Positions 1 to 64,000 of a stretch of 64,000 nucleotides of DNA are shown here, one piece after another. The notes beneath the pieces are model-generated. The model did no database searches, had not been told where the DNA came from, and worked only from the letters and a program-made list of their open reading frames with translations. A program made the position numbers and the translations under genes. Every line of letters begins with the position of its first letter. Within the stretch, counting starts at the first letter, position 1. The DNA lies in assembly GCA_947625095.1 (NCBI GenBank), contig CANQMX010000001.1, positions 62,001 through 126,000 of the forward strand. The letters are read 5' to 3'. This DNA comes from an uncultured Clostridia bacterium (GTDB lineage: Bacteria; Bacillota; Clostridia; Christensenellales; Borkfalkiaceae).

Positions 1-401
1 AGCGTCGTACGGAAGCCGTCGATGGCTTCGAGTTTATCCACCGTGCCGCCCGTGTGCCCGAGGCCGCGGCCGCTCATCTTGGCGACCTTCACGCCGTACG
101 AGGCCACGATGGGCGCAACGACGAGGCTGGTCTTATCCCCCACGCCGCCCGTGGAGTGCTTATCCACGCGGATGCCGTTGATGGCGGAAAATTCAAGCCT
201 GTCGCCCGAATCGCGCACGGCGAACGTCAGATCGCACGTCTCGCGCACCGTCATGCCCTTGAAATAGATGGCCATGCACAGTGCGGAGATCTGATAGTCG
301 GGAATGCTCCCGTCCGTCACGCCGCGGATGAAAAACGCGATCTCCTCGGTGGAGAGTTCTCCCCCGTCGCGCTTCTTTTTGATGATGTCGTACATTCTCA
401 T
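1..401 (-). CDS. pdp: Pyrimidine-nucleoside (thymidine) phosphorylase, N-terminal part, truncated by window start
   Basis: Reverse-strand translation [50 protein letters not shown]...[16 protein letters not shown] is the conserved phosphorylase N-terminus; in operon with deo genes. Confidence 0.93.
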
Positions 402-428
402 ACTCGTTCCCCCTTATTCTGTTCGGCG

Positions 429-1880
429 CTACGGCGCTCTGTACCCCGCCTTGACATACTCCGCCACGAGGTCGCGCGCATAGATATTTTCGTCCAGCCG
501 CGCAACTTCCTCGATGTGGTTGGGCGCATAGGTGGAAGTATAACTATCTATTATAATGTAATAGTACTCGTCGTCGGCAAAATCGCTCGCAACGAGCGCG
601 CCGTCGCCGTATTTATAATAGTTCTGTTTGTAGTTGATAAAGTTGCTCTTTAAGAAGTTCCCCTTGATCTTCCCGAGCACGATGGAATTGTCGAAGGGCA
701 TGAGGGAGAAGAGATCGGCGTAGGTGACGTCTCCCTTCGCAAGGTCGTAGGGACTGCGCATTTTCAGATATCCGCCGCCGAGCGTGATATCATACTGCGC
801 GCCCCACTCCTCTTTTCCTTTTTTATAGTAGAGTTCCGCCACCTTGTCCGCGATGTCGGCTGAATCCCACTCCGCAAAATTCTGCCCCAAGACGGTATTG
901 TAGGGGTCGTCCTCGGGGAAGTATTTATCGTAGAGGTTTTCCACGACGGGATCGTCCTTGAGCGAACTCTTGGCATAGTCCTTGCTTTGGATGAGTTTGG
1001 GCGTGACCGTAAAGTCGCCGCGCCCGTCAAAGGTGACTTCGGCGCTGCAGATCGCCCTGTTCTCGCCGCCGCCCTGCAGGTGATAGACGCCGTATTCGTC
1101 CTTCAAAATGTATTGCTGGTGGGTGTGCCCCTCGAACACGAGGTCGACGTACCCGTCCGAGAGCGAGGTATCATACCACCCCATATCGCCGTCCGTCACA
1201 TTGTTGACGCCCGAAGAGGAAAATCTTTCGCCGCCGTCGTGAATGGAATAGACGATGAAGTCGCACCCCTCGTCCTCGCGCAGGCGGGTGGACTCCGCCT
1301 TGACGAGCGCCGTAAGATCGCTGCCCGTCGCAAAATACAGCCCCTTTTGAAATTCGCCCGAGATGGAGGAGAGGCAGTCGCCGATGGCGCCGATGACCCC
1401 CACCTTCACGCCCGCCTTTTCGACGACGACGGAGGGCTTGCAGTAACTCGCTGGCGCGCCGTTATACTCCACATTGATGGCAAGGAAGGGAAACTCGGCA
1501 AGTTCGCTGTTGGGTTGCAAGACGTCCGGCCCCCAATCGTATTCGTGGTTGCCGAGCGTCATGGAGACAAACCCCACGTCGTTCATCCACTCCGTCATGA
1601 GCGCGCCCTTGTTGGAGGAGGATTCCACCGTGCCCTGCCACATATCGCCCGAGGAGAGCAAGATCTCTTCGCGCGACGGGTTGGTATACAAATTTTTGAT
1701 GTAGGTCGTAAATTCGTCCAAGCCGGGCTGGGTATCGGTATCCATGAACTTGCCGTGCAGATCGTTGACGGCGATCAAGGTGAGTTTACCCCCGCTCTCC
1801 CCGCCGCACGCCGCAAGCGCCGCGCTCGAAAGAAGCACGGCTGTAAACAGGGCTGCGGTTATGATAAAGCGTTTTTTCAT
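429..1880 (-). CDS. 5'-nucleotidase / 2',3'-cyclic phosphodiesterase-type metallophosphatase lipoprotein (UshA-like)
   Basis: Signal peptide with lipobox (LAAC), NDLHG, GNHEYDWG and EGHTHQ metallophosphatase motifs. Confidence 0.88.
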   Translation of the reverse strand: MKKRFIITAALFTAVLLSSAALAACGGESGGKLTLIAVNDLHGKFMDTDTQPGLDEFTTYIKNLYTNPSREEILLSSGDMWQGTVESSSNKGALMTEWMNDVGFVSMTLGNHEYDWGPDVLQPNSELAEFPFLAINVEYNGAPASYCKPSVVVEKAGVKVGVIGAIGDCLSSISGEFQKGLYFATGSDLTALVKAESTRLREDEGCDFIVYSIHDGGERFSSSGVNNVTDGDMGWYDTSLSDGYVDLVFEGHTHQQYILKDEYGVYHLQGGGENRAICSAEVTFDGRGDFTVTPKLIQSKDYAKSSLKDDPVVENLYDKYFPEDDPYNTVLGQNFAEWDSADIADKVAELYYKKGKEEWGAQYDITLGGGYLKMRSPYDLAKGDVTYADLFSLMPFDNSIVLGKIKGNFLKSNFINYKQNYYKYGDGALVASDFADDEYYYIIIDSYTSTYAPNHIEEVARLDENIYARDLVAEYVKAGYRAP

Positions 1881-1886
1881 GCGCGT

Positions 1887-2288
1887 TTACAAATTGTCCG
1901 ATGTGAACGAGAACGGCAACAGCTCTCCGAGGGTATAGGCCTTGAAATTTTCGGGCGTTCCGAGCAAAATTTTGAAATCCGCAGGGCAGAATTCGGCGAT
2001 GACCTGCCTGCAAACCCCGCAGGGCGCGGTGAACGGCGCGGTCTCCCCCGTCCGTCCGCCGACGATGGCGATGGCTTCGAATTCCCGCTCCCCCTCGCTC
2101 ACCGCCTTAAAGATCGCGGTGCGTTCGGCGCAGTTGGTGGCGGAATAGCCCGCGTTCTCCACGTTGCAGCCCATATAGAGGTTGCCGCTTTTGGTAAGGA
2201 GTGCCGCCCCCACGCGGAAATTTGAATAGGGGCAATAGGAATAGTTGCGCGCGTCCTGCGCCGCCTGCATCAGTTCTCTATCCGTCAT
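1887..2288 (-). CDS. cdd: Cytidine deaminase
   Basis: NVENAGYSATNCAERTAIF and PCGVCRQV zinc motifs; 133 aa. Confidence 0.95.
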   Translation of the reverse strand: MTDRELMQAAQDARNYSYCPYSNFRVGAALLTKSGNLYMGCNVENAGYSATNCAERTAIFKAVSEGEREFEAIAIVGGRTGETAPFTAPCGVCRQVIAEFCPADFKILLGTPENFKAYTLGELLPFSFTSDNL

Positions 2289-3448
2289 TTCAGTACTTCC
2301 TTCAAGAAACTTTCGCCGCTCGTTGTTTCCTTGTCAACGCCGAAATATTCCAGAACGGTGGCGGAGATATCGGAAAAGGTCGGGCGAATTCCCAAATTGA
2401 CGCCGTTTTTGATGGGGTCGCCGTAGATGAGCATGGGCGTATATTCGCGCGAATGGTCTGTGGAGGGCGTCGAGGGATCGCACCCGTGGTCGGCGGTGAT
2501 GAGGAGCACGTCGTCCTTTTGCATCTTCGGCAGGAATTCGCTCAAAAACCCGTCGAATTCCGTCGCCGCCGCGGCATAGCCCGCCACGTCGTTTCTGTGG
2601 CCGTACTTCATATCGAAATCGACGAGGTTGACAAAGCACAGCCCCTCGAAGTCGCGCCCCTGTATCTCCTTCGTCACCTGCATACCGTTCGCGTTGGAGA
2701 CGGTGCGGTTGCTCTCCGAAACGCCGCTCCCCGCAAAGATATCGTAGATCTTGCCGACGGAAATGGTGGCATACCCCGCCTTTTGCAGCAGGTTGAGCAT
2801 GGTATCCGCGGGCGGAACGAGGGAGAAGTCGTGCCTGTTGGAGGTGCGCGTAAAGGGATATTCCCCCGTGAACGGACGGGCGATGACCCGCCCCACGCCG
2901 TGCTCGCCCTTGAGCATTGCACGCGCGATCTCACAATATTTGTAGAGTTCCTTCACGGGCACAACGTCCTCGTGCGCCGCGATCTGGAACACGCTGTCCG
3001 CCGAGGTATACACGATGAGCGCGCCCGTTTCCACGTGCTCGCGCCCGTAGTCGCGGATGACGTCCGTCCCCGAGTAGGGCTTGTTGCACAGCACCTTGCG
3101 CCCCGTCTTTTTCTCAAACTCCTCGATGACTTCGGGCGGGAAGCCGTCGGGGTAGGTCGGGAGCGGGTCGGGCGAAATGATGCCCGCGATCTCCCAATGC
3201 CCGATGGTCGTATCCTTGCCCATCGACTTTTCCGTCATCTTGCAATAACTTGCCGCGGGGCTTTTTACGCCACCGCCCACGCCGTCGATATTGAACAGCC
3301 CGAGTTTTGTCAGATTGGGGCAGTTGAAATTGGGGTGGTTGCGGATCGCGCCGAGGGTATCGCTCCCCTCGTCGTGCCACTTGTAGGCGTCGGGCAGTTC
3401 CCCCACACCGAAACTGTCGAGTACGATCAAAAACAATCTCTTTGCCAT
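2285..3448 (-). CDS. deoB: Phosphopentomutase
   Basis: MAKRLFLIVLDSFGVGELPDA..., GKDTTIGHWEIAG, TADHGCDPSTPSTDHSREYTP. Confidence 0.96.
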   Translation of the reverse strand: MAKRLFLIVLDSFGVGELPDAYKWHDEGSDTLGAIRNHPNFNCPNLTKLGLFNIDGVGGGVKSPAASYCKMTEKSMGKDTTIGHWEIAGIISPDPLPTYPDGFPPEVIEEFEKKTGRKVLCNKPYSGTDVIRDYGREHVETGALIVYTSADSVFQIAAHEDVVPVKELYKYCEIARAMLKGEHGVGRVIARPFTGEYPFTRTSNRHDFSLVPPADTMLNLLQKAGYATISVGKIYDIFAGSGVSESNRTVSNANGMQVTKEIQGRDFEGLCFVNLVDFDMKYGHRNDVAGYAAAATEFDGFLSEFLPKMQKDDVLLITADHGCDPSTPSTDHSREYTPMLIYGDPIKNGVNLGIRPTFSDISATVLEYFGVDKETTSGESFLKEVLK

Positions 3449-3502
3449 ATTTTCCTCTCGGCGCGCCCCGCGCGCCGCCTTTATATCCCTTATATATAAA
3501 TG

Positions 3503-4222
3503 TTACGCGAGTTCGAGCGCGATCTTCATCATCGCCGTAAAGGAGTTCTGCCGCTCCTCGGCGGTGGTGTTCTCCTCGGGGTGGATGAAGCTGTCGCTCA
3601 CGGTGCAGATGCAGAGCGCCTTCTTGCCCGCACGCGCCGCGTTGCAGTAGAGCGCCGCGCTCTCCATCTCCACGCCTAAGACCCCCATCTTCGCCCACTG
3701 CATCCCGCTCTCAGAATCGTCATAGAACATATCCGAAGAAAAGATGTTCCCCACCTTGTAGCGCACGCCCGCCTCTTCGCAGAGGTCGGCAGCGTGGCGG
3801 AGGAGGTCAAAATCGGCGATGGGGCAGAAAGTCCCGGGCAGATTGTACTGCTGGGCGTAGTTGCCGTTGGTGCACGCGCCCTGCGCCAAAATGATATCCC
3901 GCACGTGCAGATCCTTATCGAATGAGCCGCATGAGCCGATGCGGATGATGTTCTCCACGCCGTAGAAGTTGAAAAGTTCGTAGGAATAGATGCCGATGGC
4001 GGGCTGTCCCATGCCCGAGGCCATCACGGATACCCTCTTCCCCTTGTACGTGCCCGTAAAGCCGTTCACCCCGCGCACATTGTTCACGAGGACGGGGTTT
4101 TCGAGGAAGTTTTCCGCGATGAATTTGGAGCGCAGCGGGTCGCCGGGCATCAGCACGGTCGGGGCAAAGTCGCCGTATTTCGCCGCGATGTGCGGCGTGG
4201 GAATGTTCTTGTGTTCGCTCAT
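3503..4222 (-). CDS. deoD: Purine-nucleoside phosphorylase (DeoD type)
   Basis: TPHIAAKYGDFAPTVLMPGDPLRSKFIAENFLE, GSCGSFD, EMESAALY. Confidence 0.96.
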   Translation of the reverse strand: MSEHKNIPTPHIAAKYGDFAPTVLMPGDPLRSKFIAENFLENPVLVNNVRGVNGFTGTYKGKRVSVMASGMGQPAIGIYSYELFNFYGVENIIRIGSCGSFDKDLHVRDIILAQGACTNGNYAQQYNLPGTFCPIADFDLLRHAADLCEEAGVRYKVGNIFSSDMFYDDSESGMQWAKMGVLGVEMESAALYCNAARAGKKALCICTVSDSFIHPEENTTAEERQNSFTAMMKIALELA

Positions 4223-4887
4223 AGTAAATTTTCCTCTTTCACGATTTTTACGATGCGGGAAGTGCCCAGCCTGTCCGCGCCGAGGGAAATAAACTTCTCC
4301 GCGTCGGCAATAGAGCCGATGCCCCCCGCCGCCTTGATCTTGATGTTCAGGTTATTTTTGTCGATCTCCTCCTTGAAGATCTCCACGTCGCGGAAGGTCG
4401 CGCCCGCCTTGGAAAATCCCGTCGAGGTCTTGATGAAGTCTGCCCCCGCGAGGGCGACGAGGTGGGGCGCCATGCGCAATTCGAGTTCATTGAGAAGGCA
4501 GGCCTCAACGATGACCTTCAAAATTTTGCCTTCGCAGCAACTCTTCACGAGTTTGATCTCGTCGCGGACGGCTTCATAGTGGCGCGCCTTCATCTCGCCG
4601 ATGTTGATGACCATATCGACCTCATCCGCCCCGAGGCTGACCGCTTCGGCGGCCTCGGTGTATTTGGACATCGGGGTGTTGTACCCGTTGGGAAAGCCGA
4701 TGACCGTGCAGATGGGAAGTTTGTCGCCCACATAATCCTTCGCCTGCTTCACATAGCAGGGCGGAATACAAACGGAAGCGGTGCCGTACTTCACGCCGTC
4801 ATCGATGAGCGCCTTGATGTCCTCCCATGTCGCCGTCACCGAAAGCTGCGTGTGGTCGCACCGCTTCAAGATTTCTCTGATATCCAT
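4219..4887 (-). CDS. deoC: Deoxyribose-phosphate aldolase
   Basis: CTVIGFPNGYNT, DEVDMVINIG, KVIVEACLL, FIKTSTGF, KAAGGI motifs. Confidence 0.96.
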   Translation of the reverse strand: MDIREILKRCDHTQLSVTATWEDIKALIDDGVKYGTASVCIPPCYVKQAKDYVGDKLPICTVIGFPNGYNTPMSKYTEAAEAVSLGADEVDMVINIGEMKARHYEAVRDEIKLVKSCCEGKILKVIVEACLLNELELRMAPHLVALAGADFIKTSTGFSKAGATFRDVEIFKEEIDKNNLNIKIKAAGGIGSIADAEKFISLGADRLGTSRIVKIVKEENLL

Positions 4888-4917
4888 AAAATTCTCCTTG
4901 TGAATAAATCCTTTTCC

Positions 4918-4946
4918 ATTATATCGGAGAACGCCCCTTTTGTCAA
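4918..4946 (-). promoter_or_regulatory. Sigma-A-type promoter upstream of deoC: TTGACA-17 nt-TATAAT (reverse strand)
   Basis: Consensus -35 (4941-4946) and -10 (4918-4923) with 17-nt spacer. Confidence 0.75.
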
Positions 4947-5163
4947 TGGAAAAGTGAAAAAAATTTCGTTATTTTTTTACATTTTTTTATAAAAATTCAC
5001 ATTGTGCACAACAATGCGCCCCGATTTTGGCAAAAATAAGCGATATTTTTGCATTTTGTTACAAAATAAACAATTTTTTGAAAAAGCGCGTCGGCGGCAA
5101 AAAACGCACAAAAAACCGCGCGTAAACTTTTCGAAAGCGCGCATACTGTGTGCGGAGGGAAAC

Positions 5164-5598
5164 ATGATAGAACACGATACGATAGAACTGCTGCGCGAAT
5201 GTGACGCAGGCATCCAAATGGGCATTTCGGCCATCGACGAGGTGAAGGACCACGCGCAAAAGGCGGATTTCCGCACCATGCTCGACGACTACCAACGGGA
5301 GTACGCCCAACTGCAAAACGAAATTCAGGGCATCCTGCACAAGTATCACGACGAGGGCAAAGATCCCAACCCCGTCGCCAAGGGCATGGCGTGGCTCAAG
5401 ACCAACGTCATGATGGCGGTCAAGGAGACGGACGAGGAGATCGCCAACCTTCTCACCGACGGCTGCAACATGGGCATCAAATCGCTCAACAAATACTTGA
5501 ACGACTACGCCGCCGCCGACGAGCGGGCTCAAGACATCACCCGCCGCCTCATCGAGTTGCAGGACAGGCAGTTGAAGGAACTCGAACGATATTTGTAA
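5164..5598 (+). CDS. Conserved hypothetical helical protein (ferritin-like/DUF2383-like appearance)
   Basis: RBS GGAGGG before ATG 5164; 144-aa charged helical sequence. Confidence 0.7.
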   Translation: MIEHDTIELLRECDAGIQMGISAIDEVKDHAQKADFRTMLDDYQREYAQLQNEIQGILHKYHDEGKDPNPVAKGMAWLKTNVMMAVKETDEEIANLLTDGCNMGIKSLNKYLNDYAAADERAQDITRRLIELQDRQLKELERYL

Positions 5599-5618
5599 AC
5601 GGTATTTGCAGTAACTAT

Positions 5619-5636
5619 CCCCCACTAAAGTGGGGG
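5619..5636 (+). terminator. Hairpin after 5164-5598 CDS (CCCCCAC-TAAA-GTGGGGG)
   Basis: Perfect 7-bp arms, followed by CTTTAATTATT. Confidence 0.55.
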
Positions 5637-5657
5637 CTTTAATTATTGGTGAAGGTA

Positions 5658-6740
5658 AATTATACTATCAAGTGCACCGGGTGTGGGGATAAAAAAAGTA
5701 GTTCAAACGGAAGTCTGTGTTATAATAGAGTGTGCAAAACCAAATCACAACACAGGAGATCCGAATGAACTACCACCATCTTACCATAGAAGAACGCGCT
5801 TGTCTACGAAAATACTACAATGAAGGGCTAAGTTTTCGGAAAATAGCAAAATTATTGGGGCGAAGTCCGAGCACGATCTCCCGGGAGATCGGCAGGAACT
5901 ATACGCACCGATATGAGTATAACACCTATTATCCCCATACGGCACAGAAGAAATATCTGTTCCGCAGGTCGTTCTGCCACAGGGGAATGTTTTGGGATGA
6001 GGAAGTCACGGATTATATCACGGAGAAGTTATCTCTGACATGGTCTCCCGAACAGATCTCAAAGACGCCGTGCAAATTGAAGATGCCTTCCTTTAAGACG
6101 ATCTACCGCTGGTTATATGAGGGATATGTGGCGAAGGGAGATGTAAAGAAACTGCGAAGGAAGGGAAAGACGAAGAAGTGGCTCGGGGACAGAGGGAAGT
6201 ATACGGCGGGGAAGAGTATACGGAAACGGGATAAGAGCGTATATACGCGGGAAGAGTTCGGGCATTGGGAAGCGGATACGGTAGTGAGCGGGCGAGGGAA
6301 GAGCAAGGCGTGTTTTGCGACGCTTGCAGAGAGGAAAACGAGGTTTTACATAGCGGTTAAGATCCCCAACCGAAGCGGGGAGGAAATGGCGAAGGCGGTG
6401 ATCGCCGCACTCTCCCAACTTCCTCAAGGGGCGGTAAAGTCAATTACGTGCGACCGTGGAAGCGAGTTCTCGCATTGGAAAGAGATAGAAGAGGCGTTGC
6501 ATTGTTCCGTCTACTTTGCCGATCCCTATTGTGCATGGCAGAAGGGAACGAATGAAAACCTGAACGGGCTGCTTCTGGAATTCTATCCCAAAGGGCATAA
6601 CCTTTCCCATGTGAGCGACAAAACCCTAAAAAAGAATCTGGCGCTTCTCAACACCAGACCCAAAAAAATCCTTTCCTTCCAAACTCCGCAACTTCTCTTT
6701 GACCTAAATCTCCTATACTGTTGCACTTAGTTTGACAATT
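5658..6740 (+). mobile_element. IS30-family insertion sequence with one intact transposase ORF; imperfect terminal inverted repeats
   Basis: Left end aattatactatcaagtgcac resembles the reverse complement of right end gttgcacttagtttgacaatt (about 14 of 21 positions); exact ends uncertain. Confidence 0.6.
5765..6730 (+). CDS. IS30 family transposase
   Basis: MNYHHLTIEERACLRKYYNEGLSFRKIAKLLGRSPSTISREIGRN plus DDE-type core (HWEADTV...CDRGSEF...DPYCAWQKGTNENLNGLLLEFYPKG). Confidence 0.93.
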   Translation: MNYHHLTIEERACLRKYYNEGLSFRKIAKLLGRSPSTISREIGRNYTHRYEYNTYYPHTAQKKYLFRRSFCHRGMFWDEEVTDYITEKLSLTWSPEQISKTPCKLKMPSFKTIYRWLYEGYVAKGDVKKLRRKGKTKKWLGDRGKYTAGKSIRKRDKSVYTREEFGHWEADTVVSGRGKSKACFATLAERKTRFYIAVKIPNRSGEEMAKAVIAALSQLPQGAVKSITCDRGSEFSHWKEIEEALHCSVYFADPYCAWQKGTNENLNGLLLEFYPKGHNLSHVSDKTLKKNLALLNTRPKKILSFQTPQLLFDLNLLYCCT

Positions 6741-6788
6741 CACTTCGGTACTCCGCTTCGCTCCGTCCCGTTCCCCGTTAAAATTTGA

Positions 6789-6815
6789 GCCGCCCGCGGC
6801 AGAGCCGCGGGCGGC
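6789..6815. repeat. GC-rich hairpin GCCGCCCGCGG-CAGAG-CCGCGGGCGGC
   Basis: Perfect 11-bp arms with GCGGCAGAGCCGC core, recurring elsewhere in the window. Confidence 0.75.
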
Positions 6816-6892
6816 GCGATCTTTTCCATGATTATAGGCGTCGCCCCAAAGCGCCGCCCTCCAAATCGTCGCCCCAAAGCGCCCCTTTTTCC

Positions 6893-9337
6893 CTACTCCT
6901 CCGCGGGACGGTACTTCATGGCGTAAACTTCCTTTGCCGTCCATTTTGCGCCTTTCAGCGTCCTGCCGCGGGTATTTGTGCCGTCGATGGGCACTTCCTC
7001 GGTGGAAAGTTCTGTCATGCCGCCGTCGTCCTTCACCACGGCGAGCATATACGGCACTGTCACATAGTTCGCAAAGAGCACGCTGTCGCCCTTCAGCGAG
7101 GCGATCTGCACCCCTTTGCGGTAGCGGGGGAGGCTGTCGATCTGCGCGGCGATGACGCGTTTGAACCTGCCGCCCGAGATGGCGACGACGATCTCCCCCT
7201 CGCCGTCGATCTGCGAGGCAAACAGCACCTCGTCGTCCTCTTTCAGATTCATGCCCTTCACGCCGCCCGCAATGCGTCCCTGCAGGGGGATATCGTCCTT
7301 CTTCGCGTTGAGGCACATTCCGCCCTTTGTCACAAAGAACACGGTCACGCCCTCCTCTTCGCGGTCGTCCTGCACGGCGAGCACCGCGTCACCCTCGTTG
7401 AGGCGGATGGCGGGGAAATTCTTTTTGGCGACGTCGTATTCGCTCCACGCCGTCTTTTTGAGCATACCCTTTTGGGTGATAAACAGCACGTTCCCCTCGT
7501 TCCCCTCGGCGCGGAACACGGCGACGGGCTTCTCCCCCTTCGCGGCCTCTTCGTTGAGGTCGGCAAGGGCATACCCGCCCTCGGAAAACTTTTTCAGAAT
7601 GTCGTCGCCGTACAGGCGGTAGCAGTTGCCGCGGTCGGAGAACACCAGCATCTGCTCATCCGAGCGCATGGACGTGCTCTCGACGATCACCGCGCCCTTC
7701 TTGGAGTTGTCGCCGATGATTTTGTTGGATTGGTTAAAGTTCTTCTCGGTCACGCATTTCAGTTTCCCGTCGGCGGTGATGCACACGAGGCTGGGCTGTC
7801 CGGGTTCGCGGATATCCGCACGTTCCGCTCCCGCCTCCTCCTCGCTGAACACGAGCACAGACTTCCTCGGCGTCCTGTATTTCTTCTTGATCTCGAGGAT
7901 CTCCTCCTTCACCACGTTCAGCTGTGCGCGCTGGCTGTTGACGATCTCGGTGAGTTTTTTGATGAGCTCTTTCAGCCCCTTCAACTCCTCTTCGAGTTTG
8001 AAAACTTCGAGTTTGGTGAGCCGCGCGAGGCGCAGATCGAGGATGGCCTGCGCCTGTTTTTCGGAGAGCTCAAACCGCTTCTTCAATTTTTCGCGCGCGT
8101 CGGCGGTGCTGTCCGCGCCCTTGATGATCTTGATGACCTCGTCGATGTTTCTGACGGCGATGATAAGCCCTTCCAAGATGTGGCATCTGTCCTTTGCCTG
8201 CGCCAGGTCGAACCGTGTGCGGCGGAGCACCACCTCGCGCTGGTAGTTCACATAGTAGCGGATGATGTCCAGCAGTTTCATCTGCATGGGTTTGCCGCCC
8301 GCGATCGCCACCATGTTCATGCCGAAGGTCGTCTCGAGGTCGGTGTATTTATACAGCAATTTGAGGATCTTATCGATATTGGCGTCCTGTCCGCGCACCT
8401 CGATGACGGCGCGCATCCCCGAGCGGTCGCTCTCATCCGTCACCTTGGAGATGGCGGCGAATTCCTCCTTCTTCTCCTCTTTGAGTTCGGCGATCTTGCG
8501 GAGCAGCGCCGATTTATTCACCTGATAGGGAAGTTCGGTGATGACGATGTACCTTCTGTCCCCTTCGCCCTCCTCCACGCGCACCTTGGCGCGGAGGGTG
8601 ATCCTTCCCTTGCCCGTCTTATAGGCCTCGTTCAGTTCGTTTGCGATGATGTACCCGCCCGTCGGAAAATCGGGCGCGGGGATATACTTCAACATCTCGT
8701 TGAGGGTGATGCGGGGGTTGTCGATGTAGGCGACGACGCCGTCGATGCACTCGGAGAGGTTGTGGGGGGGAATGTTGGTCGCCAGCCCCACGGCGATGCC
8801 CGAAGCGCCGTTCACGAGCAGGTTGGGAAAGCGCCCGGGAAGCATATCGGGTTCTTTGAGGCTGTCGTCGAAGTTGAGGGAGAAGGGTACGGTGTTCTTA
8901 TCGAGGTCGCGCAGCAGTTCGAGGGCGAGCGGTTCCAGCCTCGCCTCGGTGTAGCGCATGGCGGCGGCGGGGTCGCCGTCCACCGAGCCGAAATTCCCGT
9001 GCCCGTTGACGAGCGTTCTGCCCATGTTGAAGTCCTGCGCCATGCGCACCATGGCGTCGTACACCGAACTGTCGCCGTGCGGGTGATACTTGCCCATGCA
9101 GTCGCCGACGATGCGCGCCGATTTCTTGTGCGGCTTGTCGGGCATCAGCCCCATCTCGTACATGGTATACAGGATTCTCCTCTGCACGGGCTTCAAGCCG
9201 TCCTCCACGCGGGGGAGCGCCCGGTCGAGAATGACGAATTCCGCATACGGCAGCATGGCCTGCGGCAGCACGTCCTCGAGGGGTGTGATGTATAAATTGC
9301 CCTTGGGCGCGGACATGGTGGCCTCATTCTTCTTCAT
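6893..9337 (-). CDS. parC: Type IIA topoisomerase subunit A (GyrA/ParC family, probably topoisomerase IV-like)
   Basis: [51 protein letters not shown]-terminal beta-pinwheel repeats; no intact QRRGGKG GyrA box seen (GRIAGGVKG instead). Confidence 0.85.
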
Positions 9338-9432
9338 TGCCGTCCTCCTTCTTCCTCGAGGGGTGTGATGTATAAATTGCCCTTGGGCGCGGACATGGTA
9401 GCCTCATTCTTCTTCATTGCCGTCCTCCTTCT
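9273..9432. repeat. 80-bp direct tandem duplication at the topoisomerase B/A gene junction (copies 9273-9352 and 9353-9432)
   Basis: Same sequence twice with 80-bp period and one mismatch (ggacatggtGgcc / ggacatggtAgcc). Confidence 0.97.
9334..9417 (-). CDS. 27-codon ORF ([27 protein letters not shown]) created by the 80-bp duplication; TGA overlaps the parC-like ATG
   Basis: Direct translation; duplicated start region of the downstream gene, out of frame with it, ATGA overlap. Confidence 0.5.
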
Positions 9433-11479
9433 TCATCTTCACTCTGTCCATAAAGGCGTCCTCTTTGTTGAAGTTGGCGTGCCTGTTCAAAAATTCCTTT
9501 CTGCCCTCCACGTTGTCGCCCATGAGGGTGGTGATCATCGCGTCGGCGGCGACGGCGTCCTCCACCGTCACCTGCGTGAGGTTGCGCCGCTCGGGGTCCA
9601 TCGTCGTTTTCCACAGTTGCTCGGCGCTCATCTCGCCCAGCCCCTTGTACCGCTGGATGAGGTAGCCCCTCCCCACCTTCTCGATCTTCTCCTGCAATTC
9701 GTTGTCGTCGTAGGCGTATTCCTCCACGCTCGAATTCTGCTTGTACACCTTGTAGAGGGGGGGCATACCTATGTAGACGTGTCCCTCATTGACGAGCGGC
9801 CGCATATAGCGGAAGAAGAAGGTGAGCAAGATGCAGCGGATATGGAAGCCGTCCTGGTCGGCGTCCGAGAGGATGATGACCTTGTGGTAGTTGAGTTTAT
9901 CGAGGTTGAAATCGCTCCCGATGCCCGCGCCGAGCGCCGAGATCATCGTGCGGATCTCCTCGTTGGCGAGCACCTGGTCGAGCCGCTTTTTCTCCACGTT
10001 CAGGGGCTTTCCGCGCAGGGGGAGGATGGCTTGGAAGGAGCGGATACGCGCCTGTTTTGCAGTGCCGCCCGCCGAGTCCCCCTCCACGATGAAGAGTTCG
10101 TTGAGTTCGGGCTTCTTGCCCGTCGAGGCGGCAAGTTTTCCGACGAGGGTCAGGTTATCGATGCTGTTCTTGGCGCGCGCCGTGTCCTTGGCCTGCCGCG
10201 CCGCGATGCGCACGCGCGCCGCCCCCTGCGCCTTTTTGATGATCTCCTCAAACGCGCGGCGGAACTTGGGGTCGGCGGCAAGCGTTTTCAGCCCCTCCAC
10301 CGTCACGGCCTCCACGGGCGACTTCGCCTCGGGGTTGCCGAGTTTGGTCTTTGTCTGTCCCTCGAACTGCACGTTCTTCATCTTGATGGAGAGCACGGCG
10401 GTCAAGCCCTCGCGGAAGTCGTCGCCGAGGAAATTGGGGTCTTTGTCCTTGATGAGTTTATTGTCCCGCGCGTAGTCGTTGAGCATACGCGTCAGCCCCG
10501 AGCGGAAGCCCACCTCGTGGAAGCCGCCCTCGGGCGTGGGGATATTGTTGACGAAGGAAAAGAGGTTCTCGGAATATTCGGAGGAGTGCTGGATGGCGAA
10601 TTCCACCAGAATGCCATCCCGCTCGCCGCGGTAGTAGAGCGGCTTATTGTAGAGTTTGGTCTTTTCCTGGTTGAGGAAGGTCGCAAAGTCGGCGATGCCG
10701 CCGTCGTAGCGGTAGGTCACGGAGTACGGCTCGGTCGCGCCCATGAGGTCGAGCTGCACATTGCTCTCTCCCCCCTCCTCTTCGCCCTCGCCCTGCGCAA
10801 AGTACTCGTTGCGGGTGATGCGCTCGTCGGTGAGGGTAATGGACAGCCCCTTGTTGAGAAAAGCCAATTCGCGAAGTCTCCGCTGCACCGTCTCCAACGA
10901 GAAATCCACGGTGGAAAACACCGTGTCGTCGGGCATGAAGTGCACAAACGTGCCGTGCCGCTTGGTGTGCTGCTTCATATCGGTCAAAGGGCCGGTGGGC
11001 ACGCCCGATTCGACCTTCCCCTTCTTCTCGTCGTAGTACGAATGAAAGCCCATCTGCCACGTCTTGCCGTCCTTATAGACGCGCACGTTCAGCCACTTGG
11101 AGAGGGCGTTGGTGACGGAGGCGCCCACGCCGTGCAAGCCACCCGAAAAGGAGTAGTTGTGCTCGTCGAACTTGCCGCCCGCGTGCAGTTGGGTGAACAC
11201 GACCTGCACGCCCGAGACCTTGGTCTTGGGGTGGATGTCGGTGGGGATGCCCCGCCCGTTGTCCTCCACGGATGCGCTGCCGTCCTTGTAGAGGCGGATA
11301 TCTATCTTATCCGCAAAGCCGTTCGCGGCCTCGTCGATGGCGTTATCCACGATCTCCCAGAGGATGTGGTGAAGTCCCCTCGCGCCCGTCGAGCCGATGT
11401 ACATTCCGGGGCGGAGGCGCACGGCCTCCAACCCTTCCAGAATGGTGATGTCGCTGGCGTCATAATGCCGTTCTTCCAT
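9404..11479 (-). CDS. parE: Type IIA topoisomerase subunit B (GyrB/ParE family)
   Basis: LEAVRLRPGMYIGSTGARGLHHILWEIVDNAIDEA, GLHGVGASVTNALS, EGDSAGGTAKQ, ADQDGFHIRC. Confidence 0.88.
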   Translation of the reverse strand: MEERHYDASDITILEGLEAVRLRPGMYIGSTGARGLHHILWEIVDNAIDEAANGFADKIDIRLYKDGSASVEDNGRGIPTDIHPKTKVSGVQVVFTQLHAGGKFDEHNYSFSGGLHGVGASVTNALSKWLNVRVYKDGKTWQMGFHSYYDEKKGKVESGVPTGPLTDMKQHTKRHGTFVHFMPDDTVFSTVDFSLETVQRRLRELAFLNKGLSITLTDERITRNEYFAQGEGEEEGGESNVQLDLMGATEPYSVTYRYDGGIADFATFLNQEKTKLYNKPLYYRGERDGILVEFAIQHSSEYSENLFSFVNNIPTPEGGFHEVGFRSGLTRMLNDYARDNKLIKDKDPNFLGDDFREGLTAVLSIKMKNVQFEGQTKTKLGNPEAKSPVEAVTVEGLKTLAADPKFRRAFEEIIKKAQGAARVRIAARQAKDTARAKNSIDNLTLVGKLAASTGKKPELNELFIVEGDSAGGTAKQARIRSFQAILPLRGKPLNVEKKRLDQVLANEEIRTMISALGAGIGSDFNLDKLNYHKVIILSDADQDGFHIRCILLTFFFRYMRPLVNEGHVYIGMPPLYKVYKQNSSVEEYAYDDNELQEKIEKVGRGYLIQRYKGLGEMSAEQLWKTTMDPERRNLTQVTVEDAVAADAMITTLMGDNVEGRKEFLNRHANFNKEDAFMDRVKMKKEDGNEEE

Positions 11480-11586
11480 AGTTACCTCGTAAGTGCCATA
11501 ATTCCGTAGTGATTATACCACATTTTGCGCCCGATTGCAATACATTTCCCGCATTTTGTGTCAATTCCCCCTTCCGCCTTGCCGAT

Positions 11587-11615
11587 CCTCATCCCGCCCG
11601 CAGGGAGTGTATCTT
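11587..11615 (-). repeat. Palindromic element, family P1 (AAGATACACTCCCTGCGGGCGGGATGAGG on - strand)
   Basis: Matches the conserved ends of the other P1 copies. Confidence 0.65.
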
Positions 11616-11660
11616 GCCCCCCTCGTTCCTCGCGTCATTCTGCCCCGCCCACCCTTCCGC

Positions 11661-11739
11661 GTCATTCTGTCCCGCCCGCACTATTGTTGACTAAGGGCGG
11701 CACGAGCGCGTAGCGCGAAGTAGGGAAAAGAAGAATCCC
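11661..11739 (-). repeat. Dispersed repeat, family P2 (GTCATTCTG...AAGAATCCC)
   Basis: Near-identical copies at about 14.6, 14.9, 21.4, 55.5, 61.4 and 62.7 kb. Confidence 0.85.
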
Positions 11740-11817
11740 GATGTACGAAGTCCGTCCCACCAAAAAAAGCGGAGACCGCTCTCCGCTTTTGCCCTTTTTG
11801 CAATTTTCCTCTTCTTT

Positions 11818-12423
11818 CTATGCCGTCTGCTGCGCGCCCGTCAGAACGGCGATCACCCGCGCATAATAGGCGTTTTGTTCAAATCCCGCGCCCTCGATGG
11901 CGGAAAGCAATTTGCCGCAAAACTGCGCGTCCTTTTTGGAGGCGGCGGCAACAGAAAGCGCGGCGGCGGGGTTGCCCTCGGGGAACGCCGTACCCGTCTC
12001 GGCGACCGCAAAGGCGATGGCGTCCTCCTTGCCAAGCCCGTACTTCATGCAGGCGGCGCGCCCCATCACATAGTCGCGGAGGGAGTAGGCGGGAATGCCC
12101 TCCCCCGTGGGCACGGAGGCCTCCTTGCAGTACGCTTCGAACTTTTCCCCTTCCGCCTCGATCTTTGCAAAGCGCTCCTCGGCGCGGGTGTAATTTTCGT
12201 CCTCCGCCGCGATCAGAAAGGAGCGGACAAGGCAGTCGACGTCCCCCGAACGCTCGTATTCCTGAAAGGCGTAGTCCCCGCTGATGGTATCCATCCCCAT
12301 GGAGGCGGTGAACTTCATCATCGCATAGGGCGCGCACAGGGAGACGATCCCGAAGATCGAGATGGCAAGCACGACGGCGATCGCCAGCGTGATGAGTGCG
12401 GTTTTCAAAATTGTTTTCTTCAT
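11818..12423 (-). CDS. Hypothetical membrane-anchored protein
   Basis: MKKTILKTALITLAIAVVLAISIFGIVSL signal anchor followed by a helical soluble domain. Confidence 0.65.
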   Translation of the reverse strand: MKKTILKTALITLAIAVVLAISIFGIVSLCAPYAMMKFTASMGMDTISGDYAFQEYERSGDVDCLVRSFLIAAEDENYTRAEERFAKIEAEGEKFEAYCKEASVPTGEGIPAYSLRDYVMGRAACMKYGLGKEDAIAFAVAETGTAFPEGNPAAALSVAAASKKDAQFCGKLLSAIEGAGFEQNAYYARVIAVLTGAQQTA

Positions 12424-12539
12424 CGGTACAGTTGCTCGCTCGCAAGTTTCATTCATTTTACCATACGCGCGCCGAAATTGCAACCGAATACGGGGAAAAA
12501 GTCATGGGGCGGCGGAGAATTTCATATGGTATTCCTGTC

Positions 12540-13211
12540 ATGAAGCATAAATTTTTCCGTCTCGCCCTTCTCCTTCCCGCCCTCCTCTTGCCCGCGCTTG
12601 CGGCGTGCGGCGGCGGGTACGATTATTCCAAACACCTCTCCGAAGTCCGCTCGGATATCTTCTGCGCGGAGACGGAGGAATTTTCCGTCACCCTCAGCTG
12701 TGTCTCGCGCGAGTACCCCTATTCCGCCGACGGCGTCGCCTCGCCCATGCGCAAGATCGTGGAGATCTCCCTCTCCCCCGCCGAAAACACCGCGGCAGAG
12801 TACAGCGTATTCGTGCTCGGGGAAAACGGAGAGCAAGTTCTCGGCGGCGAGGCCTCCTTCCGCAACTTCGCGGGCGATTGGTATTTTTCCCAGAGCGTGG
12901 AAAGTTTCCCCCAGACGAGCATCTCCCTCCGCGTGACGTGGGGCGAAAACGTGCGAGAACTCACGGCGACCTCGGTGAAAAACGAAAATACGCTCTCCCC
13001 CGAAGCGGCGCTCGTCCGCGCGGTGGAACATGAGCGCGAACTTGTGGAGCGGCTCACGGTGGACGGCGCGTTCCGCGGCGAATTTTATGTGCGCCTTCTC
13101 AGGCGCGACAAAAATTATTACTACGTCGGCGTCATGGATCGCGCGGGCGGGGTCGTCGCCCTCCTCCTCGACGGCGAGACGGGCGAGGTGCTCGCGCGGC
13201 GGGAAAATTGA
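12540..13211 (+). CDS. Hypothetical lipoprotein
   Basis: MKHKFFRLALLLPALLLPALAACGGG lipobox. Confidence 0.7.
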   Translation: MKHKFFRLALLLPALLLPALAACGGGYDYSKHLSEVRSDIFCAETEEFSVTLSCVSREYPYSADGVASPMRKIVEISLSPAENTAAEYSVFVLGENGEQVLGGEASFRNFAGDWYFSQSVESFPQTSISLRVTWGENVRELTATSVKNENTLSPEAALVRAVEHERELVERLTVDGAFRGEFYVRLLRRDKNYYYVGVMDRAGGVVALLLDGETGEVLARREN

Positions 13212-13241
13212 GAAAATCCGCCTGCCCGCATTTTTCCGCAG

Positions 13242-13270
13242 TTGACAAGCGCAAAGTTTCGCGCTATACT
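13242..13270 (+). promoter_or_regulatory. Sigma-A-type promoter TTGACA-17 nt-TATACT
   Basis: Consensus spacing upstream of the CDS at 13299. Confidence 0.65.
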
Positions 13271-13298
13271 GAAAGGGAAAAATTTTCGGGAGGGCGCC

Positions 13299-14189
13299 AT
13301 GACGCGGAAGGGATATCGCAGGGCGAAGATCGCTTTGAGCATTTTTCTCGCCTTTTTCCTCTTTTTGTTTTGCGTCGCAACGGGGCTTCTCATCGCCTCG
13401 CTCCTCGTCGACAGAACGGCGCACCGCATCCCCGCCTACCCGCGCGAGGATATCTCCGCCCTCGTCGCCAAACCGGAATGGAGCGAGGAGGACTACAACA
13501 CCATCTACTTGCAGACGGGGCTGGGAAAACCTGCCGCCGACGCCCTCAGAGCAAAGGGCGCGACGGGCGACCTCCTCCTCTACCAGGACGACCTCTTCTT
13601 CGAGGGCGACCTCGTCCACGAATTCACCGTGGACACCGTGACGACCCTCCACGATATGCTTTACGAAAAGGGCACGGAAAAATTGCACCGCGCAAAATTC
13701 GCGCCCCTTGAAGAGGGCGACGTCATCGTCTCCTCCTCCTGCCATACGGTGGGCTGGCGCAACGGCCACGCCGCGCTCGTCACGAACGCCTCCTCCCAAA
13801 ACGTGCTCGAATCCCTCGCGCTCGGCTTGAAGAGCCAAATTTCGTACGGAGGCGCAGTCTGGTTTGCAGAGGCCGCGAACTTCATCGTGCTCCGCCTGAA
13901 AGGCGCGACAAAGGAGGAGCGCAAAGAAATTGCCACGCGCGCTGCGAGCGAACTTTTGGGCGTGGATTACTCGCTGACGGTGGGCATTTTCTCCCCCAAG
14001 GATCAGTGCAAGAACGGCGCAAAGGCCAAGGGCACAAACTGCGCCCACCTCGTGTGGCAGGCGTACAAAAATTTCGGCTACGATATCGATGGCGACGGCG
14101 GCCTCATCTGCACCGTGCACGACATTGCGCAAAGCGACCTCTTCGAGGTGGTGCAGGTGTACGGCTTCGACCCGCAAAACATCTGGTAA
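13299..14189 (+). CDS. Membrane-anchored YiiX/NlpC-P60-like permuted papain-fold hydrolase
   Basis: N-terminal TM; GDVIVSSSCHTVGWRNGHAALVT and GTNCAHLVWQAYKNFGYDIDGDGG resemble YiiX/YebB-like cysteine hydrolase motifs. Confidence 0.6.
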   Translation: MTRKGYRRAKIALSIFLAFFLFLFCVATGLLIASLLVDRTAHRIPAYPREDISALVAKPEWSEEDYNTIYLQTGLGKPAADALRAKGATGDLLLYQDDLFFEGDLVHEFTVDTVTTLHDMLYEKGTEKLHRAKFAPLEEGDVIVSSSCHTVGWRNGHAALVTNASSQNVLESLALGLKSQISYGGAVWFAEAANFIVLRLKGATKEERKEIATRAASELLGVDYSLTVGIFSPKDQCKNGAKAKGTNCAHLVWQAYKNFGYDIDGDGGLICTVHDIAQSDLFEVVQVYGFDPQNIW

Positions 14190-14220
14190 AATTTTCGGTA
14201 TATTGAATAACATATTTTTG

Positions 14221-14285
14221 ATTCCTTTTCCGCCGCGCGCGCGTTCCCCCCGAAGGGGGGAACGCGCGCGCGGCGGAAAAGGAAT
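14221..14285. repeat. Perfect 31-bp-arm hairpin with 3-nt loop (GAA)
   Basis: attccttttccgccgcgcgcgcgttcccccc-gaa-ggggggaacgcgcgcgcggcggaaaaggaat. Confidence 0.97.
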
Positions 14286-14400
14286 TTTTGTTATGGCGCG
14301 CCGCTCTCGCGTTTTCTTTTTTCATACTTTCATTATATCATATTCAATAAATTATAAAGCGACATATGCCATGTTTTTTGAAAAAATTTTCAAAAATTTT

Positions 14401-14427
14401 GCGCCCCGCGGCAGAGCCGCGGGGCGC
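14401..14427. repeat. GC-rich hairpin GCGCCCCGCGG-CAGAG-CCGCGGGGCGC
   Basis: Perfect 11-bp arms; same core as 6789-6815. Confidence 0.8.
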
Positions 14428-14450
14428 GTGAGTGTATGAGGGATGGAGGA

Positions 14451-15117
14451 GTAACACCCCTTCCGTCACCTACGGTGACACCCACCCCTCCAAGGGGTGG
14501 GCAAGGGCTGCCCCTCCCCCTGCGTCCCCCTCCCCGCGGCAGAGCCGCGGGGAGGGGGATAAGATACACTCCCTGCGGTCGGTATGAGGAGGGCTGGACT
14601 TCGCCCATCGGGATTCTTCTTTCCCCTACTTCGCGCTACGCGCTACTTCGGCGCGATGCGCCTCGTGCCACGCTTAGTCGGCAATAGCGCGCGCGGGACA
14701 GAATGACGCGTATACAAACGCGGGACGGAATGACACGCGACACCCCTTCCGTCACCTACGGTGACCCCACCCCTTGGAGGGGTGGGCAATGGCTGCCCCC
14801 TCCCCGCGGCAGAGCCGCGGGGAGGGGGATAAGATACACTCCCTGCGGTCGGTATGAGGAGGGCTGGACTTCGCCCATCGGGATTCTTCTTTTCCCCACT
14901 TCGGCGCTACGCGCTACTTCGGCGCGATGCGCCTCGTGCCACGCTTAGTCGGCAATAGTGCGCGTGGGACAGAATGACGCGTATACAAGCGCGGGGCGGA
15001 ATGACACGCGACACCCCTTCCGTCACCTACGGTGACACCCACCCCTCTTAGGGGTGGGCAAGAGTTGCCCCTCCCCCTGTGTCCCCCTCCCCGCGGCTTC
15101 GCCGCGGGGAGGGGGGG
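14451..15117. repeat. Composite repeat island: direct copies (about 14453-14707, 14738-14978, 15010-15117) of P4 (CCTTCCGTCACCTACGGTGAC...), GC-rich hairpin, P1 and P2 modules
   Basis: Long near-identical direct repeats readable by eye. Confidence 0.9.
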
Positions 15118-15134
15118 ATAAGATGCACAAAAAA

Positions 15135-16244
15135 TTAGGGGGCGAATTGGATGAGGATCTGGTTCTGAACGTAGAGCCACTCTTCCTTGATGCGCGTGAT
15201 ATCGCCCACCGTCTCCATGAACTGCGCCGTCTTTTTCAGCGCCGACGCAAAATCCTCCCTCCAATCGCTGCCGAACGCCGCTTTGTACTTTTCGGCGGAG
15301 ATCCCCTCCGAAGTGCGAAGGGCGAGCATGACGAACTCGAATTTGGCGTCCGCCTCCTCCACCTTCTCGTTTTCGACGACGGGCAAAAAGCCGGACAAAA
15401 TGCACTTGATGTACTCATCCAAATTCATGGTGTTGGTGAACCGCCTTCCGTAGAAAAAGGAACTCGCCGAGACGCCGAAGCCGATGTACTCCCCCCGCCG
15501 CCAATAGTTCAGATTATGGCGACTTTCGTACCCCTTCCTGCAAAAATTGCTCACCTCGTAGCGGGTAAAGCCCGCCTCCTTCAAGAGCGAATAGCCGTAG
15601 TCATACAGTTCGCGCACCTCGTCGCCGTCGGGCAGTTCGCCGTTCAGATATTGCGTGTAAATGGGCGTGCCGTCCTCGGGCGTCAAAGCGTACATACTGA
15701 TGTGCTTTGCGCCGCTCCCCACCGCGATGGCGATGGTCTTTCTGACGTCCTCCTTGGTCTGCCCGCGAAGCCCCAGCATGACGTCCGCCGAGAAGTTTTC
15801 CCCCTTCAAAAGGGAGGTGCAGTAGAGGTAGTCGCGCACTGTATGGATGCGGCCGAGCTCTTGCAGTTGCCCGTCGATGGCCGTCTGCAAGCCGATGGAA
15901 AAGCGGTCGACGCCCGCCCGCTTGTAGGTGGCGATCTTATTTTCGTTCACCGTGCCGGGGTTCATCTCGATGGTGACTTCGGGATTTTTGGCGAGTTTGA
16001 ACAGCTTTTTTATCTGCTTCATCGCGCCGTAGATGTAGGCGGGGTCGATGACCGACGGCGTGCCGCCGCCGATATACACCGTGTCGAAGGTGACGCCCTT
16101 GAGTTCCTCCGCGCGAAGCCCCATCTCCTTGTAGAGGCACGCCATATACGCCTCGGCAAAGTTCAGTTTGTCGGGGAAGGACGTAAAATCGCAGTAGGTG
16201 CACTTGTGCTTGCAGAACGGAATGTGGATATAGATACCGGGCAT
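15135..16244 (-). CDS. hemW: Radical SAM HemW-like protein (coproporphyrinogen III oxidase family)
   Basis: MPGIYIHIPFCKHKCTYCDFTS (CxxxCxxC), YIGGGTPS, EMNPGT, RFSIGLQT. Confidence 0.92.
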   Translation of the reverse strand: MPGIYIHIPFCKHKCTYCDFTSFPDKLNFAEAYMACLYKEMGLRAEELKGVTFDTVYIGGGTPSVIDPAYIYGAMKQIKKLFKLAKNPEVTIEMNPGTVNENKIATYKRAGVDRFSIGLQTAIDGQLQELGRIHTVRDYLYCTSLLKGENFSADVMLGLRGQTKEDVRKTIAIAVGSGAKHISMYALTPEDGTPIYTQYLNGELPDGDEVRELYDYGYSLLKEAGFTRYEVSNFCRKGYESRHNLNYWRRGEYIGFGVSASSFFYGRRFTNTMNLDEYIKCILSGFLPVVENEKVEEADAKFEFVMLALRTSEGISAEKYKAAFGSDWREDFASALKKTAQFMETVGDITRIKEEWLYVQNQILIQFAP

Positions 16245-16300
16245 ATGACTCCTTTCGCAAATTTCTTTTTATATTACGCCCTGCGGGCGGCATATGTGGG

Positions 16301-16337
16301 AAGATTCACTCACCCCCTGCGGGGGTTCGGAATGAGG
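16301..16337 (+). repeat. Palindromic element P1 with short stem (AAGATTCACTCA-CCCCCTGCGGGGG-TTCGGAATGAGG)
   Basis: Conserved P1 ends around a different palindromic core. Confidence 0.75.
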
Positions 16338-16351
16338 GTCGGGGTGGGCAA

Positions 16352-16657
16352 TTATTTCCCGTCCCAACAATATTTTGCCATGTCGACGTAGCCGTTTTTG
16401 ACTTCTACACCCTCGCTTTCGAGGAGGCGCGCCTGCACATCCATGCCGCCGAAGGCGAACGCGGGAGCGAGCCGGCCCTCGCGGTTGACGACGCGGTGAC
16501 AGGGCACGACGACGGGCGTGGGGTTGCGGTGCAGGGCATTGCCCACAAGGCGGCTTGCGCGGGGGCGGCCGATGGCAAAAGCAATCATGCCGTAGGTGAC
16601 GACTTTTCCCCGCGGTACGGTCTTTACATATTCATAGACGGCTTGGTCGAAGGTCAT
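16352..16657 (-). CDS. MGMT-family O6-alkylguanine DNA alkyltransferase-like protein
   Basis: RGKVVTYGMIA, NALHRNPTPVVVPCHRVV. Confidence 0.88.
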   Translation of the reverse strand: MTFDQAVYEYVKTVPRGKVVTYGMIAFAIGRPRASRLVGNALHRNPTPVVVPCHRVVNREGRLAPAFAFGGMDVQARLLESEGVEVKNGYVDMAKYCWDGK

Positions 16658-16778
16658 GGGTATTCCTCAAATTAAACTGCAAAAACTGACAATATATTGC
16701 AAATTCTACTGTGGGTAGAGTTGGATGGGCGAAAGGAGAGTGTCCCCACCCCCCTCCCTAGGAGGGGGCGGACGGAAA

Positions 16779-18590
<1,812 letters not shown>

Positions 18591-18683
18591 TTTTTCCGCT
18601 CCTTTCCTCGTTTATTATAAATTATCCCGAAAAAATTTGCAACCGCTATTGCAATTCCCGCGCGAATTTGTTACAATGTCGCC

Positions 18684-19400
18684 ATGAATTCATGCGATTT
18701 TCTCACCCGCCGCCCCATTGCGCACCGCGGGCTTCATATAGATTTTCCCGAAAACAGCCTCTCCGCCTTCCGCGCCGCCGTGGAACGCGGCTACGCCATT
18801 GAGACCGACGTCCGCTTTTCCGCCGACGGGCGGCTCGTCATCTTCCACGACGACGACCTTGCGCGCATGACGGGCGATACGCGCGCCGTGGGGGAATGTT
18901 CCGTGCCCGACCTCAAACGCCTGCGCCTTGAAGGAACGGAGGAGCAGATCCCCCTCCTCTCCGAGGCGTTGAAGGCGGTGGGCGGCAAAGTGCCCCTCCT
19001 CATCGAGATCAAGAATATGGCGGGCGTGAAGCCCAAGAAAATTGCCGCCGCCCTTGCAAAGGCGCTCGAACACTACGAGGGCGAATTTGCGGTGCAGAGC
19101 TTCCAGCCCTTCTATGTAAAGGCCTTCAAAAAACTTCGACCCGACGTGCCGTGCGGCATTTTGGGCACTGCCGAAAAGGGCGCCGCCAAGGGCTTCAAAA
19201 TGTTTACCATCAAATCGATGCCCTTCAACCCCATCGTAAAGCCCGACTTTATCAGTTACAGAAAAGAGGACTTTTTGCGCAAGAAGGTGCTGCGCTTCAA
19301 GCGGACGAAACTCGTGTGGGTGGTGCGCTCCGAGCGCGAAGAGGCGAATTTGCGCAAACACGCCGACAATATCATCTTCGAAAATTACCTGCCGCAATGA
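18684..19400 (+). CDS. Glycerophosphodiester phosphodiesterase
   Basis: RPIAHRGLHIDFPENSLSAFRAAVERGYAIETDVRFSADGRLVIFHDDDLARMTG. Confidence 0.93.
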   Translation: MNSCDFLTRRPIAHRGLHIDFPENSLSAFRAAVERGYAIETDVRFSADGRLVIFHDDDLARMTGDTRAVGECSVPDLKRLRLEGTEEQIPLLSEALKAVGGKVPLLIEIKNMAGVKPKKIAAALAKALEHYEGEFAVQSFQPFYVKAFKKLRPDVPCGILGTAEKGAAKGFKMFTIKSMPFNPIVKPDFISYRKEDFLRKKVLRFKRTKLVWVVRSEREEANLRKHADNIIFENYLPQ

Positions 19401-19422
19401 CCTGCCATGCGGCAGGTTTTTT
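19401..19422 (+). terminator. Intrinsic terminator CCTGCC-ATGC-GGCAGG-TTTTTT
   Basis: Perfect stem plus U-tract directly after the GDPD stop codon. Confidence 0.85.
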
Positions 19423-19481
19423 ATGCGCGCCCGTGCCCGCCGCCCGACGGGCGCTTTTTTTGCGCATATGTGCATTTTTAC

Positions 19482-19511
19482 TTGACAAACCCGCCGTTTT
19501 GACCGTATAAT
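19482..19511 (+). promoter_or_regulatory. Sigma-A-type promoter TTGACA-18 nt-TATAAT for ilvA
   Basis: Consensus boxes directly upstream of the CDS at 19534. Confidence 0.7.
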
Positions 19512-19533
19512 TGTATAAAAAGGCGGTGCAAGG

Positions 19534-20730
19534 ATGTTGACGCTTGAAAAAATACAAGACGCGGCGGCCGTTCTGAAAAAGGCCATCTACCGCACCGATG
19601 TGGTGCCGGCAGGAAGGCTGACCGACGCGTGCGAACTGTACTTAAAACTCGAAAATCTGCAAAAGACAGGCTCTTTCAAACTGCGGGGCGCGTACTATAA
19701 AATTTCGCAGCTCAGCGAAGCGGAGAAAAAGTTGGGCGTCATCGCCTGCTCGGCGGGAAACCACGCGCAGGGGGTCGCCCTCGCCGCGACGGAGAACGGC
19801 ATCCGCTCCCTCATCTGCCTGCCCGAGGGCGCGCCCATCTCCAAGGTGGAGGCCACAAAGCACTACGGCGCGGAGGTGTGCCTCGTGCCCGGGGTGTACG
19901 ACGACGCCTACCGCCGCGCGCTGGAACTCAAAGAGCAATACGGCTACACCTTTGTGCACCCCTTTGACGATGAGGACGTCATCGCGGGGCAGGGCACGAT
20001 CGGGTTGGAAATTCTGGAGCAACTCGACGGCGTGGACGCGGTGGTCGCGCCCGTGGGCGGCGGCGGGCTTATCTCGGGGCTGGCGTTTGCCATAAAACAG
20101 GTCGCGCCGCACGTGAAGGTGTACGGTGTGCAGGCGGCGGGGGCGCCCTCCATGCTGGCTTCGCTGCGCGACGGGGAGATCGAGGCGCTGCCCTCCGTCT
20201 CCACCATCGCCGACGGCATCGCCGTGAAGCAGCCCGGCAGCCTCACCTTCCACTATTGCAAAAAGTACGTCAACGGCATTGTGACCGTGAGCGACGAGGA
20301 GATCGCGCGCGCCATTCTCGCCCTCATCGAGCGGGAAAAGGTGGTCGCCGAGGGCGCGGGCGCGACCCCCGTTGCCGCCATCCTCGCGGGCAAACTGCCC
20401 GAACTCAAGGGAAAAAAGGTGTGCTGCCTTGTTTCGGGCGGCAACATCGACGTCACCATCCTCTCCCGCGTCATCGACAGAGGGCTTTTAATGTCCGGCA
20501 GGAAGTGCACCCTCAACATAGAACTCTTGGATCAGCCCGGGCAACTTGTGGCCGTCTCTAAGATCATTGCGGGGTGCGGCGCGAACGTGACGGGCGTGCA
20601 CCACGAGCACGGCGCGGAAGGGTCTTCAGTCATCGGGTGCTATTTGCGCATCGACATGGAGACGCGCGACTTTGCGCACATCGCCGAGATCAAGAAAAAA
20701 TTGAAGGAGGCGGGATTCCGCCTCGCCTGA
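19534..20730 (+). CDS. ilvA: Threonine ammonia-lyase (threonine dehydratase)
   Basis: KTGSFKLRGAYYKI PLP-lysine motif, SAGNHAQGVA, GGGGLISG, C-terminal ACT-like domain. Confidence 0.93.
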   Translation: MLTLEKIQDAAAVLKKAIYRTDVVPAGRLTDACELYLKLENLQKTGSFKLRGAYYKISQLSEAEKKLGVIACSAGNHAQGVALAATENGIRSLICLPEGAPISKVEATKHYGAEVCLVPGVYDDAYRRALELKEQYGYTFVHPFDDEDVIAGQGTIGLEILEQLDGVDAVVAPVGGGGLISGLAFAIKQVAPHVKVYGVQAAGAPSMLASLRDGEIEALPSVSTIADGIAVKQPGSLTFHYCKKYVNGIVTVSDEEIARAILALIEREKVVAEGAGATPVAAILAGKLPELKGKKVCCLVSGGNIDVTILSRVIDRGLLMSGRKCTLNIELLDQPGQLVAVSKIIAGCGANVTGVHHEHGAEGSSVIGCYLRIDMETRDFAHIAEIKKKLKEAGFRLA

Positions 20731-20741
20731 AAGGAGCGCAT

Positions 20742-21113
20742 ATGCAGAAAATTCAGACAAAAAATGCGCCCGCCGCCATCGGGCCGTACTCGCAGGCGGT
20801 GAGGGCGAACGGGCTGGTGTTCGTTTCGGGGCAGATCCCCATCGACCCCGCGACGGGAGAACTTGTAGAGGGCGGCATCGCCGAGCAGACGGAGCAAATT
20901 TGCAAGAATATTGCGGCGATTTTGGAGGCGGCGGGGCTTTCACTTGCAAGCGTCGTCAAGACGACCTGCCTGCTTGCGGACATGGGCGACTTTGCGGCGT
21001 TCAACGCGGTGTACGGGCGGTACTTTCCCGAAAAGCCCGCGCGCGCCTGCTTTGCGGTGAAAGCGCTGCCCAAGGGCGCGCTCGCCGAGGTGGAGGCCGT
21101 GGCGGAGGCGTAA
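20742..21113 (+). CDS. ridA: RidA/YjgF family enamine/imine deaminase
   Basis: NAPAAIGPYSQAVRANGLVFVSGQIPIDPATGELV; directly downstream of ilvA. Confidence 0.95.
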   Translation: MQKIQTKNAPAAIGPYSQAVRANGLVFVSGQIPIDPATGELVEGGIAEQTEQICKNIAAILEAAGLSLASVVKTTCLLADMGDFAAFNAVYGRYFPEKPARACFAVKALPKGALAEVEAVAEA

Positions 21114-21148
21114 GGGCGAGATTTCTCGACGCGCTTCGCTTTTGCTAC

Positions 21149-21261
21149 TTCGCGCTACGCGCTACTTCGGCGCGATGCGCCTCGTGCCACGCTTAGTCGG
21201 CAATAGTGCGCGTGGGGCGTGCCGCGCTTAGTAGACGAATGGTGCGCGCGGGACGAAATGA
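21149..21261 (+). repeat. P2 dispersed repeat, internally partially duplicated
   Basis: cgcgctacgcgctacttcggcgcgatgcgcctcgtgccacgcttagtcggcaatagtgcgcgtgggg... Confidence 0.8.
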
Positions 21262-21304
21262 CAAAATAGATTTGGGTTTTTGCCGATTGAAATGACAGAA
21301 AAAC

Positions 21305-21332
21305 GCGCCCCGCAAGTTGACTTGCGGGGCGC
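21305..21332. terminator. Hairpin GCGCCCCGCAAG-TTGA-CTTGCGGGGCGC
   Basis: Perfect 12-bp arms between convergent ridA (+) and glgP (-). Confidence 0.7.
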
Positions 21333-21394
21333 ATTTTATCAACTTATTGGAAGTTTTGTAATTTTGGAAGAGGGAGGAATGGACTTCGTTCCTC

Positions 21395-21527
21395 GGGATT
21401 CTTCTTTTCCCTACTTCGCGCTACGCGCTACTTCGGCGCGATGCGCCTCGTGCCACGCTTAGTCGGCAATAGTGCGCGTGGGGCGTGCCGCCCTTAGTCA
21501 ACAATAGTGCGGGCGGGACAGAATGAC
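21395..21527 (+). repeat. P2 dispersed repeat (GGGATTCTTC...AGAATGAC), with extra internal duplication
   Basis: Near-identical to copies at 14.6 and 14.9 kb. Confidence 0.88.
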
Positions 21528-21578
21528 GCATTAACCCCCATCCTCTGTGGGCGGGGCGGTATGAGGCACTCCTGTGCC

Positions 21579-23885
21579 TCATTTGATCTTCCAGATGTGG
21601 CAGGCGTAGTCGGCGACGGAGCGGTCGGCGGAGAATTTGCCCGCGGCGCAGAGGTTGAGAAGGCACTTTTTGTAGTACTCCTCTGTGCCGTAACTGCGCA
21701 GAAGCCTCTCCTTCGCCTCCACATAACTGCGGAAATCGTAGCACACGAGGTAGCGATCGGGATCGTGCCCCGCAAGCAGGCTATCGTACAGTTTTTTCAA
21801 CATTCCCGTATCGTCCGTGAACGTGCCGTCGATGAGGGTGGAGACGGCGCGCTTCAAGGCAAGATCCTGCTCCACGAACTCGCGGGGGCAGTAGAACTGT
21901 TTAATGGCGGCTACCTCCTCCACCGTCGCGCCGAAGATGCAGTTGTTCTCCTTGCCCGCCTCCTCGCAGATCTCCACATTCGCGCCGTCCAGCGTGCCCA
22001 AAGTCACCGTGCCGTTGAGCATGAACTTCATGTTGCTCGTACCGCTCGCCTCCATGCCCGCCATGCTGATCTGCTCGGAGACGTCCGCCGCGCACACGAT
22101 CTTTTCGGCATACGAGACGTTGTAATTCTGCACGAACACGACGCGCATGACCTTGTTCGTCTCCTCGTCCTCGTTGACGAGGCGGGCGATCTCGTTGATG
22201 AATTTGATGATGGCCTTGGCGTTATAGTAGCCGGGCGCGGCCTTCGCACCGAAGATGAAGGCGGTGGGCGGGAAATCCTTAATTGTGCCATCCTTGATGC
22301 CGAAGTAGAAATAGAGAATGGCGAGGGCGTTGAGCATCTGCCGCTTGTATTCGTGGAGGCGCTTGACCTGCACGTCGAAGCAGAATTCGGGCGGCACGTT
22401 GACCCCCTCGTGCGCCGCGATATAGGCGGAAAGTTTCCTCTTGTTTTCCCCCTTGATGCGGATGAAATCTTGCAATATATTGTCGATAAACGGCCGTAAC
22501 CCTTCGAGTTGCTTCAAGTCGGTATGCCAGCCCGTGCCTATCTTTTCATCGATGAGGGCGGCCATCTGCGGGTTGTTGAGAAGCAGCCACCTGCGCGGCG
22601 TGATGCCGTTTGTGACGTTGACGAACTTCTTGGGGTAGAGTTCGTACCAATTTTTGAACACGTCGGTTTTGAGGATGTTGGTGTGGATCTCGGCGACGCC
22701 GTTCACCTTCGCCGCGACGTAGATGGCGAGGTTCGCCATGTGCACCACATTGTCGCGGATGATGTAATATTTGTCCCTGTCAAGCCCCTCTTCCTCCAAG
22801 CGGTGCTGGCAGGCGACGATCTCCTCGTACACCTCGGGCAAAAGGTCGGAGAGGGCGAGGGCGTCCCACTTTTCCAAGGCCTCCGCCATGATGGTGTGGT
22901 TGGTGAAGTTGAACACCTTATTGCACACCGCAAACGCCTCCTCAAACTCCATGCCCTCCTTTTGGAGCAGGCGCAGAAGTTCGGGAATGGCGAGAACGGG
23001 GTGGGTATCGTTAAGCTGGAAGCAATAACTCTTGTCGAGATCTTTGAGTTTCTTCCCCTGCGCCTTGTACTTGCGCAGGATATCTTGTAAAGATGCCGAA
23101 ACGAGGAAGTACTGCTGCCTCAGGCGCAGAATTTTGCCCACCATGGTGTTGTCGTTGGGGTACAAAACGTCGCAAATTTTGGTGGCGTTGAAGTTTTCGA
23201 GCGCCGTCCTGTCCCCCTTCATCTCGTTGAAGGCGTTGAAGTCGAACTCCTGCACGGGTTCGCTCGACCACAGCCGCAGGTTGTTGACGACGCCGTTTTG
23301 ATAGCCGAACACGGGCATATCGTAGGGCACGGCCTTTACTTTTTGATCGGCGAACTCCACGATGACGGCGTCGCGCTCGCACTTTACGCTCCACGGGTCG
23401 CCCCATTGCAGCCAATCGTCCCCCTCCTCGTGCTGATAGCCGTTTACAAAGGTCTGGCGGAAGAGGCCGTAGCGGTAGCGGATGCCGTAGCCGTCGAGGG
23501 GGATACCCATCGTCGCCGCGCTCTCCAGATAGCACGCGGCAAGCCTGCCGAGGCCTCCGTTGCCGAGGGCGGCGTCCTCCACCTCCTCGAAGTCATTGAG
23601 GTCGCGCCCCACCTTTTTCAGCGCCTCCCTTGCGGCGTCGAGGTAGCCGAGGTTCATGAGGTTGGCGTAGACCGAGCGCCCCATCAAAAATTCGGCGGAA
23701 AAGTAGCAGCACCGCTTTTTCTGCGAGTTTCTGCCCGCGTTCCATTCGTCATACGCCTGCACCATGACCGCCTTGGAGACGGCATTGTACAGTTCGCGCG
23801 TTCCCGCGCTCCCGTAGTCGCACCCGAAGTCGGCGTGGAGCACCCGTTCCACGCTCTCCGAAAAAGTCTTGTTGTCGATTGCCAT
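21579..23885 (-). CDS. glgP: Glycogen/starch/alpha-glucan phosphorylase
   Basis: ALGNGGLGRLAACYLES, FVNVTNGITPRRWLLLNNP, EASGTSNMKFMLNG (PLP site region). Confidence 0.95.
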   Translation of the reverse strand: MAIDNKTFSESVERVLHADFGCDYGSAGTRELYNAVSKAVMVQAYDEWNAGRNSQKKRCCYFSAEFLMGRSVYANLMNLGYLDAAREALKKVGRDLNDFEEVEDAALGNGGLGRLAACYLESAATMGIPLDGYGIRYRYGLFRQTFVNGYQHEEGDDWLQWGDPWSVKCERDAVIVEFADQKVKAVPYDMPVFGYQNGVVNNLRLWSSEPVQEFDFNAFNEMKGDRTALENFNATKICDVLYPNDNTMVGKILRLRQQYFLVSASLQDILRKYKAQGKKLKDLDKSYCFQLNDTHPVLAIPELLRLLQKEGMEFEEAFAVCNKVFNFTNHTIMAEALEKWDALALSDLLPEVYEEIVACQHRLEEEGLDRDKYYIIRDNVVHMANLAIYVAAKVNGVAEIHTNILKTDVFKNWYELYPKKFVNVTNGITPRRWLLLNNPQMAALIDEKIGTGWHTDLKQLEGLRPFIDNILQDFIRIKGENKRKLSAYIAAHEGVNVPPEFCFDVQVKRLHEYKRQMLNALAILYFYFGIKDGTIKDFPPTAFIFGAKAAPGYYNAKAIIKFINEIARLVNEDEETNKVMRVVFVQNYNVSYAEKIVCAADVSEQISMAGMEASGTSNMKFMLNGTVTLGTLDGANVEICEEAGKENNCIFGATVEEVAAIKQFYCPREFVEQDLALKRAVSTLIDGTFTDDTGMLKKLYDSLLAGHDPDRYLVCYDFRSYVEAKERLLRSYGTEEYYKKCLLNLCAAGKFSADRSVADYACHIWKIK

Positions 23886-24068
23886 AAGTTTCTCCGTGCT
23901 CCTTTGAGCATTTTTTCCGACGTACGCGGTATATTCTACCACCTCCGCCGCCAAAAGTCAACTTTTCGTCTCTTCCCCGCGGAAATTCTTTCCGCTTTTG
24001 TCAGCCGCAACATTTTCACGACAATTTTTTACAAAGTTATAATTTTCTTTACAATTTATAAATTTCTG

Positions 24069-24097
24069 TTGAAAAATAAATTCCTTTATGATATAAT
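24069..24097 (+). promoter_or_regulatory. Sigma-A-type promoter TTGAAA-17 nt-TATAAT upstream of hydrogenase operon
   Basis: Consensus boxes and spacing in an AT-rich intergenic region. Confidence 0.75.
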
Positions 24098-24169
24098 ACG
24101 CGTGTGTCAAAGAAGAAGTCCGTCATCACTGCAACGGCGGGCTCAAAAGATAACAACAAGGAGGTTGGT

Positions 24170-24667
24170 ATGGAACACTGCGAAGCGAAATGCGGAACGG
24201 CGGAACAGGAGAAAGCGCTTGAAGCCGTCATCGAAGCATCGCGCTCTACGCCCGGTTGCCTCATGCACATTTTGCAAGAGGCGCAGGGCATCTACGGCTA
24301 TCTTCCCATGCCCGTGCAGAAGAAGATCGCGGAGGGACTTGGGATCTCCCTCTCGGAGGTGTACGGCGTCGTCACCTTTTACGCGCAGTTCTCGCTCAAA
24401 CCCAAGGGCAAGAACCGCATCAGCGTCTGCCTCGGCACGGCGTGCTATGTGAAAGGCTCGGACAAGATCCTCGAAGAGGTGGAAAAAGAGCTCGGCATCA
24501 AGTGCGGCGAATGTACCGAGGACGGGCTGTTCTCCATCGACAGCTGCCGCTGCGTCGGCGCGTGCGGCCTTGCGCCCGTCATGATGGTAGGCGACGAGGT
24601 GTACGGCAAACTCACCCCCGATAAGGTGAAGGGCATCCTCGACGGATACAAGGAGGCAAGCAAATGA
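24170..24667 (+). CDS. hydC: NuoE-like [2Fe-2S] subunit of [FeFe] hydrogenase (HydC/HndA-like)
   Basis: VYGVVTFYAQFSLKPKGKNRISVCLGTACYVKGS...SCRCVGACGLAPVMMV. Confidence 0.9.
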   Translation: MEHCEAKCGTAEQEKALEAVIEASRSTPGCLMHILQEAQGIYGYLPMPVQKKIAEGLGISLSEVYGVVTFYAQFSLKPKGKNRISVCLGTACYVKGSDKILEEVEKELGIKCGECTEDGLFSIDSCRCVGACGLAPVMMVGDEVYGKLTPDKVKGILDGYKEASK

Positions 24668-26577
24668 CGGTCAAAGAATTGGACGCGATCCGCGCAAAAA
24701 AACAACAGATCATCGACGTGAGAAGGCTCGTGAGAGAGCAGGCCGAAGAGATGGCAAAGCACACCGCCTACCGCAAGCAGGTGCTCGTTTGCGGCGGCAC
24801 GGGCTGTACCTCCTCCCACTCCAAACAGGTCATCGAACACCTCGAAAAGACGCTCGCCGAGTGCGATATCCACGATGTGCTCGTCGTAAAGACGGGTTGC
24901 TTCGGCCTCTGCACCCTCGGCCCTATCATGATCGTCTACCCCGAGGGCGCGTTCTATGCGCAGATGACCCCCGAACACGTGGAGACGGTCGTAAGAAAGC
25001 ACCTCGTCCCCGGCGGGGAGATCGTCAAGGAACTCCTCTTCCAGGACACGGTGCACCCCGACGGTTCGATCACTCCCTTTGCGGAGACCCCCTTCTACAA
25101 AAAGCAAATGCGCATTGCGCTTCGCAACTGCGGCGTCATTGCGGCGGAGGACATTGAAGAGGCCATCGCGGCGGGCGACTATGCCGCCATCGAAAAGGTG
25201 CTCACCTCCATGACCCCCGACGACGTCATCAAAGAGGTTTTGGACAGCGGCCTCCGCGGCCGCGGCGGCGCGGGCTTCCCCACCGGCAGAAAGTGGAGCT
25301 TTGCGAAGGCCTCGGCGGGCGACGTCAAGTACGTCTGCTGCAATGCCGACGAGGGCGACCCCGGCGCGTTCATGGATCGCTCCGTTCTCGAGGGCGACCC
25401 CCACTGCGTCTTAGAGGCCATGACCATCGCTGGCTACGCCATCGGCGCGCATCAGGGCTATATCTACGTCCGCGCGGAGTACCCCATCGCTGTCGAACGC
25501 CTCAAAATCGCCATCAAACAGGCGCGCGAGTACGGCCTCCTCGGCAAGAACATTTTAGGGCTCGGCTTTGACTTTGATATCGACATCCGTCTCGGCGCGG
25601 GCGCGTTCGTCTGCGGCGAGGAGACCGCGCTCATGACCTCCATCGAGGGCCACCGCGGCGAACCCCGTCCCCGTCCGCCCTTCCCCGCCGTCAAGGGTCT
25701 CTTCGGCAAGCCCACCATTCTCAATAACGTCGAAACGTGGGCGAACATCAACCCCATCATCATGAAGGGCGCCGCGTGGTACTCCTCCATCGGCACGGAG
25801 AAGAGCAAGGGCACAAAGGTGTTCGCGCTCGGCGGCAAAATTACCAACGTCGGCCTCGTGGAAGTTCCCATGGGCACGACGCTTCGCGACATCATCTACG
25901 AGATCGGCGGCGGCATCCCCAACGGCAAGGCATTTAAGGCCGCGCAGACGGGCGGGCCTTCGGGCGGCTGCATCCCCGCAGACCTCATCGATACCCCCAT
26001 CGACTTCGATAACCTCGTCGCCATCGGCTCGATGATGGGCTCGGGCGGCCTTATCGTCCTCGACGAGGATTCCTGCATGGTGGATATCTCCAAGTTCTAC
26101 CTCGAATTCACGGCCGACGAAAGCTGCGGAAAGTGCACGCCCTGCCGCATCGGCACGCGCCGCCTTCTCGACCTTCTCACCAAAATTACCGAGGGCAAGG
26201 GCGAACCCGAGGATCTCGAAAAGATCGAGGCGCTCGCACAGCACATGAAGACGTCGTCTCTGTGCGCGCTCGGGCAATCGGCGCCCAACCCCGTTCTTTC
26301 CACCCTCGCCAAGTTCCGCAAGGAATATGAGGACCACATCTACAACCACCACTGCACGGCGGGCGTCTGCAAGGCGCTTTTGAACTACACCATCGACAAG
26401 GAGAAGTGCATCGGCTGCGGTATGTGCGCAAAGAACTGCCCCGTTTCCGCCATCACGCGGACGGACTACGTTGCGCCCGGCCACAAACTCGCCTCCTTCG
26501 AGATCGACCCCGCAAAGTGCATCAAGTGCGGCGTATGCCAAGGCAACTGCAAATTCAAGGCAGTTGAGAGAAAGTGA
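24664..26577 (+). CDS. hydB: NuoF-like flavoprotein subunit of [FeFe] hydrogenase with N-terminal thioredoxin-like [2Fe-2S] and C-terminal 2x[4Fe-4S] domains (HydB/HndC-like)
   Basis: GLRGRGGAGFPTGRKW, CNADEGDPGAFMDR, ESCGKCTPCRIGT, CIGCGMCAKNCP, CIKCGVCQGNC. Confidence 0.93.
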   Translation: MTVKELDAIRAKKQQIIDVRRLVREQAEEMAKHTAYRKQVLVCGGTGCTSSHSKQVIEHLEKTLAECDIHDVLVVKTGCFGLCTLGPIMIVYPEGAFYAQMTPEHVETVVRKHLVPGGEIVKELLFQDTVHPDGSITPFAETPFYKKQMRIALRNCGVIAAEDIEEAIAAGDYAAIEKVLTSMTPDDVIKEVLDSGLRGRGGAGFPTGRKWSFAKASAGDVKYVCCNADEGDPGAFMDRSVLEGDPHCVLEAMTIAGYAIGAHQGYIYVRAEYPIAVERLKIAIKQAREYGLLGKNILGLGFDFDIDIRLGAGAFVCGEETALMTSIEGHRGEPRPRPPFPAVKGLFGKPTILNNVETWANINPIIMKGAAWYSSIGTEKSKGTKVFALGGKITNVGLVEVPMGTTLRDIIYEIGGGIPNGKAFKAAQTGGPSGGCIPADLIDTPIDFDNLVAIGSMMGSGGLIVLDEDSCMVDISKFYLEFTADESCGKCTPCRIGTRRLLDLLTKITEGKGEPEDLEKIEALAQHMKTSSLCALGQSAPNPVLSTLAKFRKEYEDHIYNHHCTAGVCKALLNYTIDKEKCIGCGMCAKNCPVSAITRTDYVAPGHKLASFEIDPAKCIKCGVCQGNCKFKAVERK

Positions 26578-26585
26578 GGTACACC

Positions 26586-28301
26586 ATGGTCAATCTGAAA
26601 ATCAACAATATTCCCGTAACCGTGCCCGAGGGCACGACCATTCTCGAGGCGGCGCGGCAGGCGCACATCGAGATCCCCACCCTCTGCTATCTGAAGGATG
26701 TGAGCTGCGTCGGCTCGTGCCGTATGTGCCTTGTGGAAGCCACGGGCGCGCGCGGGCTTGTTGCGGCGTGCGTGTATCCCGTTGCCGAGGGCATGGAAGT
26801 GCAGACAAACACCGAAAAGTGCAGAAAGTCGCGGCAGATGACGCTCGAACTCATGCTCTCCAAGCACAAGAAGGAGTGCCTCGCCTGCGAACGGGCGGGC
26901 AACTGCGAACTGCAACGCCTCTCCGTCGAGTACGGGTGCGACCCCAACTACTTCGCGGGCGAACCTCTGAACCACGAGATCGACTACTCCGCCCCCTACG
27001 TCGTCCGCGACAGGGATAAGTGCATCAACTGCAACCGCTGCGTTGCGGCTTGCCAGAAGCAGGCCGTGGGCGCGATCGGGCCGATCGGCAGGGGCTACGC
27101 CGTGCACATCGGCAGCGCGTTTGAGATGTCCCTCATGGAATCCGTCTGCGTGGGCTGCGGGCAATGCATCGTCGCCTGCCCCGTCGGGGCGCTCAAGGAG
27201 CGCACCACCGTCGACGAAGTGTGGGCGGCCATCCACGACCCCGAAAAGAAAGTGGTGTTCTTCACCGCTCCCTCCGTCAGGGCGACGCTCGGCGAGGCGT
27301 TTGAAAACCCCGTCGGCACCAACGTGGAGGGCAAGATGGTTGCGGCCATCCGCCGTCTCGGCGACGTCGAGGTATTCAACATGGATGTGACGGCCGACCT
27401 CACCATCATGGAGGAGGCGACCGAACTCGTCAACCGCATCCAAACGGGCGGAACGCTCCCCATGTTCACCTCGTGCTGCCCCGGCTGGGTGAAGTTCGTG
27501 GAGCAGAAATACCCCGAATTCATCCCCAACCTCTCCACCTGCAAATCCCCGCAGGAGATGTTCGGCGGCCTTCTCAAGACCTACTACTGCGAAAAGAACG
27601 GCATCGACCCCAAGAACCTCTATGTCGTCTCCGTCATTCCCTGCACGGCGAAGAAGTACGAGTGCCACCGTCCCGAGATGAAGGGCGAAGTGGACGCCGC
27701 TATCACAACGCGCGAACTTGCACGGATGATCAAGCGGGCGGGAATTCAGTTCAACAACCTGCCCGAAGAGGAGTTTGACGACCCGTTTGCGACCTGCTCG
27801 GGCGGCGGAACGATCTTCGGCGCGACGGGCGGCGTCATGGAAGCGGCGCTCCGCGTTGCGGCAACGCTTTTGGACGGCAAGTTTGAAGTTGTGGACTTCC
27901 CCGAAGTCCGCGGCGCGACCCCCATCAAGGAGGCTACGTACAAGGTCGCGGGCGTCACCGTGCGCGTGGCCGTTGCGAGCGGCCTCGGCAACGCCAAGAC
28001 CATCTTGGAGGGCATCAAGAGCGGCGAACGCAAGTATGACTTTGTCGAGATCATGGCTTGCCCCGGCGGCTGTGTGAACGGCGGCGGCCAGCCCACCCTT
28101 CCCGACAGCATCCGCAACTCGCTGGAACTCAAAGAACTCCGCGCCGGCGCGCTGTATGCGAGCGACAAGCAGAACAAGGTTCGCCGCTCCTCCGATTCGC
28201 CCGTCATGGAAGTCATCTATAAGGAATACTTCGGCGCACCGAACAGCCACAAGGCGCACGAAGTGTTGCACACCACCTACAAAGCAGATCCTCGGATCTG
28301 A
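26586..28301 (+). CDS. hydA: [FeFe] hydrogenase catalytic subunit (HydA/HndD-like)
   Basis: H-cluster motifs TSCCPGW, PCTAKKYE, MACPGGCVNGGGQP plus N-terminal [2Fe-2S]/[4Fe-4S] ferredoxin domains. Confidence 0.96.
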   Translation: MVNLKINNIPVTVPEGTTILEAARQAHIEIPTLCYLKDVSCVGSCRMCLVEATGARGLVAACVYPVAEGMEVQTNTEKCRKSRQMTLELMLSKHKKECLACERAGNCELQRLSVEYGCDPNYFAGEPLNHEIDYSAPYVVRDRDKCINCNRCVAACQKQAVGAIGPIGRGYAVHIGSAFEMSLMESVCVGCGQCIVACPVGALKERTTVDEVWAAIHDPEKKVVFFTAPSVRATLGEAFENPVGTNVEGKMVAAIRRLGDVEVFNMDVTADLTIMEEATELVNRIQTGGTLPMFTSCCPGWVKFVEQKYPEFIPNLSTCKSPQEMFGGLLKTYYCEKNGIDPKNLYVVSVIPCTAKKYECHRPEMKGEVDAAITTRELARMIKRAGIQFNNLPEEEFDDPFATCSGGGTIFGATGGVMEAALRVAATLLDGKFEVVDFPEVRGATPIKEATYKVAGVTVRVAVASGLGNAKTILEGIKSGERKYDFVEIMACPGGCVNGGGQPTLPDSIRNSLELKELRAGALYASDKQNKVRRSSDSPVMEVIYKEYFGAPNSHKAHEVLHTTYKADPRI

Positions 28302-28313
28302 CGACCTCCTTTG

Positions 28314-28347
28314 AAAAAACGCCGCCCCTCACGGGATGGCGTTTTTT
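28314..28347. terminator. Bidirectional terminator AAAAAACGCC...GGCGTTTTTT
   Basis: Symmetric A/T tracts around a stem between convergent genes. Confidence 0.8.
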
Positions 28348-28359
28348 CTATGCTCTTTT

Positions 28360-30990
28360 TTATTCGGCGTAACTCATCTCCCAAATGCGCGAGAGCGGGG
28401 AAAGGAACACCGTGCAACCGGCGAACACGTCGAGCGTGTCGTCGTCGAAAAGCCCCTTCGGATAGAGATAGAGCGCCTTTTTCTGATAGGTGGGAAGTTG
28501 AATGGCGAGTTCCATGACGAGATCGAGCGCGCAGAGGTTTTCCACCGAGCCGCCCTCCGAAAGTTTGTCTCCCGTGGAGATGGAATAGGCCTTCTTGCGT
28601 TCTGCGGCGTGCGCCTCCGCTCTGCCCTCCTCGATGCGCTCGGCGAGTTCGTTGAGAATGTCCTTTTGCGTCTGCACCGTGTCGTTTTCCGAAATATCCG
28701 CGCTCTCGATCCACGGGAAGCCCCACCAGAACACACTCATCGCGTTGGAATCCTTGTGATAGACCTCAAACATATCGGGATCGGGTGAAGAACGCATTTC
28801 GTCAGCCCACACCGCAACCTGTCCCATGTAGATCTTATAGTATGGCGCGGAATCGTGCACAACGGTGATATCAAAGCCGATCCCGTTCAAAATTTCCGCC
28901 GCGTAGGACAGGGCGGCGTAGGCGGGGTGATCTTCGGTATCGCCCGGAACGATGAAGGTGTATTTGAGGCGTTCCCCTTTCGCGTTCACAAGGAGGCCGT
29001 CGGGGTTGAGGGTATACCCTGCCGTTTGCGCATATTGCAGGGACGTCTCGCCCGTTCTATCGAAGGGGTAGTACGCCGTGGCTGCCCTCGGATAATAATC
29101 CTTGAGCGCCATGGACATAGGGCGATAGATGGCAGTGGCGAGGTCGCCGGCGCCGTAATAGTCGATGCAGAGGCTTGTATCGATGGCGGACATGATCGCC
29201 TTGCGGATATTGAGATCCTGCACGAGGCTTGCGTTGATGCCGATGTAGCCGTAGCCGAGGGCATCGGTGACGGTGTAGTCGAGTTTCTTCCTATCCGCAC
29301 CGGAGAGATTTTCTATTATCTCGTTGGTCAACTGCGGGGACGCAATATCAATGTCGCCCTCTTTCACCCCCTCATAGAGCAAGGAAGCGGGATAGACCTT
29401 GTAGCAAAGTTTCTTGATCTTGGGCGCGCCGAGCAGGAAGTTTTCATTGCTCTCCAAATAGACGGTGTCGCCGCTGAAAAAGTCGCTCGCCTTGACTTCG
29501 GAGATGTCCGTGGCGGCAGTGCCGCCCGAAGCAGACGCGCGGTAAGCCCCCGCCCCCATAGGCACTTGAATGGCGTGGACGCTCTGCATAAACGCATAAT
29601 CTCCGAACTCCGCGCCGAAATACTCCTGCCCCGCGGTGAGGTTGAATTTATCCGCCGTGGAGGAATAATATTTGAGGGGCGCAACGGGAAACGCGAACTC
29701 CCGAATGGCCTTGGGGTCTACGCCGTTGATGCGGATGTGGAGGATATCATACTCCTTGCCGAGCGCCTTGTCTCCGCTCCCGTCGGGGAGCGAACTTCTG
29801 CGCTCCAAAGTGATGCCCGAGACCGTGCGCACCGTCATCTCGTCGCCCACGAGTTCCCCTATCGCCTCGCCGCGGAGATACTGCCTGAAGGTGTTCGCCG
29901 TGGCATAGTAATTGATGATATTGTAAAGGTGATCCTTATAGGTCTTGGAGGCGTTCTCCTTGCCACTGAGCATGTAGGCGAACACGAATTTCGTGAGGGT
30001 ATTTTTGTCCGTTGCCGTGTTGGTATCGTAAAAGTTATCGCGCCCGTACCACGTGCGTGAACCGTCCCGATGCGCCGGCAGCGTGATGAGGCCGTAACTG
30101 TACAGGAAGATCTCCCATTGCTGCGTGATAAGTTTGTTGCCGTTCTCGTCGACGTACCTGTCGTAGTCCCTGAGGTCGGTCGCCATGGCGGTGTTCCAAT
30201 CCGCTTCGATCTCCTCGCGGAAGAGTTCTTCGACCTTTGCGATATCCGCCTTTTGTTGAACGTCCAAATCGTTGTAATCGTCTGTGCTGTCGTTCTCCGT
30301 CCAATCCACGATCCTCTGTTTGCGCTCGAGCGCCCGTTCTTCCACCAAATTTTCAAACCGGTTCTGCTCGCTTATATCGGTCGTCTGCGTTCTGTACGCC
30401 CGCAAGCCCTGAATATCCACGGAATACAACGTAGTCGAGCCGAGATAGACGGGGTCGAGATACATATAAAGGTTGAAGAGCACATCATTCTTGGTGAGCG
30501 GTGTACCGTCCGAAAAGGTGATGCCGTCCTTCAACGCGAAGTAATAATCGGTGTAGTAGTGGGAGTAGTCATCGGGGGCGGACTGATATTCGGGGGCGCC
30601 CGTCGTGACGACGCTGTAATCGTACGCGACGCAGGGTTCATCCTCTCCCGCGACAATTTCGCCCCATTTATCGGTGGCAAGCAGGCGAAGTTGCGTGATA
30701 TCCGTAATGGTTTTGTCCGCGCCGACGGCCGCGTCGGCGGTATCATAAAACGGATTGAATGAGCCGTTCGGCATATCCGTGGCAACGGTCAGAGGCCGCG
30801 TTTCATTGGCAGTGCCTTGATCGCCGCCCTCATCGCTTCCGCCGCTTCCGCCATTACCGCCGCCGTCTTTATCCGTGCTCTCGCCGTTCGGCGTAGAGCC
30901 TTCCGGGTTCTTTGGCATATTGCGGCAACCCGCAAGCCCCAAACTCAACACGAGAACAAAAGCCAAAAATACAGCCCAAATCCGCTTCAT
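28360..30990 (-). CDS. Peptide/nickel-type (family 5) ABC transporter substrate-binding lipoprotein
   Basis: Lipobox LGLAGC; large SBP with DGITFSDGTPLTKNDVLFN and DLNIRKAIMSAID typical of family 5 SBPs. Confidence 0.8.
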   Translation of the reverse strand: MKRIWAVFLAFVLVLSLGLAGCRNMPKNPEGSTPNGESTDKDGGGNGGSGGSDEGGDQGTANETRPLTVATDMPNGSFNPFYDTADAAVGADKTITDITQLRLLATDKWGEIVAGEDEPCVAYDYSVVTTGAPEYQSAPDDYSHYYTDYYFALKDGITFSDGTPLTKNDVLFNLYMYLDPVYLGSTTLYSVDIQGLRAYRTQTTDISEQNRFENLVEERALERKQRIVDWTENDSTDDYNDLDVQQKADIAKVEELFREEIEADWNTAMATDLRDYDRYVDENGNKLITQQWEIFLYSYGLITLPAHRDGSRTWYGRDNFYDTNTATDKNTLTKFVFAYMLSGKENASKTYKDHLYNIINYYATANTFRQYLRGEAIGELVGDEMTVRTVSGITLERRSSLPDGSGDKALGKEYDILHIRINGVDPKAIREFAFPVAPLKYYSSTADKFNLTAGQEYFGAEFGDYAFMQSVHAIQVPMGAGAYRASASGGTAATDISEVKASDFFSGDTVYLESNENFLLGAPKIKKLCYKVYPASLLYEGVKEGDIDIASPQLTNEIIENLSGADRKKLDYTVTDALGYGYIGINASLVQDLNIRKAIMSAIDTSLCIDYYGAGDLATAIYRPMSMALKDYYPRAATAYYPFDRTGETSLQYAQTAGYTLNPDGLLVNAKGERLKYTFIVPGDTEDHPAYAALSYAAEILNGIGFDITVVHDSAPYYKIYMGQVAVWADEMRSSPDPDMFEVYHKDSNAMSVFWWGFPWIESADISENDTVQTQKDILNELAERIEEGRAEAHAAERKKAYSISTGDKLSEGGSVENLCALDLVMELAIQLPTYQKKALYLYPKGLFDDDTLDVFAGCTVFLSPLSRIWEMSYAE

Positions 30991-31253
30991 GTTTTTTCTC
31001 CTTTTGTTTTTTGCGGGCAAAAAATAAGGACGCTCCACAAAGGGAACGCCCGCATGGAGTATCCCGATGTGTTGCGCCACAATAGATTTTCCTTAAAACA
31101 GCAAGTTTAGCCAATGGGAAAAATAGGATACAACGATGCCTATTGTAGCCATCAGCACAACTTACTATTCTATTGTGGCGCAATTTCAGTATACCACGCC
31201 CACGCAGAAATTGCAAGAAATTTATGAGATTTTCGGCAAAACCCTTCTCCCCT

Positions 31254-31436
31254 TCATTCACTCACTTCCGCCCCGCGCGTTCCTCCGCCCCCCTCATTCC
31301 GAACTTCCGCCCCGCGCGTTCCGCTGCCCCCTCCTCATTCCGAACTTCCGCCCCGCGCGTTCCGCTGCCCCCCTCATTCCGAACTTCCGCCCCGACCGCG
31401 CGTTGCGCGGTCGGGGCGGAAGTGAGTGAATCTTTC
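31254..31436. repeat. Half-hairpin array: about 40-bp direct repeats (starts 31265, 31304, 31345, 31384) ending in a complete hairpin CTTCCGCCCCGACCGCGCG-TTG-CGCGGTCGGGGCGGAAG; P1-type ends
   Basis: CTTCCGCCCCGCGCGTTCC...CTCATTCCGAA repeated; outer TTCACTCACTTCCGCCCC is inverted as GGGGCGGAAGTGAGTGAA. Confidence 0.9.
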
Positions 31437-31688
31437 CAAAACGCAAAGCCGCCCGCGCGTTTTCCCGCCGCCCGCGCAAACGAACAGCCCCCTACCCCCT
31501 CCCCGCGGCTTCGCCGCGGGGAGGGGGCGCTATGCGCCGCCGAGCTACTGCACGGCGGCGTTTGGTGGGAGGCGGGTTCCCCGCCGCTGCACGCCTCCAT
31601 TTGCCACACTACCGTAGGCTTAATGTCGGGGCAAGCGTTTTCGAGCCGCAACTCCATATCCCATACAAGTTACATTCCTCGCGCGTAT

Positions 31689-32009
31689 TTATTTTGCGCA
31701 GCAAAAGAAATCGCGCGAAATTTCCAACAAAAAGCTTATTGGTCGAAACCCGTCGTTACACGAGATCATCGCGGAGTGCGGGTCTTTCATCCAATCGCCG
31801 TAAAAATTGCCGCCGCCCGATGAAAGTTCCCTTACAAACCGCGCCATGCTCTCCCATGCGCCGTCGCAAAGATCTTTGGGCTTTTCGCCGTTCTCGGAGA
31901 TAAAAACCTGCCCGATCTTTACATCGCAGGCGTGCTCCATGGGGTTTTCGAATTTTTCCATGAGGTCGGGGTATTCGCTCCGCCGCATCGCCGTAATTTT
32001 CACTCTCAT
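31689..32009 (-). CDS. TIGR04076-like small protein
   Basis: VKITAMRRSEYPDL...IGQVFISENGEKPKDLCDGAWESMARFVRELSSGGGNFYGDWMKDP...ISCNDGFRPISFLLE. Confidence 0.65.
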   Translation of the reverse strand: MRVKITAMRRSEYPDLMEKFENPMEHACDVKIGQVFISENGEKPKDLCDGAWESMARFVRELSSGGGNFYGDWMKDPHSAMISCNDGFRPISFLLEISRDFFCCAK

Positions 32010-32089
32010 GCAAAAATTATATCACAAACTTCGGGGCGGGTCAACCCCGCGTTTGACTTTGTGCGCACTTGCGCATATAATATTGTAAT

Positions 32090-33022
32090 ATGCAACGCGC
32101 ACAAAAAGGTCTCGGCATCCTCTTTATCCTCGGCGCGGCGGCGAGTTTTGCCGCGATGAATTTGTTTGTAAACATGGCGGGCGATCTCCCCCTCATGCAA
32201 AAGGTGTTCTTCCGCAACGCCCTCACCGTTGTGGTCGTCTTTTTTGTTCTCCTCTTCCAAAAGGAGAAGTTCCGCGTCTACGACAGGCGCAACTTTTTGT
32301 GGTTTTTCCTGCGCTCGCTCATCGGATTTGTGGGCATCATTTTGAATTTTTACGCCATCGACAACCTCGCGAGCATCTCCGACGCCTCCATCCTCAACAA
32401 ACTCTCCCCCTTCTTCGCCATCCTCTTTTCGGTGTTTTTGCTGCGGGAGAAGCCCTCCATTCCCGAACTCATCTTTGTGCTTCTCGCCTTTGCGGGGGCG
32501 ATGTGCGTCGTCAATCCCCGCTTCGACCTCACCGTTCTGCCCGCCCTCTCGGGGCTGATGAGCGGCGCGTGCGCAGGGTTTGCCTACACCTGCGTGCGAA
32601 TTCTGGCGGTGAAGGGCGAGCGGGGCATCATGACCGTCTTTCTCTTCGCCCTCTTTTCGACCGTCGTCTCGCTGCCTTTCTTCATCGCATTTTACGAGCC
32701 GATGACGCTCATGCAACTGACATGGCTGCTGCTTGCGGGCGTGGCGGCGACGTGCGGGCAGTTCTTCATCACGGCGGCGTACCGCCATGCCCCCGCCAAG
32801 GAAATTGCCGTGTTCGACTACGCGCAGGTGCTGTTCGCGGCAATCCTCGGTTACTTCGTGCTCGCGCAAGTGCCCACGGTTTTGAGCGTCGTGGGGTACG
32901 TCATCATCCTCGGCGCGGCGTTCGGCAGGTGGGGGTACGAGATGCGGCGCGGAAAAAAAGAGAAGCGCCCCCGCATAAAAACCGACGCAAGACGCCAAAA
33001 AAATAGGGAGGAAAGCGGATAA
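32090..33022 (+). CDS. EamA/DMT-family transporter
   Basis: Ten-TM pattern with two EamA-like halves; promoter TTGACT-17-TATAAT upstream. Confidence 0.85.
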   Translation: MQRAQKGLGILFILGAAASFAAMNLFVNMAGDLPLMQKVFFRNALTVVVVFFVLLFQKEKFRVYDRRNFLWFFLRSLIGFVGIILNFYAIDNLASISDASILNKLSPFFAILFSVFLLREKPSIPELIFVLLAFAGAMCVVNPRFDLTVLPALSGLMSGACAGFAYTCVRILAVKGERGIMTVFLFALFSTVVSLPFFIAFYEPMTLMQLTWLLLAGVAATCGQFFITAAYRHAPAKEIAVFDYAQVLFAAILGYFVLAQVPTVLSVVGYVIILGAAFGRWGYEMRRGKKEKRPRIKTDARRQKNREESG

Positions 33023-33075
33023 ACGGGCGCGTTTTCTTTGCTTTTTTCCTCGGAATATGGTATGATTGGAAAGTC

Positions 33076-34458
33076 ATGAACATCGACGACGAACAAAAAA
33101 ACTCCACATCGGAAGAGGTGAAGCCCGCCGAAACCGCCGCGGAAACCGCCAAAACGACGGAAATTCCCGCCGAAATGCCGACAGAAACGGCTGCGGAAGT
33201 TCCCGCGGAAGTTCCTGCGGAAACGGCTGCGGAGGCGGAGGACGACCTCGATAGGGGCGACAGGAGCGACTTTGCCGCCCGCTATAACCGCGCCAAAGAG
33301 CGCGAGATGGAGAAATTGAAGCAGGAGATGGAGGCGCAAAAGGCGAGCGACTCCAAAGCGAAAAACCGCAAGTGGTGGATAAAGACCTCGCTGCTCCTTG
33401 TGCTCATCGCCTTTTCCATCGCCATGATGTTCACAATCACCAAGTACGTCGGCGGCAACACGGTGAGCCTTACCACCATGATCCGCGGCGTAAATTGGGC
33501 GTGGTTCGGGGGGCTTATCGGGATCGTCCTCGTCGCCATGCTGCTTGAGAGCATGAAGTATTCCTACCTGCTCAAAATTTCCACGGGCAAGTGGCGGCTG
33601 AAAAATTCCGTAAAGGTGATGTTCCTCGGCAAATATTACGACGGCATCACCCCGCTCGGCACGGGCGGACAACCCTTCCAAATCTACTACCTGCACAAAA
33701 AGGATATTCCCGCGGGCGTGGCAACTTCCGTGCCCCTCGTAAAATATATCGTCAACACCGTTGTGTTCTGCCTCATCGCGGTGGGCTTTCTCATCACCGC
33801 CCACCTCTGCGTGGATATCAACAGCATTGGCGGAACGGTCATCATGGTGGTGGCGTGGATCTCCCTCGCCTGCAATTTTGCCATTCCCCTCATCATCGTG
33901 TTTGCCTCCCTCTTCCCGCGGGCGGGCAAAAAGCTGGTCGTAAAGACGGTGGGCTTCCTCAACAAGATCCGCATCGTAAAGCGGCGCTACCCCACCATGA
34001 AAAAGTACGTCTATGAGATGGATGAGTACCGCCATTCCCTGAAATCGCTCATCCGCGAGGCGTGGAAACTCATTCCGCTCGTATTCATCTGCGCCGCCGA
34101 GACGATGGCGGGGCTTCTCGTTCCCTTCTTCACCGTGCTCGCCATTGCGCCCGTCGGCGCCGAACTCTACCCCGAACTTCTGTTGCAGATCCTGTGCCTC
34201 GGCGTTATCTCCTTCTACTCCTCCTCGCTCATTCCGACGCCCGGCAACAGCGGCGCGAACGAGGCGGTGACGACCCTCGCCCTTATCATGATCCTGGGCG
34301 ATCAGCCGGTCATAACGGCACTGTCGGGCTGGATCGTGCTCTTCTGGCGGTTCTTTGTCTACTACATCTACATTCTTTCGGGGATCGGGATCAACATCTT
34401 CGAGATCATCCGCAGTGCGGTGAGAAGACGCCGCGCCGAACGCGCTTCAAAGGGATAG
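33076..34458 (+). CDS. YbhN/UPF0104 (LPG synthase TM-region-like) flippase-like membrane protein, paralog 1, acidic N-terminal extension
   Basis: LGKYYDGITPLGTGGQPFQIYYLHKKDIPAGVATSVPLVKYI; many TM segments. Confidence 0.85.
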   Translation: MNIDDEQKNSTSEEVKPAETAAETAKTTEIPAEMPTETAAEVPAEVPAETAAEAEDDLDRGDRSDFAARYNRAKEREMEKLKQEMEAQKASDSKAKNRKWWIKTSLLLVLIAFSIAMMFTITKYVGGNTVSLTTMIRGVNWAWFGGLIGIVLVAMLLESMKYSYLLKISTGKWRLKNSVKVMFLGKYYDGITPLGTGGQPFQIYYLHKKDIPAGVATSVPLVKYIVNTVVFCLIAVGFLITAHLCVDINSIGGTVIMVVAWISLACNFAIPLIIVFASLFPRAGKKLVVKTVGFLNKIRIVKRRYPTMKKYVYEMDEYRHSLKSLIREAWKLIPLVFICAAETMAGLLVPFFTVLAIAPVGAELYPELLLQILCLGVISFYSSSLIPTPGNSGANEAVTTLALIMILGDQPVITALSGWIVLFWRFFVYYIYILSGIGINIFEIIRSAVRRRRAERASKG

Positions 34459-34464
34459 CAAACA

Positions 34465-35700
34465 ATGGACGAAAAATTCGGCGCGGAGCAAATGACAAAC
34501 GCGCCGCAGGATGAGAAAGGGAAAGACAAGCTCATCATGGATGATTTCGCCCGTCAGGTGGAGGAGCGCAAGAACCGAGATACCAAGGCGAAGCGCCGCA
34601 ATTGGTGGATCAAGACGGTGCTCCTCGTCGCGCTCATCGGCGTCTCCATCTACCTTCTGTTCCCCATCACCAAGGGGCTCACGGGGCAGGGTACGAAGGG
34701 CTTTGTGGAGATGATACACGGCGCGAGCCTTCCCTACTTCTTCCTGCTCATCGGCGCCGTGCTCGCCTACATCGCGACGGAGAGTTTCCAATATTCGTAT
34801 ATCCTGAAAACTTCCACGGGGAAATTCCGCCTGCGCAACTCCCTGAAAGTTGCCATCCTCGGCAAATATTACGACGGCGTGACCCCGCTCGGCACGGGCG
34901 GACAACCCTTCCAAATTTACTATCTTCACAAAAAGGACATCCCCGCGGGCGTGGCGACCGCCGTTCCGCTTGTAAAATACATCTTTTCGACCTTTGCAAA
35001 GGGCTTGCTCACCGTCATTTTATTCAGCCTGGCCTTCACCCTTCTGCCCCCGGCGGTCACCAGCGACTCCAAGTTTATCGCCGTCTATGCGGTGGGCTGG
35101 GTCTCCATGTTCTTCAACATGATGGTGCCCGTCATCATGGTGTTCGGCTCGCTGTTCCCGCGGGCGGGAAAAAAGTTTATCATCCGCATCATCAATGTGC
35201 TCGCGAAGATGCACATTGTAAAGCGCAAGTATAGGGTCACGAAAAAGTACGTCACCGAGATGGGCGAATACCGCCGCGCCCTGAAAGAAATTTTGCGGCG
35301 GTGGTGGGTGGTGATTCCCCTCTACCTCATCTGCCTTGTGACGGCCGTCATCAACTTCTCGCTGCCCTTCTTCACCGCGCTGGCGCTTGCCAGCATGACG
35401 CCCACGGCGGAACTTTGGCTGCAAATGCTGTGCGGCGGGCTGCTCGCCTTTTACTCGGCCTCTCTCTTCCCCAGCCCGGGCAGCAGCGGCGTTATCGATC
35501 TTACCGCTTCGCTCGTGTTTGCCTCGGTGCTCAACAACGTTGCGGGGGGCGCGGGCGGCGCCGTTGCCGCGTGGATCATCCTCGTGTGGCGGTTCTTTAC
35601 CTACTACATCTACATTCTTTCGGGGATCGGGATCAACATCTTCGAGATCATCCGCGGCGCGGTGAGAAGACGCCGAGCCGAACGCGCTTCAAAGGAATAG
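34465..35700 (+). CDS. YbhN/UPF0104-like flippase-like membrane protein, paralog 2
   Basis: LGKYYDGVTPLGTGGQPFQIYYLHKKDIPAGVATAVPLVKYI. Confidence 0.85.
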   Translation: MDEKFGAEQMTNAPQDEKGKDKLIMDDFARQVEERKNRDTKAKRRNWWIKTVLLVALIGVSIYLLFPITKGLTGQGTKGFVEMIHGASLPYFFLLIGAVLAYIATESFQYSYILKTSTGKFRLRNSLKVAILGKYYDGVTPLGTGGQPFQIYYLHKKDIPAGVATAVPLVKYIFSTFAKGLLTVILFSLAFTLLPPAVTSDSKFIAVYAVGWVSMFFNMMVPVIMVFGSLFPRAGKKFIIRIINVLAKMHIVKRKYRVTKKYVTEMGEYRRALKEILRRWWVVIPLYLICLVTAVINFSLPFFTALALASMTPTAELWLQMLCGGLLAFYSASLFPSPGSSGVIDLTASLVFASVLNNVAGGAGGAVAAWIILVWRFFTYYIYILSGIGINIFEIIRGAVRRRRAERASKE

Positions 35701-35706
35701 TAAAAA

Positions 35707-36951
35707 ATGGACGAAAAATTCGACGCGGAGCAAATGACAGACGCGCCGCAAAACGAAAAATTTGACGCGGAGCAGATGTTAGACGCGCCGCAGGATGAAA
35801 AATCCGACACGGGAAAGACGATCGGCGCGCCGCAGGACAGGAAGCGTCTGCGCAATTGGTGGATCAAGACGGCGCTGCTGCTCATCCTCATCGGCGTATC
35901 CATTGCCATCATGCTCACGCTCGGCGACTACGTTGCGGGCGACGAGCAGATCGGCTTTGCGGAGATGGTGAGAGGGATAAACCTTCCCCTCTTTTTTGCG
36001 TTTTTGGGATTTATCCTCCTGTACATTCTTGTGGAGAGCGCAAAGTACTCCTATATGTTGAAGCGCTACACGGGGAAATTCCGCCTCCGCACCGCCGTAA
36101 AGGTGATGTTCCTCGGCAAATATTACGACGGCGTGACCCCCTTTGCGAGCGGCGGGCAGCCCTTCCAGATTTACTACCTCTACAAAAAGCGGGATATCCC
36201 GCGGGGCGCGGCGGCCGCCATTCCCCTTGCGCGGATGTCCGTGAGTCTGTTTGTGTGGTGTCTCTTCGCCCTCGTCTTGATGAGCGTTGCGCCCAACTAT
36301 CTGGAAAGTTCGGCGCACATCGCCGTCTCCATGACGGTGCGCATCGTGGCGTGGATCTCCATTGTGCTCAACCTCTCCTTCCCCCTCCTCTTTGCCGTGC
36401 TCTCCTTCTTCCCGAAGTTCACGATGAAGGGGATGGCGTTCGTCATTTTTCTGCTCAAAAAGATGCACATCGTAAAGCGGGAGTACGCCGTAACCAAAAA
36501 ATATGTGCACGGCGTACGGGAATACTGCACCGCGATGCGCGAACTCATCTGCAAGTGGTATTTTCTGCTCCCCCTCCTCGTGTTGTGCCTCATGGAGACG
36601 TGCATCAACGTGTGCATCCCCTTCTTCGCCGTCGTTTCCATTGCCAATGTACCCGCCACCGCCGATCTATTGCTGCAAATTGCCTGCCTCAACATCATCT
36701 CGCAGTTCTCCGCCTACCTCATTCCCACCCCGGGCAACACGGGCGCAGTGGAGACGACGACCTCCTTTGTGTATGCCTCCGTCCTGATGGCGCGCCCCGG
36801 GGTGAGCGCCGTGATCGGCTGGGTCGTCCTCGTGTGGCGGTTCTTCACCTTTTACATCTACATATTGTCGGGGATCGGGATCAATATATTTGAAATCATC
36901 CGCGGCGCGGTCAGAAACAGGCGCGCGCGGAACTTACAGCAGAATTTATGA
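35707..36951 (+). CDS. YbhN/UPF0104-like flippase-like membrane protein, paralog 3
   Basis: LGKYYDGVTPFASGGQPFQIYYLYKKRDIPRGAAAAIPLARM; repeated N-terminal KFDAEQMxDAPQ(N/D)EK. Confidence 0.85.
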   Translation: MDEKFDAEQMTDAPQNEKFDAEQMLDAPQDEKSDTGKTIGAPQDRKRLRNWWIKTALLLILIGVSIAIMLTLGDYVAGDEQIGFAEMVRGINLPLFFAFLGFILLYILVESAKYSYMLKRYTGKFRLRTAVKVMFLGKYYDGVTPFASGGQPFQIYYLYKKRDIPRGAAAAIPLARMSVSLFVWCLFALVLMSVAPNYLESSAHIAVSMTVRIVAWISIVLNLSFPLLFAVLSFFPKFTMKGMAFVIFLLKKMHIVKREYAVTKKYVHGVREYCTAMRELICKWYFLLPLLVLCLMETCINVCIPFFAVVSIANVPATADLLLQIACLNIISQFSAYLIPTPGNTGAVETTTSFVYASVLMARPGVSAVIGWVVLVWRFFTFYIYILSGIGINIFEIIRGAVRNRRARNLQQNL

Positions 36952-36956
36952 GAAAA

Positions 36957-36980
36957 CCGCACCGTGGGGTGCGGCTTTTT
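36957..36980 (+). terminator. Intrinsic terminator CCGCACC-GTGG-GGTGCGG-CTTTTT
   Basis: Stem plus T-tract just after paralog 3 stop codon. Confidence 0.8.
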
Positions 36981-36995
36981 ATTCTTGGTGGAAAG

Positions 36996-37122
36996 CCCTA
37001 CCCTTCCCGAAAGGGGAGGGTGGATGCCGAAGGCAGACGGGTGGGGATGGGACAGTCTGAAAACGTTGATCCCCACCACCGCCTGCGGCGGAGCCTCCCC
37101 TTTGGAAAAGGGTAGGCCTCTG
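36996..37122. repeat. Composite palindromic repeat P5 (CCTACCCTTCCCGAAAGGGGAGGG ... CCCCACCACCGCCTGCGGCGGAGCC ... GGGTAGGCC)
   Basis: Related copies around 61160-61200 and 62660-62715. Confidence 0.7.
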
Positions 37123-37137
37123 AAAGCGGAAGCAAAA

Positions 37138-37467
37138 CTATTTCAAGGCTTCCTTGTACTGTTCGCCCCACGCCTGCATGGCGTCGAGAATGGGGCGGAG
37201 CGTCTCACCCAGCGCGGAGAGGGAGTACTCCACGCGCGGCGGCACTTCGGCGAACGCCTCTCTTACGACAAGCCCGTCCTCTTCGAGGGCGCGCAGATTA
37301 TCCGTCAGCACCTTTTTGCTGATGCCGGGAATGGACTTCAAAAAATCCGAAAACCGCCGCGTCCCCTGCATGACGAGATCGCGGATGATGAGCAGTTTCC
37401 ACTTGTTCCCGATGAGCCGCACCGTTGTGGCGACGGGGCACGCGGGCAATTCCTCTATCGTGAGCAT
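37138..37467 (-). CDS. HxlR-family winged-helix transcriptional regulator
   Basis: CPVATTVRLIGNKWKLLIIRDLVMQGTRRFSDFLKSIPGISKKVLTDNLRALEEDGLV. Confidence 0.93.
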   Translation of the reverse strand: MLTIEELPACPVATTVRLIGNKWKLLIIRDLVMQGTRRFSDFLKSIPGISKKVLTDNLRALEEDGLVVREAFAEVPPRVEYSLSALGETLRPILDAMQAWGEQYKEALK

Positions 37468-37556
37468 CTTTCGCCTCCTGTGCCCATTGTACCAAAAAAA
37501 CGCGGCGTTTGCAAGCGGGTTTTGCACGGTTACTTTTTTATTATCTTGTCATCATT

Positions 37557-37596
37557 TTGTAAGTATCTTGCAAGCGGCGCGCCCGCGTGGTACAAT
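37557..37596 (+). promoter_or_regulatory. Candidate HxlR operator TTGTAAG-TAT-CTTGCAA overlapping a promoter (TTGCAA-17 nt-TACAAT)
   Basis: Imperfect palindrome whose right arm is the -35 box, between divergent hxlR-like and cupin genes. Confidence 0.55.
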
Positions 37597-37621
37597 AAGA
37601 AAAAAAAACGGAGGTATTTGT

Positions 37622-37969
37622 ATGACAAATTACACGAAAACAAGCGTAACGGCGGGTGCGCGCACAGAACTGCACGACGTGCTCGGCTTGACGGGCGCGG
37701 AAGTGAGCGTAAACGCCCTGCCCGCGGGTGCGAGCGTCCCCTTTGTGCACGCGCACAGACAGAATGAGGAAATTTACGGCATCCTTGCGGGTGCGGGCTA
37801 TGCCGTGCTCGACGGCGAGAAGGTGGACTTGAAGGCGGGCGATTGGCTGCGCGTTGCCCCCGCCACAAAGCGGCAGTTCTTCGCCGCGGAGACGGGGATC
37901 GAGTACATCTGCATCCAGGTGAAGGCCGGCTCGCTTGAAGGGTACACGGCGACCGACGCCATCATATAA
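37622..37969 (+). CDS. Cupin-domain protein
   Basis: VPFVHAHRQNEEIYGILAGAGYAVLDGEKVDLKAGDWLRVAP. Confidence 0.88.
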   Translation: MTNYTKTSVTAGARTELHDVLGLTGAEVSVNALPAGASVPFVHAHRQNEEIYGILAGAGYAVLDGEKVDLKAGDWLRVAPATKRQFFAAETGIEYICIQVKAGSLEGYTATDAII

Positions 37970-37983
37970 AGGGAGGCACTATT

Positions 37984-38757
37984 ATGTCAAACAACATTCA
38001 GAAAGCAAAAGACCTTATCGGTTGCTTTGCGAGCGGCGACGTGGAGAAAGCCAAATCGCTTTTGAAAGAGAACTATATTCAGCACAATCTTTCATACGCA
38101 ACAGGCAGAGAGGCATTCTGCGGCTCGGTCGCTTACCTCGGAAGTGCGCCCGTCAAAACTACCGTAAACACGATTCGCGCTTATGAGGACGGCGACAAGG
38201 TGTTTATGCAAACCGTCTACAATTTTGCGGGTGCGGGCGAACAAGTCGCTTTCGACATTTTCCGTTTTGAAAACGGCTTGATTGCAGAGCATTGGGACAA
38301 TCTTGCGGCAATTTCCGCGCCGAATCCGTCTGGAAGAACTCAAATCGACGGACAGACCGAAGCGAGAGATCTTGACAAAACGGAAATTAACCGTAAAATC
38401 ATAAAAGATTTTCTTTACGATGTTATGCAAGGCAAGAATCCGCAAAAAACGCCGACTTATTTCGACGGTGATACCTATTTGCAACACAACACGGGTATTG
38501 CAGACGGTCTTTCGGGACTCGGCGCGGCTCTTGAAGCTCTCGGTAAAGCGGGCATCGCCATGATTTATGATAAGGTTCATCAAGTGCTTGCGCAGGGTGA
38601 TATGGTACTCGGCGTTTCCGAAGGCACATTCGGCGGCAAGCCTACCGCATACTATGATTTGTGGCGCGTGGAAAACGGAAAGATCGCGGAGCATTGGGAC
38701 GTTATGGAAACGATTGCCGAAAAGTCCGCTTGGGCAAATAATAACGGTAAATTCTAA
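37984..38757 (+). CDS. Two-domain SnoaL/NTF2-like protein
   Basis: Repeated YxQHN..., (D/W)R(F/V)ENG(L/K)IAEHWD in both halves. Confidence 0.8.
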   Translation: MSNNIQKAKDLIGCFASGDVEKAKSLLKENYIQHNLSYATGREAFCGSVAYLGSAPVKTTVNTIRAYEDGDKVFMQTVYNFAGAGEQVAFDIFRFENGLIAEHWDNLAAISAPNPSGRTQIDGQTEARDLDKTEINRKIIKDFLYDVMQGKNPQKTPTYFDGDTYLQHNTGIADGLSGLGAALEALGKAGIAMIYDKVHQVLAQGDMVLGVSEGTFGGKPTAYYDLWRVENGKIAEHWDVMETIAEKSAWANNNGKF

Positions 38758-38820
38758 TCAACGAGGGGTTACGGGCGCAACCGTTATGCGGCTGCGCTCT
38801 TAACATATCTGATTATCGAT

Positions 38821-39438
38821 ATGGAAACGACCGAAGTATTCAAATTTTTACAAGAACAGATCCATACCGTCATAATGGCGACGAATGACGAGAACGGCAA
38901 TCCCGCAACGTGCGCTGTGGATATTATGGACTATGACGAAAACGGGTTGTATTTTCTGACGGCGAAAGGCAAAAGTTTTTATAAGCGGCTAAAAACAAAC
39001 GGCTACCTTTCCCTTACGGGGATAAAGGGTGAAAAGACTCTATCCTGCATTTCGGTGTCCGTGCGCGGCGAAGTAAAAGAAATCGAGGCGGAACGTCTTT
39101 CGGGGTTGCTTTGTAAAAATTCTTATATGTTCGAGATTTATCCTACCGAGCAATCCCGCCGCGCTCTTACCGTATTTTGCCTTTTCAGAGGTTTCGGAGA
39201 ATGGTTCGATCTCTCCCGAAAACCTATCGAACGTTTTTCGTTTGCTTTCGGTGGGGAAAAAACAAATTCGGGCGGTTACTATATTACGGATAAGTGCAAC
39301 GGGTGCGGAAAGTGCCTCTCCGTATGCCCGCAAAACTGTATTGACATTGCAGGGAAAGCGACGATCCGACAAGAGAATTGCTTACATTGCGGAAATTGCG
39401 AGAAAGTATGTCCGATACAGACAATCGACAGGAGATAA
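38821..39438 (+). CDS. Pyridoxamine 5'-phosphate oxidase-like flavoprotein fused to 2x[4Fe-4S] ferredoxin
   Basis: N-terminal split-barrel NPATCAVDIMDYDENGLYFLTAKGKSFYKRL; C-terminal CNGCGKCLSVCPQNC and CLHCGNCEKVCP. Confidence 0.85.
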   Translation: METTEVFKFLQEQIHTVIMATNDENGNPATCAVDIMDYDENGLYFLTAKGKSFYKRLKTNGYLSLTGIKGEKTLSCISVSVRGEVKEIEAERLSGLLCKNSYMFEIYPTEQSRRALTVFCLFRGFGEWFDLSRKPIERFSFAFGGEKTNSGGYYITDKCNGCGKCLSVCPQNCIDIAGKATIRQENCLHCGNCEKVCPIQTIDRR

Positions 39439-39439
39439 A

Positions 39440-40279
39440 ATGGTGAGACAGGAGCAAAGACAAATAAGTAGATTGAAAGAAGAACTACAAAATGCCGAGG
39501 CCGTCGTCATCGGCGCGGGGGCGGGGCTTTCGACGTCGGCGGGGTTCGAATACGACGGCGCGCGATTTTCCGCCCACTTTGCCGACTTTGAAAAAAAGTA
39601 CGGCTTTCACGATATGTACGCGGGCGGGTTTTACCCCTACCCCACGCCCGAGGAATTTTGGGCGTATTGGTCGCGCTACATCCTTTTGAACCGCTACAAC
39701 GCGCCGCCCAAGCCCGTCTACGAAAGGCTCTTTTCTCTCGTGCGCGGCAGGGAGTACTTCGTCATCACCACCAACGTCGACCACTGCTTTCAGCGGGCGG
39801 GCTTTGCAAAGGAACGCCTCTTCTACACGCAGGGCGACTACGGGCTGTTTCAGTGCTCCCTGCCCTGCCATACGGCGACCTACGACAACGAAACGATCGT
39901 GCGGCGCATGGCGGAGGAGCAGAAGGATATGCGCGTGCCCTCGGCGCTCGTGCCCCGCTGCCCGCGCTGCGGCAGACCCATGGCGATGAATTTACGTTCG
40001 GACGACACCTTTGTGGAGGATGAGGGCTGGCACGCGGCGTGCGGGCGATACCAAAATTTCCTCTCGGCGCACAAAAAAGGCCGCGTTCTCTATCTGGAAC
40101 TCGGCGTGGGGGGCAATACGCCCGTCATCATCAAATATCCCTTCTGGCGGCTGGTTGCGGCGAACAAAAACGCCGTGTACGCCTGCATCAATTTGGGGGA
40201 GGCCTACGCGCCCAAGGAGATCGCGGGGCGTTCCATCCTCATCGACGCGGACATCGGCGAGACGCTGGAACTACTGTAA
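39440..40279 (+). CDS. Sir2-family protein, class M (SirTM)-like
   Basis: GAGAGLSTSAGFEYDGARFSAHFADFEKKYGFHDMYAGGFYPYPTPEEFWAYWSR; TTNVDHCFQRAG; QGDYGLFQC at the canonical catalytic-His region. Confidence 0.82.
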   Translation: MVRQEQRQISRLKEELQNAEAVVIGAGAGLSTSAGFEYDGARFSAHFADFEKKYGFHDMYAGGFYPYPTPEEFWAYWSRYILLNRYNAPPKPVYERLFSLVRGREYFVITTNVDHCFQRAGFAKERLFYTQGDYGLFQCSLPCHTATYDNETIVRRMAEEQKDMRVPSALVPRCPRCGRPMAMNLRSDDTFVEDEGWHAACGRYQNFLSAHKKGRVLYLELGVGGNTPVIIKYPFWRLVAANKNAVYACINLGEAYAPKEIAGRSILIDADIGETLELL

Positions 40280-40292
40280 ACAAAATTTTGCC

Positions 40293-40320
40293 GCCGCGGG
40301 CTGCGCCCGCGGCGTTTTTT
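40293..40320. terminator. Hairpin GCCGCGGGC-TGC-GCCCGCGGC-GTTTTTTT
   Basis: Perfect 9-bp stem plus T-tract between convergent genes. Confidence 0.85.
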
Positions 40321-40784
40321 TACAAATTCACGATGGTGGCGGTGGGCTTTCCGCTGTGGAGAACGAGGTAGCAGTAGCTCGGGGCGGCGTAGTCCCCCAG
40401 CGCGCCCGGATTGACGCAGAGAACGCCATCGACCGTGGCGATATCGGCGCGGTGGGTGTGCCCGTAGAGGGCGACGGAGCAGCCGAGTTCCTTAGCGCGG
40501 GCGGCGAGGCCTTCAAGCCCCCTCTTCACGCCGTAGCGGTGGCCGTGGCAGCAGAGAATGGAGACGCCCTCCGCCTCGATGATGCACTCCTCCTGCCCGT
40601 AGGAAAAATCGCAGTTGCCCCGCATGGCGTAAAATTTATCGGGCGCTTGGGCGGTGTACGGGCGCATATCCGAAGAGCCGTCGCCGAGGTGCACCACAAA
40701 GTCGTTTTCCCCAAAGAGGGGCGCGAGGCGCTGCACGTTTTTGTACCTGCCGTGGCTATCGGAGAGCACGACAAAGGTCTTCAT
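40320..40784 (-). CDS. YfcE/MJ0936-type metallophosphoesterase
   Basis: VLSDSHGRY, HLGDG, RGNCD, CCHGHRYG, LYGHTHRA. Confidence 0.92.
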   Translation of the reverse strand: MKTFVVLSDSHGRYKNVQRLAPLFGENDFVVHLGDGSSDMRPYTAQAPDKFYAMRGNCDFSYGQEECIIEAEGVSILCCHGHRYGVKRGLEGLAARAKELGCSVALYGHTHRADIATVDGVLCVNPGALGDYAAPSYCYLVLHSGKPTATIVNL

Positions 40785-41341
40785 AGTTGTTTTGCGAGCG
40801 CGCGGAGCGCCCGCCCCCTGTGCGAGACGGAATTTTTTTCCTCCTCGCCCGCCTCGGCAAACGAGACGCCCAAATCGTCGGAGAGGAAGAGGCTATCGTA
40901 GCCGAACCCGCCCGTGCCGCGCTCCTCCTGCAAGATCTGCCCGTATGTTGCGCCCTCGGCGGTGATCTCCCGCCCGTCCGGGAAGACGAGGCAGACGGCG
41001 CAGGCAAAGTGCGCCGCGCGATTTTTTACCCCATATAGCGATTTTAAGAGTTTTTTGCGGTTTTCCGCCGCGCCGCCGCCCGAATAGCGCGCGCTGTAAA
41101 CGCCCGGCGCGCCCCCGAGGGCATCCACGCACAGCCCGCTGTCATCGGCAAGGGCGGCAAGCCCCGTCGCCCTGCAGACGGCCTCCGCCTTCAAGCGGGC
41201 GTTTTCGAGAAAGGTCGTGCCCGTCTCCTCCACGTCCTCATAAAAGCCCGCCTCTTCGGCGGACAAAATTTCGTGCCCCGCGAGAATTTTCCTGATCTCG
41301 CGGAGTTTGCCTTGATTGTGCGTTGCAATGACGATCTTCAT
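40781..41341 (-). CDS. rdgB: Non-canonical purine NTP pyrophosphatase (RdgB/HAM1)
   Basis: IVIATHNQGKLREIRKIL, ADDSGLCVDALGGAPGVYSARY, GFGYDSLF. Confidence 0.95.
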   Translation of the reverse strand: MKIVIATHNQGKLREIRKILAGHEILSAEEAGFYEDVEETGTTFLENARLKAEAVCRATGLAALADDSGLCVDALGGAPGVYSARYSGGGAAENRKKLLKSLYGVKNRAAHFACAVCLVFPDGREITAEGATYGQILQEERGTGGFGYDSLFLSDDLGVSFAEAGEEEKNSVSHRGRALRALAKQL

Positions 41342-41448
41342 GACGTTTTTTTATTCCCTTTTCGTCAGGGGCGTACCCCCTCCCCTACCCCTCCCCCTTA
41401 CGCAGGGGGAGGGCAAGAATAAGGTTGCGGACAATTTTCACCCAAACT

Positions 41449-43122
41449 TTATCCTAATATGAGCACCGACAACCCGCAGAAAATCAACAAGGAGAGCGCG
41501 TCGACGATGGTCGTGATGAAAGGCGAGGCGACGGCGGCGGGGTCGAGGCGGCACTTTTTGACGAGCAGCGGCAGCATACATCCGACGAACTTCGCCATGA
41601 TGACGGTGCAGAAGAGCGCCAAAGAGACGACGAGGCAGGGCACGACGGTGTAGCCCTCGAAGCCGAAGAGGAGCCTATCGATGAGTTGCAGTTTTGCAAA
41701 GCAGGCGACGGCGAGCGTTGCGGCAAGCAGGAGCGAAACGCGAAATTCCTTCCATAGCACCCTTCCCGAATCCTTGGTGGAAAGTTCGCCGAGGGCGAGC
41801 GCACGGATGACGGTGACGGAGGCCTGCGAACCCGAATTGCCGCCCGTATCCATGAGCATGGGCACGCACGCGAGCATCGCCGTGGAGAGCAAACTTTCAA
41901 AATTATTCAAGATAAGCCCCGTGAACGTCGCGCTGATGAGGAGGATAAGAAGCCACGGCACGCGGTTTTTCCAGATGGTGAACACGCCCGTTTTGAGGTA
42001 GGGCTTGCTCTCGTGCAAGACGCCCGCCATGGCCTCGATATCTTCGGTGTTCTCCTCTTCGATGACGTCGATGGCGTCGTCGACGGTGACGATGCCCACG
42101 AGCCGCCGCTCTTCATCGACGACGGGAATGGCGAGGAAGCCGTAATCGGAGATGGTGCGGGCGACCTCCTCCTTGTCGTCCAGCGTGTGGACATAGATGA
42201 CGTTGTCCTCCATGATGTCCGAGATCTTCGCCTGCATATCCGAGAGCATCAGATCCTTCGCCGTCACCAAGCCGATGAGTTTATTTTCCCTATCCGTCAC
42301 ATAGCACGTGTAGATGGTCTCCTTATCGATGGCCTGCGCGCGGATGCGGCTGAACGCCTCCTCCACCGTCATTTCGGGCAAAAAGCGCACGAACTCGATG
42401 GTCATGATGCTGCCTGCGCTGTCCTTGGGGTACTTCAAAAGTTCGTTGATGTAGGCGCGGGTCTCGCTGTCGCTCTGCGCAAGGAGACGCTTTACGACGT
42501 TTGCGGGCATCTCCTCCACGAGGTCGACGGTATCATCGAGGAACAGCCCCTCCATGACCTCCTTGATCTCGAGGTCGGTGAGCATTTTGAGGAGTTTTTC
42601 CTGCGTGTCGCGGTCGATCTCGACGAACACCTCCGCCGCAAGATCCTTGGGCAGGATGCGGAAGAGAACGGGCAAGTCCTCCTCCTTGGCGCTCTCGAAT
42701 ACCTCGGCGAGGTCGATCTCGTTCATCGAGGCGAGGAGGGGCTTCAACACGGCGAACTTCCGCTCCTCGAGGAGGGCGACGATCTCCTCCGTCTCCGCAA
42801 TGCGGAGGGCGACGCTCTCCGGCATCTCCTCGATGATATCCACCGTGTCATCGACCGAGACGTCCTCCATGACCTCCTCAAGCTCGTCGTCGTGCAGTCC
42901 CTCCATGATGAGGCGCTGCAACGCCTTGGGCGCGAGGATCAGAAGGTCGGCGAGAAAGTCGCTCTCCGTCTCGCGGGCGAGGGCGAGGGCGTCCTTCTCC
43001 TCCATTTCAGACAGCACAAAGGCCGCCTCCTCGGGAGAGAGCTTCTCCAACGAGGAAGCGGCGGCTTCAAAGTTCTTTGCGGCGACCTGCCGCACGATCT
43101 CACTCTTGATCTCTTCGTTCAT
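41449..43122 (-). CDS. mgtE: Magnesium transporter MgtE
   Basis: N domain, CBS pair, TM region ACVPMLMDTGGNSGSQASVTVIRALALGE. Confidence 0.96.
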   Translation of the reverse strand: MNEEIKSEIVRQVAAKNFEAAASSLEKLSPEEAAFVLSEMEEKDALALARETESDFLADLLILAPKALQRLIMEGLHDDELEEVMEDVSVDDTVDIIEEMPESVALRIAETEEIVALLEERKFAVLKPLLASMNEIDLAEVFESAKEEDLPVLFRILPKDLAAEVFVEIDRDTQEKLLKMLTDLEIKEVMEGLFLDDTVDLVEEMPANVVKRLLAQSDSETRAYINELLKYPKDSAGSIMTIEFVRFLPEMTVEEAFSRIRAQAIDKETIYTCYVTDRENKLIGLVTAKDLMLSDMQAKISDIMEDNVIYVHTLDDKEEVARTISDYGFLAIPVVDEERRLVGIVTVDDAIDVIEEENTEDIEAMAGVLHESKPYLKTGVFTIWKNRVPWLLILLISATFTGLILNNFESLLSTAMLACVPMLMDTGGNSGSQASVTVIRALALGELSTKDSGRVLWKEFRVSLLLAATLAVACFAKLQLIDRLLFGFEGYTVVPCLVVSLALFCTVIMAKFVGCMLPLLVKKCRLDPAAVASPFITTIVDALSLLIFCGLSVLILG

Positions 43123-43296
43123 TTCTCCACCTCCGCAGCGTGTTTTTTAGAGGGCGCAGACGGAGACGGAGCGATCGCTATACGGAAAAAGCCGCAAAAG
43201 ACGATCGCCCTATCCCGTCTTGGTTGCTACTTCGTCCCTTCACGGCAGTTTCCTCCTTTTCGTTTTTTATTATTTTACTCCGCGGCGAAAAAAATG

Positions 43297-45033
43297 TCAA
43301 CTGAATTTCTCTTCGAGCGGCACAAAATCATATTTTGCGAGGCTCACAAGCCCGCGGTCGGTGAGTTTTACCTCGGGAATGACGGCGAGGGACAAAAAGG
43401 CGAGCGTCATAAACGGCTCGTAGCAATCCTTCACGCCCATCGCGCGCGCCCGCTCCGCAATTTTTTGCGTGCGGGAGACGACCTCTTCTGCGGGCGCCGA
43501 ACTCATAAGCCCCGCAATGTCGAGCGGGAACACCTCTTCGCCCTCCGCGCTGACAAGCGCCATGCCGCCGCCCGCCTCGGCAAGGAGGGCGATGACGCGT
43601 GCGATCGCCTTATCGTCGTCGCCGAGGGCGACAAGATTGTGGCTGTCGTGCGCAACGGTGATGCCGATGGCGCCGCCGCGGAAGCCGTAGCCCTTCACAA
43701 GCCCCAGCCCCACGTTGCCGCTTGCAAAGTGGCGCTCCACCACGACGAGTTTGTTGAGCTCCGTCCCCTTCACGTTGAGCTCGCCCTCGGGCGCGGGCAC
43801 GAACACCTCCTTGGTGTACAGCCCGTGCGGCATGATCTCCATGGCGCGGAACAAGCCGCCGTGACCCACGATGCGCAGATCTTCGGGCAAAACGGGCTTT
43901 ACCTTCACCGTGCCGCGCACGGCGTCCGTGCTGTATTTTTCGCCGATCTCAAGCAGCGTTTTATGGTTTTCGGCGACGAGCGTCCCCCGCTTGAACACGG
44001 CTTGCACGTCAAACTCCTTCATATCGTCCACGAGCACGATATCGGCAAAGTACCCCGGCGCGAGCGCGCCCCTATCGGGCAGGCGGTAACATTCGGCAAC
44101 GTTCAACGTGGCGGCGCAGACGGCGTAGCGCGCATCCATGCCGAGGGCGACGAGGCGGCGCAGGGCGTCATCCAAATGCCCCTTGGTGGAAAGTTCGCGG
44201 GCGTTTTTATCGTCGGTGCACAGCACAAAGCGGCGGAAGTTGAAGCCATCCACCGCCTTTACGGCGTCGGAAAGGTTGTTGGTCGAAGAGCCGCAGCGGA
44301 TCTGCACATACATTCCGCGCGCCGCCTTCTCGCGGCACTCCTCGGGGGTGAGGCTCTCGTGGTCGGTGAGGATCCCCGCCGCGCGGTAGGCGCACAGCGC
44401 TTCGCCCGCAAGCCCCGGCGCGTGCCCGTCGATGGGCTTTTTCCTATCCCTTGCCGCCTGCAATTTTTTGAGGACATCCTCCTCGCCCGCAAGCACGGCG
44501 GGAAAGTTCATCATCTCGCCGAGGCCGAAGAAGGTATCGCGGGAAAGTTCCTCCGCCGTCTCCCGCCCGTCTATCTTCGCGCCGCTCGTCTCGAAGGGCG
44601 TCGCGGGCACGCAGGAGGGCAACTGCAAAAATACGTCGAGCGGCTGTACCCCCTCCACGGTGAGACGGGAGAACGCCTCTTTTACATACTCCGCCCCCGC
44701 AACGCCGCAGACGTTGACGATCTCATGCGGGTCGGCGACGATCCCCCCCGTGCCGTGCGCGACGGAGAAGGAGGCGAACTCCTCGGGCGAGAGCATACTG
44801 CTCTCCACGTGGATGTGGGCGTCCAAAAAGGAGGGCAGGGCGACTTTGCCCGCGGCGTCGTATTCGCGCGCGCCCGTATACCCCTCGCCCACGGCGACGA
44901 TGCGGCCGTCTGTGATGGCGATGTCCTTTTGCTCCGTCTCCCCCGTGAACACGTTAAAGACGCGGGCGTTTTTGATGACAAGATCGCTTTTTTCGCGCTT
45001 CATGGCGCAATCGATGAGATGTTTCATATCCAC
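43297..45033 (-). CDS. ade: Adenine deaminase
   Basis: DLVIKNARVFNVFTGE, PSFLDAHIHVESSMLSPEEFA, VADPHEIVNVCG, HDSHNLVALGDDD. Confidence 0.95.
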   Translation of the reverse strand: MDMKHLIDCAMKREKSDLVIKNARVFNVFTGETEQKDIAITDGRIVAVGEGYTGAREYDAAGKVALPSFLDAHIHVESSMLSPEEFASFSVAHGTGGIVADPHEIVNVCGVAGAEYVKEAFSRLTVEGVQPLDVFLQLPSCVPATPFETSGAKIDGRETAEELSRDTFFGLGEMMNFPAVLAGEEDVLKKLQAARDRKKPIDGHAPGLAGEALCAYRAAGILTDHESLTPEECREKAARGMYVQIRCGSSTNNLSDAVKAVDGFNFRRFVLCTDDKNARELSTKGHLDDALRRLVALGMDARYAVCAATLNVAECYRLPDRGALAPGYFADIVLVDDMKEFDVQAVFKRGTLVAENHKTLLEIGEKYSTDAVRGTVKVKPVLPEDLRIVGHGGLFRAMEIMPHGLYTKEVFVPAPEGELNVKGTELNKLVVVERHFASGNVGLGLVKGYGFRGGAIGITVAHDSHNLVALGDDDKAIARVIALLAEAGGGMALVSAEGEEVFPLDIAGLMSSAPAEEVVSRTQKIAERARAMGVKDCYEPFMTLAFLSLAVIPEVKLTDRGLVSLAKYDFVPLEEKFS

Positions 45034-45073
45034 TCCCCTATTTATTTTTTTGTGCGATGATCTCGCGGTTTTC

Positions 45074-47692
45074 TTATTCCTTTGCGCGGATGATTTCGCG
45101 CGGTTTGATGCGGCGGAGAAGCAACAGCGGCACGAGGGCGCAGAGCGCGGTCAGCCCAAAGATGATGCCCGCGTCGAGAAGCACCGCCCGCCACGAGTAG
45201 GCGATGAACCGGATCCCACGCATGGCGGCGTTCTTTGTAATGGAGGCGAAGCCCTCCGCGAGCACCCGATTGCACAATCCCGCGCCCAGCCACAGCCCGA
45301 GACCCGCCACAAGGCAGACGGCGGCGCTCACCAAAATCATTTGCAGAACGAAGAGGAGAAGCACATCCTTCGTCTTTGCCCCCATCGCCCGCACGACGCC
45401 GATCTCATACATACACTTCTTCACGCTCCCCGCCGCGAAGCCCGCAAGCGTCAGCCCGACGAGCGCGTACATCGCCCAGATGATGATTTGGAAGAAGTCG
45501 ATAAAGACGACTGCCGCGTTCGAGACGGTGTACATCGCGGAAAAGAGCGGCGACTGAACATAGAAGCCCATCTCCGTCCCCGTCTCGTATGCGTCCATCG
45601 CGCCCTCCACATCGTCAAAGTACAGCGCATAGGCGTAAATCGAAGGGGGTAGCAACTTTTTGAACACATTGGGCGATACGTAAAAGGCAAGCCCATTGGT
45701 GCCATTATCGGAAGCAAAACATCTCTTGACGGTGAACTCCCCTTCATAGTAGTACGATTTCGCATAAATGTCGCCGAGTTGCAATTTGATCGTCTTTCCC
45801 ACGGCATCTTTTGTCGAATCCGTACTCATAATATTGCAATAGATATCATTGAGGACGGCGATCTCGTTATCCTTCAAACTCTTATCACAATAGACATATT
45901 TGCTGGAAAGCGTGCAGATATTCCCCTCGATCTCGGCTGTGCCCCCGCCGAAATAGGCAAAGTTGCGAAATGCGGCGACGCTATATTCCTCCATAAAGTT
46001 GGGATTAACGGTATAGGCAAGGTTCAGGCCGTCGTTGAGTTCCTCGTAGAACCGCATGGCGAGATCGGCCTCCGCCTCCACAATATTTTTCCCGCTCTCC
46101 CGCGCCTCGATGAGGGGGGCGTACCGCTCCTTGTAGCCCGTTTCGATGACGGCGGCAACACGGTAGCGGCTCAAAATCACACCTCCGCTCGTGAGTTTGG
46201 AATAGGGATCGCCGGTCTTCTCAAGTTCATCGGCGGATACGCGCCGCGTAGGGTCAAACATCAGAATACTGTCCGCAAAGTAGTCGGTGACGATGATCCC
46301 AACGCCATCGTATTTGATCTCGCCCGAGAGCACGTTGAGTTTTCCGTCCGTGCCGTAGAGTTTTGTGAGGTATTCCTCCGTCACCTGCAACACGCCCAGC
46401 CCCGTATGGCAATAGAATTGATTGTAATTTTTCCCTTCGGGAGGCGGTTTATATCCCTGCATCTCCCACATCGCGCCCGCGTTGCCGTGCGTGATCATGG
46501 AGACGCCGTAGAGCGGGAAGATGTTGCCTTTGTACCCCCCCCCGCGGAATGCCTCGATGTCCTCCTCCGTCACGCGGAGAAGGCGGGTCTTATCGAGCGT
46601 CTTTGTGGGGTCGTCCTCGTCAATATAGCCCTTGCGCATGGCGAGCACCGAACCGCTGTGCTCCGCCATGATGCGCGCTGTCTCGGCCTCCGCATCGAAC
46701 CTCGTAAAGAATTGGCACACGCCGAGCACGATGAACAGAAAGACGACGCAGAGCGCGGAGAGCGCCATGGAGAGCGCGCGCCGCTTGGTGAAGAGGCGGA
46801 ACAGCGTCCGCATCCCCTCCCCGCTCAGGCGGCGGTGGACAAAGGGCGTCCTCCCCTCGCTCGGCAGCATTTGCGGGGTCTCGCGGAAGCGGGTATCCAC
46901 CTGCCGAAGCGCACTCCCCTCCGCCCTGCGGCGGTTGACCTCTTCGAGTTCCTCTTCGGTGAAGTTGTGCCCGCGCTGAAAGACGATCTCCCCCTCGCCG
47001 AACGAAAGTTCCTTCGCCTCCTCGTTGCGGGTGTGGTCGCCGATGATGTGCCCGTCCGAAAGTTCGATAATGCGGTCTGCAAATTCGTCCGCATCGGCGC
47101 GGTTGTGCGAGACGATGAGCACCAGCCTCGTCTTGGAAAGTTCTTTGAGAAGGCGGAGCACGATGCGGCTCGACCCGCTATCCAGATTGCCCGTCGGCTC
47201 GTCGGCGAGAATGTACTTCGCGTCCTTCACGAGCACGCGTGCAATGGCGGCGCGCTGTTTCTGCCCGCCCGAAAGTTCCTTGGGGAAACTTTCCGCCTTG
47301 TCCTCGAGTTCCACGCGCCGCAAGGCGTCGGCTACAAGCGCGTCGTCCTTTTTGCCCGCAAGTTCGAGGGAGAGCGCCACGTTTTCGCGCACTGTCAGCC
47401 CTTCGAGGAGGCAGTAATCCTGAAAGATAAGCCCCACAACGCCATTGCGGAAATCATCGTAATCGCGTGCGGTGAACGCGGACATGTGGTTGCCGTCGAT
47501 GATGATCTCCCCCTCCGTAAAGCGGTCGCCGCCGCCGATGACGTTGAGGAGGGTGGACTTGCCACACCCGCTCTTGCCCACGACAAACACCATGCCCCGA
47601 TCGGGCAGGCAAAAGTTGAGGCCGCTGAGCGCAACGGTCTCCTTGTGCCGCTTCCCGCGATAAATTTTGGTAAGCCCGCGTATCTCTATCAT
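45074..47692 (-). CDS. MacB/FtsX-type ABC transporter, ATPase fused N-terminally to permease
   Basis: Walker A GKSGCGKSTLL, LSGGQKQRAAIARVL, ADEPTGNLD; multi-TM FtsX-like C-terminus. Confidence 0.9.
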   Translation of the reverse strand: MIEIRGLTKIYRGKRHKETVALSGLNFCLPDRGMVFVVGKSGCGKSTLLNVIGGGDRFTEGEIIIDGNHMSAFTARDYDDFRNGVVGLIFQDYCLLEGLTVRENVALSLELAGKKDDALVADALRRVELEDKAESFPKELSGGQKQRAAIARVLVKDAKYILADEPTGNLDSGSSRIVLRLLKELSKTRLVLIVSHNRADADEFADRIIELSDGHIIGDHTRNEEAKELSFGEGEIVFQRGHNFTEEELEEVNRRRAEGSALRQVDTRFRETPQMLPSEGRTPFVHRRLSGEGMRTLFRLFTKRRALSMALSALCVVFLFIVLGVCQFFTRFDAEAETARIMAEHSGSVLAMRKGYIDEDDPTKTLDKTRLLRVTEEDIEAFRGGGYKGNIFPLYGVSMITHGNAGAMWEMQGYKPPPEGKNYNQFYCHTGLGVLQVTEEYLTKLYGTDGKLNVLSGEIKYDGVGIIVTDYFADSILMFDPTRRVSADELEKTGDPYSKLTSGGVILSRYRVAAVIETGYKERYAPLIEARESGKNIVEAEADLAMRFYEELNDGLNLAYTVNPNFMEEYSVAAFRNFAYFGGGTAEIEGNICTLSSKYVYCDKSLKDNEIAVLNDIYCNIMSTDSTKDAVGKTIKLQLGDIYAKSYYYEGEFTVKRCFASDNGTNGLAFYVSPNVFKKLLPPSIYAYALYFDDVEGAMDAYETGTEMGFYVQSPLFSAMYTVSNAAVVFIDFFQIIIWAMYALVGLTLAGFAAGSVKKCMYEIGVVRAMGAKTKDVLLLFVLQMILVSAAVCLVAGLGLWLGAGLCNRVLAEGFASITKNAAMRGIRFIAYSWRAVLLDAGIIFGLTALCALVPLLLLRRIKPREIIRAKE

Positions 47693-47714
47693 TTCATTTT
47701 GATTATATCAAAAA

Positions 47715-47739
47715 ACCGCCTGCATTGCAAGCAGGCGGT
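47715..47739 (-). terminator. Terminator of the InlB-repeat lipoprotein gene (ACCGCCTGC/GCAGGCGGT then T-tract on - strand)
   Basis: 9-bp stem followed by TTTTTT reading on the minus strand. Confidence 0.8.
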
Positions 47740-47757
47740 CGAAAAAAGCCAAAACTC

Positions 47758-49461
47758 TTATAGATAGAGATATGTCGTATCGGGGTAGGAAACGGCGGCG
47801 TAGATATTTTTGAAATAGAGATAGGTGTAGTTATCCATCACAGACCCCTTCAACTTATTTGCATAGTAGCACAAATACAGCATATTGCTCTTGATCATAG
47901 CGTCGAACGATAATTCGTACGTCGACCACGATGTACTTGCGGGGATCGTATCCACCTTTTTCGTAATCAAATTGGCTTCGCTCACGATGGGATCGTCATA
48001 GATATAGAAACCGCCCAGCCAATTATATTCCTTATCGGTGGTTTTCATATCGTAATGCAGCGTCACGGAGATCCTCGCCCCGCTCTTCGGAATATACTCC
48101 GAAAGGTCGATCGTTTTGCGCCAATCGGCTTTCGGCCCGTTTTCCTCGGCATTATCCGTCCGAAAATATGCCCAATCATCGCTATCGCTGCTGTCCTTTG
48201 AAAGAATTATCGTTTGTGTCTTTTCCCTATACCACCCCGCTTTCAGGGCAATGCCCGCAGAGGGCATCTTCGACGAAGTATACTGCTCCTTGTCCGCCGT
48301 GTACCAACCCGCAAAGATGTAGCCCTCCCTCTCGGGCACGGGAAGCGTAATACTGCTCCCCGCGGGCTCGGAAATATCGTTTACGTCGTCGCCGCCGTTC
48401 TCGTCAAATTCGATCTTCGCCTGCCATACCGCTTTGAGGGTCGTGCTCGCCGTGGGCATTTGCGTGATGTTTGCCGTCTGTCCGCCCAAAGTCTCCCAGC
48501 GCAGGAACTTTGCAAGCGGCTTTGTGGGCGTGGGAAGCGCGACGGCTGTCCCCGCGCGGGCGACAATGGGCGTAACTTCCGCGCCGTTTCCGTCCAATTC
48601 GATGACGGGCGCCCACTCCGCGGCGTACAGTTCCCTTGCCCCCGTGATTTTACCGTTAAAGATGTCCTGCTTCTCCGTGTCGTTTTCCCGCGTGCTCCAA
48701 TAAAGAACGGCCTGCTTCTCCGCGTTGCGCGTCGTGGGAACAACGCTCCCGATGGGCGTCCCGTAGGGGATCTGCAATGTCTCGTCGGGAAGTCCGCCGC
48801 CGAAGTGGAAGGTCACCGCATATTTTTGAAGCTCGAACCCCGCATACAGATTGACGCGGCGGTTGACGTCATCCGGCTTGAAATTGGTGTTGTTGAGGAC
48901 GGCGACCGCGGGAATGTTGCCGTAGATGTCGGCAACCTGCGTACCGCCGCACCCCTCCTGCGTATACCAGCCCTTGAACACGTTGTGCGCGAGGGTGAGA
49001 TCGGTGGGAAGCGCGGGCAACGCCGCGTCGTAGGCGACCGTGAAGGAGCGCGCCCCCGTGACTGCCGCCTCGCCGTAATTGAGAATGACGGTGTAATCGA
49101 TGGGCTTGAAGCGCGGATAGAGCACCTTGCTCGCGTTGTCGGGATAGGGCGCGACCGCCGCCCCGTTTGCGCCGACATACTGCGTGCCCGCCGTCTCCGC
49201 GTCGTAAAGCCCCAAAAATTCGTAGCCGTATTTGTAAGGCACACTATCCAATTGATACAGCGCGCCGTTCGTGACGGTAAGCGTGTGCGTGCCCGCGGCG
49301 TCGGTATACTGAATGGTATACTCTTTCGGCGTGTTGTCCTCTTGGTCATCGTCGTCACTGTTTCCGCCGCCGAACAGCCCGCCGCACCCCGTAAATGCAA
49401 AGCAGACCGCGAGCATCATCGCCATGACAGCGGAAACTTTAGCAAAAAACTTCTTTTTCAT
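47758..49461 (-). CDS. InlB B-repeat (Listeria-Bacteroides repeat)-containing lipoprotein
   Basis: Lipobox CFAFTGCGG; repeats such as FKGWYTQEGCGG and EREGYIFAGWYTADKEQY. Confidence 0.85.
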   Translation of the reverse strand: MKKKFFAKVSAVMAMMLAVCFAFTGCGGLFGGGNSDDDDQEDNTPKEYTIQYTDAAGTHTLTVTNGALYQLDSVPYKYGYEFLGLYDAETAGTQYVGANGAAVAPYPDNASKVLYPRFKPIDYTVILNYGEAAVTGARSFTVAYDAALPALPTDLTLAHNVFKGWYTQEGCGGTQVADIYGNIPAVAVLNNTNFKPDDVNRRVNLYAGFELQKYAVTFHFGGGLPDETLQIPYGTPIGSVVPTTRNAEKQAVLYWSTRENDTEKQDIFNGKITGARELYAAEWAPVIELDGNGAEVTPIVARAGTAVALPTPTKPLAKFLRWETLGGQTANITQMPTASTTLKAVWQAKIEFDENGGDDVNDISEPAGSSITLPVPEREGYIFAGWYTADKEQYTSSKMPSAGIALKAGWYREKTQTIILSKDSSDSDDWAYFRTDNAEENGPKADWRKTIDLSEYIPKSGARISVTLHYDMKTTDKEYNWLGGFYIYDDPIVSEANLITKKVDTIPASTSWSTYELSFDAMIKSNMLYLCYYANKLKGSVMDNYTYLYFKNIYAAVSYPDTTYLYL

Positions 49462-49475
49462 TGGCTTCCTCCGCG

Positions 49476-49521
49476 CTACCAATTTGGTAGTTCTCTTCTA
49501 TTTTATTACCAAAATGGTAAT
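49476..49521. promoter_or_regulatory. Paired palindromic operators CTACCAATTTGGTAG (49476-49490) and ATTACCAAAATGGTAAT (49505-49521)
   Basis: Two related palindromes with centres 30 bp apart in the divergent intergenic region. Confidence 0.75.
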
Positions 49522-49770
49522 ATGTCAAGCGAAATGAGAAATTATCAAGGATCGGGCGGCAAAAAAATTATCTTGGGGGAGCGTCTGCAAGAGTTGCGCG
49601 AGGAGCGGGGCTGGTCGCAGCGTCAGTGCGCGGAGATGCTCGGCCTGAACAGCGTCACCTACTTGCACTATGAAAAGGAGCAACGGCAGCCGCCGCTGCA
49701 ATTTCTTGCCGATGCGGCCGCCTTGTATGGCGTAACCGTGGATTATATTCTCGGTTTGACCGATCTATAA
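49522..49770 (+). CDS. XRE-family HTH transcriptional regulator
   Basis: GERLQELREERGWSQRQCAEMLGLNSVTYLHYEKEQRQPPLQFLADAAALYGVTVDYILGLTD. Confidence 0.92.
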   Translation: MSSEMRNYQGSGGKKIILGERLQELREERGWSQRQCAEMLGLNSVTYLHYEKEQRQPPLQFLADAAALYGVTVDYILGLTDL

Positions 49771-49793
49771 CGGCGATATTTTTTCCACGCAAA

Positions 49794-49820
49794 AGGCCTC
49801 CTCTTTCCAAGGGGAGGCCT
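49794..49820. terminator. Hairpin AGGCCTCC...GGAGGCCT between convergent genes
   Basis: 8-bp inverted arms. Confidence 0.65.
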
Positions 49821-49835
49821 CTTACTTTGAAAAAT

Positions 49836-51899
49836 TTATTTGAGCTTCCTTCTCATCCGCATGGAGTTCAAAACGGCGAGGAGCATCACGCCCGTATCGC
49901 CGAGCACGGCGACCCACAGCGGCAGAAGCCCGAGAAGAGACAGCACCATGAGCGCCACCTTCACGGCGATGGAGAACGCGATGTTTTCTGCGACGATCTT
50001 CCGCGTCTTTTTCGCGCCCCGCACGGCCTTGGGCAGGGCGGAGAGGTTGTCGCCCGCCAGCACAAAGTCGCTCGCCTCGATGGCGGCGTCGCTCCCCAAG
50101 CCCCCCATCGCGACGGAGACGTCCGCCTCCGCCATCACGGGGGTATCGTTGATGCCGTCGCCCACATACATGAGCGTGCCCGTCCCCTTCAGCAAGGCGG
50201 CGCGCGCGGGCTTTTCGGCGGGGAGCAGTCCCGCGCAAATTTCGTCGATGGGGAGTCCCGCCATGGCGCGTTTTGCCCGCGCTTCGGTGTCCCCGGTGAG
50301 CACGGCGATCCGCTCGATGCCCGTCCGCTTCAAATCGCTGAGCGCGTCCTTCGCCTCGGCGCGGAGTTTATCCTCGATCTCCACGCAGCCGACATACGCC
50401 CCCTCCTCGGCAACGTAGACGAGCACGGCGTCGCTCTCGACCTCTTCAAATTCCACATTGTTTTCGCGCAGCAGCCGCGCGCTCCCGACCAAAACGCGCC
50501 TGCCGCAGACGGTGCAGGCCATACCCATGCCCGCGATCTCCCTCTCGTTTTCGGCTGTGGCGTCTGTCGCCGTCCCCGCGAACGCCTGCGCGAGGGGGTG
50601 GGCGGAGAGCCTCTCCGCCGCCGCGGCAATTGCCAAGGCGCGCGCCTCGCCGTGCACTTCTCCCACCGAGAATCTGCCCTCGGTGAGCGTGCCCGTCTTA
50701 TCGAACGCCGCCACCTTCACCGCCGCGAGTTTATCGAGGTAGACCGCGCCCTTCGTCAGCACCCCGCACCTTGCGAGCGCGCCCACGCCCGAAAAATAGG
50801 TGAGCGGCACCGAGATGATGAGGGCGCACGGGCAGGAGATGACGAGGAAGTCGAGGGCGGGAACGAGCCATTTTACAAAGTTGTAGCCGTCCAAAAGGGG
50901 CGGAATGACGGCGATGAGCACGGCAAGCAGCACCACGACGGGCGTGTAGATGCGTGCAAATTTTGTGATGAACTTTTCGGGCTTGGCCTTCTTTGCCGAG
51001 GAACTCTCCACAAGTTCCAGAATTTTGGCGACGGCGCTCTCGGAGTACGGCCGCAGAACGCGTGCCTCCACCGCATCGCCCTCGTTGACCGAGCCTGCCA
51101 AAATTTCCTCGCCCGCGCGCACTTCCTTCAAATAACTCTCGCCCGTCAGCGACTTCACGTCGAGGGCGGTCTCCCCCGCAAGAAGTAGGCAGTCGGCGGC
51201 GAATTTATCCCCCTTGCGCACGAGTACCACATCGCCCGCCGCAAGTTCCTCGGGAGCGACCTCCTCCCGCGCGCCGCCGTTTATGCGGATGGCGGTGTCG
51301 CTCTTCATCTGCATGAGACGGGTGATCGCCCCGCGCGAAGAGCCGACCGCGATGGATTGCAGCAGTTCCCCGATCTCATAGAGGAGCATCACGGCCGCGC
51401 CCTCCATATTTTGACGGATGGCAAACGCGCCCGCCGCGGCGATGGTCATGAGCAGGTTTTCATCGAGCAGAACGAGGGGGTGAAAGCCGTTTTTGAACAC
51501 CTTGGGAAAGTTCATCACGACCGTCCACAGCACCTGCCAGCCCGCGGCGAAGAAACTCCCCAAAAACAGCCCGAACACCGCCCACTCGTTCATATGGAGA
51601 AGATCCAAAACGAGCGCGGGCACAAACAGCGCGGCGGCAACGGCGATGGAGACGACTTCCTTTAAGTGCCTCTCCCTTTGCACGGGGGCGTTGTCGTCGA
51701 CGATCTTCACGTCCTCGAAGTGGGAGATCGTATCCACCGCCCTATCAAACGCTTCCTTCCCCTCGTAGTCGAGGGCGACGCGCTGGTTGATGAAGTCGGC
51801 GGCGGCCTCTTCTACGCCCTCGATCGCCATGAGTTCCTCCGTAAGTTCGGCGGCACAGGCGGCGCAGTCCAGCCCCTGAATTTTGATGACCTTATGCAT
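49836..51899 (-). CDS. Heavy-metal (Zn/Cd/Pb-type) P1B ATPase
   Basis: N-terminal HMA GLDCAACAAEL, CPCAL, FDKTGTLTEG, GDGINDTP. Confidence 0.93.
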   Translation of the reverse strand: MHKVIKIQGLDCAACAAELTEELMAIEGVEEAAADFINQRVALDYEGKEAFDRAVDTISHFEDVKIVDDNAPVQRERHLKEVVSIAVAAALFVPALVLDLLHMNEWAVFGLFLGSFFAAGWQVLWTVVMNFPKVFKNGFHPLVLLDENLLMTIAAAGAFAIRQNMEGAAVMLLYEIGELLQSIAVGSSRGAITRLMQMKSDTAIRINGGAREEVAPEELAAGDVVLVRKGDKFAADCLLLAGETALDVKSLTGESYLKEVRAGEEILAGSVNEGDAVEARVLRPYSESAVAKILELVESSSAKKAKPEKFITKFARIYTPVVVLLAVLIAVIPPLLDGYNFVKWLVPALDFLVISCPCALIISVPLTYFSGVGALARCGVLTKGAVYLDKLAAVKVAAFDKTGTLTEGRFSVGEVHGEARALAIAAAAERLSAHPLAQAFAGTATDATAENEREIAGMGMACTVCGRRVLVGSARLLRENNVEFEEVESDAVLVYVAEEGAYVGCVEIEDKLRAEAKDALSDLKRTGIERIAVLTGDTEARAKRAMAGLPIDEICAGLLPAEKPARAALLKGTGTLMYVGDGINDTPVMAEADVSVAMGGLGSDAAIEASDFVLAGDNLSALPKAVRGAKKTRKIVAENIAFSIAVKVALMVLSLLGLLPLWVAVLGDTGVMLLAVLNSMRMRRKLK

Positions 51900-51908
51900 A
51901 AAAAACTC

Positions 51909-52271
51909 CTATATCTTGCACTTTAAGTGGGCGCAGGCGAGTTCCAGCACCGCCACGATGTGCTCATCGGCGAGGGAATATAAGATATTCTGCCCGTCGC
52001 GGCGCGATTTTACAATGCCGTTCGCCTTCAACAGCCGCAGCTGGTGCGAGACCGCGCTCTGCGTGCCCCCCACCGCCTCCACGATGTGCAGAACGCACAA
52101 CTCGCCCTGCCTCAACGCGAACAGAATTTTGAGGCGGCAAGGCTCGGAAATGGCCTTGAACGCCGCGGCGACCCGCTCCACGTCCTCTGCGGGCGGCATA
52201 TTCTCCCGCGCGCGCAGGGCGGCGACGTGGTGCTCCTCTTCGTGTCTGCAAACTTCCATAATGCACTCCAC
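51909..52271 (-). CDS. ArsR/SmtB-family metalloregulator
   Basis: ISEPCRLKILFALRQGELCVLHIVEAVGGTQSAVSHQLRLLKANGIVKSRRDGQNILYSL. Confidence 0.93.
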   Translation of the reverse strand: MECIMEVCRHEEEHHVAALRARENMPPAEDVERVAAAFKAISEPCRLKILFALRQGELCVLHIVEAVGGTQSAVSHQLRLLKANGIVKSRRDGQNILYSLADEHIVAVLELACAHLKCKI

Positions 52272-52276
52272 ATTTC

Positions 52277-52302
52277 AATATATGAATAACTGCTCATATA
52301 TT
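52277..52302. promoter_or_regulatory. SmtB/CadC-like operator AATATATGA-ATAACTGC-TCATATATT
   Basis: Perfect 9-bp inverted arms just upstream of the arsR-like start. Confidence 0.8.
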
Positions 52303-52354
52303 ACCACAACAAAAAAACGCCGTCAAGCGTTTTTTGCAATTTTTCAGAGATTTT

Positions 52355-53161
52355 TCAGAGATTTTTCGGCGAAACAAATTTTTTCCCGTTCAGATAGGCA
52401 AGTTTTCCGCCGCACAAAAGCGTCAACTCCTTGGCGATGAGCCGCTGCCTCGTCGCATGGGCGGCGCGGTTTTTTCGGGCGTCGCCGTACTTTTCGTCCC
52501 CCACCACGGGGTTGCCGACGAAGGCGAGGTGCGCCCTTATCTGGTGCGTCCTGCCCGTGTGCAGGGTGACTTCGAGTAGGCTCGTCTCCCCCCGCTCTTC
52601 GAGCACGCGGTATTCGGTGACGATCTCCTCGCCGACGGGTTTTTCACTCACCCTCACACGGGCGCGCGCCGCGTCCTTTGTAAGGAAAGCCCTCAAAACC
52701 GCACCCCGTGTGCGCATTTTGCCGAACACGAGGGCGAGATACTTCTTCTCCGCGCGCCGCTCGCGGAAGCATAAAAGCAGTTCCTCTTCCGCCGCCTTGT
52801 TCTTTGCGAACACCATGAGTCCCTCGGTGTTGCGGTCGAGGCGGTGAAGAAAGTACGCCTCCCCGCGGCGGGCAAGTTCTGCGAACACGGCCTCGGAATT
52901 GACGCCGCTCTCCTTGTCGACGACGATGATATTCTCGTCCTCGTACACCGTGGAAAAGGCAGGTTTTTGCTCCTGCGCAGGGGTCATGTAGTAGCACACC
53001 TCGTCGCCCGCTTTGAGGGGGCAATCGGAGGTCACGCGCGCGCCGTTCACCCGCACCCCGTTGTTTTTCAGCAGGGTGTGCAGGGCAAACGAGGCCTGTG
53101 CGTCGGTGTTATCGGTGAAGTTTTTTAGGGCGTCGTCCGCCCAAACTCGATAGCGTTTCAC
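52355..53161 (-). CDS. RluA-family pseudouridine synthase
   Basis: YFLHRLDRNTEGLMVFAKN, LHTGRTHQIRAHLAFVGNPVVGDEKYG. Confidence 0.93.
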   Translation of the reverse strand: MKRYRVWADDALKNFTDNTDAQASFALHTLLKNNGVRVNGARVTSDCPLKAGDEVCYYMTPAQEQKPAFSTVYEDENIIVVDKESGVNSEAVFAELARRGEAYFLHRLDRNTEGLMVFAKNKAAEEELLLCFRERRAEKKYLALVFGKMRTRGAVLRAFLTKDAARARVRVSEKPVGEEIVTEYRVLEERGETSLLEVTLHTGRTHQIRAHLAFVGNPVVGDEKYGDARKNRAAHATRQRLIAKELTLLCGGKLAYLNGKKFVSPKNL

Positions 53162-54911
53162 GGTTTTTCCTCAAAAGTACGATGGCGCAGATGAGCGCCG
53201 CCCCGATGGGCAGGGCAAGCGCGGGCATGACAAGGGCAAAGTACGCGGCGTAGGATAAAAGAAGCGCCGTCCCCGTCTGCACGGCGGCATAGAGCAGGGC
53301 GCGCCCCCAGCCCACTTCCCGCGCCGTCGCCGAAACGGAGGAGACGCAGGGCGAGCAGGTGAGAACGAACACGGCAAAGGCGAACGCGCTCGCCTCCCCG
53401 TAGGGAAAGCCGCCGTAGAACATGGCAAGCGCCCCCGCGATGTTCTCCTTGGCGATAAGCCCCGAGAGCGCGGCGTAGGCGATGCGCCAATCCGCCATGC
53501 CGATGGGCGCAAAAAGCCATTTCAGCCACCCGCACACGCCCGCCAGCATACTCTCCTCCGCCTCCACAAGGCGGAAGGAGAAATCGAAGGACGACAATAG
53601 CCACGAGGCGAGAAAGAAGGCCAAGATGACCGTCGCCACCTTTATTATAAACTGTTTCACCTGAAAACACAAGGACTTTGCGACAAAAACGGGGTCGGGC
53701 AGTTTGAGCGGGGCAAGTTCCATCAAAAATGGCGGCCGCTTTTCGCGCAGAAAGAGCGCCACGCACACCGAGATGCCCACGCCAAGCGCATACAGGAGCA
53801 CGACGGCGAGGAATGGCTCGGGGAAGAAGGAGGCGGCGAGCGTCAAAAACACGGGCAGTTTTGCGCTGCACGGTATGTAGGGCAGGCACAGGATGGTGCG
53901 CCGCTGGATGCGCTTATCGTCCAGCCCGCGCGTCGTGAGCACGGCGGCGGCGGTGCACCCGAAGCCCATGACGAGGGAAAAAACCGCCCTTCCGTTGAAG
54001 CCGAGGCGGGCAAAAAAGCCGTCGGTGAGGTAGGCGAGGCGGGATAAAAACCCGCTCTCGTCGAGGAGGGTCAAAAAGAGGAAGAGGAGGGAAATTTGCG
54101 GCAAAAAGCACAAGACGCTGCCGAGGCTCGCGCACAGCCCGCTCTGGAAGAAACTCCGCGCGACGGGCGGAAACCCGTCGAAGAGGGGCGCGAGGATATC
54201 GGAAAAGAGCGCCTCCACGCCGCTCTTCATGAGGTCGCCCGGCATCCCGCGCGCGAAGGTCACGAAGAAGGCAAGCCCCAATAAAAGCACAAAGAGCGGC
54301 ACGGAAAACCACCCGCATAAAAGCAGCCTGTCCGCGCGGGACAGCCCCTCGCGCGGCGGCACAAAGATGCCGTCAAGGTCGCCCCCGCCCACTGCGCAAC
54401 GCGGCGCGCCCAAAGCTGCCGCGATCTCCGCGGCAAGCGTTTTCGCCCCCTTCCCCTCCGCCTCGATGACGGGCACGCCGAGCCGCCCCGCGAGCGCCGC
54501 AACATCCAACTTCCCGCCCGCGCGCGCAAACAGCCGCCGCTTGGTGAGCACCAGCGCGCACCTTCTCCCCTTCACAAGCGAAACAAGGAGGGGCAGCGAG
54601 CGGTCGAGCGTCGCGTATTCGGCGACAAACAAAACGGGCGCGGAGGGACTATTCAGCAGCACGTCGCGCGTGTATTTTTCCTCCATGGAGAGGCTGTCCA
54701 TGGAGTAGATGCCGGGCAGATCGCACAGCGTATAGCCGAAGAGTGCCCCGCGCCGCGCCTTTCCTTTCAGTTCTCCCACCGTCACGCCGTGCCAATTGCC
54801 GACGCGCGCATGGCCGCGGGCGAGTTTGTTGAAGAGGGTGCTCTTGCCCGCGTTTGGGTTGCCCACGAGGAGCAAGGTTTTTTCCTGTTCTGTTTTCATG
54901 CCGCGCTCCAC
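53109..54911 (-). CDS. feoB: Ferrous iron transport protein B
   Basis: LLLVGNPNAGKSTLFNKLARGHARVGNWHGVTV, LCDLPGIYS, Gate-domain TM segments. Confidence 0.93.
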   Translation of the reverse strand: MERGMKTEQEKTLLLVGNPNAGKSTLFNKLARGHARVGNWHGVTVGELKGKARRGALFGYTLCDLPGIYSMDSLSMEEKYTRDVLLNSPSAPVLFVAEYATLDRSLPLLVSLVKGRRCALVLTKRRLFARAGGKLDVAALAGRLGVPVIEAEGKGAKTLAAEIAAALGAPRCAVGGGDLDGIFVPPREGLSRADRLLLCGWFSVPLFVLLLGLAFFVTFARGMPGDLMKSGVEALFSDILAPLFDGFPPVARSFFQSGLCASLGSVLCFLPQISLLFLFLTLLDESGFLSRLAYLTDGFFARLGFNGRAVFSLVMGFGCTAAAVLTTRGLDDKRIQRRTILCLPYIPCSAKLPVFLTLAASFFPEPFLAVVLLYALGVGISVCVALFLREKRPPFLMELAPLKLPDPVFVAKSLCFQVKQFIIKVATVILAFFLASWLLSSFDFSFRLVEAEESMLAGVCGWLKWLFAPIGMADWRIAYAALSGLIAKENIAGALAMFYGGFPYGEASAFAFAVFVLTCSPCVSSVSATAREVGWGRALLYAAVQTGTALLLSYAAYFALVMPALALPIGAALICAIVLLRKNRETLSSLGGRRPKKLHR

Positions 54912-54930
54912 CGCCGCATTTTCCCGAGGC

Positions 54931-55164
54931 TCATTCCCCGTTCAGTTTCCATACAAAGACCCCTGCCGCCACGTCTTTGCCGAGCGCGGCGCGCGAACTT
55001 CCCGCCTGCACGAGGTAGGTGCTTCTCGTGAGGGAGACCTTCAAAAGCGCGATCTTCGCGCCCTTATAGACGCCCAAAAAGCGGAGGCGTTCGCGCACGG
55101 CGTCCTCCCCCGTCACTTTCAGCACCACGGCGCGCGAGCCTTTTTTCATATCACAGACCGTCAT
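54931..55164 (-). CDS. feoA: Ferrous iron transport protein A (FeoA domain)
   Basis: MTVCDMKKGSRAVVLKVTGEDAVRERLRFLGVYKGAKIALLKVS. Confidence 0.85.
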   Translation of the reverse strand: MTVCDMKKGSRAVVLKVTGEDAVRERLRFLGVYKGAKIALLKVSLTRSTYLVQAGSSRAALGKDVAAGVFVWKLNGE

Positions 55165-55282
55165 ACCCGTGTGCCCTCCATGTTGCATCCGCCTGCGCAC
55201 GTCTTTTTCGCGTTATAAACCGTCATGCTATATTGAATGAGCCTTCCTTTGATTTTATGCCCGCCGTTTCTTTCACTCCCCT

Positions 55283-55428
55283 CCTCATACCGAGTTTTCC
55301 GCCCGCCGCACTTTGTGCGCCCTTCCTCATACCGAGTTTTCCGCCCGCCGCACTTTGTGCGCCCTTCCTCATACCGAGTTTTCCGCCCGCCGCACTTTGT
55401 GCGGCGGGCGGAAAACGAGCGTATCTTC
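55283..55428. repeat. Half-hairpin array: two identical 42-bp units (gttttccgcccgccgcactttgtgcgcccttcctcataccga) then complete hairpin GTTTTCCGCCCGCCGCAC-TTT-GTGCGGCGGGCGGAAAAC; P1-type ends
   Basis: Repeat starts at 55294, 55336, 55378 (exact 42-bp period); perfect 18-bp arms in last unit. Confidence 0.95.
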
Positions 55429-55521
55429 TTTTCTTATGCTCCCTCATTCCGCCTGCCCTTCTCTATCCCCCTCCTTTTTAAGGAGGGGGACACAGGGGGA
55501 GGGGTGTCCCAATCTCTCTGC

Positions 55522-55600
55522 GTCATTCTGTCCCGCCCGCACTATTGTCGACTAAGGGCGGCACGAGCGCGTAGCGCGAAGTAGGAAAAAGAAGAATCCC
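55522..55600 (-). repeat. P2 dispersed repeat
   Basis: gtcattctgtcccgcccgcactattgtcgactaagggcggcacgagcgcgtagcgcgaagtaggaaaaagaagaatccc. Confidence 0.9.
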
Positions 55601-55635
55601 GAACAACGAAGTCCGCCCCCCATATCTCCCAAACT

Positions 55636-55679
55636 CCTCATACCGAGGCCGCCGCCCGAGCGGCGGCCGAGTGTATCTT
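55636..55679 (-). repeat. P1 element, stem GGCCGCCGC-CCGA-GCGGCGGCC
   Basis: CCTCATACCGAG...GAGTGTATCTT ends. Confidence 0.85.
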
Positions 55680-55680
55680 A

Positions 55681-55743
55681 AAAGATTCTCTCGCCATGAG
55701 CCCGCCGCGCATTGCGCGGCGGGCTCATGGCTCGGAATGAGGG
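55681..55743 (+). repeat. P1 element, stem CCATGAGCCCGCCGCGC-ATT-GCGCGGCGGGCTCATGG
   Basis: AAGATTCTCTCG...CTCGGAATGAGG ends; abuts previous element head-to-head. Confidence 0.88.
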
Positions 55744-56090
55744 GATAACCCGCGGCGCGCGGCAATAAATGTATCTTCCAATCCCTCATACCGACATCTC
55801 CCAAACTCCTCATACACTCATTTTGTGCCCCGCGCGCACTATTGCCGACTAAGCGCGGCACAAGCCCGCAGGGCGAAGTAGCGTATCTTCCCCTGAACAC
55901 AGTCCTCATTCTTATCCCCCCCCTCCCCGCGGCAAAGCCGCGGGGAGGGGGCCGCAGGGGGAGGGGCTTCCTCTCCCATTTCTATCTTTCCCGTTATTTT
56001 CCCGTGCGCCCCCATCCGCATCTGCCCTCGTTCCCCTCCGTATAAAAAAATACGGGCGTTCAGCCCGTACTTTTTTGTGCCGCCGATTTT

Positions 56091-56336
56091 TCAGGCGTTT
56101 TTGGTTTCGCGCGCCACGCGGTCGCCGCGCAGTTTGAGCATCCCGTTGGTGATGATCGGCGAGATGATGAGCCAAATGGCGGCGAGGGTGATGAGCGAGT
56201 AGACGATGATCGAGCCCACGCTGCGGGGGCCCATAAAGATCGCCGAAACGAGGTTGAAGTTGAAGATGCCGAAGAGTCCCCAATTCACCGCGCCCAAGAG
56301 CACAAGGATATACGAAATGAGATTAGCGATTACCAT
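56091..56336 (-). CDS. DUF378-family small membrane protein
   Basis: MVIANLISYILVLLGAVNWGLFGIFNFNLVSAIFMG. Confidence 0.85.
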   Translation of the reverse strand: MVIANLISYILVLLGAVNWGLFGIFNFNLVSAIFMGPRSVGSIIVYSLITLAAIWLIISPIITNGMLKLRGDRVARETKNA

Positions 56337-56495
56337 ATCTACCTCCTGCAAGCAGTTTGCCGCCCGCCGAAAAAAATATTCGCCCCATAAAAATTCCTCC
56401 GCCATCTCCGCCCGCGCTCAAATTCCGCCGTCTCCGCCCCCATAAAATTTCCGCCCGAGCGCAACGCGCTCGGGCGGAATTCCCTCTTTTACCCC

Positions 56496-59042
56496 TTATT
56501 TTTTGGGTTTTTCCTTCTTATTTTTCTTGCCTTTCAGGCTGCCGAGGTCAACCTCCTCCACCGTCTTATCGGCGGGCTTCACCACAAACAGCACCACAAT
56601 GGCGATGGCGAGCACGCCCGAAATGGAGAACAGCACCACCGAAGTCACGTTATTTTCCAGCCAATCGCTCTTGGCGGGGATGTAGTCGTAGGGGTTGCGC
56701 ACTTCCACGACCTCGTAGTAATTCTGCGCCTCGGGAGTGCCGCCCACGGGTTTGGAGAGGTCGTAATAGGTCATCTTCAACACATAGTAGCCCGATCTCT
56801 GCGGCACAAAGGAGAGCGAACTATCGGGATTCCAATGGTGGTCGTTATCTGTATCCGCCCATTCCTCGTCGCCCTCGGCGATGTCCTCGTTGTACTCCTT
56901 GATCTCCACAAGGCAGTCCTTAAAGCTGTCCTCCGCGTACTGCTTGGCGTTCTCCACAAATTCGGAGTAGCCGGGCGCTTGGGTATCCGCGGGCAGTTTT
57001 TCCGTGTTGAAGTAGTACAGCGTGTACTCCTTGATGTTGCTTCCGAGGTCGATGATCTCGAAGTCCTCGAAGGTGAACGAAGTTCCGCGGGAGGCGGGGT
57101 CTTGTTCCCCGGGTTCGGTGACGTCCGCGCCGTTGTAGGCGACGTCGAATTCAAAGGTGGGGATCTTATCGATGTCCCAGATGTTCGAGGTGGTCACATC
57201 CACAAGTTCGCCGTCCACATAGTATTTCATCGCGTTGCCCGCGGCGTCGCTTGCGAACACCTTAAAGGCGTAGTGCCCTTCGAGGTCTATTTCAAAGCGC
57301 AGGTTGTTGTAGCGCAGGCTGGATTCGGTGGAAGCCGAAGTGCTCGAATTTTCCTTCTTGTAACTGATGGTAAAGCGCAGGTTGCGGTAATCCGCATAGT
57401 TGCTCGCGATGAGGCCGCGGAAGGAGGGCAGATAGATGTACGCCCCGTTGCCCGCGCTCGTCTTTTCGTTTGCCGCAACATCTTTGAGCGCCTTATTGTA
57501 CGCCTCGACCGCCCCCGTCAATGTTGCATCGTCCTTATTCCCTTTGTCCGTGTCGTTTGCCGTCAAGCCCACATAGTACGGGCCGATGGGCGCCTCGCGG
57601 TTATCGTTGTTCACCACGGGAATGGCGGGGATAGCCTTTTCCGTGTTTTCCGCGTCCACGCCATCAACCGTCTTTTCCGTGCCCGCCAGATACCACGAGA
57701 GATACACATACCCGTATTTGTCCTTTTCGTCCGAAGTGAACCTGCCGTCCTCGAGGCGGTAGCGGATGGATACATACTGCGTCTCCTGTGCGCCGCCGTC
57801 GTCGGTGGGCATAAAGTAGACGGAAGTCGTCAGTTTTTTGTAGTCATCGTCGGTGGGCACAACGTATTTGCCCGCATTGTCCTTATCGGCGCTGAGCATA
57901 CAGTACTCGCCGTTGGAATCGACGGAGCTGTCGCACACGTCGATGGCCTTCCAGGTGATGCTGTACTTCTGTCCGAGCGAGAAGCCGTAGAGTTCCTCGT
58001 TGAGCACCAACACGGCGTCTGCGTCGTCCTCCACGCGGTAGTTGTCGCCCGATTTTTTCAGCTCAAACGTCTGCCCGTTGAGCTCGCGCATCCGCACGCA
58101 CTGGTCTACCCGCTTGTATGTCGTCCCCTCCGGAGCAGTGGGAGCGGCCGCAAGTTCGGTGTGGAAGGAGATGGGCGTGGAGGGCGTGGAACTCGCCGAG
58201 GAGCGGTATTCGAGGTAGTTCCCGCCGATGTTGGTGAAGTTGGAAAGTTCGATGGAGGTCTCTCCCACCGAGACCGTCACGCTGAATTCGCCGGGGTTAG
58301 TCCCTTCGCCGAGGGCAATGGTGATGTTCTTTGCAACGTCCGCCGCGGCGATCTTGTCCTCGGCAAACACAACGCCCGCAAATTTATCCGTCTCTTCCGC
58401 GTCGTCGTCCTTGTCCTTTTCGGCGGCGTGCGCTTCGGCATTCTTGACGCCCACTCTCAAACCGCCCTCATTTTCGGGGTCGGGCGCGAACACGATGGAG
58501 TTGGTGGATTTTGCGGCCTTGCTGATGTTCTCCTCCGCACTGTCAAAGGAAATTTCGTAGCGGTCGAAGAAGATGACCTGCTCTGTCGAAAAGTGGCAAG
58601 TTGAGCACTCGTCATTCACACTATCCAATGTTGCGCCGCAGCGCGGACAGGAATATTTGGTTTGATTTTCCACACGGATTTCCTCGGGCACGGTGGGCGC
58701 AAAGGCAAACGTCATGGAAAAGTACGCATCCTCCGACGCGGGCTTGCCTTGCGTGTCCTCGGTGGCGACGCGCCATTTCAGCGCAAGGTCGCGGCGATAG
58801 TACACATTTCCGTCGTTGTGGAATGTGAATTGCAGGAAGCGGCTTTCCGCTTCCGCCGTTCCTTCATTTTCGGAGACCCCCACAGTGCCGCCCGAACCTT
58901 CGGAGAAGATGGTGGTGGTCGCATAATCGATGGCGTCCGCCCTGCCGCCGCGCAGCGGCGTCATCAGCACAACGCCCAAAAGGATCGCCGCGATGAGGGC
59001 GAACGCGAGAATGATGATCGAACGAATTTTAACTTTACTCAT
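56496..59042 (-). CDS. Large secreted, C-terminally membrane-anchored surface protein with internal 4-Cys ribbon
   Basis: N-terminal signal sequence, C-terminal TM plus Lys-rich tail; internal YSCPRCGATLDSVNDECSTCHF. Confidence 0.7.
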   Translation of the reverse strand: MSKVKIRSIIILAFALIAAILLGVVLMTPLRGGRADAIDYATTTIFSEGSGGTVGVSENEGTAEAESRFLQFTFHNDGNVYYRRDLALKWRVATEDTQGKPASEDAYFSMTFAFAPTVPEEIRVENQTKYSCPRCGATLDSVNDECSTCHFSTEQVIFFDRYEISFDSAEENISKAAKSTNSIVFAPDPENEGGLRVGVKNAEAHAAEKDKDDDAEETDKFAGVVFAEDKIAAADVAKNITIALGEGTNPGEFSVTVSVGETSIELSNFTNIGGNYLEYRSSASSTPSTPISFHTELAAAPTAPEGTTYKRVDQCVRMRELNGQTFELKKSGDNYRVEDDADAVLVLNEELYGFSLGQKYSITWKAIDVCDSSVDSNGEYCMLSADKDNAGKYVVPTDDDYKKLTTSVYFMPTDDGGAQETQYVSIRYRLEDGRFTSDEKDKYGYVYLSWYLAGTEKTVDGVDAENTEKAIPAIPVVNNDNREAPIGPYYVGLTANDTDKGNKDDATLTGAVEAYNKALKDVAANEKTSAGNGAYIYLPSFRGLIASNYADYRNLRFTISYKKENSSTSASTESSLRYNNLRFEIDLEGHYAFKVFASDAAGNAMKYYVDGELVDVTTSNIWDIDKIPTFEFDVAYNGADVTEPGEQDPASRGTSFTFEDFEIIDLGSNIKEYTLYYFNTEKLPADTQAPGYSEFVENAKQYAEDSFKDCLVEIKEYNEDIAEGDEEWADTDNDHHWNPDSSLSFVPQRSGYYVLKMTYYDLSKPVGGTPEAQNYYEVVEVRNPYDYIPAKSDWLENNVTSVVLFSISGVLAIAIVVLFVVKPADKTVEEVDLGSLKGKKNKKEKPKK

Positions 59043-59175
59043 GGGACACTGCTCCATACGGGCGAAGCCGCCCGATACTATCCTTTTATCTATCCTATAT
59101 ATTGTACACAAAAATTTTTTCGCCGTCAAGCGGTATTTCGCCTGTTCTGCGAGAAAATCACAAATTTCCGCCCGA

Positions 59176-59880
59176 TTACACGATTTTCGTCGCCGCGGCG
59201 AGGTCGAAAAGGCTCCAAGGCGCTTCGTTTTCGGGCGGCGCGGCAAGAAAGCGCATCCTCTCCTTGCTCACGGGGTGGGTGAAGGCGAGGGAATACGCCC
59301 ACAGCGCAAGTTTGCCCTTGCGCGCGTGTTCGCCGCCGTAGCGCATATCGCCGAACACGGGGTGGGAGACGCCCGCCATCTGCACGCGGATCTGGTGGCT
59401 TCTGCCCGTGTGCAGTTTGATGTCGGCAAGCGCGTACCCGCCCTTTGCCTCCAACACGCGGTATTCGAGGGAGGCGAGTTTTGCCCCCTCCGTGCCCTGC
59501 GGGCAGAGGTAAACCATGTTGTTGACGGCGTTTTTCTTGATATAATTTACGAGTTTCCCGCTCTCCGGCTCGGGCGTGCCATGGAGAACGGCGAGGTATT
59601 TCTTTTCGAAGTCCCCCGTCTTCATCTGCTCGGTGAGGCGCGCCGCCGCCTTGCTCGTCTTTGCGAACACCATCACGCCGCCCGTGGGGCGGTCGAGGCG
59701 GTGCACCAGCCCCAAGTAGACGTTGCCGGGCTTTTGGTACTTCTCCTTGATGTACGCCTTCAAAATATCCAGCAGGTTTTCATCCTTGCTGTCGTCGGGG
59801 CAGGAGGCAAGGTTTTGCTCCTTCAAAACGACGATGATGTGGTTGTCCTCAAAGAGGATGTCCTTTTCGATGTCAGTCAT
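59176..59880 (-). CDS. RluA-family pseudouridine synthase
   Basis: LGLVHRLDRPTGGVMVFAKTSKAA, LHTGRSHQIRVQMAGVSHPVFGDMRYG. Confidence 0.93.
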   Translation of the reverse strand: MTDIEKDILFEDNHIIVVLKEQNLASCPDDSKDENLLDILKAYIKEKYQKPGNVYLGLVHRLDRPTGGVMVFAKTSKAAARLTEQMKTGDFEKKYLAVLHGTPEPESGKLVNYIKKNAVNNMVYLCPQGTEGAKLASLEYRVLEAKGGYALADIKLHTGRSHQIRVQMAGVSHPVFGDMRYGGEHARKGKLALWAYSLAFTHPVSKERMRFLAAPPENEAPWSLFDLAAATKIV

Positions 59881-60727
59881 GGAAAATTCCTCCCGCGCCG
59901 CAGGGGAGCGGCACGCCTTCCGCAGTGGGCAGCCCCACCTCGTACGCCTCCACCCTGCCCTTGCGCCCGCCGAGGGCGAGCGTCAGAATGTTGGCAAGCA
60001 CCGTGGGTTGCAGCCCCGTCGTGTAACTGTTGATGAGGAAGAAGAGCGGCTCGTCCGCGAGCACATTCCCGCACATCTCCACGAAGGAGAAGATCTCATC
60101 CTCGATCTTCCACATTTCGCCGTTCGGCCCTCTGCCGTAGGAGGGCGGGTCCATCACGACGGCGTCGTAGCGGTTGCCCCTACGAATTTCGCGGGCGACG
60201 AACTTTTTGCAGTCGTCCACGATGTAGCGGATGCCCGAAGTGATGCCCGAGAGGCGCGCATTTTCGCCCGCGCGCTCCACCATGCCCTTGGCGGCATCCA
60301 CATGGGTGACCTCCGCGCCCGCCTTCGCGAGGGCGACGCTCGCCCCGCCCGTGTAGGCAAAGAGGTTCAAAACTTTGATCTTGCGCCCCGCGTTTTTGAC
60401 GAGGGCGGATGTCCTCTCCCAATTGACGGCCTGCTCGGGGAACAGCCCCGTGTGCTTGAAGCCCATCGGCTTTATTTTGAAGGTGAGATCGCCATACGAG
60501 ATGTTCCAACTTTCGGGGATGGGATTTTTGAATTCCCACGCGCCGCCACCCCTCTCGCTGCGGCGGTAGACGGCGTCGCAGCCGAGGGAGAAGAGTTCTT
60601 GCTTCGCCCGCCAGATGACCTGCGGATCGGGGCGGAGGAGGCGCACCTTGCCCCACCGCTCCAACTTATATCCGTCGCCCGTGGCGATCACCTCAAAATC
60701 CTTCCAGCCGTCCGCCAATTTTATCAT
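59873..60727 (-). CDS. Class I SAM-dependent methyltransferase (RlmI/RlmK-like)
   Basis: KVLNLFAYTGGASVALAKAGAEVTHVDAAKGMVERAGENARLSG, VMDPPSYGRG. Confidence 0.88.
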   Translation of the reverse strand: MIKLADGWKDFEVIATGDGYKLERWGKVRLLRPDPQVIWRAKQELFSLGCDAVYRRSERGGGAWEFKNPIPESWNISYGDLTFKIKPMGFKHTGLFPEQAVNWERTSALVKNAGRKIKVLNLFAYTGGASVALAKAGAEVTHVDAAKGMVERAGENARLSGITSGIRYIVDDCKKFVAREIRRGNRYDAVVMDPPSYGRGPNGEMWKIEDEIFSFVEMCGNVLADEPLFFLINSYTTGLQPTVLANILTLALGGRKGRVEAYEVGLPTAEGVPLPCGAGGIFHD

Positions 60728-60816
60728 GTTCCTATTATAGCGGCGGCGGAAAAATTTGTAAAGCAAAACGCGCGCCCTCTTCAAAAACTCTTCCCTCTCT
60801 TATTTTGTTTTCCGTT

Positions 60817-60883
60817 TTATCCCTCCGCCCCGCGCGCTGTCCCCCCCCTTCGGGGGGGGACAGCGCGCGGGGCGGAGGGATAA
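60817..60883. repeat. Perfect 32-bp-arm hairpin with 3-nt loop (TTC)
   Basis: ttatccctccgccccgcgcgctgtcccccccc-ttc-ggggggggacagcgcgcggggcggagggataa. Confidence 0.97.
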
Positions 60884-61108
60884 TTTTTTTGGCGCGCCCG
60901 CATTTTTGCGCCCTTCCCCGCCGCCGTTCTCAATTTTATTTTACCATTTCCCGCGCAAAAACGCGGGCGCATATGACAACTTTTTTACAAAAATTTTTGA
61001 AAAATTTTTTGGGGAAGATACACTACTTCGGCGCGTTGCGCCTCGTGCCGCGCTTAGTAGACGAATAGTGCGCGCGGGGCAGAATGACGCGAAAAACCGA
61101 GCGCGGGC

Positions 61109-61137
61109 AAGATACGCTCGCTGCGCTCGGTATGAGG
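61109..61137 (+). repeat. P1 element, minimal core (AAGATACGCTCGCTGCGCTCGGTATGAGG)
   Basis: Conserved P1 ends. Confidence 0.8.
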
Positions 61138-61400
61138 AAAGGCAGCAGAATGAGGAATGCCTCCCCACCACCGCCTACGGCGGAGCCGTCTCGGGCGGGT
61201 AGAAACCCGCCCTACTGCGCGGCTGTGCCGCTTGTGCCGCCCTTGGTCAAAAATGGTGCGGGCGGGACGGTCACCGTTCGCGCCTTCCGATGCGCTCACT
61301 CACCGCGGAACGCCTCGCACAGCCCACAGGGCTGATGCCCATGGTGCGTTCCGCGACCTCCAAAGGAGGGTAGGCCTTGCAAGACGGACTGCGTTGTTCG

Positions 61401-61470
61401 GGATTCTTCTTCTCCCTACTTCGCGCTACGCGCTCGTGCCGCGCTTAATAGACAATGGTGCGCGCGGGGC
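61401..61470 (+). repeat. P2 dispersed repeat (short variant)
   Basis: ggattcttcttctccctacttcgcgctacgcgctcgtgccgcgctta... Confidence 0.85.
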
Positions 61471-61590
61471 GCGTGCCGCCGGCGCATAGCGTCGGCGGCA
61501 GCTGGCTCGGTATGAGGAAGTGCAGCAGAGTGGCACCCCTTCTGTCACCTGCGGTGACACCCACCCCTCCAAGTCGAACTGCGTTGTTCG

Positions 61591-61647
61591 GGATTCTTCA
61601 CGTCCCCGCCCGCGGCACAGCCGCGGGCGGGGACGTGAAGAATGACG
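61591..61647. repeat. P2-end hairpin variant GGATTCTTCACGTCCCCGCCCGCGG-CACAG-CCGCGGGCGGGGACGTGAAGAATGAC
   Basis: Perfect 23-bp arms 61593-61615 / 61621-61643. Confidence 0.93.
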
Positions 61648-61666
61648 CGTAGACCCGAACGCGGGC

Positions 61667-61686
61667 AAGATACGCTCGGTATGAGG
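61667..61686 (+). repeat. P1 element, stemless (AAGATACGCTCGGTATGAGG)
   Basis: Conserved P1 ends fused with no palindrome. Confidence 0.75.
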
Positions 61687-61824
61687 AAGGGCGACGGCGA
61701 TATACGGGATTGCGGAGATATGAGGGGAGCGGCGGCAGGAGGAAATGTTCTATGTCGTACGGAAATTGCATGATTTTCCGATACAAAAAACCGCCCCGAA
61801 AGGCGGCTTGCGATTTTTTGTTTT

Positions 61825-62052
61825 TTACGGCGCTTGCCTTTTGCCGTCCGCGCCCTCCAGCCCGACGAGCACATCGAGCGAAATTCCGTAAAACGCGGCG
61901 AGCACCATGCAATCGCGGACATTGGGAATGTGCTTGTTGCTCTCCCACCGGCTGATATTCTGTTGTTTAAGCCCCGTCTTTTGGGCGAGTTCGTTTTGGG
62001 AAAGCCCCGCCCACTCGCGTTGCTCTTTGAGCGCACGACCGATATCTATCAT
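61825..62052 (-). CDS. XRE-family HTH transcriptional regulator
   Basis: GRALKEQREWAGLSQNELAQKTGLKQQNISRWESNKHIPNVRDCMVLAAFYGISLDVLVGLEG. Confidence 0.92.
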   Translation of the reverse strand: MIDIGRALKEQREWAGLSQNELAQKTGLKQQNISRWESNKHIPNVRDCMVLAAFYGISLDVLVGLEGADGKRQAP

Positions 62053-62101
62053 ATTTTCCTCGCAATTATTTTTACACGATTTCGGATAAAAAATGCTTGA
62101 C

Positions 62102-62144
62102 TTACACGTTATTGTGTAATATGATTGATTACACAATTTCGTGT
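62102..62144. promoter_or_regulatory. Paired operator-like sites ACACGTTATTGTGT (62104-62117) and ACACAATTTCGTGT (62131-62144)
   Basis: Two related inverted repeats 27 bp apart between the divergent XRE and Cys-rich genes. Confidence 0.7.
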
Positions 62145-62155
62145 GGAGGTGAGCT

Positions 62156-62404
62156 ATGGAAAAATATTGTTGGAGTTGCGGAAACTTTCGCCCGTTCTAT
62201 ACAAAGGGATTTTGCTGTTTTACAAAGACGGACTACGGCACTTGCTCTTTGCGGACGCACGTCAAGGAAAAGCACGAAACGTGCGAATTTTGGAGGATGC
62301 GTCCCCACTCCTATCCCGTAAAAAATGCCGTCATCGTGCGCAGTTTGGAAGAGGCGCTTGTGCATATTGCCGCGATCAAAGAAATTTTGGAGGATAAAAA
62401 ATAA
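62156..62404 (+). CDS. Small Cys-rich protein, unknown function
   Basis: RBS GGAGGTGAGCT then MEKYCWSCGNFRPFYTKGFCCFTKTDYGTCS...KHETCEFWRM. Confidence 0.8.
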   Translation: MEKYCWSCGNFRPFYTKGFCCFTKTDYGTCSLRTHVKEKHETCEFWRMRPHSYPVKNAVIVRSLEEALVHIAAIKEILEDKK

Positions 62405-62427
62405 AAGCCCCTTCGCCGAGAAGGGGG

Positions 62428-62489
62428 AAGATACACTCTCCAGCCGCCCGCCGACGCATAGCGTCGGCGGGCGGCTGGCTCGGTATGAG
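62428..62489 (+). repeat. P1 element, stem CCAGCCGCCCGCCGACGC-ATA-GCGTCGGCGGGCGGCTGG
   Basis: AAGATACACTCT...CTCGGTATGAG ends; perfect 18-bp arms. Confidence 0.93.
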
Positions 62490-62506
62490 TAAAGGCGGCG
62501 GAGTGA

Positions 62507-62612
62507 CACCCCTTCCGTCACCTGCGGTGCCACCCACCCCTTAGAGGGGTGGGCAAGAATTGCCCCTCCCCCTGTATCCCCCTCCCCGCGGCTTTGCCGC
62601 GGGGAGGGGGAT
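62507..62612 (+). repeat. P4 plus GC-rich hairpin module (CCTTCCGTCACCTGCGGTG...CCCCCTCCCCGCGGCTTTGCCGCGGGGAGGGGG)
   Basis: Matches modules at 14451-15117. Confidence 0.85.
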
Positions 62613-62642
62613 AAGATACACTCGCTACGCTCGGTATGAGGA
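62613..62642 (+). repeat. P1 element, minimal core (AAGATACACTCGCTACGCTCGGTATGAGG)
   Basis: Conserved P1 ends. Confidence 0.8.
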
Positions 62643-62735
62643 GGCGGCAGTATGAGGAATACCTCCCCACCACCGCCTACGGCGGAGCCTCCCCTCCATA
62701 GGAGGGTAGGCCTTGCAAGACGGACTGCGTTGGTC

Positions 62736-62814
62736 GAGATTCTTCTTCTCCCTACTTCGCGCTACGCGCTCGTGCCGCGCTTAGTAGACAATCGTGCGCG
62801 CGGGACAGAATGAC
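62736..62814 (+). repeat. P2 dispersed repeat
   Basis: gagattcttcttctccctacttcgcgctacgcgctcgtgccgcgcttagtagacaatcgtgcgcgcgggacagaatgac. Confidence 0.9.
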
Positions 62815-62834
62815 GCGAAAAACCGAGCGCGGGC

Positions 62835-62863
62835 AAGATACACTCGCTACGCTCGGTATGAGG
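62835..62863 (+). repeat. P1 element, minimal core
   Basis: AAGATACACTCGCTACGCTCGGTATGAGG. Confidence 0.8.
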
Positions 62864-62881
62864 GTCGAACTGCGTTGTTCT

Positions 62882-62915
62882 GGATTCTTCGGTCGCTACG
62901 CTCCCTCAGAATGAC
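62882..62915 (+). repeat. P2 short form GGATTCTTCGGTCGCTACGCTCCCTCAGAATGAC
   Basis: P2 ends without the long internal segment. Confidence 0.85.
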
Positions 62916-62953
62916 GCGGAGGACAAGGGTGTGGGGGATATGGGAAGATGCAC

Positions 62954-63175
62954 TACTTCGCGCTACGCGCTTGTGCCGCGCTTAGCGGAAAGCAATGTCA
63001 TGTTTCGACTACGCTCAACATGACGTATTGGTGCGGGGGGACGGGGTTACTTTCTGAAAATTTCGGCTACTGCGCGCTACGGGCTTGTGCCGCGCTTAGT
63101 AGAAAGCAATGTCATGTTTCGACTACGCTCAACATGACGTATTGGCGCGGGGGACGAGGTTACTTTCTGAAAATG
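62954..63175. repeat. Two tandem about 113-bp units, each with the P3 palindrome GTCATGTTTCGACTACGCTCAACATGAC (62997-63024, 63111-63138)
   Basis: Near-identical direct repeats, including gttactttctgaaaat from the end of the adjacent CDS. Confidence 0.93.
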
Positions 63176-64000
63176 AGGACGTTGAAACTGCGGGGGGGCA
63201 GGGTCAATTTGCGGGGAGCGGTGGGCGCGACCTCGACGGGGACGATCTTTTCCGGCTCTTCCAACGTGTTGTAATCCTTCAAGTCGCCCTCCATGCGGAT
63301 GATGTTGGTAAGTTCCCCTACCTCGAAATCCGCCTCGACTTCGGCTTCGACTTCCTCGTCGCCCGCGTTTGTGACCTTCACGAAAATCAAATTGCCGCGC
63401 TCCGTCGCAGAGGCGTATACCTTTTCCGCATCCGTACTCACCTTGAACGACGTATCGCCCGTGTACAGACTGTAAAGTTTCTGAACATAATAACTCGCCG
63501 AGCCGTACGCCGTTTTGCCGTTGAACCAGATGAGGTTGGGACACCACTGCTGGTAGTTGAGGCGGGCGAAGAGCGGCGCAAACGACTTCATGACGACGAC
63601 ATCGGCGTTGCGCTCCATGCCCGTCATGAACGCCGATTCGGCGAGCGCGCCCTCCCAGCAGTTGGACTGCGGCGCGTTGAAGAGAGCCGCCCCCGAACCC
63701 GGCACATGGCAGGCGTATTCGCCCGCGTACACCTTGCCGACGCGGGGATATTTATCGTACATCGTCACGTTGTCGTACATCCACTGCGGCGGAACGTAGA
63801 AGTGCTCATCTGCGCAATAGATAAAGTTGGGATTCTTTTCGAGATTTTCGCGCGTCCACTTCCACGCGCTCTCGTAACTTTCCGTGCCCACGGTCGGGCC
63901 GACCGTGCCGACGATCTTGATCCCGGGATAGACCGCGTGGATGCGTTTTTCAAACAGCTCGAACCGCTTGTAGAATTCGTTGGGGCGCTCCACGCCGTCC
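63160..64000 (-). CDS. GH51-like alpha-L-arabinofuranosidase, C-terminal part, truncated by window end
   Basis: PNEFYKRFELFEKRIHAVYPGIKIVGTVGP...AESAFMTGMERNADVVVMKSFAPLFAR...WCPNLIWFNG; C-terminal LPPRSFNVL. Confidence 0.88.
   Translation of the reverse strand, partial: DGVERPNEFYKRFELFEKRIHAVYPGIKIVGTVGPTVGTESYESAWKWTRENLEKNPNFIYCADEHFYVPPQWMYDNVTMYDKYPRVGKVYAGEYACHVPGSGAALFNAPQSNCWEGALAESAFMTGMERNADVVVMKSFAPLFARLNYQQWCPNLIWFNGKTAYGSASYYVQKLYSLYTGDTSFKVSTDAEKVYASATERGNLIFVKVTNAGDEEVEAEVEADFEVGELTNIIRMEGDLKDYNTLEEPEKIVPVEVAPTAPRKLTLPPRSFNVLIFRK

Follow-up and report, generated by a model that had tools for sequence, protein, structure and literature searches.

The array considered here occupies positions 31253-31434 of the window (the whole 64,000-nucleotide stretch of DNA analysed, from an uncultured gut bacterium of the Clostridia), in the intergenic space between a gene for a solute-binding lipoprotein (28360-31080, minus strand; PF00496) and a TIGR04076 gene (31689-32009, minus strand). 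It consists of three left half-units, with arms beginning at 31265, 31304 and 31345, followed by one complete hairpin which caps the array. The first half-unit is made up of a left foot, TTCATTCACTCA (31253-31264, plus strand), and of the left arm CTTCCGCCCCG continued by CGCGTTCC and a pyrimidine linker (31265-31292, plus strand). The second (31293-31333, plus strand, 41 bp) has the left foot CTCATTCCGA(A), the left arm and the linker, and the third (31334-31372, plus strand, 39 bp) likewise has left foot, left arm and linker; what is repeated is a stem arm, joined by the left foot of the element, CTCATTCCGAA, and by a pyrimidine linker. The cap (31373-31434, plus strand) is a complete element with the foot CTCATTCCGA, a 19-bp stem formed by ACTTCCGCCCCGACCGCGC and GCGCGGTCGGGGCGGAAGT around the 3-nt loop GTT (31383-31423), the right foot GAGTGAATC and the tail CTT. 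Folded as single-stranded DNA, the array has a computed energy of -38.4 kcal/mol (z = -5.0).

The surroundings of the array contain features of separate interest. A candidate structured leader RNA lies on the minus strand at 31005-31200, upstream of the solute-binding lipoprotein gene, with a strongly conserved core (CGGGATACTC..TGCGGGCGTTCC..TTGGAGCGTCCTTATTTTTTGCCCGC), a TATACT box in front of it, and a long stem preceding the core of which both sides change between copies. Three copies stand ahead of different genes in the portions of this genome that were read, and orthologous copies occur in two relatives (copies at L071:4688, L076:15661, L159:621 and L171:802, all on the minus strand); no Rfam family matched the candidate. 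Three tandem paralogous LPG_synthase_TM genes (PF03706) fill 33076-36951, and the 5' end of the third contains a 42-bp repeat that is in frame (35711-35844).

Exact matching places CTTCCGCCCCG at 31265, 31304, 31345 and 31384 on the plus strand and at 31412-31422 on the minus strand, and at no other site within the 64 kb. The spacings of 39, 41 and 39 agree with the original prediction, which had named these four starts and a period of about 39-41 bp; its statement that only the last unit carries the complementary arm is borne out by the sole minus-strand match, and its observation that the left edge is the inverted repeat of the right edge holds over 20/20 nt (ATTCACTCACTTCCGCCCCG against CGGGGCGGAAGTGAGTGAAT, 31256-31275, which takes in most of the foot at 31253-31264, forming a perfect inverted repeat with 31412-31431). 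When one mismatch is allowed, CTTCCGCCCCG has 18 matches in the window against 3.8 expected, and at least 18 were reached in 0 of 100 shuffles, although motif counts inside one array are not independent of each other. The fourth unit diverges from the half-units past 12 nt, where GACCGCGCG replaces CGCGTTCC, and as such the cap does not begin as an exact copy of a half-unit. The leftmost foot is also at variance with the others: where CTCATTCCGA is the normal form, TTCATTCACTCA is a left foot that has been turned into the right foot's complement, and a foot rewritten in the same manner is found on perfect palindromes elsewhere.

The cap is one member, with covarying feet of the T/A type, of a dispersed repeat family of the form CTCATxCCGA-[core]-GAGNGx'ATCTT, in which the core is a variable palindrome. 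Within 426 kb of this genome there are 91 complete elements, whose cores, 61 of them distinct, form perfect palindromes of up to 26 bp with few exceptions, and whose variable foot bases covary (A/T in 77, T/A in 8, G/C in 4, mismatched in 2). As read from the sequence, AT-x-CC in the left foot would pair with GG-x'-AT in the right foot, with a single T bulged out, and inward of the feet a tandem G.A/A.G mismatch precedes the variable stem. A kink-turn was considered for this arrangement and rejected, given that the tandem G.A pairs are present but the bulge is of 1 nt, rather than the 3 nt of the textbook motif. The tag is CCTC in 145/149 elements of this class (class A) and the tail CTT in 144/149, other tails being CTC or CCC; sister classes carry the tags TGTC (35) and CGTC (29). 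A more general scheme for the sister classes, TCAT-nnn-GA-[hairpin]-GA-n'n'n'-ATC, has a complementary triplet in 65/87 matches, with 7 different triplets, as compared with 0/1 in a reversed-sequence control. Dispersed repeats of the form TCATTCTGA-[hairpin]-GAAGAATC, present in this genome and in 23/300 sampled genomes of the phylum, share this foot scheme, but their foot is without the T bulge and their tag is TGTC or CGTC in place of CCTC.

Exact copies number 182 in the whole genome and 0 in reversed controls; counting this genome, 11 members of the genus carry them, after a scan of 36 same-genus relatives, as against 0/24 other genera of the order, and the controls were empty. The 24 matches found in IMG/VR, which might have pointed to viral carriage, all have unpaired cores and are attributable to chance. 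Base-by-base reading covered approximately 0.82 Mb (46%) of the 37-contig draft genome, in stretches picked partly around matches.

The window itself holds several further members. A second array (locus 2) begins with two identical 42-bp half-units, CTCATACCGAGTTTTCCGCCCGCCGCACTTTGTGCGCCCTTC (55284-55367, plus strand), and is capped by a complete element with the core GTTTTCCGCCCGCCGCACTTTGTGCGGCGGGCGGAAAAC and the right foot GAGCGTATC (55368-55427, plus strand; RNA fold z = -7.1). The CCTC-tagged family is also represented by a single complete element at 55637-55679 (plus strand; G000:C1:117637-117677), by a single short-stem element at 62837-62862 (minus strand), and by minus-strand elements at 62640, 62489, 61136, 16336, 14858 and 14588. 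Long intergenic mosaics of dispersed modules extend over 14350-15150, 55430-56000 and 61020-63100, the modules being CCCCCTCCCCGCGG hairpins (six in the window, one of the sites being 31495-31527), CTAAGCGCGGCACGAGCGCGTAGCGCGAAGTAG, GGGATTCTTC/AGAATGACGC and CGTCACCTACGGTGACACCCACCCCT.

A literature search with the literal motif sequences returned no match, and the family was located by way of reviews on REPs. Its tag, its AT/AT foot, its intergenic and mostly unidirectional or convergent placement, and the absence of an associated transposase match the CGTC-tagged REPs, and on these features of sequence and setting we would place it among them. The CGTC-tagged REPs were defined by Di Nocera, De Gregorio and Rocco in 2013, with four families; they carry an unpaired 5' tag CGTC that varies to TGTC or CCTC, have AT/AT as the first two stem pairs, show stem variation with compensation and a short tail, are intergenic and of high copy number, and are without a dedicated transposase (PMC3733652). 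The differences are nonetheless considerable. The published elements have stems of 8-9 bp and loops of 4-5 nt, while the present family has a 5-bp foot helix with one T bulge, the tandem G.A/A.G mismatch and an inner stem of 2-26 bp; their tail is mostly CCA, where the present family has a tail that is also short but reads CTT, CTC or CCC; and head-head dimers predominate among them with head-tail dimers negligible (PMC3733652), whereas neighbouring pairs within 300 bp in this genome are in the same orientation in 41 cases and inverted in 2. Arrays of half-units are likewise a feature which sets the present family apart. The host here is a member of the Clostridia, and the words Firmicutes and Clostridi are absent from PMC3733652. 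Given its stem length, its tandem G.A mismatch, the letters of its tail, its clustering in one orientation and its arrays of half-units, we class the family as a variant that stands outside the four published ones.

The better known GTAG REPs, BIMEs and REPINs, with their RAYT (TnpAREP) genes, are also short, dispersed, intergenic palindromes that form mosaic clusters, with some units in tandem along with flanking DNA (PMC6006769, PMC3116915). On their model the half-units would be truncated REP copies, inserted serially by a RAYT/TnpA-like single-strand transposase with the foot CTCAT as its target, and the sharp boundaries of the feet are what such an enzyme might leave. The stems of some half-units are also unlike those of their caps (C2:67963, C6:4387), which indicates that some arrays require either insertion beside an old half-element or later turnover of the stem, and in the CANRFW metagenome-assembled genome (MAG) one two-unit cassette (half plus full) is found at many loci with unrelated flanks, from which it follows that some arrays can also move as units. 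We nevertheless regard serial insertion as unlikely. The tags here are CCTC, CGTC and TGTC, with the GTAG/GTGG tag absent; inverted pairs are few; and a Y1 transposase, and with it a repeat-flanked cognate RAYT gene, is lacking in 10/11 of the element-bearing genomes, several of which are 96-99% complete. RAYT mobilisation was rejected after a search for Y1_Tnp in this genome and 40 members of the genus, as its distribution does not follow that of the elements. The sole Y1 gene among the carriers (G000:C1:210038-210394, minus strand, 166 codons) adjoins its own inverted repeat, GACCTGCCAGTC/GACTGGCAGGTC, is not flanked by family elements, and is probably an ordinary IS200-type element. Linkers that copy the flank and exact tandem 42-bp units are, moreover, not expected from insertions. 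As a separate matter, at L125, L126, L130, L135, L137, L144 and L150 the CANRFW cassette runs directly into an element of a different class in inverted orientation (AAGATACGCTCCGCCGC..GGCGTCGGTATGAG), which makes a REPIN-like composite that recurs with different flanks.

With a hexamer-trained, home-made gene map, which was used in place of a discarded greedy longest-ORF map (80 elements inside ORFs), 145/148 complete elements are intergenic; with this home-made caller their sites are unidirectional in 76 cases, convergent in 44 and divergent in 8, and the gene on the 5' side is co-oriented with the element in 92/128. This placement, the perfectly paired stems and covarying feet, and the strong predicted folds of the locus 1 array and the locus 2 cap would all suit an RNA element selected within a transcript, such as an mRNA 3'-end stabiliser, a processing site or an attenuator. 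As an account of the array, however, we think this quite improbable, for the half-units themselves have no pairing partner and selection for structure would not keep them. The hairpin is followed by no U-run, and Rfam gave no match at the gathering threshold, only chance miRNA and sRNA models below cut-off. The comparison with relatives also speaks against it: the locus 1 array is absent at the orthologous sites of the nearest relatives, G020 and G003, and at locus 2 the number of units varies, G003 having no element, G008 one hairpin and G020 five half-units and a cap with a different stem, as against two and a cap in this genome. The original prediction had called for strain comparison of unit number, and this variation is in keeping with it. 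At the G020 site orthologous to locus 2 (L216, G020:C5, around 2520-2740) the array is built from another repeat, CATATGGAATTGCCGCCCGCGCATCACATTGCCCCC, with several half-hairpin units and a complete-hairpin cap, and as such this architecture is represented there independently.

Further arrays, for which the original prediction had proposed a search, proved to be numerous: the half-plus-full layout occurs at about 20 places in this genome, and a scan of 85,462 species genomes returned 31 stretches, all of them titled uncultured Clostridia and from the 'Lapin' sample series (the name suggests a rabbit host, on which the records are silent). In these other MAGs there are usually 2-4 units with the cap at the right end, and the breakpoints are often in the arm or the loop. 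The original prediction would have been refuted by constant unit number among relatives and a lack of other such arrays, and neither holds. Such recurrence makes it very improbable that the array is an artefact of short-read metagenome assembly. While this is a 37-contig draft genome and read artefacts are possible at hairpins, the array is shorter than 180 bp, its units are non-identical, and the architecture is seen in many independently assembled MAGs from differently labelled samples, with the same polarity and different units.

This polarity is pronounced. Within 110 nt in this genome, two left feet without an intervening right foot are found 21 times, and two right feet twice. Perfect palindromes whose left foot complements the right foot exactly (CTCATACACTC...GAGTGTATC) gave 15 pattern matches, 13 of them clear, against 1 conversion of the right foot in the opposite sense (41 genomes), and two longer left-converted palindromes were seen besides the 15. 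Furthermore, in 8/41 independent loci the final 10 nt of the linker agree with the upstream flank at 8 or more of 10 positions, as compared with 0.83 expected when flanks are shuffled between loci (at most 5 in 5000 shuffles) and 0.03 for shifted positions of the same locus. Linkers that repeat the element's own upstream flank are what duplication in place predicts; at L146, for instance, CCGACCCGCC stands before the first foot and again past the half-arm. The linker of locus 1 has no clear match to the outside flank, which counts against duplication in place at that site, as does the divergence of its half-units from the cap past 12 nt. The earlier notion, in which a single palindromic element had its left arm copied again and again, is for the most part upheld: the units are tandem copies of one element's left half, and the linker repeats the upstream flank at several independent loci, but the dispersed REP-like family and the recurrence of half plus cap across many loci and genomes had been missed, and the left edge is a rewritten foot rather than the element's normal left foot.

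Taken across relatives, the half-plus-cap layout speaks for copying errors at hairpins and not for the action of a transposase. We consider it likely that the locus 1 array is a REP of the CGTC kind (CCTC class), of which the left half has been duplicated in place three times, and, from the footprints that such events leave, that the cause was probably strand-biased replication slippage with foldback template switching at the REP hairpin. In this scheme, the polymerase would stall or fold back at the hairpin while one strand is being copied, and the 3' end would slip back such that the left half is re-copied, with breakpoints in the arm or loop. The duplicates would then be without a right arm, while the last unit, which adjoins unique flank, would retain it, and once two copies are present, these direct repeats would allow more to be added by ordinary slippage. 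The rewritten left foot may come from a related foldback, in which the nascent strand templates on its own new right half and the left foot becomes a perfect complement, such as that at 31253-31264. The resulting array, whether as DNA or RNA, would fold into a single strong hairpin, while the half-units would be looped out or remain single-stranded.

Left-half duplication and left-foot rewriting have one polarity, which is what a preference for one strand as template would give. Element orientation is associated with GC skew (Fisher p = 6e-7), but the association is clustered and inconsistent, and as such we draw no single rule for the replication strand. Hairpins are known to arise and to become perfect through template switching (PMC8794818), and in quasipalindrome correction imperfect inverted repeats are likewise perfected by copying arm onto arm, with strand bias (PMC8794818, PMC7202029); by comparison, we see here repeated natural footprints in one repeat family, alongside tandem duplications of half-hairpins. 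For the family as a whole, we put forward only tentatively that it may be a transposase-free REP family that is diversifying, and perhaps spreading, by strand-biased template switching at its own hairpin, the arrays and left-converted palindromes being the footprints of this process.

By what means CGTC-tagged REPs increase in number in the absence of a transposase is a question that their describers left open (PMC3733652). Since this genus holds hundreds of copies with constant feet, free turnover of stems, and directional duplications and conversions, a copying-error model can be tested by counting. The family also illustrates how perfect long stems can originate and be maintained without selection on each base pair. 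If the template-switching reading of the family is true, it would document, in natural genomes, the strand on which hairpin errors occur, with covarying feet that stay constant while the stem is freely rewritten.
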